From Candidatus Pacebacteria bacterium GW2011_GWA1_46_10 (GTDB lineage: Bacteria; Patescibacteriota; Microgenomatia; UBA1400; PJMF01), in the NCBI GenBank assembly GCA_001002135.1, contig LCLP01000003.1, forward strand, positions 1-38,413: 38,413 nt of DNA, in the 5' to 3' direction. Each line of letters begins with the position of its first letter. The first letter of the stretch is position 1. Below the pieces are notes generated by a model. The model searched no databases. It saw nothing but the letters and a program-made list of their open reading frames with translations, and had not been told where the DNA came from. The position numbers and the translations under genes were made by a program. Below are positions 1-38,413 of the stretch, piece by piece.

Positions 1-213
1 ATAAAACCGGGCATGATTCTTGATATAGCTTTCAACCTCCCTGATGCTAATAATCTCTCTTTGAAAGGTGCAGCTCATCATGGCAGAGCGGTCGAACAAC
101 TTTATACTCAAGAGGAGATTAAAAAGTTTGTTAGGACCAAAAATCCAAACAGTTTAAACAACAAAATTATCATGCCACTGAGTATAGCGCGCATCTGGAT
201 TTTCGAAGAATGA
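1..213 (+). CDS. C-terminal fragment of an unidentified protein, cut by the window edge
   Basis: The reading frame is open from base 1 (ata aaa ccg ggc before the first ATG at 13), so the 66-aa ORF is more likely the tail of a longer protein than a complete gene. No signal peptide, membrane segment or recognisable motif is visible. Its TGA overlaps the ATG of the next gene (ATGA at 210-213), which implies translational coupling and one transcript with the secreted-protein genes downstream. I do not recognise the family. Confidence 0.5.
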   Translation: MKPGMILDIAFNLPDANNLSLKGAAHHGRAVEQLYTQEEIKKFVRTKNPNSLNNKIIMPLSIARIWIFEE

Positions 214-1988
214 GAAAAAACCTACTGTTAAAAACCATTATTTTCGCCTTGAGTTTATTGGGAGCATTTTTGCTTACCCAAACCTTGCCCTCAACTGGTG
301 CTCTGGCCGACGAGCGATGTGGCGATGGTTATGTTTGTTGGGATGCTTTCGGCAGTCAAAATAAAACGGTTGTAGCGACCTCTTGCATTGCTAGCGAATA
401 CGGTTATTGTACTGTTCTTGGTACAACTGAGGGTATTTGTTATTGTAGTGGCAGCCCAAATTGTTCTTGTTCCATAACAAACTGGATTTGCGATGGTCAA
501 CCAGTCACTGGCGAAAGTCTGTGTTGGTGTCTAGATGACAGTACACCACCGACAAACTTTGGTTCTTGTGATGCCGGCAATACCTGCACCTATGGCACTC
601 CTGTACCTGATTATAGTAATTTGCAATGCAGTGGCGTGCCAGAAACTCTGACTGGTGGTTGTTGTTACGCAGATGGTACCACTCCCACACCTAGCCCAAC
701 TGATGGCGGTGGCGGTGGCGGCTTTCCTACTCCTACTCCAACTCCCATTTATATAATCGGTGGCAACATTTATGAAGATCCTAACGCCATTCCTGGTGGC
801 TTGGGAGGAACTGATAATCTCTGTACCGGCAATACTTCAACACCTATCAGTAACAGCAACGCCACTGTCAATATCACTCGTCCAGGAGAAAGTAAGACTC
901 AACAAGTCACCGGACCCACTTATAACATTACTGTCAGCACCAATAACTCAGACTATACGGTGGCCTTTGACCTTCCATTTCCGCCAGCAGACCCAGACAA
1001 CCCCTGGCAATGTGCCTGCAACGCCGACCCTTCTGATCCGTATCGCTGCTTGTATACCAACCAACAACCCAATCAGGGTTTGAGAAACTTTTTTATTAAA
1101 CGTGGTGCCTCCACCAGTGCTTGGTTCCAAACTCTTGGTGGTAATTCTTGGGCCTCCGGCAACATTGAGTCCCTCATCCCCGCCACTAGTTGTACACCGC
1201 CCACCTGCACACCCGCTTTAATTGCCAGCAACCCCAATGGAGATCTTGATACTGCCGGATTCCCACTCAGCAACACCGGGGCCATCGTCACCAGCCTCAC
1301 TGGTGGAGTATACATTCATGAAGCCGATAGTAGAGGGAACGCACTCCAAGCGAAGGCGTTGGGGGTAGTGGTGCCAATAGAAAACTACGATTATTTTTAC
1401 GACAAATTTGGCGATCAAGCCCAAATTCTACCCAACGCCGGGAAACCAATTGTGGGCAGTGAGCTGGCCATCTATCAATACACTGGTGACTTGACACTGA
1501 CCGAAAATAATCCTTGGAATCTGACTAACACCGAAAAGATTATTGTTTTTGTCGATGGTAACCTAACCATTGATGACACCGTGGCCGGTGAAAACCGCAT
1601 CACCACCGTGGCGACCGGCGGCGATGCTTTTTTGATGTTCATCGTCAGCGGCGACATCACCATTACCAGCCGCGTCGGCTACGCCGATATTTATACCAAC
1701 CCCGCTGCTCCCAACGTGGCCAATGTCGAGGGCGTGTTTATCGCTGATGGCTTACTGACCGTAGCTGGAGTGGCCGGCGCCACCGATCTTAAGTTTATTG
1801 GGGCCGGCACCTTTGTCGGCTGGAGTGGGGTAGACCTACAGCGTAACTTTGATCCCGGTGGCAGCCCAGAACTGAATAACAACGCCGCCACTGAAGTCTT
1901 CATCTTCCGGCCGGACTTAATCGTCAATGCCCCGCGCGCCGTGAAATCCGCTCAGATGACCTGGCGGGAAATCGAGCCCCGATTCTAG
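210..1988 (+). CDS. Large secreted Cys-rich protein, paralogue A, beside type IV pilin genes
   Basis: 592 aa. The N-terminus is a signal peptide (MRKNLLLKT, a hydrophobic stretch, then ALADE). Residues about 35-165 are Cys-rich (16 Cys by eye), suggesting a disulphide-stabilised exported module. A low-complexity linker of Thr-Pro and Gly runs (GGGGGG, TPTPTP) follows. From about residue 180 to the end, the protein is clearly homologous to the next gene. Shared landmarks are GGLGGTD, WQCACNA, NFF(I/V)KR, IIVF(V/I)(D/E)GNL, GAGTFVGW/AGTFVGW and VFRPDL. The repeated GNL/GDI segments suggest a beta-rich, possibly solenoid-like domain. Its position next to prepilin genes points to a pilus-associated surface protein or adhesin, but that is inference; no enzyme motif is seen. 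Confidence 0.8.
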   Translation: MRKNLLLKTIIFALSLLGAFLLTQTLPSTGALADERCGDGYVCWDAFGSQNKTVVATSCIASEYGYCTVLGTTEGICYCSGSPNCSCSITNWICDGQPVTGESLCWCLDDSTPPTNFGSCDAGNTCTYGTPVPDYSNLQCSGVPETLTGGCCYADGTTPTPSPTDGGGGGGFPTPTPTPIYIIGGNIYEDPNAIPGGLGGTDNLCTGNTSTPISNSNATVNITRPGESKTQQVTGPTYNITVSTNNSDYTVAFDLPFPPADPDNPWQCACNADPSDPYRCLYTNQQPNQGLRNFFIKRGASTSAWFQTLGGNSWASGNIESLIPATSCTPPTCTPALIASNPNGDLDTAGFPLSNTGAIVTSLTGGVYIHEADSRGNALQAKALGVVVPIENYDYFYDKFGDQAQILPNAGKPIVGSELAIYQYTGDLTLTENNPWNLTNTEKIIVFVDGNLTIDDTVAGENRITTVATGGDAFLMFIVSGDITITSRVGYADIYTNPAAPNVANVEGVFIADGLLTVAGVAGATDLKFIGAGTFVGWSGVDLQRNFDPGGSPELNNNAATEVFIFRPDLIVNAPRAVKSAQMTWREIEPRF

Positions 1989-2003
1989 TACACTGAGAAG
2001 AGT

Positions 2004-3317
2004 GTGAAAAAACTCCTGTTATTCATTGGTCTATTGTTTTTTTTGTCTTTTCAACCAGTTTCCGCCAGTTTCGGCGGCGGCATTTACGATGACGCCAACG
2101 CGCAGCCAGAGGGACTCGGTGGCACAGATAGTCGGTGTATCGGTTCCACCGCTAACGAAGTCAGTGGTGTTGGTTTCCAAGTCAGAGCGATGAGAGAAGG
2201 GGAGGACAACCTCGGCACAATCATCAGCAATAGCTATTCTGTAGCCACCTACACGGGTCAGAGTGACTACACCGTCATCATGAACCTGCCGTACCCGCCG
2301 CCAGACCCAGCCAATGCTTGGCAGTGCGCCTGTAACGCCAACCCGCTGGATTCTTATCAGTGTGTCTATACCAACCAAGACCCGGATACCAGCGGCTCTT
2401 TAAATTTCTTTGTCAAGCGCGCCAACGTGCAAAATAACGCCTGGTGGCAAGTCTTTGGCGGTAGTGTTTTTTCCCGTTACAATATTCAAAGTCTAATCCC
2501 GGTTAACTTCAACAATTCCCCAGGTTACTGCAACACTACGCCCGGCTGCTTACCGGCGCTCATCGGCACTGACACCGCTGATGATATCGACAGTCCAGGT
2601 TTTGCTTTCACCCTGAACGGCACCATTTACACCCACGAAACCGGCACCAGTTTTATCCATGACCCTGATCAACGCAGTAATGCCATTCAGGGTTTTGCCG
2701 CCGGCACCAACTTACCCACCGAGGACTATAATTTTTTTGCCAAAAAAATGCTGCAAGACGCCGTTGTACTGCCCAGCTCCCAAAAACCCACCCCAACCAG
2801 TCAACCAGCCATTTACTCTCACGCCGGCAACTTGACGATCGGCACCGCCAATCAATGGCATGTCGCCAACAGCGAACAAATCATTGTTTTCATCGAGGGA
2901 AACCTGGTGGTCGATGATCTTCCTGGAGCAACCAATCGCTTAATTACCGTCGAGCCGGGTGGCACTGGCTTTTTGGCTTTCATCGTTCAAGGTAACGTGA
3001 TCATTACTCCTAACGTTGGCTACCCTGACCTTAACACCAGTCCCACCGATCCTAACTCACCGCTGATCGAAGGAGTATTTGTGGCTGACGGCATTATCCA
3101 AGTGCAAAGCTATCAAACCACCCCCGATTATAAATTGATTGTCGCCGGCACTTTTGTTGGCTGGACCGGCATTAATCTCCAACGCAGCTTTGCCAATCAG
3201 GACGACAACTCACTCAACAACATTGTCCCGGCTGAAAGTTTTGTTTTCCGGCCGGATCTGCTCGTCAATACCCCCACCGTGATGAAAGCCGCCCATTTTA
3301 ATATTCGAGAAATCTAG
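2004..3317 (+). CDS. Large secreted protein, paralogue B, tandem copy without the Cys-rich extension
   Basis: 437 aa, GTG start with GAGAAG just upstream, 15 bp after paralogue A. A signal peptide (MKKLLLFIGLLFFLSF...VSAS) leads straight into the domain shared with the C-terminal 400 residues of paralogue A, starting at GGGIYDDANAQPEGLGGTD. Conserved Cys positions (WQCACNA...C) and the C-terminal motifs (IIVFIEGNL, AGTFVGW, FVFRPDL) align along the whole length. The pair therefore arose by tandem duplication, followed by gain or loss of the Cys-rich/linker N-terminus. A prepilin gene lies downstream in the same direction. A role at the pilus tip or cell surface is inferred from context only. 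Confidence 0.8.
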   Translation: MKKLLLFIGLLFFLSFQPVSASFGGGIYDDANAQPEGLGGTDSRCIGSTANEVSGVGFQVRAMREGEDNLGTIISNSYSVATYTGQSDYTVIMNLPYPPPDPANAWQCACNANPLDSYQCVYTNQDPDTSGSLNFFVKRANVQNNAWWQVFGGSVFSRYNIQSLIPVNFNNSPGYCNTTPGCLPALIGTDTADDIDSPGFAFTLNGTIYTHETGTSFIHDPDQRSNAIQGFAAGTNLPTEDYNFFAKKMLQDAVVLPSSQKPTPTSQPAIYSHAGNLTIGTANQWHVANSEQIIVFIEGNLVVDDLPGATNRLITVEPGGTGFLAFIVQGNVIITPNVGYPDLNTSPTDPNSPLIEGVFVADGIIQVQSYQTTPDYKLIVAGTFVGWTGINLQRSFANQDDNSLNNIVPAESFVFRPDLLVNTPTVMKAAHFNIREI

Positions 3318-3352
3318 CCGCAACGGTTACAGTAGGGGAGTTCAGAGTAAAT

Positions 3353-3411
3353 AGTTTATAGTTAATGACAAGGAATAAATTCTATACACTATTCACTATG
3401 AACTATAAACT
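3353..3411 (+). repeat. Inverted heptad-type repeat bracketing a prepilin start
   Basis: AGTTTATAGTT (3353-3363) and AACTATAAACT (3401-3411) are perfect 11-bp inverted repeats. They flank the preferred start codon of the downstream prepilin (ATG 3398). The words match the degenerate heptads found elsewhere in this locus. In mRNA the arms could pair and place the start codon next to the stem. Confidence 0.6.
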
Positions 3412-3943
3412 CAATGCCGGCTTCACCCTGATTGAACTGTTGGTCGTGGCCACCTTGACAGTGCTCATCATGCTCACTGTGACGTCACTTTTCATGACCT
3501 TTCTTATTACTTCTCAAAAAGCCAGTATTGAACAGCGCGTCAAAAGCGAAGGGGAAGACGCCTTGGCTAAAATCGAGTTCATCTTACGTAACTCCAGAAA
3601 ACTCGTCCCAGGGCTTGATGGTGCTACTACTTGTAATAACGATCCCAATGATCCGATGAATAATCTAGCGGTCGAGGGTTTGGACGGGTACATCACTACT
3701 TTGCAATCATACCCGATTGAGAACCCCAAAATTGCCTCACACTCCGGCGCCATCAACGATTATTACTATCTCACCTCTGATGAAACCACTCTTGCCAACC
3801 TGGAATTCACCTGTTTGACTGGAGCAGAAGATTCTTACTATGTCGGTGTTTCATTTGACTTAAAAATCGGGACCGGCGAAAGCAGCGACCGTGAAACAGC
3901 CGTTGAAACATTTCAAACCGGGATTACTTTGAGAAATAATTAG
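3398..3943 (+). CDS. Prepilin-like minor pilin (PilW/GspJ-like)
   Basis: 181 aa from ATG 3398. The ORF track starts at 3365, but the internal start gives a normal short leader: MNYKLNAG, then the class III prepilin motif FTLIELLVV with Glu at +5 and about 20 hydrophobic residues. PilD would cleave after Gly and methylate the Phe. The globular domain is about 130 residues and contains paired Cys. A GspJ/PilW-type role fits the extended helix and length, but subtype is uncertain. It is the last plus-strand gene of the cluster, and its stop lies 3 bp from the stop of the convergent minus-strand prepilin. The leader codons lie in heptad-repeat sequence and there is no clear Shine-Dalgarno. Confidence 0.82.
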   Translation: MNYKLNAGFTLIELLVVATLTVLIMLTVTSLFMTFLITSQKASIEQRVKSEGEDALAKIEFILRNSRKLVPGLDGATTCNNDPNDPMNNLAVEGLDGYITTLQSYPIENPKIASHSGAINDYYYLTSDETTLANLEFTCLTGAEDSYYVGVSFDLKIGTGESSDRETAVETFQTGITLRNN

Positions 3944-3946
3944 TGC

Positions 3947-4420
3947 TCATTCCCACCGGCGAAAAACTTGGAGTAAAGTAACATCACGCTCGCCATTACC
4001 AGAGTTCCAACGCATCGTCACCGACACTTGAATCAGTGGATTATTAGGGTCACTCTCATCGATCGTCACCTCAACCTCCCGATAAAAATCGACGCCAGCA
4101 ATCACTATGCCCTGCTCCTCCGTACAAGCTCCCAAAGTAAAACCTGACTTGGGTGCCGGGAGCGTTTGTAAACAGTAAACTCCACCATTACTCAAACTTC
4201 CAAAAAACACATCCCACCCTAAAAGCGTTCTTTCACGCCGAAAAACCTCTATGGCTTCCTGAGCACGCTTTACTGCCTGCGAGCGGTATTCTGATTCGGC
4301 GTTCGTTTTTAATGACAAGGTTAGTCCCGAAACGATCGCGGTCAACACCAATGCCATGACGCCGGTGGCGACCACAATTTCAATCAGACTCGACCCCTTT
4401 TGACCCAGACTATTAACCAT
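3947..4420 (-). CDS. Prepilin-like minor pilin (PilV/GspI-like)
   Basis: 157 aa from ATG 4420; the track start at 4453 is a GTG. The chosen start gives a leader MVNSLGQKG followed by SSLIEIVVATGVMALVLTAIVSG, a prepilin helix with Glu at +5. Ser replaces the usual Phe/Met at +1. The phrase EIVVA..VMALVLTA resembles PilV/GspI-type minor pseudopilins, which prime fibre assembly. The remainder is a small globular domain with two Cys. It is the last gene of the minus-strand pilus operon. The codons upstream of and within the leader are built from the degenerate heptads, so no normal Shine-Dalgarno can be assigned and the start remains uncertain. Confidence 0.8.
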   Translation of the reverse strand: MVNSLGQKGSSLIEIVVATGVMALVLTAIVSGLTLSLKTNAESEYRSQAVKRAQEAIEVFRRERTLLGWDVFFGSLSNGGVYCLQTLPAPKSGFTLGACTEEQGIVIAGVDFYREVEVTIDESDPNNPLIQVSVTMRWNSGNGERDVTLLQVFRRWE

Positions 4421-4485
4421 TAACTTTAAACTTTTCACTATTACCTTTTTCACTATTAACTATTAACTTTTCACTATTAACCGTT
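4411..4485. repeat. Degenerate 7-bp repeat array between prepilin genes
   Basis: Plus-strand units read aaccatt, aacttta, aactttt, cactatt, cactatt, aactatt, aactttt, cactatt, aaccgtt, with small indels. The array fills the spacer between the 4486 and 3947 prepilin genes and overlaps the first codons of the latter. Confidence 0.75.
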
Positions 4486-4977
4486 TCATTGCCAAGCCCC
4501 TTCACTCACCCGACCCTCACGGTACAGTGTGAACAAATAGTTGTTTTCATTGTTGGCCACCACAATATCTTGACTCGCCGCGCCACCAGGCAAAGTCACC
4601 CCAGCATTGAGAACTTGAAAAGTGGTGTCAATGTTCGGACTGACTGTCACATGAGCCGGCAACTGAAATGTTTGAGCAGTATTAGCGGTCCCAGCACCAC
4701 AAACCGCTTGTAGAGATACCTCCGTGGCCGTACCAACCAAATATGTTTGTACCCGATAACCGTTCAGTTGCTCACAGCCACCCAAATCACCCGCCGCCGT
4801 CTTCGTTTGGGCCAGTTGAAAATAGGTCTTTAGCTCATCGACAGCGTTAATCACAGCTCGTTTTTCAGTAAAATTACTGAAAGCTATTAACCCATTCCCC
4901 AATAGCACGATTGAAATAACCACCACCACCAACAGCTCAATTAAGGTAAAACCAGTAGAAGAAATAGCCTTTCTCAT
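4486..4977 (-). CDS. Prepilin-like minor pilin (GspH/FimT-like)
   Basis: 163 aa from ATG 4977; the track begins at a TTG eight codons earlier. The leader MRKAISSTG is followed by FTLIELLVVVVISIVLLGNGLIAF, a class III signal with Glu at +5. The next segment (NFTEKRAVINAVDELKTYFQLAQTKTAAG) resembles the helix-to-head region of GspH/FimT pseudopilins. The head contains two Cys and the C-terminus reads LFTLYREGRVS, also common in that family. It lies between two heptad-repeat spacers in the minus-strand prepilin series. Assignment as a prepilin is firm; the subtype is inferred. Confidence 0.82.
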   Translation of the reverse strand: MRKAISSTGFTLIELLVVVVISIVLLGNGLIAFSNFTEKRAVINAVDELKTYFQLAQTKTAAGDLGGCEQLNGYRVQTYLVGTATEVSLQAVCGAGTANTAQTFQLPAHVTVSPNIDTTFQVLNAGVTLPGGAASQDIVVANNENNYLFTLYREGRVSEGAWQ

Positions 4978-4987
4978 CCATCCATTA

Positions 4988-5062
4988 CTCTTAACTATCA
5001 ACTATAAACTATTCACTATAAACTTTTTTACTTCAAACTATTCACTATAAACTTTTTACTTT
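4988..5062. repeat. Degenerate 7-bp repeat array
   Basis: Plus-strand units include aactatc, aactata, aactatt, cactata, aactttt, then again aactatt, cactata, aactttt. A stretch of about 20 bp is repeated almost exactly within the array. It fills the spacer between the 5073 and 4486 prepilin genes. Confidence 0.75.
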
Positions 5063-5072
5063 CACTTTTTCC

Positions 5073-5483
5073 TCAAGGGTTGCTCACTGTATACGGCGTA
5101 TCATCCGGTTCAAGGAGCGCTTCCAGAGTAAAACCCGTGGCCTCAGTCGTGCCACAGTTACCAACTCCCGCCGGCGTATACGTATAGAGTGGAATACTCT
5201 CAGAGCCCTGTGGATCGTAGGGAGTCTCATTAAGGTAACTGCTGATCGTAGTCAACATCGCCGTGTAGGTCGTATCGGGCGGGTAGCACCCGTTATCACT
5301 GCGATACAGCACTAGAGCCTGACGAACCGTCTGTAAGTCAGTTTTTCGCTTGGCGTTGCGGCTGCTTTGACTGGCACTGCGATAACTGATCAAGGCGATG
5401 GTACTCAGAACAATCATGATCGTTGCCACCACCAGTAGTTCGATCATAGTAAACCCTGGAGATTTTTTTAGTTTAAAGTTCAT
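5073..5483 (-). CDS. Type IV prepilin (GspG/PilA-like, short)
   Basis: 136 aa from ATG 5483. The track start at 5516 is a TTG that would overlap the upstream gene; the internal ATG gives a compact leader, MNFKLKKSPG, before FTMIELLVVATIMIVLSTIALISYRSA. The helix continues into SSRNAKRKTDLQTVRQALVLYRSDNGCYPP, the typical GspG/PilA transition with a conserved aromatic-Pro segment. Two Cys in the head could form a disulphide. It begins 11 bp after the preceding prepilin stop. It could be a major or minor subunit; its GspG-like head and its pairing with the 5495 gene suggest pseudopilin-style subunits. Confidence 0.85.
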   Translation of the reverse strand: MNFKLKKSPGFTMIELLVVATIMIVLSTIALISYRSASQSSRNAKRKTDLQTVRQALVLYRSDNGCYPPDTTYTAMLTTISSYLNETPYDPQGSESIPLYTYTPAGVGNCGTTEATGFTLEALLEPDDTPYTVSNP

Positions 5484-5494
5484 AGCTCGTTTGC

Positions 5495-5929
5495 TCACTG
5501 TAAATTCGTCAAACAATAATAGTCACCGCCCGAGTTATAACTGCACGTACCGGGCGTCACCGGCAGATCGGCGTTACCCGTACCACTTTCCAAATAAGCA
5601 CAGACACAATACCCGCTGACCGTGCACCCATTGGCAGTGTTGTAGACATAATCACCGCTGTTTCTGGGATCGACCGGCAAACCACCGGGCATGAGTGAGC
5701 CAGAGCCGCTATTATAATCAGCCATGGTACTACAGGCCTCATACGTGCTATTTTCCGCTCGATACTGCTCAAAGGCATCCTGCATCGCTTTGATATCCGA
5801 CCGCCGCCGAGAATCACGGCCAGTTTTTTGGGCCGTCGTAAAAGCCACTGTGCCGATCGAGACCAAAATCCCAATGATCGAAATCACAACCAACAACTCC
5901 AATAAACTAAACCCGAGATATTTCTTCAT
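5495..5929 (-). CDS. Type IV prepilin (GspG/PilA-like) with Cys-rich head
   Basis: 144 aa from ATG 5929. The track start at 5959 would overlap the upstream gene, whereas AAGGAGAAAGAC directly before ATG 5929 is a strong Shine-Dalgarno. The leader is only MKKYLG, followed by FSLLELLVVISIIGILVSIGTVAF with Glu at +5. The helix runs into TAQKTGRDSRRRSDIKAMQDAFEQYRAENSTY, a GspG/PilA signature. The head carries several Cys, suggesting disulphides. Together with the 5073 gene it forms a tandem pair of related prepilins. Confidence 0.87.
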   Translation of the reverse strand: MKKYLGFSLLELLVVISIIGILVSIGTVAFTTAQKTGRDSRRRSDIKAMQDAFEQYRAENSTYEACSTMADYNSGSGSLMPGGLPVDPRNSGDYVYNTANGCTVSGYCVCAYLESGTGNADLPVTPGTCSYNSGGDYYCLTNLQ

Positions 5930-5942
5930 GTCTTTCTCCTTG

Positions 5943-6974
5943 TTACTCTGGTACCACACGCAGCTCCAGCTTCGATGACTCAGTCAAGGAACTGACTGTC
6001 CCAGCCGCTGTCACAGCCTGAACAGTCACCTGATAAATACACTCCGTCCGAGTACAAGTATAGGTGTGGCTGACCGCCCCATGCAAGTCAGAAAGCTCAG
6101 TCACTTGACCGTCACCAAAATTAACGATTACCTTTTCTAGTTTATCGCCGCCGCCATTCCTCCAAAAAAGAGCTCGTACTAACCAGCCGAAACGCTCTGT
6201 CAGTGAAAGATTAGCCCGCTCTGCTGCGGTCAGACTATCAGCAAAAGCATCGCCACGCACATCGTTAAAGGTATAAAAAAACTCTACTGGCTGACCAGCC
6301 TGTACGATCACCGTTCTCGTCCCAACAACCGGTGAGGGATCGCTCTCAAAGTTGAGGACGACTGGCTTTTCCACACAGGAGGTATAACACGAGCGCGGAC
6401 AATCAAGTGCTACCGGCTGCCTCGGCTCCACACCCGACTGAGCTGTCTCACTACAACAGCGAAAACCATATCCCTCACAAAGAGTAGGTGGGCCTTGATC
6501 CACCACTAACTCGGGTTCACCGTTATACTTCAATACCGTCCGAATAAAAATATCCTCTTCATACACCGCGCCAGTTCGCCCCAACACCGAAAGCGTCAAC
6601 CCACTTAAGTTTTCCCCTTGAATTAGGCCTGATTGTCCCACCCCTTTTTCTACCAGTCGCGGCAGAGTTGCCGTCCTGATAGGAGAACGGAGCGACTGAT
6701 TAGTCTGACAGACTATCTCCAACACATAATCTCTTTGTGAAGTAAACCGCAACTGAGCGCGCGTCAGTGAAACACCGTCAGGCGGGACGCCGCCAAACTC
6801 TCGACACGATTGACTAAAGCTCGGGTCGGCCGACAACGAGCTTAGTTCTCGGGCATCAGCGCGTACTTGGCTAACGGCCATGGTTAACAGTATCTCCCGA
6901 GTGATCAAACCAGCGAGCACTGCTAAAACAATCAGCGTCACGACCGTCGTAAAAATAATTCGTAGTGTTCTCAT
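5943..6974 (-). CDS. Membrane-anchored protein with C-terminal PKD-like domain, in the pilus operon
   Basis: 343 aa. One N-terminal membrane segment (about residues 7-30, IIFTTVVTLIVLAVLAGLI) anchors a long extracytoplasmic part. No prepilin Gly/Glu signature precedes this helix, so it is not a normal PilD substrate. A central Cys-rich stretch (residues about 165-205, including a CC pair and PRSCYTSC) is followed by a region with the PKD hallmark VNFGDGQVTELS...VSHTYTC near the C-terminus. PKD folds usually mediate binding between surface proteins. It starts 52 bp after pilD and is followed 13 bp later by a prepilin, so it is very likely co-transcribed. A pilus-associated surface role is inferred from context. 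Confidence 0.7.
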   Translation of the reverse strand: MRTLRIIFTTVVTLIVLAVLAGLITREILLTMAVSQVRADARELSSLSADPSFSQSCREFGGVPPDGVSLTRAQLRFTSQRDYVLEIVCQTNQSLRSPIRTATLPRLVEKGVGQSGLIQGENLSGLTLSVLGRTGAVYEEDIFIRTVLKYNGEPELVVDQGPPTLCEGYGFRCCSETAQSGVEPRQPVALDCPRSCYTSCVEKPVVLNFESDPSPVVGTRTVIVQAGQPVEFFYTFNDVRGDAFADSLTAAERANLSLTERFGWLVRALFWRNGGGDKLEKVIVNFGDGQVTELSDLHGAVSHTYTCTRTECIYQVTVQAVTAAGTVSSLTESSKLELRVVPE

Positions 6975-7002
6975 CTCATCGGTTTTCTCTCCGACCTTCT
7001 AT

Positions 7003-7028
7003 TAACCATTCACTATCAACTATTCTTT
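7003..7028. repeat. Short degenerate heptad array
   Basis: Plus-strand units aaccatt, cactatc, aactatt and ctttatc lie in the spacer between pilD and the PKD gene. They match the words of the arrays at 4411 and 4988. Confidence 0.55.
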
Positions 7029-7845
7029 ATCCTCCAATCATCCTGACATAGCCCGCCCACAAATCAAACCCCCAGACCAAACTTAGTGCTGTTCCTAACA
7101 ACAAAAATGGTCCGAAGGGAATTGGCTGACGAAACTGCTTTTTACCAATGATCACTAAACCACCGCCAACTACTGCACCGATCAAAAACGCCAAAAAAAC
7201 ACCAACCAAGATTCGCTGCCAGCTGCCCAAGATTAACCCCAGCGGTACGGCCAACTGAACATCTCCAAAGCCAAAACCTTTACCCTTAGTAATCCACCAC
7301 AAACTCAGAAAAAAACCGGTTAAACCCAGTGTCCAAAGTAGTGAAACACCAAAATCAGCCAGTTGCAGCTCGTGGTTGACCAGCAACAACCCTCGGTAGA
7401 GGAGGGTAGCGACCGTCAAGGTGATCAGCGTCCAACGAGGAATAATCAAATACTTGAGGTCACTGACCAAAATCACCACAAATACACTGCCAACCAGTAA
7501 CCAGAAAAGCGGTTGAACAGATTGTAATGGAGCGCTGGTCAAACGAAAGAACAAAAAACCAGCCACATACCACCATAAAAACAAAAAACCGGTCAACAGC
7601 TCGACTAAGGGATGAGCAACATCAATCTTCTGCCCACAATGAGCACAGCGACCACGCAAAAAAAGATACGAGAGAATCGGCACATTTTCAGACCAAGCGA
7701 TAGCTCGACCACAGTGTTCACAGCTGGAACGACCCTTAATCCAGTCCTTGCCATGATGCGTTCGATACACTAAGACATTCAGGAAACTGCCCACCGCCGC
7801 TCCTAAACCAAAAACTAAGGCTCCAATCAGCCAGAAAACCGACAT
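7027..7845 (-). CDS. pilD: Prepilin peptidase / N-methyltransferase PilD (A24 family)
   Basis: 272 aa polytopic membrane protein that cleaves prepilin leaders after Gly and methylates the new N-terminus. The N-terminal domain carries GSFLNVLVYR and two zinc CxxC pairs (C42/C45 in CEHC, C67/C70 in CAHC), as in bifunctional PilD. The catalytic aspartates are D129 (VSDLKYLIIP) and D195 (in GFGFGDVQLA, the GxGD motif). Length is normal for the family. It would process the six prepilins in this window. A TATACT box lies 6 bp before the ATG with no Shine-Dalgarno, suggesting a promoter of its own and a leaderless transcript, although it also lies in the operon 15 bp after the pilin gene. Confidence 0.95.
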   Translation of the reverse strand: MSVFWLIGALVFGLGAAVGSFLNVLVYRTHHGKDWIKGRSSCEHCGRAIAWSENVPILSYLFLRGRCAHCGQKIDVAHPLVELLTGFLFLWWYVAGFLFFRLTSAPLQSVQPLFWLLVGSVFVVILVSDLKYLIIPRWTLITLTVATLLYRGLLLVNHELQLADFGVSLLWTLGLTGFFLSLWWITKGKGFGFGDVQLAVPLGLILGSWQRILVGVFLAFLIGAVVGGGLVIIGKKQFRQPIPFGPFLLLGTALSLVWGFDLWAGYVRMIGG

Positions 7846-7860
7846 ACAGTCAGTATACCG

Positions 7861-8493
7861 CTACGGGATACAGACACAGTTACCGCTTGGCCCGCACTCG
7901 GCGGTGTTACCAATGGCGTCAGCCGCCGGGTAGTCGGCCGGATAGTTATCAAAGGTGCCATCTCCGTCCGGGTCCAAGCGTTCATCCACTTCCTGCACAA
8001 AAGCTTGAGAGCGCGGCTGGAAACAAGCGTAGGTGCTACTGCCTTGCTCACCAGTGTTATAAACATATAAATAGTTGTACGACGCTTCCGATACTCGGTC
8101 CAAAAAGCTCTGTTTGAGTTCGTCAGCGCCAGTACAGCCAGCCGTAGTGGCAGTGCCCAGTTTTTCACCCACTTTACAAACCCCAGCACTGTCAGTAAAA
8201 CTGCTTGAATCTTCAAAGTGAGTCCAGCTTAAAGCCACATTAGCGGTGTCCGAAGCACCAGTCTGCCATGGATAATACCCATTAAAGGCATAATAGCGGT
8301 CAATGGCACTGATCAGTTGCTCAGCATCAGACCGGCTACCAGTATCCCGACCTCTATTGATCTGCTCAATCGGGTTGATCGCCGCCAACACAGCAATCGC
8401 CAAAATACCCAAGATAGCGATGACGATCAAAAGCTCAATCATCGTAAAGCCGGCTTGGTGCCGGAGGTTTTTCAAGTAGGACAGGAATTTCAT
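7861..8493 (-). CDS. Type IV prepilin, candidate main pilin
   Basis: 210 aa from ATG 8493; the track start at 8511 is a TTG, while GGGAGAAAAGG precedes this ATG. The leader MKFLSYLKNLRHQAG is followed by FTMIELLIVIAILGILAIAVLAAINPIEQINRGRDTGSRSDAEQL. The AVLAAINPIEQINRARD-type phrase is typical of main pilins in CPR and some Gram-positive loci. The head is about 160 residues with several Cys and ends in CGPSGNCVC. It sits between pilC and pilD, the usual place for the major subunit, and is the longest of the minus-strand prepilins. Calling it the major pilin is inference. Confidence 0.87.
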   Translation of the reverse strand: MKFLSYLKNLRHQAGFTMIELLIVIAILGILAIAVLAAINPIEQINRGRDTGSRSDAEQLISAIDRYYAFNGYYPWQTGASDTANVALSWTHFEDSSSFTDSAGVCKVGEKLGTATTAGCTGADELKQSFLDRVSEASYNYLYVYNTGEQGSSTYACFQPRSQAFVQEVDERLDPDGDGTFDNYPADYPAADAIGNTAECGPSGNCVCIP

Positions 8494-8578
8494 AGGCCTT
8501 TTCTCCCTCAAGGGTTTCTACTGGTTACTATCAGCGTACACTAAATCAAGTATGCAAGGCAAGCAGGGGAATAAAAGT

Positions 8579-9781
8579 TTAAAATTGGCTAGTCAAACTG
8601 TAGATCGGCATGATGATGGCAATCACCATGGCGCCGACACCAAGACCCAAGACCACCATGATCAGTGGCTCCATAGCGGCTGTCAGGTTTTTCACCGCCT
8701 GTTCACTTTCTGATTCAAAGTATTTAGAGAGTTTTAAAAGTACTTCGTCCAATTTGCCTGTTTCCTCACCGACCGCCAACATTTGATGGAGTATTCCGGG
8801 AAACAAGTCATAGACCGACATCGCTCGAGAAAGCGGCACGCCTTTTTCCACTTTCTGGGCTACTTCACTCATCGCGTCCCGGTATAAAATACTGCCCATG
8901 GCCGCCGAGACTATATTCAACGAACTCAAGAGCGGGACCCCAGAACTTAAAAGCAAGGACAGTGTTCTGGCAAAGTTCGTCAAAATAATTTTTTGCCGCA
9001 GATTACCGATGATCGGCACTTTCAATAACCACTGATCAATCTTGTGTTGGCCAAGTGAGGTCTTGTACCAATTGCGCAAGGCCGCCACCCCGCCAACCGT
9101 CAATAAAATAAAGGCCCACCAAAAACGAGTCAGAAAATTAGCGATGGAAATGAGAATCAGGGTGGGTAAAGGCAGCTCGGCCCCAAAGTCCTTGTACATA
9201 TCTGTGAGTTTGGGGATCACAAACACCATCATCACAAAGCCAACAATCACCATCGCAATCAAGACAATAACTGGATAAATCATGGCACCCTTCGTTTTAC
9301 CCCGAAACTCTTTGTCTTTCTCCAAGTTCTCGGCCAATTTATCCATCACTTTATCCAACACCCCACCTACCTCGCCGGCCTTGACTAACTGGATATAAAT
9401 TCGATCGAAAACATCAGGTTGTCTCTCCAAAGCTTTGGCAAAAGCGTTGCCGCTTTCAATTTCACGCAAGAGGTTACTCACCACTTCGGCCATTGCCGGG
9501 TTGTTTTGATCACGCAAAATACTCAAGCCAGTGGCCAACGGCAAACCGGCACTGACCATCGTGGCCAACTGGCGGGTGAAGTTCACTAGGTCATCATGCC
9601 TCACTTTATTGAGAAATCCAGTCATGAACGACAGGCCGGTGTCACTCTGAGCTATGACATCAATTACCAACAGCCCGCGATTCATCAGCACGCCAGCTGC
9701 CTGCTGACGGTTTTGCGCTTCCACCTTGCCCTTGACTGTTTCACCGTGCGCGTTTTTGGCCGTATAAGAAAAAATCGACAT
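8579..9781 (-). CDS. pilC: Type IV pilus inner-membrane platform protein PilC
   Basis: 400 aa, standard for the PilC/GspF family. Two T2SSF domains are visible: about residues 70-190, beginning FTRQLATMVSAGLPLATGLSIL, and 270-395, beginning FARTLSLLLSSGVPLLSSLNIV. Each precedes hydrophobic helices, and the C-terminus ends with a long membrane segment (EPLIMVVLGLGVGAMVIAIIMPIYSL). The N-terminus (FSYTAKNAHGETVKGKVEA) is the usual PilC opening. It is the rotor or platform on which PilB and PilT act. It starts 15 bp after pilT and is followed by the pilin gene. Confidence 0.95.
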   Translation of the reverse strand: MSIFSYTAKNAHGETVKGKVEAQNRQQAAGVLMNRGLLVIDVIAQSDTGLSFMTGFLNKVRHDDLVNFTRQLATMVSAGLPLATGLSILRDQNNPAMAEVVSNLLREIESGNAFAKALERQPDVFDRIYIQLVKAGEVGGVLDKVMDKLAENLEKDKEFRGKTKGAMIYPVIVLIAMVIVGFVMMVFVIPKLTDMYKDFGAELPLPTLILISIANFLTRFWWAFILLTVGGVAALRNWYKTSLGQHKIDQWLLKVPIIGNLRQKIILTNFARTLSLLLSSGVPLLSSLNIVSAAMGSILYRDAMSEVAQKVEKGVPLSRAMSVYDLFPGILHQMLAVGEETGKLDEVLLKLSKYFESESEQAVKNLTAAMEPLIMVVLGLGVGAMVIAIIMPIYSLTSQF

Positions 9782-9796
9782 ACTGTGCCTAATTGG

Positions 9797-10900
9797 TTAC
9801 GGTTGTCCCTCACCCAACAGCCGATTTAACTCCGTGGGGCGGAAGGCCGTCATTATCGCTCTCTCTTTAGAAATGACACCCTGTTGGACTAACCTTAATA
9901 AGTCATTTTCGATGAGCGTCATGCCATCAGCGGTGGAGGTTTGAATAACATTATCAATCTGGTGAGTCTTGTTCTCGCGAATGAGATTGCGAATGGCTGA
10001 GTTGGCAATCATTAACTCAAAAACTGCTTGCATTCCGCCACTACTCCTTGGCACCAGGCGTTGAGAAGCCACCACTCGTAAAGTGGCGGCCAACTGCATC
10101 CTGACCTGATCTTGCTGGTGAGCCGGGAAAACGTCGATGATTCGATCTACCGTCTGGGCAGCGGTGGCCGTGTGCAAAGTCGCCAATACTAAATGACCAG
10201 TCTCAGCGATCGTAATCGCTGAAGCAATCGTCTCAAAGTCACGCATCTCGCCAATTAATACCACATCTGGATCCTCACGCAGAGCCGAGCGCAACGCCAA
10301 GTCCCAAGAGTGAGTGTCACGATTCACTTCTCGCTGGGAAATAATGCTTTTATCGGGCACATAGACAAACTCGATTGGGTCTTCAACCGTGATAATATGC
10401 TCGCTTCTGGTGTGGTTAATTTCATCAATTACGGCCGCCAGGGTGGTTGACTTGCCCTCACCCGTCGGACCAGTGACTAAAATAAGTCCTTGTGAAAAAT
10501 GACTTAATTGATGAAAGAGTGCGGGCAGCCCCAGCTCATCAACAGTGCGAATTTTGGTTGGGATCAGCCGCAGTGCGGCGGCTAACTGACCTTTTTCATA
10601 ATAGACATTCACCCTGAATCGAGCTTGCTCATTATATTGATAGCCAAAGTCGAGTTCTTTATTGGCGCGCAAGTATTCCAACTGCTCGGGTGACAAAAGT
10701 GAGCCAATCAGTTGTTCAGCCAACTCTTGGGTGAGCGGCACGGTGTTTTCCGCTGGTGCCAATTGACCGTTTACCCGCAGATGAGGTGGAGAACCAACTA
10801 AAAAATGAAGATCTGACCCATCACGTTGGATTAAAGTATCCAACAGTAATTGGATGTTGAGAGGCTGGTTGGTGAGTTGAGGTTGAATGGGCTCTGACAT
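9797..10900 (-). CDS. pilT: Type IV pilus retraction ATPase PilT
   Basis: 367 aa from the second ATG (10900), which has AAGGG at good distance; the track uses 10906. PilT hexamers drive pilus retraction and twitching. Visible motifs are the N-terminal PAS-like domain (DLHFLVGSPPHLRVNG), Walker A GPTGEGKSTT, the Asp box (ITVEDPIEF), Walker B (VVLIGEMRD) and the His box (TGHLVLATLHTATA). The fifth P-loop residue is Glu rather than the common Ser. It starts 11 bp after pilB and precedes pilC by 15 bp. PilT-type rather than PilB-type assignment rests on length, the lack of an N1 domain and the QRLVPR phrase. Confidence 0.94.
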   Translation of the reverse strand: MSEPIQPQLTNQPLNIQLLLDTLIQRDGSDLHFLVGSPPHLRVNGQLAPAENTVPLTQELAEQLIGSLLSPEQLEYLRANKELDFGYQYNEQARFRVNVYYEKGQLAAALRLIPTKIRTVDELGLPALFHQLSHFSQGLILVTGPTGEGKSTTLAAVIDEINHTRSEHIITVEDPIEFVYVPDKSIISQREVNRDTHSWDLALRSALREDPDVVLIGEMRDFETIASAITIAETGHLVLATLHTATAAQTVDRIIDVFPAHQQDQVRMQLAATLRVVASQRLVPRSSGGMQAVFELMIANSAIRNLIRENKTHQIDNVIQTSTADGMTLIENDLLRLVQQGVISKERAIMTAFRPTELNRLLGEGQP

Positions 10901-10911
10901 TATCATCCCTT

Positions 10912-12684
10912 TTATTTAGACTCTGCTACTCGCAGTACTTCTTCAATAGTGGTAACTCCCTCCAAAGCCTTGATATAACCATCCTGCTTCATCAGGAGCA
11001 TCCCGTTATCAACGGCCGCTTTCTCCAGCTCAGCGTCAGACTTGCCTTCGATAATCAGGTGACTGACTTGCTCACTAACTGGCAAGACCTCAAAAATGCC
11101 GATGCGGCCAAGGTAGTCAGGCTCGGTCGTTGGCCGGGTGGCCGCCGGCCGGTACAACACCAATTTATTAGGATCGGTCTTACTTTTTTGGCACCACTGG
11201 GTATAGCGTTCACCCAACACCTGCTTCACGTCCTCTACCACCGCCGGGTCAGGAGTGTATTGTTCCTTGTAAGCAGGATTGATCTGCCGTAGCACCCGTT
11301 GAGCCATAATCAGCGTCACGGTGGAGGAGAGTAGAAACGCCTCTGCCCCCATATCTAGTAACCGCGGGATCGCCCCGGCAGCTGAGTTCGTGTGCAAAGT
11401 GGATAACACCAAATGGCCCGTTAATGAAGCCTGGATCGCTAACTCGGCCGTCTCGGCATCACGAATTTCTCCCACCATGATAATGTTAGGGTCCTGACGC
11501 AGGAAAGAGCGCAGCGCGGTGGCAAAGGTCAAACCAGCTTGAGGATTCACCTGGACTTGGCTGATACCAGGAATTTGGTACTCCACTGGATCCTCAATCG
11601 TCATGATGTTGACTTTAGGAGTATTTAGTTGATGTAGCACTGAGTACAAAGTCGTCGTTTTACCAGAGCCAGTGGGACCAGTGACCAGAATAATGCCGCG
11701 AGGGACTTTAATTAAATCTTGTAAATGTTTGAGCGCCAATCCCGTCAAACCTAACTCTTCCAAAGAGGGGACTGCGGCATTTTTCTGCAGGAGCCGCATC
11801 ACCACTTTTTCACCGTGAATCGTCGGTAGGGTGGAAATACGCAGGTCAATTTCCTTCCCATCAGCGATGTAATTAAAACGGCCGTCCTGCGGGATCCGTC
11901 GTTCGTCGATTTTGAGGTTAGCCAAGATCTTAATGCGTGAAACTACGGCATCATGAACGCTCTGCGGCAGAACCAGCCGCTCAGTCAAGATCCCATCAAT
12001 CCGATAACGCACCTTCGTCTTGCCAATCTGAGGTTCAATATGAATGTCCGAAGCTCGCGCTTTGACCGCAAAATCCAAGACCGTCTCTACGATGCGATTG
12101 ATCGGCGCGTCTCTCACTACTTCAGCGCGCGAGGGAGTATCAGCCTTGACAATTTTTTCAGCCCGCAAGTCATTTTGTTCCAAAGCCTGGGTCACTTCAG
12201 AAGAAAGATCTTGAGAGAATTGTTCCGTGAGCGCTTTTTCCAGCTCTGAGGGGACGGCCGCGGCCACCTCCAGACTAAGACCGGTTTTCTGCTTCAAAAA
12301 ATTAACCGCCGCCAAGTCCAGTGGGTCGCTCATGGCCACTTTTAGCACCCGGTTTTCTTTGTCATACGCGTACGGCAACACTTTGTAGCGGCGGGCCACC
12401 CCTTCGCCAACTAGATTTAAGGCCTCAGGCGAAGCGCTCATTTCCGTCACGCGGACTAAGGAGAGATTGTTAAAAGTGGCTTTGGCTTGGGCAATCTCCA
12501 GCTCTGAGGCCAACTTTTTCCCCAGTAACAACTCTTCAAAAGTCTTACCTGTAATCAACTGTTCACTTTTGATTTGATTGAGCTGCTCCTCAGTCAATTT
12601 TTTATCACGCACCAGAATATCGAGAAAATGCTGGGGCGTAACAGAAACAGGGGCTGCTGGTGAAACCTGGGCAGGCTCGGTCAT
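10912..12684 (-). CDS. pilB: Type IV pilus extension ATPase PilB
   Basis: 590 aa. An N-terminal MshEN/T2SSE-N region (about 15-170) has FEELLLGKKLASELEIAQAKA and LPYAYDKENRVLKVAMSDPLDLAA. The AAA-like domain carries Walker A GPTGSGKTTTLYS, the Asp box (MTIEDPVEYQ), Walker B (IIMVGEIRDAETAELA) and the His box (TGHLVLSTLHTNSA). The tetracysteine zinc module that most PilB/GspE proteins carry after this point is missing: the region reads INPAYKEQYTP...QWCQKSKTDPNK with one Cys. It is the first gene of the minus-strand pilus operon. Divergent from the clamp-loader gene, it shares a 29-bp spacer with overlapping TATA-like boxes. Confidence 0.95.
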   Translation of the reverse strand: MTEPAQVSPAAPVSVTPQHFLDILVRDKKLTEEQLNQIKSEQLITGKTFEELLLGKKLASELEIAQAKATFNNLSLVRVTEMSASPEALNLVGEGVARRYKVLPYAYDKENRVLKVAMSDPLDLAAVNFLKQKTGLSLEVAAAVPSELEKALTEQFSQDLSSEVTQALEQNDLRAEKIVKADTPSRAEVVRDAPINRIVETVLDFAVKARASDIHIEPQIGKTKVRYRIDGILTERLVLPQSVHDAVVSRIKILANLKIDERRIPQDGRFNYIADGKEIDLRISTLPTIHGEKVVMRLLQKNAAVPSLEELGLTGLALKHLQDLIKVPRGIILVTGPTGSGKTTTLYSVLHQLNTPKVNIMTIEDPVEYQIPGISQVQVNPQAGLTFATALRSFLRQDPNIIMVGEIRDAETAELAIQASLTGHLVLSTLHTNSAAGAIPRLLDMGAEAFLLSSTVTLIMAQRVLRQINPAYKEQYTPDPAVVEDVKQVLGERYTQWCQKSKTDPNKLVLYRPAATRPTTEPDYLGRIGIFEVLPVSEQVSHLIIEGKSDAELEKAAVDNGMLLMKQDGYIKALEGVTTIEEVLRVAESK

Positions 12685-12693
12685 ATCTCATGG

Positions 12694-12701
12694 AATATAA
12701 T
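12694..12701. promoter_or_regulatory. Overlapping divergent -10 boxes between pilB and the delta'-like gene
   Basis: The word AATATAAT gives TATAAT on the plus strand (12696-12701), 12 bp before ATG 12714. It also gives TATATT on the minus strand (12694-12699), 9 bp before the pilB ATG. No good -35 box is visible for either. If both work, transcription of the two operons would be mutually exclusive at this site. Confidence 0.45.
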
Positions 12702-12713
12702 GACAGAAGTCTT

Positions 12714-13409
12714 ATGAGAAAAAAAGGTTTCGTACCACTCTTTTCTGCATCAATTCTACTCACTCTGCCAGAGGGAGTAGAGTACCGATCCGCAGTCAAT
12801 AGTTTTTTGGAGAATCAAGGCTCACGCTCACAGCCATTTTTTTTCAATCCCGACGGAGAGACCGTCACGATCGGCTTGGTACGAGAGTTGTTACGCCACA
12901 GTAGTTTTGCCCGGGCAGCAAGCGAGCCGCAAACGCTGATTGTGTGCGCCGTACATACCACCACTGTACCAGCCCAAAACGCTCTGCTGAAAATCGTCGA
13001 AGAACCACCAGCCAATACTCAACTCATTTTAGCTACTTACCCCGGCCGGACACTGCTGCCAACCTTGATCTCTCGCTGCCGGGAAATCATTTGGACCGAA
13101 TCGAACGACAAACCAACTGCCTCCAGTCCGCCCGAACAGGAGAGTCTTAAAAAATTTCTCATTCAACCTGAAGCTTTTTCTTATAGTGAGCTGATTGATT
13201 TAGCCGAAACCTTCAAAGATAATCAACTCACTCAACAAGTGTTGCGAGCCATCAGCCGCCAACTAGCAGCTGACAATGATCAACCAGTCACCTCGTTTGT
13301 GAGGCGAAGTTTGTTAGCAGCGCTGACTGCTTTGGAAAAAAATGGCAACATCCGGCTCGTCATGGAGCACTGTTTACTCCAAATCAGGCAACAGGCCGCT
13401 TCCACTTGA
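12714..13409 (+). CDS. holB: DNA polymerase III delta'-like clamp-loader subunit
   Basis: 231 aa from ATG 12714. The track start at 12660 lies inside pilB; ATG 12690 is also possible, but 12714 follows a TATAAT and an AGAAG. The core phrase AQNALLKIVEEPPANTQLILAT...LLPTLISRCR is the delta'/DnaX signature with the SRC motif that supplies an arginine finger to the neighbouring clamp-loader subunit. No Walker A is present, as expected for delta'. The protein is shorter than the E. coli version of about 330 aa because the front of the AAA+ domain is reduced. It would help load the sliding clamp. gyrB follows in the same direction. Confidence 0.8.
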   Translation: MRKKGFVPLFSASILLTLPEGVEYRSAVNSFLENQGSRSQPFFFNPDGETVTIGLVRELLRHSSFARAASEPQTLIVCAVHTTTVPAQNALLKIVEEPPANTQLILATYPGRTLLPTLISRCREIIWTESNDKPTASSPPEQESLKKFLIQPEAFSYSELIDLAETFKDNQLTQQVLRAISRQLAADNDQPVTSFVRRSLLAALTALEKNGNIRLVMEHCLLQIRQQAAST

Positions 13410-13430
13410 GGTACAAGACTCTTCAAATAG

Positions 13431-15494
<2,064 letters not shown>

Positions 15495-15634
15495 GCAGAA
15501 AGGAACCTGAAAAAAATATTGTTTATTTTTCGACTGATCACTGAGAAAATCTGGCTGATTGGATAACAAAGCGTATACAGACATTTTCGAGATTTGAGAA
15601 GAAGAAAAATAAATAATATTTTTGAAAGGAAATT

Positions 15635-16579
15635 ATGAATAAAACTTACATCATCGGCCACACTAAACCTGATACTGATTCGGTCGTTGCCGCTATGGCA
15701 TTAGAGTATCTTTTCAAACATGAGCCGGCGTTCGGGTACAGTAAAGTAGAGGCCGTGATCACCGATCCACTGAATCCAGAAACAACGTATTTGTTTGAAA
15801 AATTCAGGGTGACCGCGCCCCAGGTAATTACGGCCAATGATATCGGCCAGCAAGATCAAGTCGTACTAGTGGATCACAATGAAGAATCGCAGCGTTTGGC
15901 GGGTTTGGCCAACGACCAAATCGTTGAGATCATCGACCACCACAAAGCTCACTTGAATCTTCCTCAGCCTATTTTTATGACTTTTAAAGTCTGGGGTTCC
16001 TCTAACACCATCATTTATTACCTCATGAAACAAAACGGGGTCAAACCTGATAAAACTCTCGCAAGCCTTATGCTTGCAGCCATTCTTTCTGACACCGTCG
16101 GCTACAAGTCGCCGATTACGACTGATAAAGACCGTAAGTTTGGGCAAGCCTTAGCTGAGCTGGCGGGTATCACTGATATCGATGCCTTTACGCTCGAGAT
16201 TTTCAAGGCCAAATCAAACATCTCTTCACTCACTGACGAACAAGTTGTTCGCAATGACTACAAAGTGTTTGATTTTGCCAAAAAAGTTTTCATTGATCAG
16301 TTGGAAACGGTTGAACAAGCAGAGATTTTAACTCAGAAAAAAGTGGCGCTCTTAAAAGCCATGGCCAAAGTCAAAGCCGAGGAAAAAGTCGATCTGCTGT
16401 TTGTCGCCATCACTGACATTCTGCAGGTCAACACGAAACTGTTAATCCTGGGTGATGAAGAGGCGCAAGTGGCGCAAAAAGCCTTTGGTGGTCAAGTCGC
16501 CGACAATATCCTTGATATCGGCTCAAAAATGTCACGCAAGAAAGAAATCGCCCCTGCCATTGAGAAAGCGTTGCAATAA
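15635..16579 (+). CDS. ppaC: Manganese-dependent inorganic pyrophosphatase (family II, DHH)
   Basis: 314 aa, with a good ribosome binding site (AAAGGAAATT ATG). The enzyme hydrolyses pyrophosphate to two phosphates in the cytoplasm and pulls biosynthetic reactions forward. Metal ligands are visible in HTKPDTDSV (H9, D13, D15), LVDHNE and the DHH motif IIDHHK. A C-terminal DHHA2 domain follows, with the substrate-binding region near the terminal SRKKEIAPAIEKAL. Length is normal for family II enzymes of about 310 aa. It lies between gyrB and gyrA. The 140-bp spacer from gyrB shows no clear promoter; gyrA starts 3 bp after its stop. Confidence 0.95.
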   Translation: MNKTYIIGHTKPDTDSVVAAMALEYLFKHEPAFGYSKVEAVITDPLNPETTYLFEKFRVTAPQVITANDIGQQDQVVLVDHNEESQRLAGLANDQIVEIIDHHKAHLNLPQPIFMTFKVWGSSNTIIYYLMKQNGVKPDKTLASLMLAAILSDTVGYKSPITTDKDRKFGQALAELAGITDIDAFTLEIFKAKSNISSLTDEQVVRNDYKVFDFAKKVFIDQLETVEQAEILTQKKVALLKAMAKVKAEEKVDLLFVAITDILQVNTKLLILGDEEAQVAQKAFGGQVADNILDIGSKMSRKKEIAPAIEKALQ

Positions 16580-16582
16580 CTT

Positions 16583-19303
16583 ATGAGCGAAAACCAAGAA
16601 AAACAACTACCAATTGAGGGTAAAACCGTGACTAATGGCAACGGTGGTCCGGTGATGGGCTCAATTGAGGAAACCAAGTTTGGCAAGGTGAAACACACCT
16701 CGATTATCACCGAGATGGAAAAATCGTACCTTGATTACGCCATGAGCGTCATTGTAGCTCGGGCTTTGCCTGATGTCCGCGATGGCATGAAACCAGTGCA
16801 CCGCCGAATCCTTTACTCGATGTATAAGAGCGGCATTGTGCCGGGCAGTGCGTATAAAAAATCAGCTCGGATTGTGGGAGACGTCTTAGGTAAATACCAC
16901 CCACACGGTGATTCATCGGTCTATATGGCCATGGTCCGCTTGGCCCAAAACTTTAGCATGCGCTACCCACTGGTTGATGGGCAGGGTAACTTCGGCTCAG
17001 TTGACGGCGATAGTCCAGCGGCCATGCGGTACACCGAAGCGCGGCTGGCCAAAATTGCCCAGGAACTGCTGGCTGACATCGGTAAAAACACTGTGCCGTT
17101 CGTCGACAACTTTGACGGTTCACTCCAAGAGCCGGCCGTCCTACCAACCCGATTACCAAATCTTCTCCTGATGGGTTCTGAGGGGATCGCGGTCGGCATG
17201 GCCACCAAGATTCCGCCACATAACTTGACGGAAGTGGGTAGCGCCATCATGGCCATGATTAAAAAAGGCAAGGCTACAGTCGAAACCCCGGTGCTCCCAG
17301 CCGCAGAAGCCAAGCAAAAGAGCGATTTAGCCAACAATCAAGCGATTGATGCCGTCGTCACTGCTGATCCTCACCAATTGGCCGGTGATTTCGACAGTAC
17401 CATCGAGTTCGAAGAGCTGATGACCGATATCCAAGGCCCAGATTTCCCCACCGCCGGCATCATGTATGACTTTAAAGCGATTCAAGAGGCTTACCGCACC
17501 GGCAAAGGTCGCATTGTCGTACGTGCCAAGGCCGATATCGAGGAAGACGGCAAAAATGGCTACAAAATCATCGTCACTGAACTACCATACCAAGTTAACA
17601 AAGCGCGCCTATTGATGAAAATTGCCGATCTGACCAGAAACAAAAAGATCGAGGGCATTAAAAATCTCAGAGATGAGTCGGACCGCAAGGGCATGCGCAT
17701 GGTGATCGAACTCAAGCGCGATGCCCGCCCTAAAGTCGTCCTCAACAAACTTTTTAAATACTCCGAACTGCAAGACACTTTCTCGATGAACATGGTGGCT
17801 TTGACTAGTGACGGCACGCCGCAGTTGATGAATTTGCGTCAAGTACTCAAAGAATACATCGAGCACCGCCAACTGGTGGTCGTCCGCCGCAGCCAACATG
17901 AATTGATCGAGGCCCGCGACCGCGCCCATATCCTGGAAGGTTTACTCATCGCCCTCAAAAATCTCGACGCGGTCATCGAAACGATCAAAAAATCCAAAGA
18001 CACTGATGCGGCGCGTGTCGCTTTGATCAAAAAGTTTGGCCTCTCTGAGCGACAGGCCATTGCTATTCTGGAAATGCAACTCAAGCGGTTGGCTGCACTC
18101 GAGCGTCAGAAAATCGAGGACGAATACAAAGCCATCAAAGAAAAGATGGACCAGCTGTTGAAACTCTTAACCTCACCCCAAGACATCCTCGACGTGATTA
18201 ATCAAGAAATGAAGGAAGTCATTAACACCTACGGCGATGAGCGCCGCACCAAACTGGTCAAAGGAAAAGTCGGTGAGTTTAGTGAAGAAGATTTGGTCGC
18301 CAATGAAACGACGGTCATTACCTTAACCGAGAGCGGCTACATTAAACGCATGAGTCCCGGCGCTCTGCGCTCCCAATCCAGAGGCGGGAAGGGGAGTGCG
18401 GGCCTGAAAATGAAGGAAGAGGATGTCCTGCAGGCGATCATCAGCTGTACCACTCATGACACGCTGCTCTTGTTCACCAACAAAGGCCGCGTGTTCCGAC
18501 TCAAGACGTACGAAATTCCTGAGGCATCTCGCCAAGCTAAGGGCACAGCGATCGTCAATCTCGTCAATTTACTACCAGAGGAGAGCGTTAGGGCCGTACT
18601 TTCTGTTGATCAGAAACAAGACGCGGAAAAATTCATTACCTTGGCCACTCGTGAGGGCTTAGTGAAGAAAACCGCCGTCAAACTCTACGAAAACATCCGC
18701 CAAAACGGGATTGTGGCTATCACCCTCAATAAAAATGACGAGCTAGTCTGGGGTCGAGTCACCACTGGGAAAGATCACCTTATGCTGGTGACTCATAATG
18801 GGAAATCGATTCGCTTTAGTGAAACCGAGGTTAAGACCTCCCAACGCGACACCAAGGGAGTGAAAGGTATCACTCTCAAAAAAGATGACTACGTGGTGGG
18901 GGTAGAAGCCTTCCCGGATGACAAAAAATATCTTGAGGACACCTCACTCCTGCTGGTCACCGAGAATGGCCTGGGTAAACGCACCCAACTGAAGTATTAT
19001 CCGGTCCAAAAACGCTCTGGTCTGGGGGTTAAGGTCTCGGAAATTACCAAAAAAACCGGCAAGGTCGCTTCCGCGCGTATCTTGAGTGACAGTAACAAAG
19101 AGGTAGTCATTAGCACTAAAGACGGTCAAACGATCAAACTCCCGATCAATAAAAGATCGATTCCAACACTGACTAGGCCAACTCAGGGCGTCATTTTAAT
19201 GAAACTTAAGAGTGACAATCCAGTCGTGGCGGTAGCCGTGACGAGCGAGTTGGAAGAAGCTCCCGAAAAAGCCGGAAAAACCAAAGAAACTAAACAAAAA
19301 TAA
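16583..19303 (+). CDS. gyrA: DNA gyrase subunit A
   Basis: 906 aa. GyrA cuts and rejoins DNA and wraps it through its C-terminal beta-pinwheel. The catalytic tyrosine is Y150 ([10 protein letters not shown]), and the N-terminal phrase [21 protein letters not shown] is classic. The GyrA box reads SQSRGGKG at about 590-600, close to the QRRGGKG consensus that separates gyrase from topo IV. The quinolone pocket reads [13 protein letters not shown]: the position equal to E. coli D87 is Met115. An N-terminal extension of about 30 residues precedes the core, and the C-terminus ends in a Lys/Glu-rich tail. It follows ppaC by 3 bp, so coupling is likely. Confidence 0.96.
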
Positions 19304-19322
19304 ATCTTTGCTCGTGAAGTAA

Positions 19323-19405
19323 GATACCCCTCCGTAGAAATGACTCCCGATATTTGCACTGCATTGCAATGCAAATTTGAGGGGTTATTTTGGCAAGAGG
19401 GTATC
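19323..19405 (+). terminator. Structured region after gyrA with a terminator-like hairpin
   Basis: A stem at 19352-19376 (ATTTGCA...TGCAAAT, one internal mismatch, loop ATT) lies between the convergent gyrA and tRNA-Ala. An outer word ACCCCTC (19326-19332) can pair with GAGGGGT (19379-19385). With GATA before it, it can instead pair with GAGGGTATC (19397-19405). There is no U-run, so termination is plausible rather than certain. Confidence 0.45.
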
Positions 19406-19426
19406 GGCGCATCTAGTCAAGTTCTG

Positions 19427-19500
19427 TGGACCTGAGGGGATTCGAACCCCTGACCTTCTGCATGCCATGCAGACGCGCTAACCAACTGCGCTACAGGCCC
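19427..19500 (-). tRNA. tRNA-Ala (GGC anticodon)
   Basis: 74 nt on the minus strand from GGGCCTG (19500) to the discriminator A (19427). The acceptor stem pairs GGGCCTG with CAGGTCC and contains the G3:U70 wobble that identifies alanine tRNAs. The anticodon arm TCTGC-ATGGCAT-GCAGA gives GGC, and the T arm has GGTTCGAATCC. After A73 comes CAG, so CCA is not encoded. A TACAAT box (19511-19516) lies 10 bp upstream as a likely -10. It is a single gene facing gyrA. Confidence 0.95.
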
Positions 19501-19642
19501 TTTCATTCATATTGTAAAAGAACGGCAGCGATTGTACCATCAGCCACTCAAGTTTCACAACGCTTTGACACTTTTTTTATGATCTTTTTTGATATTCTTT
19601 GTACATGTGTCAACAGCCGCTTTTAAAGCGGAAAGCGGTTAT

Positions 19643-19651
19643 TTATCCACA
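19643..19651 (+). other. Perfect DnaA-box consensus 9-mer (isolated)
   Basis: TTATCCACA matches the E. coli-type DnaA box exactly. A variant, TTTTCCACA, lies at 22102-22110. No cluster of boxes was found, so this alone does not define an origin. Confidence 0.4.
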
Positions 19652-19712
19652 GCCAGCAAAGAAAAAGTCATACAAAATTAGATTGATATACCAGAGAAAA
19701 TATTGAAAACCC

Positions 19713-19747
19713 GATATTAGCAGAAATAGAGGTTATCTGCTAATGTC
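19713..19747. repeat. Strong stem-loop with 12-bp arms
   Basis: GATATTAGCAGA and TCTGCTAATGTC pair over 12 positions with one G:U wobble around an 11-nt loop. On the minus strand it is followed by GGGTTTTC and more T runs, so it may end transcription coming from the recombinase gene. A recombinase binding site is an alternative. Confidence 0.55.
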
Positions 19748-20027
19748 CTAGAGTAATTCTATTGCGAGAAAGCAGCGAAGTAGGGAATAACCGATCATTT
19801 AACCCGTTCACAACAATAGTTTGTCCGTTCATGCCAACCCAAAATCAAAAAGGAGCGTGTTTTTCCACTCTTCGTTTGTTAACGATCGCCGACCAGCGAT
19901 TTTTATCACCTCACGGGACTTGCTGTCGTCCTCACATCACTTTAATTTAAACAATCGAAATATATATTAATAGTATTAATATACTATAAAAAATATCAAA
20001 TACTTTTTTAATATAAATCAATATGTA

Positions 20028-20966
20028 CTATTGTACTTTAGAATGATGTTTTTGATGCACTTTTTTCAACTGTGGTTGGGTGACGTGGGTGTAAATCTGA
20101 GTGGTGGCGATGTTTTTGTGCCCCAACATTTCCTGGACATCTCGTAAACCGGCGCCGTTACTGAGTAAATCAGTCGCGAAACTATGACGAATGCCATGCG
20201 GCGAGAGTTTAATTGGTAGGTGAGCCCGCCGACTATAACGATCCACCAGTCGCTGCACACTTCTGGTGGTCAGCCTCATTTCCTCCCCATCGGCCAGCAG
20301 ATCAGGTTTTTGACCGGCAAAACGGATAAAGATCGGCCGCCAGTTGTCTTCCCGAGAGTTGAGCCAACGAGTTAGCCATTCTGCGGCCTTATCACTCAAA
20401 AATACTACTCGAGGTCGGCGGCCTTTGCCGATCACCCCAAACTCACGCCGGTCGATATCGATCTGATCTCGGTTTAACTTGACTAATTCGCTGACCCGTA
20501 GCCCAGTGGAAAACAGCACTTCCAACATCGCTCGATCACGCAAACCCTGCGGCTTGGCAAGATCCGGCATCTCGAGTAAACGCTGAATTTTTTCGGCGGA
20601 GACAAACTTCATTGGGATTGATTCTGACTTGGGTAACTCCACCTTTTCCGGATGTAGCACTGGCGCGTCGTTTTTCACCAACCACTTGAGCCAGCTACGA
20701 AGGGCAATAATATAGTAGCTTTGGGTCTTTTTGGACAGTGTTCTGCCTTGATCATCAGCAAAACGCGCCAAGTAAACCCGGTATTTGCGCAAAACGTCTG
20801 GATCAAGCTCCTTGAGGTCAGTGTGACCGGCAGCCTCGAACCAGTCGATAAACCGACGGAGATAATGGCCATAATTGCGCACCGTCAACGGACTTAAGTT
20901 GCGTTCCACCTCGAGTGACTCGAGGAAATCGATCATGCTGGGGGAGGGCGCGGTCGAAATTGGCAT
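20028..20966 (-). CDS. Xer-type tyrosine recombinase
   Basis: 312 aa, the size of XerC/XerD. The N-terminal SAM-like domain (about 10-100) has LSPLTVRNYGHYLRRFIDW. The catalytic domain shows the full set: R157 (TGLRVSEL), K181 (GKGRRPR), H257 and R260 (SPHGIRHSFAT), H283 (LGHKN) and nucleophile Y292 (TQIYTHV). The usual role is resolving chromosome dimers at dif, but integration or other site-specific roles are possible. The start has TAGGAACGT before ATG and a promoter upstream. It stands alone between two long non-coding stretches. Whether it is XerC or XerD cannot be told from sequence. Confidence 0.92.
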   Translation of the reverse strand: MPISTAPSPSMIDFLESLEVERNLSPLTVRNYGHYLRRFIDWFEAAGHTDLKELDPDVLRKYRVYLARFADDQGRTLSKKTQSYYIIALRSWLKWLVKNDAPVLHPEKVELPKSESIPMKFVSAEKIQRLLEMPDLAKPQGLRDRAMLEVLFSTGLRVSELVKLNRDQIDIDRREFGVIGKGRRPRVVFLSDKAAEWLTRWLNSREDNWRPIFIRFAGQKPDLLADGEEMRLTTRSVQRLVDRYSRRAHLPIKLSPHGIRHSFATDLLSNGAGLRDVQEMLGHKNIATTQIYTHVTQPQLKKVHQKHHSKVQ

Positions 20967-20981
20967 ACGTTCCTACCCCCA

Positions 20982-21010
20982 ATAGTAGAAGAAAAGCCAC
21001 CAACCGTCAA
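20982..21010 (-). promoter_or_regulatory. Sigma70-type promoter of the tyrosine recombinase gene
   Basis: On the minus strand, TTGACG (21010-21005) and TACTAT (20987-20982) are separated by exactly 17 bp. The start codon lies 15 bp further, after a TAGGA ribosome binding site. Confidence 0.7.
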
Positions 21011-21279
21011 AAATAAATAAGAAAATAGTGTAAAAAGACCGCTAAATAGGTGAGAATACTATAAGTCATTGTCAGACAGGCGAGTCAGCTGCTAAAACCA
21101 ATAAGTCAAGATTCTCTCGGGCAGATCAACTAAAAATGTATGACACTTTTTCGGTTTCATACCTTTTAACTCGATAATTCTGCCGAAAAAGCGGCTTGAG
21201 GCGCTAATTTAAATTCTGGTAACCGACAGGTCGCCTTTTGCTTATGGTCAAAAAAGTTATTTTGCCCATCCTATTTTTT

Positions 21280-21303
21280 GAATATAGCAATTTTGCTATA
21301 TTC
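21280..21303. promoter_or_regulatory. Perfect 11-bp inverted repeat, candidate operator (TATAGCA type)
   Basis: GAATATAGCAA and TTGCTATATTC are perfect arms around TT. Two related sites occur upstream of folD (30682-30726). The size and symmetry suit a dimeric helix-turn-helix repressor. Confidence 0.5.
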
Positions 21304-21415
21304 CATTTTGAGAGCGTTGAGACAAATAACTTACCGTCACTTTGCTACTCACTAATCATTCAGTTTGCCATCTATTTCCAAGCCCATGAGCGCCCCAAAA
21401 ACGGCTGATTCCCGG

Positions 21416-21439
21416 TTAAACGAGCCATTGGTCGTTTAA
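21416..21439. repeat. Perfect 8-bp inverted repeat
   Basis: TTAAACGA and TCGTTTAA flank the 8-bp spacer GCCATTGG. The arm and spacer lengths fit a regulator site or a short recombinase-type site; no assignment is possible. Confidence 0.5.
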
Positions 21440-21446
21440 GTTAATT

Positions 21447-21464
21447 AGATTGATGTATCAATCT
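21447..21464. repeat. Perfect 8-bp inverted repeat followed by T-rich sequence
   Basis: AGATTGAT and ATCAATCT are separated by GT and followed by TTATTT on the plus strand. In RNA this would be a 7-bp stem with loop TGTA. No gene lies upstream on the plus strand that would need a terminator. Confidence 0.45.
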
Positions 21465-21713
21465 TTATTTCCAAAACGAGCACCACGGCCACGGCCAGGC
21501 AAAAAAAGCTTCTGCCAGACTACACCAGAGAAAAAACCCTGGTCAACCACAACGGGGCAACCATAAAATCCAGATCATACCAGGCTAAAATTGAGCCTCG
21601 GCCAAACTCAAGAATAATAAGCTGAAAATAAAGAGCAGAGTAATTGAAATAATAGTCTCGGGAACAGGGGAGAAACAACTCAATTTCAGGGGAAAACGGG
21701 CCAAGAGTCAAAC

Positions 21714-21736
21714 CAGGCAGGCTCTAGCCTAGCCTG
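21714..21736. repeat. Hairpin built from CAGGC/GCCTG words
   Basis: CAGGCAGGCT and AGCCTAGCCTG pair with one bulged base around CT. It is one of several places in this gap where the AGCC/GGCT word appears in inverted orientation. Confidence 0.45.
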
Positions 21737-22335
21737 ACATTACGTCGTAAAAGTTATATTGTGCGACATAATTGGCCAGGCTTGTTTGGGCAGGTCGCTA
21801 ATAAAAGGGAGGGGTGTTACCCTTCTCTATTGAAGTGTAAAAACAATCATTCTTTTTATTTCTCCCCATAATTCCACACTGCCCTCAAAAGAGAGCCATC
21901 TCACTAAAGGAGCCAAAAACGGCCATTCGGGTTTTTTGTGCTTTCTTCCTCGGGACTTGGATGTTCCTAGTCCAGGCTAAACCAGGTTAGTTTATTCTTG
22001 CAACATCCCGGCAGATGAAGCAGTAGTGCTGTATAAAACTATATCACTTAGCCTGGTATTGTCCTATAACTTTTTCACGGGTAACCCTATAACAAGTTGA
22101 GTTTTCCACAATGTATCAAACTATATCATCTTCCCCTTTTCTCCCTGGTCCACTGCCCCATTTCTTAGTGCCACTACCCTATTTCTTTGCTGTATCAATG
22201 TTTTTTTCGTAAATTGCAGTCAAAAATAAGTTATATTTCTAATCTGGAAAAACAATATCACTCGAGAAACTTTTCCTTCCTCAAAACCCGGCTTCAAGCC
22301 TAGTTTCCTCTAGTCCACCCTCCCCTTAACCAAAA

Positions 22336-22356
22336 TTAGCCTGGATTCCAGGCTAA
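22336..22356 (-). terminator. Hairpin terminator after the 22379 gene, made of the CCAGGCTAA word
   Basis: TTAGCCTGG and CCAGGCTAA form a perfect 9-bp stem with a 3-nt loop. Read on the minus strand, TTTTGG follows, so it can end transcription of the gene that stops at 22379. It is also the only place where two copies of the repeated 9-mer face each other. Confidence 0.55.
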
Positions 22357-22378
22357 AAATCAGCGTTTTTTGACGCGT

Positions 22379-22900
22379 TTATCTTGGGTGATTAAATTCA
22401 CTATCCTCGGCCAGTTTGCTGGTCAAAAATTCTACCACTGCTGCTTGTTCTGACAGGTCTTGATGCCCTTTCAGTTTGCCTAGAATAATAAACACAGCAT
22501 TTACCTCCGTGGTTAAAATCTGATTTTTACTCAATTTTCTGCGAATATCGGGTTTATTGAGTCCTTCAGCCAAGGCCTCAGCCAAGGATGGGTTGTGATG
22601 TACTATCAGTGCATCACGGATGGCTTGAATCAGTAAGCGAGCGGCGCGGTGGGGTTTGGTGCGCGGATCTTCTAAAGACTTTGGATTAGACAAATGACTA
22701 ATGGCATCGATAGCCTTGAGCATATCTCCTTGGTTTCCCCGAGCCAAAAGCTCTTGCAAGGCTTGGTCATCAACAGCCAAGACCGACGCTGCCGTTGTCT
22801 CTTTCACTTGTTTGGGATTACTTGGTGGAAAAACGTCGCCAACGACGCCGTCAAAACCAATAGCTAAACCGGAATATAAATGATGTTCTCTGTTCCACAT
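22379..22900 (-). CDS. Uncharacterised soluble helical protein
   Basis: 173 aa, ATG start, with AGGA 12 bp upstream. I do not recognise the family. The sequence is rich in Ala, Leu, Glu and Lys and appears mostly helical from about residue 38 to the end. There are no membrane segments, signal peptide, Cys residues or nucleotide-binding motif. Phrases such as LLARGNQGDMLKAIDAISHL and AVVEFLTSKLAED suggest helical repeats, possibly a HEAT- or TPR-like scaffold, but this is weak. Codon composition looks like its neighbours. It follows the membrane-protein gene at 22951 by 50 bp in the same direction and is followed by a hairpin terminator, so it is probably the last gene of a transcript. Confidence 0.6.
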   Translation of the reverse strand: MWNREHHLYSGLAIGFDGVVGDVFPPSNPKQVKETTAASVLAVDDQALQELLARGNQGDMLKAIDAISHLSNPKSLEDPRTKPHRAARLLIQAIRDALIVHHNPSLAEALAEGLNKPDIRRKLSKNQILTTEVNAVFIILGKLKGHQDLSEQAAVVEFLTSKLAEDSEFNHPR

Positions 22901-22950
22901 ACGAAATAGATCCTATCATATCTAAACAAAACAACAAAGATGAATTTTGG

Positions 22951-23718
22951 TTATTTCCAAGGAAACAGGATTAAAAAGATTACCCCGAGAAAAATCGCCA
23001 CCAGCGAGTATTCATTGGCCGTGTTTTGGAATAAGCGCTCCCGCAGCTGGCTCTGCAAAACCCCCAGCCCAATATACAACACCCCCATTACCAAGAGTGC
23101 CACGTGCCAAGCCGGCAGCGGAATCCATGAAAACAGCGTCACTAACTCCACCAAAATCAACGTCAGTAAAATCGTGAAATTGAGAATTTTGCTGCTGATA
23201 AACGGCTCGAGTTTAATCGACCAAAGACCCATCATAATCAGTGGAAAGTGAACTAACCCCACCAACAGCGCGTTCCAATAAAATGGCAGTCGTAGGGAGA
23301 AGATAGCATTCGTGGTCAACATGGATGTAAACAAGCTGAAAAACAGGCCTACAGCGTGAGCAGCATACAAAAGCTGGATGGTTCTCCCTTTGGCAACTGA
23401 GAAAATATTGTTGGTCAAAAACAAACCATACATGCCTCCGCCGAACAAACCCAAGATTAAAACCCGAGTCACCAGGGCACCCGGCAGAAGAAAATAAAAC
23501 AAAGACACCGAGCCGGCATACAAGGCCGGAAATGGCAAAATAGTCAACCACTCGTGAGGTTGAAGATCATCAGCCAAGGCCCAAGCAGACACCAAATACG
23601 TCACCAGCACAAACACTCCTAACCCCCAGTAGCGCCACTCCAAACCGATATATTGAACCAGCAACAATCCCAAACTCAAGACCGCTGAAGCCAAGACAAA
23701 TTTCTCTCTGCGCCGCAT
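22951..23718 (-). CDS. Polytopic membrane protein of unknown function
   Basis: 255 aa from ATG 23718, which has AGGGAAT before it and begins 5 bp after the yebC stop. The track start at 23754 would overlap yebC. About seven or eight hydrophobic helices span the protein, beginning FVLASAVLSLGLLLVQYIGLEW and ending with YSLVAIFLGVIFLILFPW. No transporter or enzyme motif is recognised. Similar conserved polytopic proteins next to yebC are plausible in CPR genomes, but I cannot name a family. Likely co-transcribed with yebC. Confidence 0.75.
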   Translation of the reverse strand: MRRREKFVLASAVLSLGLLLVQYIGLEWRYWGLGVFVLVTYLVSAWALADDLQPHEWLTILPFPALYAGSVSLFYFLLPGALVTRVLILGLFGGGMYGLFLTNNIFSVAKGRTIQLLYAAHAVGLFFSLFTSMLTTNAIFSLRLPFYWNALLVGLVHFPLIMMGLWSIKLEPFISSKILNFTILLTLILVELVTLFSWIPLPAWHVALLVMGVLYIGLGVLQSQLRERLFQNTANEYSLVAIFLGVIFLILFPWK

Positions 23719-23723
23719 ATTCC

Positions 23724-24284
23724 CTACTCTTTCCCTTCCCATTCCCCTGTACAAAAAACTTCCTCAACGTCATCATGTTCGTTCAACACATCCAGGATTT
23801 TTTGCAGTTGTTCTTGTTGGTTTGAGTCGGTGATCGGAAACGGCATAGTGGTAATATATCCCCCATCATTTCCTCGAGTAAACATATACATCACTGACCC
23901 CGGAGCGCCAATCGAACCACCAAAGCGAGAAAAAATCTCTCTGATTTCACTGGTGGTACGATTAGCATTATTGGTGACAGCTACCACCAAAAATCCTGCT
24001 CCACCTGGCCCATAGCCTTCGTAGCTGATTTCACGCAGCTCACCACCCACTCCCTTCCCTAAACCCACGTCAATTGCTCGCTGGATCTTCTCTTTGGGCA
24101 TGTTTTCCGCCCTGGCTTTCTCCAAAAGCGTTCGGAGAGTGGCGTTATGCTGTGGATCGCCAGAACCACCCTCTTTGACCGCGATCCGAATTTGGCGGGC
24201 TAATTGGCCAAAAATCTTGCCCTTCTTGGCGTCGACCTTGGCTTTCTGGTTTTTGATGTTATGCCACTTGCTGTGACCGGCCAT
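23724..24284 (-). CDS. yebC: YebC/PmpR (TACO1) family protein, shortened
   Basis: 186 aa, good ribosome binding site (AAAGGGTG). The first two thirds are canonical: AGHSKWHNIKNQKAKVDAKK, NMPKEKIQRAI, YEGYGPGGAGFLVVAVTNN and NRTTSEIREIFSRFGG. YebC proteins have been described both as transcription regulators and as factors that help ribosomes through difficult peptide stretches. The usual length is 235-250 aa. Here the segment after GSVMYMF lacks about 60 residues, including the LEAGA..D stretch, then resumes at the C-terminal DVLNEHDDVEEVF. The reading frame is intact, so this is an internal shortening and not a broken gene. The membrane-protein gene at 23718 follows. Confidence 0.92.
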   Translation of the reverse strand: MAGHSKWHNIKNQKAKVDAKKGKIFGQLARQIRIAVKEGGSGDPQHNATLRTLLEKARAENMPKEKIQRAIDVGLGKGVGGELREISYEGYGPGGAGFLVVAVTNNANRTTSEIREIFSRFGGSIGAPGSVMYMFTRGNDGGYITTMPFPITDSNQQEQLQKILDVLNEHDDVEEVFCTGEWEGKE

Positions 24285-24341
24285 AATTCACACCCTTTCT
24301 CGTCTTCTTCCTAGGCCAAATTGTAGGCGGTAACTTTCAGG

Positions 24342-24370
24342 TTGACAATACATGAGGCTGCCAGTAATAT
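24342..24370 (+). promoter_or_regulatory. Near-consensus sigma70 promoter of the TPR gene
   Basis: TTGACA (24342-24347), a 17-bp spacer and TAATAT (24365-24370) form a near-perfect promoter. The ORF track used the TTG of the -35 box as a start codon. Transcription should begin near 24377, before ATG 24396. Confidence 0.8.
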
Positions 24371-24395
24371 CCTTGGGCAAGCAAGCGACATATTC

Positions 24396-25148
24396 ATGAA
24401 AAAATACGCCACTCTCGTTCAAGAAGCCATCAGCGCAGCCAAAAACCAAGATTGGGAAGAAGCCGTCGAGATTAATACCGAGCTCCTTTCACGGTCAGAA
24501 AACGATCTGGGCGCCATGAACCGTCTTGGGTTAGCTTACATGCACCTCAAAAAACCGGTCAAAGCACGCCAGGCTTTTAAAGCGGTACTGGAAAAAGACA
24601 AGTCCAATCTGATCGCTCGCAAACATTTAGCGAATCTCAAAAATAAAAGTGTCGCCACCGCTCCCCTTTCCAATACCTACTTCATTGAAGAACCAGGGAA
24701 AACCAAAATTACCGAACTGCATCGACTCGCCCGCAAGGATGTGCTTTCCAAACTGCGTGTCGGCCAAACCTGCAAGATTTTCGTCAAAAAAGATAAATAC
24801 ATCTCCGTAGAAACAGAAGATGGTAAATACATTGGGGCTCTGCCCGATGATCTTTCCTATCGACTGAATAAACTGATCAGACGCGGTAACGAATACGCTT
24901 GCCTGATTCACTCGTTTGCCGACAACAACTGCAGTGTGCACCTGCGGGAAGTAAGAACCTCGCCTAAAAACAAGCACCTCCAGTCTTTCCCAGTTAGTAA
25001 AACCAGCACTACTTCTACCCCGGCCAACATTGATGAGGAGTTTTTGATTGAAGACGATATCCCAGTAGAAACGGGTGAACAGGAAGACGACCGTAACGAC
25101 GATTTTGAAGATACTCTCGAGAAAATCAACAAGGGTGAAGACTATTAA
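24396..25148 (+). CDS. TPR-containing protein with acidic tail
   Basis: 250 aa from ATG 24396; the 18 extra codons in the track are promoter DNA. The N-terminal 85 residues hold tetratricopeptide-like helices (EAISAAKNQDWEEAVEINTELL, LGAMNRLGLAYMHLKKPVKARQAF, LARKHLANLK-type spacing). A middle region (about 110-195) has beta-rich character: VGQTCKIFVKKDKYISVET, GKYIGALPDDL and CLIHSFADNNCSVHLREV, perhaps an OB-like or small-barrel domain. The tail is strongly acidic (EQEDDRNDDFEDT). TPRs bind other proteins; an adaptor role linked to RNA or translation is speculation. It is transcribed alone, divergent from yebC. Confidence 0.75.
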   Translation: MKKYATLVQEAISAAKNQDWEEAVEINTELLSRSENDLGAMNRLGLAYMHLKKPVKARQAFKAVLEKDKSNLIARKHLANLKNKSVATAPLSNTYFIEEPGKTKITELHRLARKDVLSKLRVGQTCKIFVKKDKYISVETEDGKYIGALPDDLSYRLNKLIRRGNEYACLIHSFADNNCSVHLREVRTSPKNKHLQSFPVSKTSTTSTPANIDEEFLIEDDIPVETGEQEDDRNDDFEDTLEKINKGEDY

Positions 25149-25176
25149 TCCCTTCCTCTAGTCAGGTTTCTTAAGC

Positions 25177-25743
25177 TCAGTTAGCCAAATCATTGCCCAA
25201 ACGCACCACTAAATCAGCGCGATGACGAATAGTTTCCTCAGTATTCACCTGCTTCTCCACTCCCCCCGGCACTAATTTTTCCAGTTTCTCTATCACCAAC
25301 CGACAATCGGGCAAAAATGGGTCGGCGAATAGGACGGTGGTTCTTGCCACTGACGTGTCGTCGCTGGTAGTTCGTACTACTCGGAAATGGTGGCTTTCCA
25401 GCAAGCTAGCAATCCGACCAGCCAAACCTGCTAATGGGGTGGTATTAATGAGCGCGACCGTGCAAGTTGACTGCTCACTCCCATAGTTGAGTTGCTCAAA
25501 AACGGGCGATGGTAATGACGTTAGCGGCTCGTGTATCACATAGTCAGTGCGTTGGTCAAAAACCAGCGCTAACCAAGCTACCTTCTGTGGGAACGACACC
25601 TGGCGATTACTGAGTAAATGGCGCAGTAAAAAAGCCTGAAAACGGGTTTTACTCGTGAGATCGAGGGTAGTTACATCTGCGTGCCACAATTCATCTAATA
25701 AAACACCAATGGAAAGGCTCACGGCGGAGCGAATATATGGCAA
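25177..25743 (-). CDS. LytR_C-type domain protein, probably the 3' part of a frame-disrupted gene
   Basis: 188 aa as called, from a TTG preceded by TTGAGGG. Residues about 93-188 resemble the LytR C-terminal domain: TVALINTTPLAGLAGRIASLLESHHFRVV at the start and ADLVVRLGNDLAN at the end. This domain is found after LCP (cell-wall ligase) domains or alone on membrane-anchored proteins. The frame stays open upstream to 25815 and reads plausible protein (FQAVYPLLVLEGKELPYI), overlapping the ORF that supplies the membrane anchor. This suggests one ancestral gene split by a frameshift, or two genes coupled by reinitiation. The LCP-like middle part seems reduced. Confidence 0.6.
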   Translation of the reverse strand: MPYIRSAVSLSIGVLLDELWHADVTTLDLTSKTRFQAFLLRHLLSNRQVSFPQKVAWLALVFDQRTDYVIHEPLTSLPSPVFEQLNYGSEQSTCTVALINTTPLAGLAGRIASLLESHHFRVVRTTSDDTSVARTTVLFADPFLPDCRLVIEKLEKLVPGGVEKQVNTEETIRHRADLVVRLGNDLAN

Positions 25744-25753
25744 CTCTTTTCCC

Positions 25754-25939
25754 TCAAGAACTAAGAGTGGATAGACAGCCTGAAACCAAATCCGACCACT
25801 GCAGTGTGCGCAGCATCAGCCAACCAAGTAAAACCACCGCGACTAATATCACTGGCATAATCACCCATTTGAAAAGAGGGAATGACTGCTTTGACCGCGC
25901 ACGAGTTTTACTGAGGGCAGCACCAACAAAATCTTTCAC
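25754..25939 (-). CDS. Short membrane-anchor ORF upstream of the LytR_C ORF
   Basis: 61 aa from GTG 25939: a basic N-terminus (KTRARSKQ) then one membrane helix (VIMPVILVAVVLLGWLMLR). The stop codon TGA sits in the sequence TTCTTGAGGG. The next ORF, in the +1 frame, begins 10 bp later and is open through this region. A TATAAT box is 6 bp before the GTG and no Shine-Dalgarno is seen. It probably represents the N-terminal anchor of the LytR_C protein. Confidence 0.55.
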   Translation of the reverse strand: MKDFVGAALSKTRARSKQSFPLFKWVIMPVILVAVVLLGWLMLRTLQWSDLVSGCLSTLSS

Positions 25940-25945
25940 GGGTTT

Positions 25946-25951
25946 ATTATA
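25946..25951 (-). promoter_or_regulatory. -10 box (TATAAT) six bases before the GTG of the membrane-anchor ORF
   Basis: The minus strand reads TATAAT AAACCC GTG just downstream of tsf. No convincing -35 is visible. The distance implies a leaderless transcript. Confidence 0.5.
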
Positions 25952-25956
25952 GGGAG

Positions 25957-26415
25957 TTACTCGCCGATTTTATAACGGATAAAGCGGCTGACCACCATTT
26001 TTTCGCCGATCTTGCCACTGAGGGCTTTAATTAAGCGTTCAACGGTCTGCCCGCCGTCACGGATATATTCCTGAGCCATCAATTCTTTGACGTCTTTGGG
26101 GTTCATCGAGGCTACTTGCATGGCGATTTCATTAGCCAATTTTCTAAATTCGGAGTTTTGGGCCACAAAGTCCGTCTCACAGACCAGTTCAACGAGACTC
26201 GCTACTTGACCGTTGCCATGCACATAACTGGCCACATAGCCGGTTTTGGTTTCGCGATCAGCGGTCTTCTCGGCTCTAGCCAAACCTTTTTCCTCGACCA
26301 ATTTTTTGGCTTTGGCGTAATCGCCTTTGGCTTCTTCAAGCGCTCTTTTGGCGTCCATTACTCTGGCACCAGTTTCCTCACGTAAGTTTTTGAGCTCATT
26401 CATTGAAAACGACAT
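25957..26415 (-). CDS. tsf: Translation elongation factor Ts (short form)
   Basis: 152 aa. EF-Ts recharges EF-Tu by exchanging GDP for GTP. The UBA-like N-terminal domain (NELKNLREETGARVMDAKRALEEAKGDYAKA) and the core motif ELVCETDFVAQNSEF, including the TDFV residues that contact EF-Tu, are intact. E. coli EF-Ts is 283 aa; this protein keeps one core subdomain and the C-terminal GQTVERLIKALSGKIGEKMVVSRF helix, as in short bacterial and organellar forms. It follows rpsB, the standard gene order. The spacer is a perfect heptamer repeat, and GAGAAG is the only candidate ribosome binding site. Confidence 0.94.
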   Translation of the reverse strand: MSFSMNELKNLREETGARVMDAKRALEEAKGDYAKAKKLVEEKGLARAEKTADRETKTGYVASYVHGNGQVASLVELVCETDFVAQNSEFRKLANEIAMQVASMNPKDVKELMAQEYIRDGGQTVERLIKALSGKIGEKMVVSRFIRYKIGE

Positions 26416-26431
26416 AACTTCTCTTTTTCAA

Positions 26432-26480
26432 CTTTTAACTTTTAACTTTTAACTTTTAACTTTTAACTTTTAACTTTTAA
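26432..26480. repeat. Perfect tandem heptamer, CTTTTAA x7, between rpsB and tsf
   Basis: Seven uninterrupted copies of CTTTTAA (TTAAAAG on the coding strand) fill nearly the whole 70-bp spacer. The word is a clean version of the degenerate heptads in the pilin cluster. Perfect short tandem repeats of this length can change copy number by slippage. Confidence 0.95.
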
Positions 26481-26485
26481 CTGAT

Positions 26486-27205
26486 TTATTTTGCCGCTTT
26501 TTTACCCGCCGCGTAAGCACCAGTTAACTCCTTGAGCACCAAGGACACACTGTTGACTGCGTCATCGTTACCAGGAATAACAATGTTGACCGAACCGGGG
26601 TCGGTATCAGAATCAACCAGTGCTATAACTGGCACCTCAACCATCTCAGCTTCGGTCACAGTAATTTCTTCCCGTTTTGGATCGATCACCACTAAACAAT
26701 CTGGTTTACCTTTGAGACCCTTGACACCTTCAAAGAATCGCTCCAATCTACCGTGCTGTTTTTCTAGCTGCACCCGCTCAAACTTGGTGTAGCCATCGAA
26801 ACGCCCTGAGGCCAAACCTTCTTCAATGTCATTCATCTTGCGGATTGATTTGCTGATCTGGTCCCAATTGGTCAGCATGCCACCCATCCAGCGCTGGGCC
26901 ACAAAGAAAGCTTCCGCTTTCTGGGCCGCTTCTTTGAGTAAATCCCTGGCCTGTCGCTTAGTGCCAACAAAAATCACTTTTTTACCGGCTTGACCGAGGC
27001 TGTAGAGATAGTTGTAAGCAACTCTTAATTGCCGGGCGGTTTTGGCTAAATCAAAAATATGAACCCCATCTTTTTCCATGTGAATATACTCTTTCATCTT
27101 GGGGTGCCACTTGGCGCTGGCGTGGCCAAAATGCATGCCGGCCTCCAAGAGGTCTCGCAGATCATATTCCGGCGCTTTGTCAGGTAAATTTGAAATATCA
27201 ATCAT
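26486..27205 (-). CDS. rpsB: 30S ribosomal protein S2
   Basis: 239 aa, full length. S2 binds the 30S head-body junction and S1 or mRNA near the Shine-Dalgarno helix. Motifs are clear: LLEAGMHFGHASAKWHPKM, FVGTKRQARDLLKEAA, QRWMGGMLTNW and PVIALVDSDTDPGSVNIVIPGNDDA. The start has AAGGAC five bases upstream. The 5' leader holds a 7-bp hairpin (27221-27237). A TACAAT (27299-27304) could be the -10 of the rpsB-tsf operon. tsf follows after the heptamer repeat. Confidence 0.97.
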   Translation of the reverse strand: MIDISNLPDKAPEYDLRDLLEAGMHFGHASAKWHPKMKEYIHMEKDGVHIFDLAKTARQLRVAYNYLYSLGQAGKKVIFVGTKRQARDLLKEAAQKAEAFFVAQRWMGGMLTNWDQISKSIRKMNDIEEGLASGRFDGYTKFERVQLEKQHGRLERFFEGVKGLKGKPDCLVVIDPKREEITVTEAEMVEVPVIALVDSDTDPGSVNIVIPGNDDAVNSVSLVLKELTGAYAAGKKAAK

Positions 27206-27220
27206 TGTCTGTCCTTATTC

Positions 27221-27237
27221 GTCCCGCTTAGCGGGAC
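27221..27237 (-). promoter_or_regulatory. Hairpin in the rpsB leader
   Basis: GTCCCGC and GCGGGAC form a perfect 7-bp stem with a 3-nt loop, 4 bp upstream of the AAGGAC ribosome binding site. Leaders of rpsB are known control points in other bacteria; this structure is a candidate for such control or for mRNA protection. Confidence 0.5.
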
Positions 27238-27326
27238 TCGCTGCTCAACGTCAGATGCAGGACCAAAAACGCGAGAGCGAATACCTTGTAAGGGCAGCAT
27301 TGTATCACACACCGAGCAACCACTCA

Positions 27327-27593
27327 CTATTTTTTTAGAAAATAGTTGTAAGTGCTGGCAAAAAGATAGCCAACCAACCAAGTTCCGGCCGTCGCCGTAA
27401 TCAAACCTTGGATAAATGATCCCCACGTGACATTAAAAACTGAGATACGACTTAGATCAAGCCCGTGAAACCACGATTGGGCAACACTCATGGTTAGATC
27501 TGGCAAAAGGACGACAGCAGCGGCACAAACGACATAGATTACTGCCGTTGTCACTGCCAATGCCTTAGCTGTGGCATTCGGTTCATGTTTCAT
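27327..27593 (-). CDS. DUF5676-like two-helix membrane protein
   Basis: 88 aa. It has two hydrophobic helices, about 12-31 (AVTTAVIYVVCAAAVVLLP) and 57-78 (FIQGLITATAGTWLVGYLFA). The connecting loop holds the family-like phrase AQSWFHGLDLSRI. The pattern MKHEPNATAKALAVT...SWFHGLDL is what I associate with DUF5676 proteins, often near metal-transport genes; that link is from memory. The function is unknown. It is the last gene of the four-gene minus-strand operon headed by the heavy-metal-binding peptide, 2 bp after the upstream gene. Confidence 0.7.
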   Translation of the reverse strand: MKHEPNATAKALAVTTAVIYVVCAAAVVLLPDLTMSVAQSWFHGLDLSRISVFNVTWGSFIQGLITATAGTWLVGYLFASTYNYFLKK

Positions 27594-27595
27594 TT

Positions 27596-28108
27596 TTACT
27601 CACCCCCTTTCAAATCCCAGCGGAAAGTGCGTTCAACAATGCCGCCGATATTTTTTACTATGATAGAGAGACTATTAGGCCTTGGGGAAATAGCGTTAAA
27701 AAACAATTCTCCCTCACGATGATGACCTTCAGGTGGTGAACCTTCCCAAGCAATTGGTTGAAACGAATTATCCTGATCGTCGGCCATAGTGATCACTTTG
27801 GTCAGATCCTGATTCAATTCTTCAGAATGCGTATCTAAAGCGAGCTTAAACTTCCAAATGGTCGAGCTTACTGAAAGATCAGTGGGAGTAACCTCAATAG
27901 TCACGGGTCCTTCTTCACTGGTTTGGGGGGCTAATGCAGTTTGATTGGCCGGAGTTGTTTGAGAAGAAGAAACGCTAGCATCAGTATTCTCCTGTCGAGG
28001 CTGGAGGCGAAAGAAAACAACCAACCCTGCAATAACGATCAAAATGACGAAAATTAGATACTTTATTGAGTTTTGTTGAATTTTCGTAGCTGATACAGCA
28101 TATAGCAT
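27596..28108 (-). CDS. Membrane-anchored extracytoplasmic protein in the metal-related operon
   Basis: 170 aa. One N-terminal helix (IKYLIFVILIVIAGLVVFF), a Ser/Thr/Gln-rich linker (ASVSSSQTTPANQTA), then a beta-rich domain of about 100 residues. The domain contains the His-containing phrase WEGSPPEGHHREGELFF and VTPTDLS. No enzyme motif is recognised. HH plus neighbouring acidic residues could bind metal, which suits the operon, but this is inference. The called start overlaps the upstream gene by 46 bp and no Shine-Dalgarno is evident, so the exact N-terminus is unsure. Confidence 0.65.
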   Translation of the reverse strand: MLYAVSATKIQQNSIKYLIFVILIVIAGLVVFFRLQPRQENTDASVSSSQTTPANQTALAPQTSEEGPVTIEVTPTDLSVSSTIWKFKLALDTHSEELNQDLTKVITMADDQDNSFQPIAWEGSPPEGHHREGELFFNAISPRPNSLSIIVKNIGGIVERTFRWDLKGGE

Positions 28109-28527
28109 AGGCCAGCGAGATTAAATATCAGCCCGAGCCAAAAAAGTTGGATTTGGTATTGTCCAATGACTGTCACAATGCCAACCACACCGAGAATGGG
28201 CAAAAAATTAACCAGATAATGAGCGCAACAGGAAACCATAGCCGCGGTGGAGGTAGTCCCAGAAACAACCACTATTCTCCCTGAGATTGCTTGTTTTTCT
28301 TTCATGGCCGCTTTCAACTGGCTATAGAGTCCAACCTGAATACCAAAACCCACCGCTAGCGGTACCACAAAATACCAATACCTGGAAAATTGGTCGAGCA
28401 TAAAACTCCAGCCTGAAACGAGTGAAACAATGGTGACGTACACCAACAACAAAACAGCTGACGCTACTGCGCCCTTGGCCACTGAGGTCATAAAGTTATT
28501 CCAATTTGCCGAGAACCCCAACCACAA
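28063..28527 (-). CDS. Four-helix membrane protein with vicinal Cys motif
   Basis: 154 aa. Four membrane segments are visible, near 18-38, 49-67, 85-107 and 115-143. The third contains SGTTSTAAMVSCCAHYLVNFLPILG: a vicinal Cys pair followed by His within the membrane. Small mercury/copper transporters such as MerT and MerF use a similar membrane-embedded Cys pair, so a metal-handling role is plausible, though this is not a MerT homologue that I can demonstrate. It starts 6 bp after the heavy-metal-binding peptide gene and overlaps the next gene. Confidence 0.65.
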   Translation of the reverse strand: MWLGFSANWNNFMTSVAKGAVASAVLLLVYVTIVSLVSGWSFMLDQFSRYWYFVVPLAVGFGIQVGLYSQLKAAMKEKQAISGRIVVVSGTTSTAAMVSCCAHYLVNFLPILGVVGIVTVIGQYQIQLFWLGLIFNLAGLCYMLYQLRKFNKTQ

Positions 28528-28533
28528 TCTTTC

Positions 28534-28659
28534 TTATTCGTCTTCGCTTTTTTCTTCTTTCACCACCATCGCCATGCCGCATTGCGGACAATTGCCTGGC
28601 TGATCAGAGGTTTCTTCCGGGTGCATCGGGCAAGCATACATTGGTTGATCTCCTTCCAT
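28534..28659 (-). CDS. 41-aa heavy-metal-binding domain peptide (below the ORF-track cutoff)
   Basis: Not in the supplied track. Translation from ATG 28659 gives 41 residues containing YACPMHPE, then PGNCPQCGMAMV, ending in an acidic/lysine tail. The YxCPMHP...PGxCPxCGM pattern is the small heavy-metal-binding domain (HMBD) usually fused to the N-terminus of copper/silver P-type ATPases or to CusB-like proteins. C10, H13, C24 and C27 are candidate ligands. AAAGGAGG, 7 bp before the ATG, is an excellent ribosome binding site. It begins the operon that continues with the CC-motif membrane protein. A free-standing copy may act as a metal buffer or chaperone. Confidence 0.85.
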   Translation of the reverse strand: MEGDQPMYACPMHPEETSDQPGNCPQCGMAMVVKEEKSEDE

Positions 28660-28718
28660 AACGGCCTCCTTTCTTTTACCAATATACATGAAAACAGCTC
28701 ATTACTGTGTGGGACACG

Positions 28719-28778
28719 TTACTCACTGACTAATTCAACCGCATTCTCCATGAGACTCACTACAGTCATCGGACCAAC
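28719..28778 (-). pseudogene. Relic of the 3' end of a second folD gene
   Basis: On the minus strand, twenty codons read VGPMTVVSLMENAVELVSE and a stop, matching the C-terminus of the intact FolD (VGPMTVVSLMENAITLAMG). Over the best 38 bases I count seven differences, mainly at third codon positions, so the fragment came from a diverged folD rather than a recent copy. No homology is seen upstream of it. It sits immediately after the EamA gene, which in turn abuts the intact folD. Confidence 0.8.
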
Positions 28779-28799
28779 TCTGACACATATTGTTAATCG

Positions 28800-29705
28800 T
28801 TAGATTTTTAGTTTTTCAACCATTACTCCGGCCAAAATTATCAAAATTCCACCTAAGATTTGCACTGACGTCATCGTTTCTCCCAATAACGGTATAGCCA
28901 TCAAAGCCACAAATACTGGAGTAAATGAGAATACCATCGTCACAAAAGAGGCGGAAGCGTGTTTGTAGGCCGTAAATCTAAATTGTGTAAGAAATATATA
29001 CCCCACAGAAAGAAGTAAAATTAACCAAAAATTAACTGGTAATTGAAGGCTTGTAAAAGCAAGAGCAATCAACACATTTGGTAAAAACCCTAGGATTACA
29101 CTCCCAGCCGCACTCACATTTGAACTCATTCGGTTAGTTGCCATTTTCCCTAAAACGTTATTCCCCAAAGCAATCAGTGCTGCCTGGATTAGAGTGAAAG
29201 TGTCACCTAGAGTTAGCGCTAGTGTTTTACCACTTGTGGTTAACAAATATGCACCAACAAGCAAAACGACTGCCAAGAAAATCTTTTTGTTTGTAATTTT
29301 CTCTTTCAGGAAAATGGCGGCAAAAATGACGGTAAAAATAATCACCATTCTGATCAAGAAAGCGTAGTTGATAGCGGGGCTGTATTTGAGCGCTAAAATT
29401 TCAGTCAGCTTGACTCCAACTGCGCTTATCCCTGCCATCCACAACAAAATGGAGTAATCTTTTCTGGTCAGCTTTTTAATTTCATCTTTTGATTGAAAAG
29501 CCGTAAACAACCAATACGGAAGAGTAAGTAAGGCGGTCCAAAAAAGCACGTTATAAACGTTTTCACCACTCTGAAGAATAATTCTCAATATCACAATGGT
29601 AACTGCCCAGGTAAAAGCGCTTAAAAAAGTGAAGTAAAAACCCCTGCTGATCGTCATAAAAACTGGGCTTGATTGTAACACGCCAAGGATATTCTCAATA
29701 CGCAT
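28800..29705 (-). CDS. EamA/DMT-family transporter
   Basis: 301 aa from ATG 29705, which overlaps the folD stop as TGATG; the track start is a TTG one codon earlier. About ten membrane helices form two EamA repeats, each starting with a helix like FYFTFLSAFTWAVTIVILRIIL or FTLIQAALIALGNNVLGK and ending with LVGAYLLTTSGK or ILGGILIILAGVMVEKL. The family exports or imports small metabolites; substrate cannot be read from sequence. The gene looks more AT-rich than its neighbours by eye. A folD relic lies just beyond it, suggesting insertion next to folD. Confidence 0.85.
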   Translation of the reverse strand: MRIENILGVLQSSPVFMTISRGFYFTFLSAFTWAVTIVILRIILQSGENVYNVLFWTALLTLPYWLFTAFQSKDEIKKLTRKDYSILLWMAGISAVGVKLTEILALKYSPAINYAFLIRMVIIFTVIFAAIFLKEKITNKKIFLAVVLLVGAYLLTTSGKTLALTLGDTFTLIQAALIALGNNVLGKMATNRMSSNVSAAGSVILGFLPNVLIALAFTSLQLPVNFWLILLLSVGYIFLTQFRFTAYKHASASFVTMVFSFTPVFVALMAIPLLGETMTSVQILGGILIILAGVMVEKLKI

Positions 29706-30625
29706 CAACCCATAGCGAGGGTAATAGCATTTTCCATTAGGCTAACGACGGTCATTGGACCAACACCGCCGGGCACGGGAGTAATGACTGCGGCTTTAGT
29801 TGCTACACTCTCAAAATCAAGATCGCCTTTCGGCTCACCAACATCAATGGCAATTACCCCTTCTTTAACCATCTGACCGGTAACCAATTTGTTTCGGCCA
29901 GTGGCGCTGACTACAATGTCAGCATCCATTAAAAATTTTTTTTGTTCTATTCGGCTCTTTAGTTCCTGTGAACCAATCATTTCTGCAGTACATTCCTCTG
30001 ACTGAAGTAGGGCGTAGAGTGGTTGGCCTAGTAAATCAGACTTCCCTAAAATTACAGTTTTGAAATGCTTTTGGCGTAAATGATTAAAAAGCTGGGTGGC
30101 GTGGAACGCTTCTTTCAAGAGTTCAATCACCGCCTTACACGTCGCGGGTAAGACTTTGCCCTCTTTTTTCCAAGTGCCGTGCTGAACTGATTCTAAAGTT
30201 TTTGGATGGAGACCGTCGACGTCTTTACGCAGAGTGATCGCTGTTACCAACTGCCACCACCATTGTCGGTATTCAAAATCACCTTTTTCTTTAGTCAGTC
30301 CCCTAGTGGTCAGCCAGGTTTGGCGCCAGGGTTTTTGGACAATAATGCCTGTCACTTGGCCATCCTGATTGAGCTCATGAATCTTCTTAATGGCTAATTC
30401 AACCGGATCGTTGATTGAGAACGAATACACCTGGTAACCGATGCCTAAACTCTCGGCCATTTGACGTTTCAGTTCCGTATATAAAGTACTGCCGGCGTCT
30501 TCGACAAACAGCACGGCCGCCACCACTGGCGGCAAACCCTGGGCACGCAGCAAGAGTGCTTTTTGTTCGAGTCGTTTACGGCGTTGTTCGGCTAACTGAT
30601 GGCCATCGAGAATAATTGCTGACAC
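29705..30625 (-). CDS. folD: FolD: methylenetetrahydrofolate dehydrogenase/cyclohydrolase with insertion
   Basis: 306 aa. The bifunctional enzyme converts 5,10-methylene-THF to 10-formyl-THF using NADP. Catalytic-domain motifs are present: STLYTELKRQMAESLGI with the active-site Tyr and Lys, GIIVQKPW (usually VQLPLP) and KDVDGLHP. The Rossmann part has VILGKSDLLGQPLYALL and the C-terminal PVPGGVGPMTVVSLMEN. Between VQKPW and KDVDG the chain is about 15 residues longer than usual and Trp-rich (YRQWWWQLV). The GTG start lies 6 bp after a TACAAT box. With glyA upstream, this completes a C1-folate module. Confidence 0.93.
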   Translation of the reverse strand: MSAIILDGHQLAEQRRKRLEQKALLLRAQGLPPVVAAVLFVEDAGSTLYTELKRQMAESLGIGYQVYSFSINDPVELAIKKIHELNQDGQVTGIIVQKPWRQTWLTTRGLTKEKGDFEYRQWWWQLVTAITLRKDVDGLHPKTLESVQHGTWKKEGKVLPATCKAVIELLKEAFHATQLFNHLRQKHFKTVILGKSDLLGQPLYALLQSEECTAEMIGSQELKSRIEQKKFLMDADIVVSATGRNKLVTGQMVKEGVIAIDVGEPKGDLDFESVATKAAVITPVPGGVGPMTVVSLMENAITLAMG

Positions 30626-30631
30626 TCGAGT

Positions 30632-30654
30632 ATTGTAACACCTTTCTAGCCTGG
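30632..30654 (-). promoter_or_regulatory. folD promoter region with a CCAGGCTA word before the -10
   Basis: TACAAT (30637-30632, minus strand) lies 6 bp before the GTG of folD. The word CCAGGCTAG (30654-30646) lies exactly in the -35/-10 spacer. The same word, as CCAGGCTAA, occurs five times in the 1.4-kb gap at 21-22.4 kb. No good -35 box is visible, as for activator-dependent promoters. Confidence 0.45.
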
Positions 30655-30681
30655 AATTGACTGGTTATACCTTTAAAAACT

Positions 30682-30726
30682 GATATCGCAAATTTGCTAT
30701 AAAAAATATCGCAAAAATGCTATATC
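30682..30726. promoter_or_regulatory. Tandem pair of TATMGCA palindromes, candidate operators
   Basis: Two sites: TATCGCAAATTTGCTATA (core GCAAATTTGC, 30688-30697) and TATCGCAAAAATGCTATA (core 30711-30720). Their centres are 23 bp apart, about two helical turns. The perfect related palindrome at 21280-21303 has the same TATAGCA/TGCTATA ends. They lie in the 139-bp spacer between nfo and folD, upstream of folD. Confidence 0.55.
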
Positions 30727-30764
30727 TGAAAATGAGGACTCAGAAATCTGAAACTTGCATAATT

Positions 30765-31598
30765 CTATTGAACTATGTCTTTGATTCGCTGAACGTTTTC
30801 CGCGTCGGGACCACTACCATTAATCCCCGGAACCTCGGTAATAATCGGCAATTTGGCAATATGTTTATCATTGAGAAAGTGTTTTAAATCCGCCTTGGGG
30901 ATCTGTCCATCACCAATGTTTTCGTGGCGATCACGACCAGAGTTTAGGGGGTCACGGCTGTCGTTGACGTGAATACACCAGAGTTTATCGAAGATACCCA
31001 AGCGGCCTATTTCGCTCAGCGCCTTTTTCAGCGGATGCCCAGCGGCAAAACTATGACAGGTATCAAAGCACCAGCCAAGCCGCGGTGAGTTGACCGCTTT
31101 CAGCAACCACGCTACCTCCTCCAATCGCCCACCGACCTTGCCGTTATGCGCCGCGGCGTTTTCGATTAGTAAATGCGAGTCCTTCGGCGTGTCGAGCGAG
31201 AGTTCTTTTAGTCGAGAAACCAGCTCTTTTTTGACCACCTCGAATCCCCTGCCCTGATGACTGCCAAGATGAACGATGACCCCAGCGCCACCGATATGCG
31301 CGTCAAAATTGAGGTCGTGCTTGAGCGCATTCATGGACTTTTTGATCAGGTCTGGGTTATCAGAAGCAAGATTGACTAAGTAAAGAGCGTGCGTGAAAAT
31401 TGGTGTAACGTCGTATTTTTCCTGAGCCGCTTTCACCTGCTTGGCGTCAATCCGTTCGAGTGGAGTGCGAAACCACATCCGTGGACTACCGGAAAACACT
31501 TGCAGCGTATTCGCACCAATCTCATGGGCGCGCTCCACTGCTTTATCAACTCCACCAACCGTGGACAAATGAGCGCCGATTCGGCGAATGTCTGACAT
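30765..31598 (-). CDS. nfo: Endonuclease IV (AP endonuclease family 2)
   Basis: 277 aa TIM-barrel enzyme that cuts DNA at abasic sites in base excision repair. It opens with RIGAHLSTVGGVDKAVERA. The three-zinc ligands are visible in VIVHLGSHQG, LLIENAAA, FDTCHSFAAG, HVNDS and DRHENIGDGQI, with EVPG near the end. Length matches E. coli Nfo (285 aa). It starts 20 bp after the inositol-monophosphatase-family gene and is the last gene of the glyA transcript. Confidence 0.95.
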   Translation of the reverse strand: MSDIRRIGAHLSTVGGVDKAVERAHEIGANTLQVFSGSPRMWFRTPLERIDAKQVKAAQEKYDVTPIFTHALYLVNLASDNPDLIKKSMNALKHDLNFDAHIGGAGVIVHLGSHQGRGFEVVKKELVSRLKELSLDTPKDSHLLIENAAAHNGKVGGRLEEVAWLLKAVNSPRLGWCFDTCHSFAAGHPLKKALSEIGRLGIFDKLWCIHVNDSRDPLNSGRDRHENIGDGQIPKADLKHFLNDKHIAKLPIITEVPGINGSGPDAENVQRIKDIVQ

Positions 31599-31618
31599 AA
31601 AAATTTTATAAAGTTCGG

Positions 31619-32401
31619 CTACAGTTTCTTAAGTATGTCAAAAAGAATTGGCTGCAGCTCATTTCTACTCCAAAAAATAAAATCAGATTTGTCACTAACC
31701 TCATTGCCATTCCACTCAGAAACATGAAAACCAGCTTCTTTGGCAATCACTAAACCAGCGGCGTAATCCCAATAATCTCCAGTGTCTATTAGCGCATCGA
31801 ATTTTCCTTCCGTCATACCTTTAACCACATAAGCGGTGCTGCCCAGCATTCTTACAATTGGGGTTATCTCCAAAATTCCTTTAAAAACTCCTAATGTTCT
31901 TTTTCTCTGTCCAACCGTTTTGCCGAAATTGATGGCAATTGAAGAGCTTTTTATATCTACCCGAACATTGCTTATAGGTTTTCTTTCTCCAATGTACGCA
32001 CCCAGCCCTTTAACAGCCCAAACATAACTCATATCTATTGGATCAAATATTACTCCAACCACAGGCTCTTGATTTTTTAATACACCAATGGAAGTAACGA
32101 ACTGAGGCAAACCTCTGACAAAATTTTTGGTGCCGTCAATTGGGTCAATAACCCAAGTATATTCGCCTTTACCAGGATTTTTACCAGATTCTTCTCCCCA
32201 AATACTATGATCAGGATATAATTCTTTTATTGTTCTACTAATGACCTCTTCAGCTTGCTTATCAACTTTCGTCACATAATCCATAAGATCAGTGGGTTTT
32301 TTGTCGTAAACTTCATTATTCTGCAGATAGTTCTGACGAATAACTACGGCTGCTTTTTTAGCAGCTTCGATGGCAACTTTAACAAGCGCTGAATCAGACA
32401 T
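31619..32401 (-). CDS. Inositol-monophosphatase-family phosphatase
   Basis: 260 aa from ATG 32401, which has AAGGGAAAG before it; the track start is a GTG overlapping glyA. Lithium-sensitive phosphatase motifs are complete: GEESG with the metal-binding Glu, WVIDPIDGTKNF and the C-terminal GDYWDYAAGLVIAKEAG. Members act on inositol phosphates, fructose-1,6-bisphosphate, PAP or histidinol phosphate, and the substrate cannot be chosen here. The gene looks more AT-rich than glyA and nfo by eye. It follows glyA by 11 bp and precedes nfo by 20 bp. Confidence 0.92.
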   Translation of the reverse strand: MSDSALVKVAIEAAKKAAVVIRQNYLQNNEVYDKKPTDLMDYVTKVDKQAEEVISRTIKELYPDHSIWGEESGKNPGKGEYTWVIDPIDGTKNFVRGLPQFVTSIGVLKNQEPVVGVIFDPIDMSYVWAVKGLGAYIGERKPISNVRVDIKSSSIAINFGKTVGQRKRTLGVFKGILEITPIVRMLGSTAYVVKGMTEGKFDALIDTGDYWDYAAGLVIAKEAGFHVSEWNGNEVSDKSDFIFWSRNELQPILFDILKKL

Positions 32402-32412
32402 AAAACTTTCCC

Positions 32413-33732
32413 TTACTTCCACGTAAACAAAGGAAACTTGCTAGCCATTTTCTCCACCTCTTTTCTGATGGCGAGCAGTTGTTTATTTTTACTGGCTTTG
32501 GCGCGGAAATCGCGGATAAACTGCTGACGCAGTTTTTTATCCGCCGGCAATTGCTCGTCCTTCACAATTTCAACCACGCGGGCAATCCAGGCCGCGATCT
32601 GCCGCATCTCTTTCTCCTTCATGCCACGAGTGGTCACCATCGGTGTACCGAGCCTCACTCCAGAGGGATAAAACGGCGACATCGGCTCATGGGGAATGGT
32701 ATTGCGGTTGGCGTAGATCCCCGCCACGTCCATGGCGAAGGCGACTTGCAAGCCGAAACCCTGACCATAATTGGTGAGGTCAATGAGCATTAAGTGAGTT
32801 TCTGTTCCATCGCCTACCAACTTGAGACCCTGTTTTTGCAAGGCCGCTGCCAGCGCGTCCGCGTTCCGGCGAATCTGTTTGCCGTAGCGTTTAAAAGCCG
32901 GAGTCATCGCTTCAGCTGCCGCAATGGCAATCCCCGCCGTAGTGGCATTGTGCGGGCCACCTTGAAGCGCTGGAAAAACGGCTTTATCGATCTTGTCGGA
33001 TAATTCCGGATCACGTTTCAAACCAGCCGCCGTGACCAAAATCATCGCCCCCCGCGGGCCGCGGAAGGTTTTGTGAGTCGTTGACATGACCACGTCAACA
33101 TACGGCACAGGATTCGGATGCTCACCCGCGATCACTAAGCCGGTGACGTGGGAAATATCCGCCAACACATAGGCGCCTACTTCCTCAGCAATCTCACGAA
33201 ACTTTTTGAAATCCATCAAGAATGGATAGGCGGTGTTGCCAATGATCATCAGTTTAGGCTGGTGTTTAAGAGCCAGCTCGCGCACTTGATCAAAATCAAT
33301 TCTAGCTCGGTCATCCAGGCCATATTGGACTGACCTAAAATAGCGACCGGAAAACGTTACCTTAGGGTGACCATGAGTTAAGTGCCCCCCACTAGCCAGT
33401 GCTAAACCCATCATCGTATCGCCTAGCTCAAGCAAGGCAAACTGCACGGCGCTGTTGGCCGGCGAGCCGGAATAGGGTTGGACATTGGCATGTGGCACAC
33501 CAAACAATTTTTTGATTCGCTCTTTAGCTAAATTTTCAATCTCATCAATAATTTGATTACCCTCATAATACCGCCGACCAGGATACCCCTCCGCGTATTT
33601 GCTCGACAAACTACTTGATAAGACTGCCGAAACCTCAGGTGAAATGTGATTCTCAGACGGAATCAAGCCGATCATCTGCCGCTGACGCGCTTCTTCTTTT
33701 TTTACTAGCTCAAAAATAATATTTTTTTTCAT
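32413..33732 (-). CDS. glyA: Serine hydroxymethyltransferase
   Basis: 439 aa, start with AAGGAACC before ATG. The PLP enzyme converts serine and THF to glycine and methylene-THF, feeding folD. Motifs: GLIPSENHISPEV (usually SENF.S), SKYAEGYPGRRYYEGN, YSGSPANSAV, ADISHVTGL and the PLP lysine in STTHKTFRGPRG. VRLGTPMVTTRGM near the end is typical. The Phe-to-His change in SENH and QPYSGSPAN in place of QPHSGSQAN are mild departures; the fold appears complete. It heads the glyA, phosphatase, nfo transcript. The 142-bp spacer upstream shows no clear promoter. Confidence 0.96.
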   Translation of the reverse strand: MKKNIIFELVKKEEARQRQMIGLIPSENHISPEVSAVLSSSLSSKYAEGYPGRRYYEGNQIIDEIENLAKERIKKLFGVPHANVQPYSGSPANSAVQFALLELGDTMMGLALASGGHLTHGHPKVTFSGRYFRSVQYGLDDRARIDFDQVRELALKHQPKLMIIGNTAYPFLMDFKKFREIAEEVGAYVLADISHVTGLVIAGEHPNPVPYVDVVMSTTHKTFRGPRGAMILVTAAGLKRDPELSDKIDKAVFPALQGGPHNATTAGIAIAAAEAMTPAFKRYGKQIRRNADALAAALQKQGLKLVGDGTETHLMLIDLTNYGQGFGLQVAFAMDVAGIYANRNTIPHEPMSPFYPSGVRLGTPMVTTRGMKEKEMRQIAAWIARVVEIVKDEQLPADKKLRQQFIRDFRAKASKNKQLLAIRKEVEKMASKFPLFTWK

Positions 33733-33874
33733 GGTTCCTTATTGCATTTTACTGTAAAAATTACCAAACAGCTCAAGTACTTAAACCAAGACACAGTTAT
33801 TAAGGGAAATTAACAAGTGGAGAGGGTAGAGAAAAAAGTGAGACGAGATTTAATCATGACTAAGATTATAAAAC

Positions 33875-34540
33875 CTATGCCGGCGTTTGCTCAAGCCTCT
33901 TACGACTGGCCCAATAATGCTCGATGGCTTGTTTACCAAAACCAATCTCGACAAACCGGCGTTTGATTTCTTCTTTGTCTATTCCATTATTTTGCCAGAT
34001 TTGATCAAGCTCCTCCATCGTTTCTAACGCTTCATAGGCAAAGATAATCCAGTGTGTAGTTTCTTTGACCCAATAGTCTAATGCCGCCGTGGAACGTGGT
34101 TTGCGAAAGAGAGCAGCCAAAATCACTCTCTCCACACCCAAACTCTCCAAATATGACTTAACAAGTGTCAACTGTTCGCCAGTGTCAGTTAAGTCATCCA
34201 CCACTAACACGCTCTTACCTTTCATCTCTGTCTCTTGCTGCTGTGAAAACTGCTGGTTCATCCGTGCCTCACCCTTACGACCAATGCCATCATACGAACC
34301 AACACCAAGCGTGGCGGTTTTATCCAGTTTTAAGTGTGAAACGTGCAAATAACCAAACAAACTGCGGGCTACCGTCCAACCACCTTTGGCCAGCGGCACC
34401 AAATAATCGATGTTTCTTTCATTACTGACAATTTGTTGAGCCAGCAGAGCAGTCAAGTAGTTGAGTGCTTCATCGTCAACGTAAATATATTTCGTTTCTT
34501 CGCCGGGGAAAGCAATGGTTTTAAACTCGGTCGAGTCCAT
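33875..34540 (-). CDS. Phosphoribosyltransferase-like protein
   Basis: 221 aa. The PRPP-binding signature KSVLVVDDLTDTGEQLTLVKSYL and the VPLAKGGWTVARSLFGYL segment mark a type I phosphoribosyltransferase fold of the xanthine/guanine-like group. The substrate (a purine base or other) cannot be determined. The C-terminal 60 residues (LDQIWQNNGIDKEEIKRRFVEIGFG...YWASRKR) form an extra helical extension not found in short HPRT enzymes. The gene starts 5 bp after a TATAAT with no Shine-Dalgarno, so the mRNA is probably leaderless. It is separated from glyA by 142 bp and looks monocistronic. Confidence 0.85.
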   Translation of the reverse strand: MDSTEFKTIAFPGEETKYIYVDDEALNYLTALLAQQIVSNERNIDYLVPLAKGGWTVARSLFGYLHVSHLKLDKTATLGVGSYDGIGRKGEARMNQQFSQQQETEMKGKSVLVVDDLTDTGEQLTLVKSYLESLGVERVILAALFRKPRSTAALDYWVKETTHWIIFAYEALETMEELDQIWQNNGIDKEEIKRRFVEIGFGKQAIEHYWASRKRLEQTPA

Positions 34541-34545
34541 AGCGG

Positions 34546-34575
34546 ATTATAAACACCAAACTCAATTTTTGTCGA
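34546..34575 (-). promoter_or_regulatory. Promoter of the phosphoribosyltransferase gene
   Basis: Minus strand: TCGACA (34575-34570), an 18-bp spacer, TATAAT (34551-34546), then CCGCT and ATG. The -10 to ATG distance places the transcription start at or next to the start codon. Confidence 0.65.
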
Positions 34576-34619
34576 GGAGTTCAGTAACTATAACAAATTG
34601 TATCATAAAAATGAGTAAA

Positions 34620-35453
34620 TCAAGATTTAAGATAATAAATCACTGCCACTAAATCTTTGGGTAAGTCAGTCTCAAATTTCACAATTTCTTTCTTTCTCGG
34701 ATGGGTAAACTCCAGCGAGGTGGCGTGCAAAAACTGGCGAGGACACCAAAGGGGATCAACCTTGGCGCGCTTGCGGCCAATGTATTTAGTGTCACCAACA
34801 ATCGGGTGTTGCTCATGGGCCAGGTGGACACGAATTTGGTGGGTGCGGCCGGTCTTGGGCAGGCACCGCACGAGTGAAAAACCCTGTTCATACAGCCGTT
34901 CATTTTCACGAATACTGTGAGCGCTCTCCCCCACTATTTCCTCAAGTTTTGGCCAATTAAATCCACTGAATACCTGCTCAACCGTATATTGGGTTACTGC
35001 CGGACGGCCGGTGATATCGGCCGCAAATTTCTGGCGGTCCATTGACGAGCGGGCCAGCGGCACCGACAGCGTCCCCCGCTCTACTCGAAATTTACCATGG
35101 GTAAGCGCGAGGTATTCTTTTTGTGTTTGTCGCTGACCAAACTGCGTCAGTAAGTTTAAGAGACTGCCCGGGTGTTTGGCAAAGACCATCACCCCACTAG
35201 TGTCCTTATCCAACCGGTGCACCATCCCTTGTCGTCCACGGTAAATTTCCGCTGGCGAACCATACTCAATTGAAAAATCGTCCGGCAGCTGTGATTGCCA
35301 GTCATCAGGAAAACTTTTCCCTTGCTGGCGCTTGGCAAACCAATCTTGCAGTGTTTCACCGGCCACTGATTTGGCACGGTTGGTCACCACTCCACTCGGC
35401 TTGGCAACGACCACAATGTCTTGGTCTTCAAACAATACCTCAATACTTTGCAT
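34620..35453 (-). CDS. RluA-family RNA pseudouridine synthase
   Basis: 277 aa. It isomerises uridine in rRNA or tRNA. The RluA catalytic motif HRLDKDTSG has the nucleophile D82; GRTHQIRVHLAH and HPIVGDTKYI follow in order. The opening IEVLFEDQDIVVVAKPSGVV is standard. No N-terminal S4 domain is present, as in RluA-like short forms. The insert between the opening and HRLD (KSFPDDWQSQLPDDF) is longer than in E. coli RluA. It starts 2 bp after the Lgt-like gene stop, so the two are co-transcribed. The target uridine cannot be predicted. Confidence 0.94.
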   Translation of the reverse strand: MQSIEVLFEDQDIVVVAKPSGVVTNRAKSVAGETLQDWFAKRQQGKSFPDDWQSQLPDDFSIEYGSPAEIYRGRQGMVHRLDKDTSGVMVFAKHPGSLLNLLTQFGQRQTQKEYLALTHGKFRVERGTLSVPLARSSMDRQKFAADITGRPAVTQYTVEQVFSGFNWPKLEEIVGESAHSIRENERLYEQGFSLVRCLPKTGRTHQIRVHLAHEQHPIVGDTKYIGRKRAKVDPLWCPRQFLHATSLEFTHPRKKEIVKFETDLPKDLVAVIYYLKS

Positions 35454-35455
35454 AC

Positions 35456-36301
35456 TTATGATTGTAGCGGCGGCGTCACTTCCTCACTCTTGCCTGATTT
35501 GGCAAACCGCTCCTTAAATGATTCCGGCAACAGCGGCTTATCCGAGCGGCGCAGCAACACCTGCACTCCCAAGATCGCCCCGAGCAGATACAACCAAATA
35601 TCCAAATTAAAACCAAACACCGGAAACTCCGGCAAACGGAACAAAAGCATCAGCGCGCTAAAAACAGCAAAGAAAAAAGTAAACGTACTAATCAGAAAAC
35701 CAGTGTGAGCTGATTTTCTGCCTAGCCGGTACCACTCAAAAATCCGGTAGCGACTCTCGGCCCAATGCAGATACACATACAACAGCAGATAAAAGATGGC
35801 AAAATACAGTTGCACCGGGTGAGTTTTCTCGATCGACCCAGGAAAAGTAACCCCGATCGGCAGTTGGGTAAACTTCCCCCGACCGGCACCACTCGTAAAA
35901 TCAGCGAGCGAACTAAACAGTAACCACACCGCCAAACTCAACGACCAAAAATCCAAGACTTCATAGGCATCCCACTTTTTTCTGACCGCAAAACGATACA
36001 AAAACAAGGTTGAGATTACCAAAAACGCCAATTCATGTGTACCCGGTTTATTGACGACACTCAACCACTCAAAAATACTCCAACCAAATTGACCAAAATG
36101 AAGCAACACAAAGACCAGCCGCGCCCCAATGGCTCCCACGATAAACGACAAAAGAAAACCGTCAAATAGTTGTAGCTCTGAGTAATGTTCTTCTTTGCCG
36201 CGGCGCCAAAAAGTAAAACCACTGACCAAAAAGCCAAGTAGCAATACTACGGTGACGGTGGAAAGGCGCAAAGCGCCCAGTGAAATTAAGGTTGGCCACA
36301 T
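35456..36301 (-). CDS. Lgt-like polytopic membrane protein lacking key catalytic residues
   Basis: 281 aa from ATG 36301; the track start at 36352 runs into the divergent gene. About seven helices. The layout and several motifs resemble prolipoprotein diacylglyceryl transferase: GFLVSGFTFWRR, GAIGARLVFVLLH and THPVQLYFAIFYLLLY, matching HPxQLYE. However, the essential RxGNFxNGE segment reads SLADFTSGA, so the Arg is Ser and the Asn is Asp, and Glu after QLY is Phe. It may be a divergent or inactive Lgt relative. A TATACT box lies 8 bp before the ATG without a Shine-Dalgarno. rlu follows 2 bp after its stop. Confidence 0.7.
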   Translation of the reverse strand: MWPTLISLGALRLSTVTVVLLLGFLVSGFTFWRRGKEEHYSELQLFDGFLLSFIVGAIGARLVFVLLHFGQFGWSIFEWLSVVNKPGTHELAFLVISTLFLYRFAVRKKWDAYEVLDFWSLSLAVWLLFSSLADFTSGAGRGKFTQLPIGVTFPGSIEKTHPVQLYFAIFYLLLYVYLHWAESRYRIFEWYRLGRKSAHTGFLISTFTFFFAVFSALMLLFRLPEFPVFGFNLDIWLYLLGAILGVQVLLRRSDKPLLPESFKERFAKSGKSEEVTPPLQS

Positions 36302-36319
36302 ATTCGTACAGTATATAAT
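36292..36319 (+). promoter_or_regulatory. Divergent promoter between the Lgt-like and small membrane-protein genes
   Basis: Plus strand: TTGGCC (36292-36297), 16-bp spacer, TATAAT (36314-36319), then 7 bp to ATG 36327. Minus strand: TATACT (36315-36310), 8 bp before ATG 36301. The two -10 boxes overlap and both genes appear leaderless. Confidence 0.6.
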
Positions 36320-36326
36320 AGCGGTC

Positions 36327-36773
36327 ATGCTTTCTGTTGCACACGCTGCCACCGGCGCTCTGATTGCCAGTAAACTCCCTCACCCCGCACTCTATATTCC
36401 CCTGGCCATCGGGGCTCACTACCTCGAAGATTGGACTCCTCACTGGGATGTTGGCACGGGCCTGACCAACGGCACTCGGACCAAACGCACCGCTTTTATC
36501 TTGGAAATATTTGACCTGATCCTGACAATCGGGGTGATCTATTTCTTTTGGCAAAATTCAGCCGCAACCTGGCAAACCCATATCTGGGTCGGCGCCCTGG
36601 CCGGCTTGACTCCAGATCTGATTGCCACACCAAAGATTTTTTTAAACTGGCAACTATCAATCCTAGAACCTTTCAACGCTTTCCATGAGAGTTTCCACCA
36701 TTCGATCCCGAAAATTGCCATGGGGTTGTTGCCACAAATTATTCTACTAGTGGTAATTTGGTTCTTGCGTTAA
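36327..36773 (+). CDS. Small polytopic membrane protein with conserved His/Asp motifs (YdjM-like)
   Basis: 148 aa from ATG 36327; the 44 extra codons in the track lie inside the opposite gene. It begins MLSVAHAATGALIASKL, then GAHYLEDWTPHWD, and later GALAGLTPDLIATPK and FHESFHHSIPKIAMG. Repeated His and Asp at membrane ends recall the YdjM/DUF457 group of membrane-bound metal-dependent hydrolase-like proteins, which is a tentative link. Three or four helices are predicted. The gene is transcribed alone from the divergent promoter and faces tRNA-Leu. Confidence 0.7.
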   Translation: MLSVAHAATGALIASKLPHPALYIPLAIGAHYLEDWTPHWDVGTGLTNGTRTKRTAFILEIFDLILTIGVIYFFWQNSAATWQTHIWVGALAGLTPDLIATPKIFLNWQLSILEPFNAFHESFHHSIPKIAMGLLPQIILLVVIWFLR

Positions 36774-36781
36774 AAAACGAG

Positions 36782-36865
36782 TGCCAAGAGAGGGAATCGA
36801 ACCCTCAAGGAGTTGCCTCCATGGGTTTTTGAGACCCACGCGTATACCAGTTCCGCCATCTTGGC
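36782..36865 (-). tRNA. tRNA-Leu (CAA anticodon)
   Basis: 84 nt on the minus strand with a long variable arm (GGAG-GCAA-CTCC), a class II tRNA. GCCAAGA pairs with TCTTGGC. The anticodon arm TGGGT-CTCAAAA-ACCCA gives CAA, reading UUG. Discriminator A73 is followed by CTC, so CCA is not encoded. Upstream is a GGCGCC-TCT-GGCGCC hairpin (36871-36885), and a TACAAT (36895-36900) is a possible -10. Confidence 0.94.
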
Positions 36866-36948
36866 TTCGTGGCGCCTCTGGCGCCTGACAGGTTATTGTA
36901 ACATCTCACTTGCGTTTTTTGACGAACTTCGCCATAGTGAAAGAGCCT

Positions 36949-37182
36949 ATGGAACTATTGCAAAACATCCTCCATCAAGCCTTTGCCATCGACAGTATTT
37001 GGTCGGTCGTGACTCGAGGGTTAATCTGGCTAGGCATTGCGCTGGTCATCATCGTCAGTATGGATAAACCGGATCCGCAACAATCCATTAAAGATTTAAA
37101 GTCAAACTTGGGTTTTTTCTTGATGTTTCTGCTCGTTGGCGGCGGACTCATCTATCTGCTCTTTGGCTTTACGACTGTGTAG
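36949..37182 (+). CDS. Small two-helix membrane protein of unknown function
   Basis: 77 aa from ATG 36949 (the track starts at a TTG). Two hydrophobic helices (about 18-36, GLIWLGIALVIIVS, and 54-74, FFLMFLLVGGGLIYLLFG) are joined by a charged loop (MDKPDPQQSIKDLKSN), so both ends are probably on the same side. No motif is recognised. The preceding bases GAAAGAG are a weak ribosome binding site. Its 3' end overlaps the dnaB 3' end by 14 bp on the other strand. Confidence 0.6.
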   Translation: MELLQNILHQAFAIDSIWSVVTRGLIWLGIALVIIVSMDKPDPQQSIKDLKSNLGFFLMFLLVGGGLIYLLFGFTTV

Positions 37183-38413
37183 TCCCTTTTTCCATACCGT
37201 AGAAGCGCACGCGATCACCGCGGAAGAAAAGTTCTATCTCTCCCAGCGGCCCATTGCGGTGTTTGGCAATCTTGAGCGACACTTGTTCACGAACACTATC
37301 ATCTTTGTGATAAAGGAACATCACCACATCGGCATCCTGTTCAATCGAACCAGATTCCCGCAGGTCCGACAGCTGTGGTGATTTTTCTCCTCTGCTCTCG
37401 ATGGCCCGGGACAATTGTGAGAGCGCCAGTACTGGAATCCGCAGTTCGCGGGCGATGTTTTTCAGACCTTGCGAGATCTCACCCACTTCCTGAACCCGAT
37501 TCTCTTGGTTGCGACCATGCGCCAGCTGTAAATAGTCCACAAATAACAGATCAATATTCTGCTCGGCCATCAGTTTGCGCGCCTTAGTGCGCATTTCGTA
37601 AATGCTCATACCAGGGGTGTCGTCAATGAAAATCTGAGCTTCAGCCAGCACTCCCATCGCATCAGACAGTTTCAAAAAGTCCTGCTGGTCCAGCCGGCCG
37701 GTCTTCAGTTTCCAAGCATCAATATCAGCCTGAGCGACCAATAACCGGTCAACCAGTTCTTCTCTGCTCATCTCCAACGAGAAAAAACCAATCTTTTTCT
37801 TGGCCAACACCGCCGCGTTCTGAGCCATGTTGAGCGAGAGGGCAGTTTTTCCCATACCTGGACGAGACGCCAAGATAATGAGGTTTGAACGCTGTAAACC
37901 AGCCAAGAGTCGATCAAGGTCTTGGAAACCGGTCGGGACACCACGCAGCTCACCGCCTGATTTTTGCAGTTCATCAATGCGATCAAAACTCTCAACCAAG
38001 GTATCTTTGAGCAGAATAAACGAGCGGTCGGATTGAATTTGTGAAATCGAAAAAACTCGCTGTTCAGCCAAGTCCAAAATATCTTTGACATTACCACCGG
38101 CGTCTAGCGCCAAGTCACTTACTTCACTTGCCAAGCTGATCAGTGTCCGTTTGATAAAGTGCTCACGCACGAGTTGAGCGTACGCCGTCACGTTGGCCGC
38201 CGTGGACAAAAGGTTGGAAAGCTTAGTAAGTTCCGCCGCTCCGCCGGCCTTGGCCAACAATTTATTTTTCTTCAACTGCGCGGTCAGCGTCACCACGTCG
38301 ATCGGCTCACGCTTCTCGTACAAATCGCGCATGGCTTGAAAAATAACTTGGTGAGCGGGTGCATAAAACGTCTCCGGACCGACAAACTCGACTGCTTTGA
38401 CGATCGCGTCTGA
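37169..38413 (-). CDS. dnaB: Replicative DNA helicase DnaB, 5' end beyond the window
   Basis: The frame continues past the track start (38332) to the window edge: SDAIVKAVEFVGPETFYAPAHQ precedes MRDLYEK, which is normal DnaB N-terminal sequence, so only a few tens of residues are missing. DnaB is the hexameric helicase at the replication fork. The C-terminal RecA-like domain has LDRLLAGLQRSNLIILASRPGMGKTA (Walker A), GFFSLEMSREEL, LLFVDYLQLAHG (Walker B), LSQLSRAIESR and LRESGSIEQDADVVMFLY. No intein is seen in the visible part, although DnaB often carries one. The stop overlaps the convergent small gene. Confidence 0.96.
   Translation of the reverse strand, partial: SDAIVKAVEFVGPETFYAPAHQVIFQAMRDLYEKREPIDVVTLTAQLKKNKLLAKAGGAAELTKLSNLLSTAANVTAYAQLVREHFIKRTLISLASEVSDLALDAGGNVKDILDLAEQRVFSISQIQSDRSFILLKDTLVESFDRIDELQKSGGELRGVPTGFQDLDRLLAGLQRSNLIILASRPGMGKTALSLNMAQNAAVLAKKKIGFFSLEMSREELVDRLLVAQADIDAWKLKTGRLDQQDFLKLSDAMGVLAEAQIFIDDTPGMSIYEMRTKARKLMAEQNIDLLFVDYLQLAHGRNQENRVQEVGEISQGLKNIARELRIPVLALSQLSRAIESRGEKSPQLSDLRESGSIEQDADVVMFLYHKDDSVREQVSLKIAKHRNGPLGEIELFFRGDRVRFYGMEKGTTQS

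Follow-up and report, generated by a model that had tools for sequence, protein, structure and literature searches.

PilY1 is a non-pilin tip adhesin that works with minor pilins; its C-terminus, a beta-propeller, is conserved, and its N-terminal part is variable. The modular pilins PilB and PilC of Streptococcus sanguinis carry an adhesive module grafted onto the pilin (PMC8179133, PMC9934059). In Thermus thermophilus, ComZ has been proposed to be the tip pilin of the competence pilus and has a beta-solenoid whose closest relative, according to its authors, is an ice-binding protein; it was argued to stand at the pilus tip beside the pilin encoded by the adjacent gene (PMC6561018). The lollipop pilins PilX1 and PilX2 of TM7x (Saccharibacteria) have jelly-roll or propeller domains, and PilX2, which carries a beta-propeller, is a proposed pilus adhesin; upon its deletion, the share of host cells bound fell from ~10.6% to 4.6% (PMC12206443). 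In the literature we covered, the Saccharibacteria are the only group for which a pilus receptor has been proposed experimentally (PMC12206443). Pili are nearly universal in Patescibacteria. In the open-access collection that we searched, we found no paper on cysteine-rich pilus-linked adhesins in Patescibacteria, nor on DUF7305.

The window, i.e., the whole stretch of DNA analysed here, covers bases 1-38413 of contig C3 (164 kb) in a genome of 0.92 Mb (9 contigs, 98.8% complete). The named near relatives of this genome are Candidatus Pacebacteria and other Microgenomates-type MAGs, and the source bacterium is tiny and probably host-dependent. Two large proteins are encoded in tandem at the start of the window: A (592 aa, 210-1988, + strand) and B (437 aa, 2004-3317, + strand). 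A preliminary description had identified both open reading frames and regarded them as paralogues sharing about 400 residues, which agrees with the 46% identity we find over ~415 residues. A consists of a signal peptide (~1-34), a 16-Cys domain (37-152), a Thr-Pro/Gly linker (~157-180), a beta-sandwich (~180-300), and a beta-solenoid module (~301-592), whereas B has a signal peptide (~1-21), a beta-sandwich (~20-142), and the module (~143-437). The module corresponds to positions 1111-1985 in A (+ strand; delimited by our profile A3, the structure model, and the start of a Chloroflexota fragment) and 2430-3314 in B (+ strand; profile A3 and the structure model of B). The earlier account of the two termini also holds: residues 37-152 of A contain exactly 16 Cys and are followed by the TPTPSPTDGGGGGGFPTPTPTP linker and the B-like part, while B has 6 Cys in total and lacks both the Cys-rich domain and the linker; the GNL/GDI repeats correspond to GDLTL/GNLTI/GDITI segments in both C-termini. 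Both proteins have predicted Sec-type signal peptides that lack the prepilin motif. The front of A is probably disulphide-stapled, and the genome encodes VKOR (disulphide formation). Searches of A and B against Pfam, NCBIfam, and PHROGs gave nothing meaningful and no PDB sequence was matched, in line with the initial impression that no known family fits.

The genes around A and B make up a type IV pilus operon that is complete, encoding prepilins, PilD, PilC, PilT, and PilB. Downstream of B lies the prepilin pp1 (3365-3943, + strand; N_methyl PF07963, E 4.7e-5), a weakly ComGF/GspJ-like minor pilin whose orthologues match ComGF (up to 5.8e-6) and, weakly, GspJ. On the other strand, family matches identify the minor prepilins pp2 (ComGE/GspI-like), pp3 (GspH-like), pp4, and pp5 (GspG-like) at 3947-5959, and translations and family matches identify pilD, the prepilin pp6 (a candidate major pilin), pilC, pilT, and pilB at 7027-12684. 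Between these two groups, and also on the - strand, is 'cysP' (5943-6974), a membrane-anchored Cys-containing protein of 343 aa with an orthologue in nearly every pilus operon examined; its Cys residues include a cluster (CEGYGFRCCSETAQ...CPRSCYTSCVEK), its C-terminal part may be PKD-like, and it gives no family match in Pfam and NCBIfam. As noticed previously, pp1 runs rightwards against the leftward pilin operon, and the two meet at 3943/3947. A and B are separated by 15 nt, and B and the prepilin by 47 nt, or by ~80 nt with the ATG at 3398 as the start of the prepilin. No terminator-like site occurs between these genes; the only one in this region falls within B, and shuffled sequences have more on average. 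This makes plausible, from the sequence, the single transcript with the prepilin that the preliminary description had asserted.

The first base of the window is also the end of a contig, and so C and D, which belong to the same cassette, were outside the view of the preliminary description. The last genes on contig C2 of this genome are pilX, pilM, pilN, pilO, five reversed housekeeping genes, C, and the start of D. In relatives where the region is unbroken, the order is pilM-N-O, housekeeping genes, C and D, A-like gene(s), pp1, and the convergent pilus operon. From these data, A and B are most likely the third and fourth genes of a unit C-D-A-B-pp1 within the pilus island, where the join between C2 and C3 is drawn from the synteny of relatives. 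The open frame at 1-212 (+ strand), which precedes A and ends in IARIWIFEE before the stop, is probably the 3' end of D, whose start is at the end of C2; this assignment uses contig order alone, and the 70-residue fragment matches none of the other C and D proteins significantly. In the genome of the window, C and D share an exact patch of 99 bp at the contig break (L144:14343-14441 and 14797-14895), and those of L036 share one of 126 bp (96% identical). Elsewhere, C and D have diverged, and no such near-identical patch was seen in 24 other C/D pairs. The patches may reflect gene conversion between C and D.

The preliminary description had suggested comparing the shared domain with PilY1/PilX-type and beta-solenoid folds. 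The AlphaFold2 model of B (28 sequences) shows a beta-sandwich at residues 20-142 and a confident beta-rich C-terminal part, with pLDDT values of mostly 90-98 between residues 241 and ~390; residues 166-234 are poorly modelled. The module of A modelled alone reached a pTM of 0.79, and the part common to both proteins for which a solenoid is modelled is the C-terminal ~290 residues. The best PDB fold match of the module is the DUF3494 ice-binding solenoid 6bg8 (E 0.025, prob 0.97), followed by ComZ (6qvi, E 0.35). No PDB match passes E 0.001, the viral fold library gave no match, and the matches with E below 1 include no lyase or hydrolase. Profile-profile alignment with three PilX-like proteins by hhalign was weak (prob 7.7). 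The A-like profile matches L157, a DUF7305 prepilin encoded beside pilM and above the Pfam cut-off, with an E-value of 2.6e-5. On the basis of the fold matches to 6bg8 and ComZ and of the match to L157, we place the module within a broad DUF7305/ComZ/DUF3494-like group of solenoids, as a remote relation and not as a member of any of these families. A and B have no match to DUF7305 (PF23981) at E 1, and the best A-like protein scores 26.3 bits against a gathering score of 27; the weak DUF7305 matches of homologues are located inside their modules. Pfam matches to DUF3494 are absent, leaving a likeness of fold.

These results set A and B apart from each of the described systems, with which they nevertheless share several traits. 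Like ComZ, they are pilus-linked, have a DUF3494-like solenoid, and are encoded beside a minor pilin. However, the solenoid of ComZ is inserted in a pilin-like domain, whereas A and B have a cleaved signal peptide, no prepilin motif or pilin part, and a C-terminal solenoid, and the fold match between the two is not significant. The DUF7305 proteins include PilX-type prepilins near pilM in Patescibacteria, and the A-like profile matches one of them, but no A-like protein reaches the cut-off of that family. PilY1 resembles A and B in being a large secreted protein encoded with minor pilins and having variable N-terminal and conserved C-terminal parts; it differs in its beta-propeller, and A and B match no PilY1 family in Pfam or NCBIfam. 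PilX1 and PilX2 of TM7x are also pilus-linked, with large C-terminal domains and no recognised PilD signal, but include no solenoid. The adhesive modules of S. sanguinis PilB and PilC likewise belong to a monoderm type IV pilus, but are part of the pilin, whereas A and B are separate secreted subunits. A and B carry no sortase signal either, and LPxTG is absent from the last 60 residues in 45 out of 45 homologues.

Sequence comparisons indicate that A and B are members of a family, widespread and so far without a name, in which the front varies and the solenoid back is conserved. The conserved part is the C-terminal ~290-330 residues, with the signature WWQxxGG...GNLTI...GTFVGW...YRPDF, present in A and B, and the motifs WWQxxGG...IxSxIP, GDLTI, GNLTI, GGFLAFIVxGNIT, EGVxxADG, GTFVGWxGVxLxR, and NNxPxExFxYRPDF. 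Profile A3 scores A at 1.6e-111 and B at 1.9e-104, both having been rows of the profile. The module is present in 39 out of 52 relatives, in 71 out of 286 genomes of Patescibacteria (including most sampled genomes of the window's class), and rarely in Chloroflexota, and the idea that these proteins are specific to this lineage must be abandoned. The same applies to the Cys-rich segment, previously seen as special to A: it is the norm of the family, since the first 200 residues contain 10 or more Cys in 32 out of 45 homologues. A-like proteins reach 1400 residues, 39 out of 45 have a hydrophobic N-terminus without the prepilin motif (as found by a simple script), and some have matches to TSP1, F5/8C, Ig-like, and CBM domains in their N-termini, or to GBS Bsp-like domains. 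Identity in the Cys domain is 24-44% among close relatives; between A and its three closest relatives it is 28-44%, with 13-77 gapped columns, to be compared with 62-71% for the module, 72-78% for pp1, and 77-79% for PilC in the same genomes. The usual cassette comprises a lipoprotein gene (C), a gene of ~200 aa with one TM (D), and the A-like gene; C and D have a predicted membrane anchor in most cases.

We then quantified the association with pilus genes, defining linkage as a module match within 17 kb of pilC and comparing it with the chance expectation (Poisson). Linkage was found in 15 out of 38 genomes of the window's order versus 2.5 expected (7e-8), and in 19 out of 41 genomes (14 families) of other classes versus 2.3 expected (6e-12), counts that are not fully independent because the genomes are related and kinship was left uncorrected. 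When all pilus genes in the neighbourhood are counted, the cassette is in a pilus island in 18 of the 35 relatives examined, and in 19 of the 38 genomes of the order, 35 of which were covered. The pair does not, however, always lie near pilus genes, as the preliminary description had it: the neighbourhood examined around the cassette lacks them in 16 out of 38 genomes of the order, linkage is found in 0 out of 15 genomes of the sister orders, and the Chloroflexota copies are unlinked. The survey of co-occurrence with pilC that had been proposed is uninformative (Fisher P 0.08): pilC is nearly universal, being present in 51 out of 52 relatives and 269 out of 286 genomes of the phylum, and thus it is gene position that discriminates. 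In the window's family, the cassette is between the pilX-M-N-O block and the minor pilins, and the conserved neighbour of the A-like gene is pp1, usually directly 3' and on the same strand. In other classes, the A-like gene is often beside pilM, and C and D are not recognisable beside every linked copy. Local arrangements differ among the window's family, G051, and G039, which suggests that the linkage arose more than once.

A replacement of PilX by A was ruled out: the island that holds A also has pilX, and pilX is the direct neighbour of pp1 in several genomes whose locus lacks A. Second pilus loci of related genomes encode a DUF7305-like PilX of ~450-460 aa (L121:7277-8665, L122:5606-6958, and L123:8372-9763). 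A 24,281-aa 'open frame' (G016:C2, around L131:3-10235) starts as a run of X, i.e., it is masked DNA and not a gene.

The position of the cassette inside the type IV pilus cluster in many lineages makes A and B good candidates for its cell-contacting parts. We tentatively propose, at a little short of even confidence, that they are secreted surface receptors or adhesins of the pilus system with the solenoid docked at the tip. Each would be exported through its predicted cleavable signal peptide, and the solenoid would dock at the tip on the neighbouring minor pilin pp1, by analogy with ComZ and PilY1. The lipoprotein C and the membrane protein D could assist export or, alternatively, keep the protein at the membrane, either until it is loaded on the pilus or in place of such loading. 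The variable front would contact another cell or a surface, and retraction would then pull the cell in; A and B, whose binding fronts differ, would serve as tips either as alternatives or as a pair. The fold and the secretion are predictions, while the tip location, the ligand, and the roles of C and D are what we infer from them and from the locus. The adhesin role put forward initially is partly borne out by the signal peptides, by modular N-termini that evolve faster than the module and PilC, by linkage above chance in two separate parts of the phylum, and by the resemblance of the module to the ComZ solenoid and DUF7305 prepilins. It is weakened by fold matches short of significance, by the weak PilX-like comparison, by the persistence of a canonical PilX-like gene, and by the C-D-A cassette persisting in sister orders and Chloroflexota where linkage is absent. 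The unlinked and Chloroflexota copies favour a serious rival, which we consider possible if rather less than probable: C and the bitopic D would anchor a secreted A-like adhesin or receptor at the membrane independently of pili, and the pilus island of the window's family would be a secondary clustering of attachment genes. The C-D-A order occurs with and without nearby pilus genes, roughly one in two genomes of the order has the cassette unlinked, as have all 15 of the sister orders, and the membrane anchors predicted for most C and D proteins fit such a complex. Yet it accounts poorly for a strong linkage that recurs with different local arrangements, for the place of pp1 directly after the A-like gene in the operon, and for the linked copies of other classes in which C and D are unrecognisable.

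Two other readings concern the solenoid itself. It could work as that of ComZ does, in DNA uptake, making A and B receptors of DNA instead of partner cells: ComZ binds DNA (PMC6561018), and uptake is expected of these nucleotide-poor bacteria (PMC6744442). We regard this as unlikely, because fast-evolving N-termini of adhesion type are ill-suited to an invariant ligand, and because ComZ is itself a pilin, which A and B are not, and its match to the module is weak. The top fold matches being DUF3494 ice-binding proteins, the module might also belong to a beta-helix protein that takes no part in recognition and instead has a structural role in the envelope, binds ice, or degrades polysaccharides. 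This is very improbable given the lack of a DUF3494 Pfam match and of lyases or hydrolases among the fold matches with E below 1, and it would leave the linkage with pilus genes unexplained. If A-like proteins are instead tip receptors of the pilus, as we favour, their fixed anchoring module and variable heads would make it possible to list candidate proteins for host recognition in Microgenomates and other classes, the head domains would offer a way to predict partners, and these classes would have in this family a solenoid counterpart of the PilX2 of Saccharibacteria.

The module tree has two separate clades in which A-like genes form tandem pairs (G000/G001/G010 and G011/G017/G028), and the proximal copies form two groups separated by well-supported branches. 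In both clades, the copy adjacent to pp1 is Cys-poor at the N-terminus (2-6 Cys in 200 residues) and the distal copy is Cys-rich (15-21 Cys) where its N-terminus is complete. The Cys-rich/Cys-poor pair thus apparently arose twice, by convergent evolution, even if gene conversion of modules within older pairs may be an alternative origin. In the second clade, the two copies of L038, L042, and L052 are separated by an additional gene (340-510 aa) with no recognised function.

Outside Patescibacteria, the A-like profile matches 4 out of 151 Chloroflexota genomes. Two of these keep the order lipoprotein, one-TM protein, and A-like protein, in one case within a single contig of 4.4 Mb. The preliminary description had argued that homologues found routinely in genomes lacking pilus genes would speak against a pilus role, and these rare genomes are the only ones of this kind: no pilus genes were found beside their A-like genes, and they have no match to the PilC query, although the T2SSF family finds tandem genes of ~320 aa of Tad type in them. 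In the module tree, the copies of three MAGs labelled Chloroflexi fall at three different places inside Patescibacteria, and may result from transfer, or from contig chimeras or mis-binning. It is conceivable, but doubtful, that the family consists of phylum-wide non-pilin solenoid tip receptors with interchangeable heads, that a Cys-rich/Cys-poor pair evolved independently in at least two lineages, and that versions of these receptors were passed to Chloroflexota, possibly hosts, on conjugative-type elements. The A-like genes or fragments of the three MAGs are at L083:10005-10881, L085:116-2287, and L100:2-655. The L083 fragment begins at the module boundary, is 82% identical to A of the window, and has as neighbours an integrase, Replic_Relax, and a coupling protein of conjugative type; the latter two are also encoded in L085, within a low-GC stretch of ~18 kb at the end of the contig.
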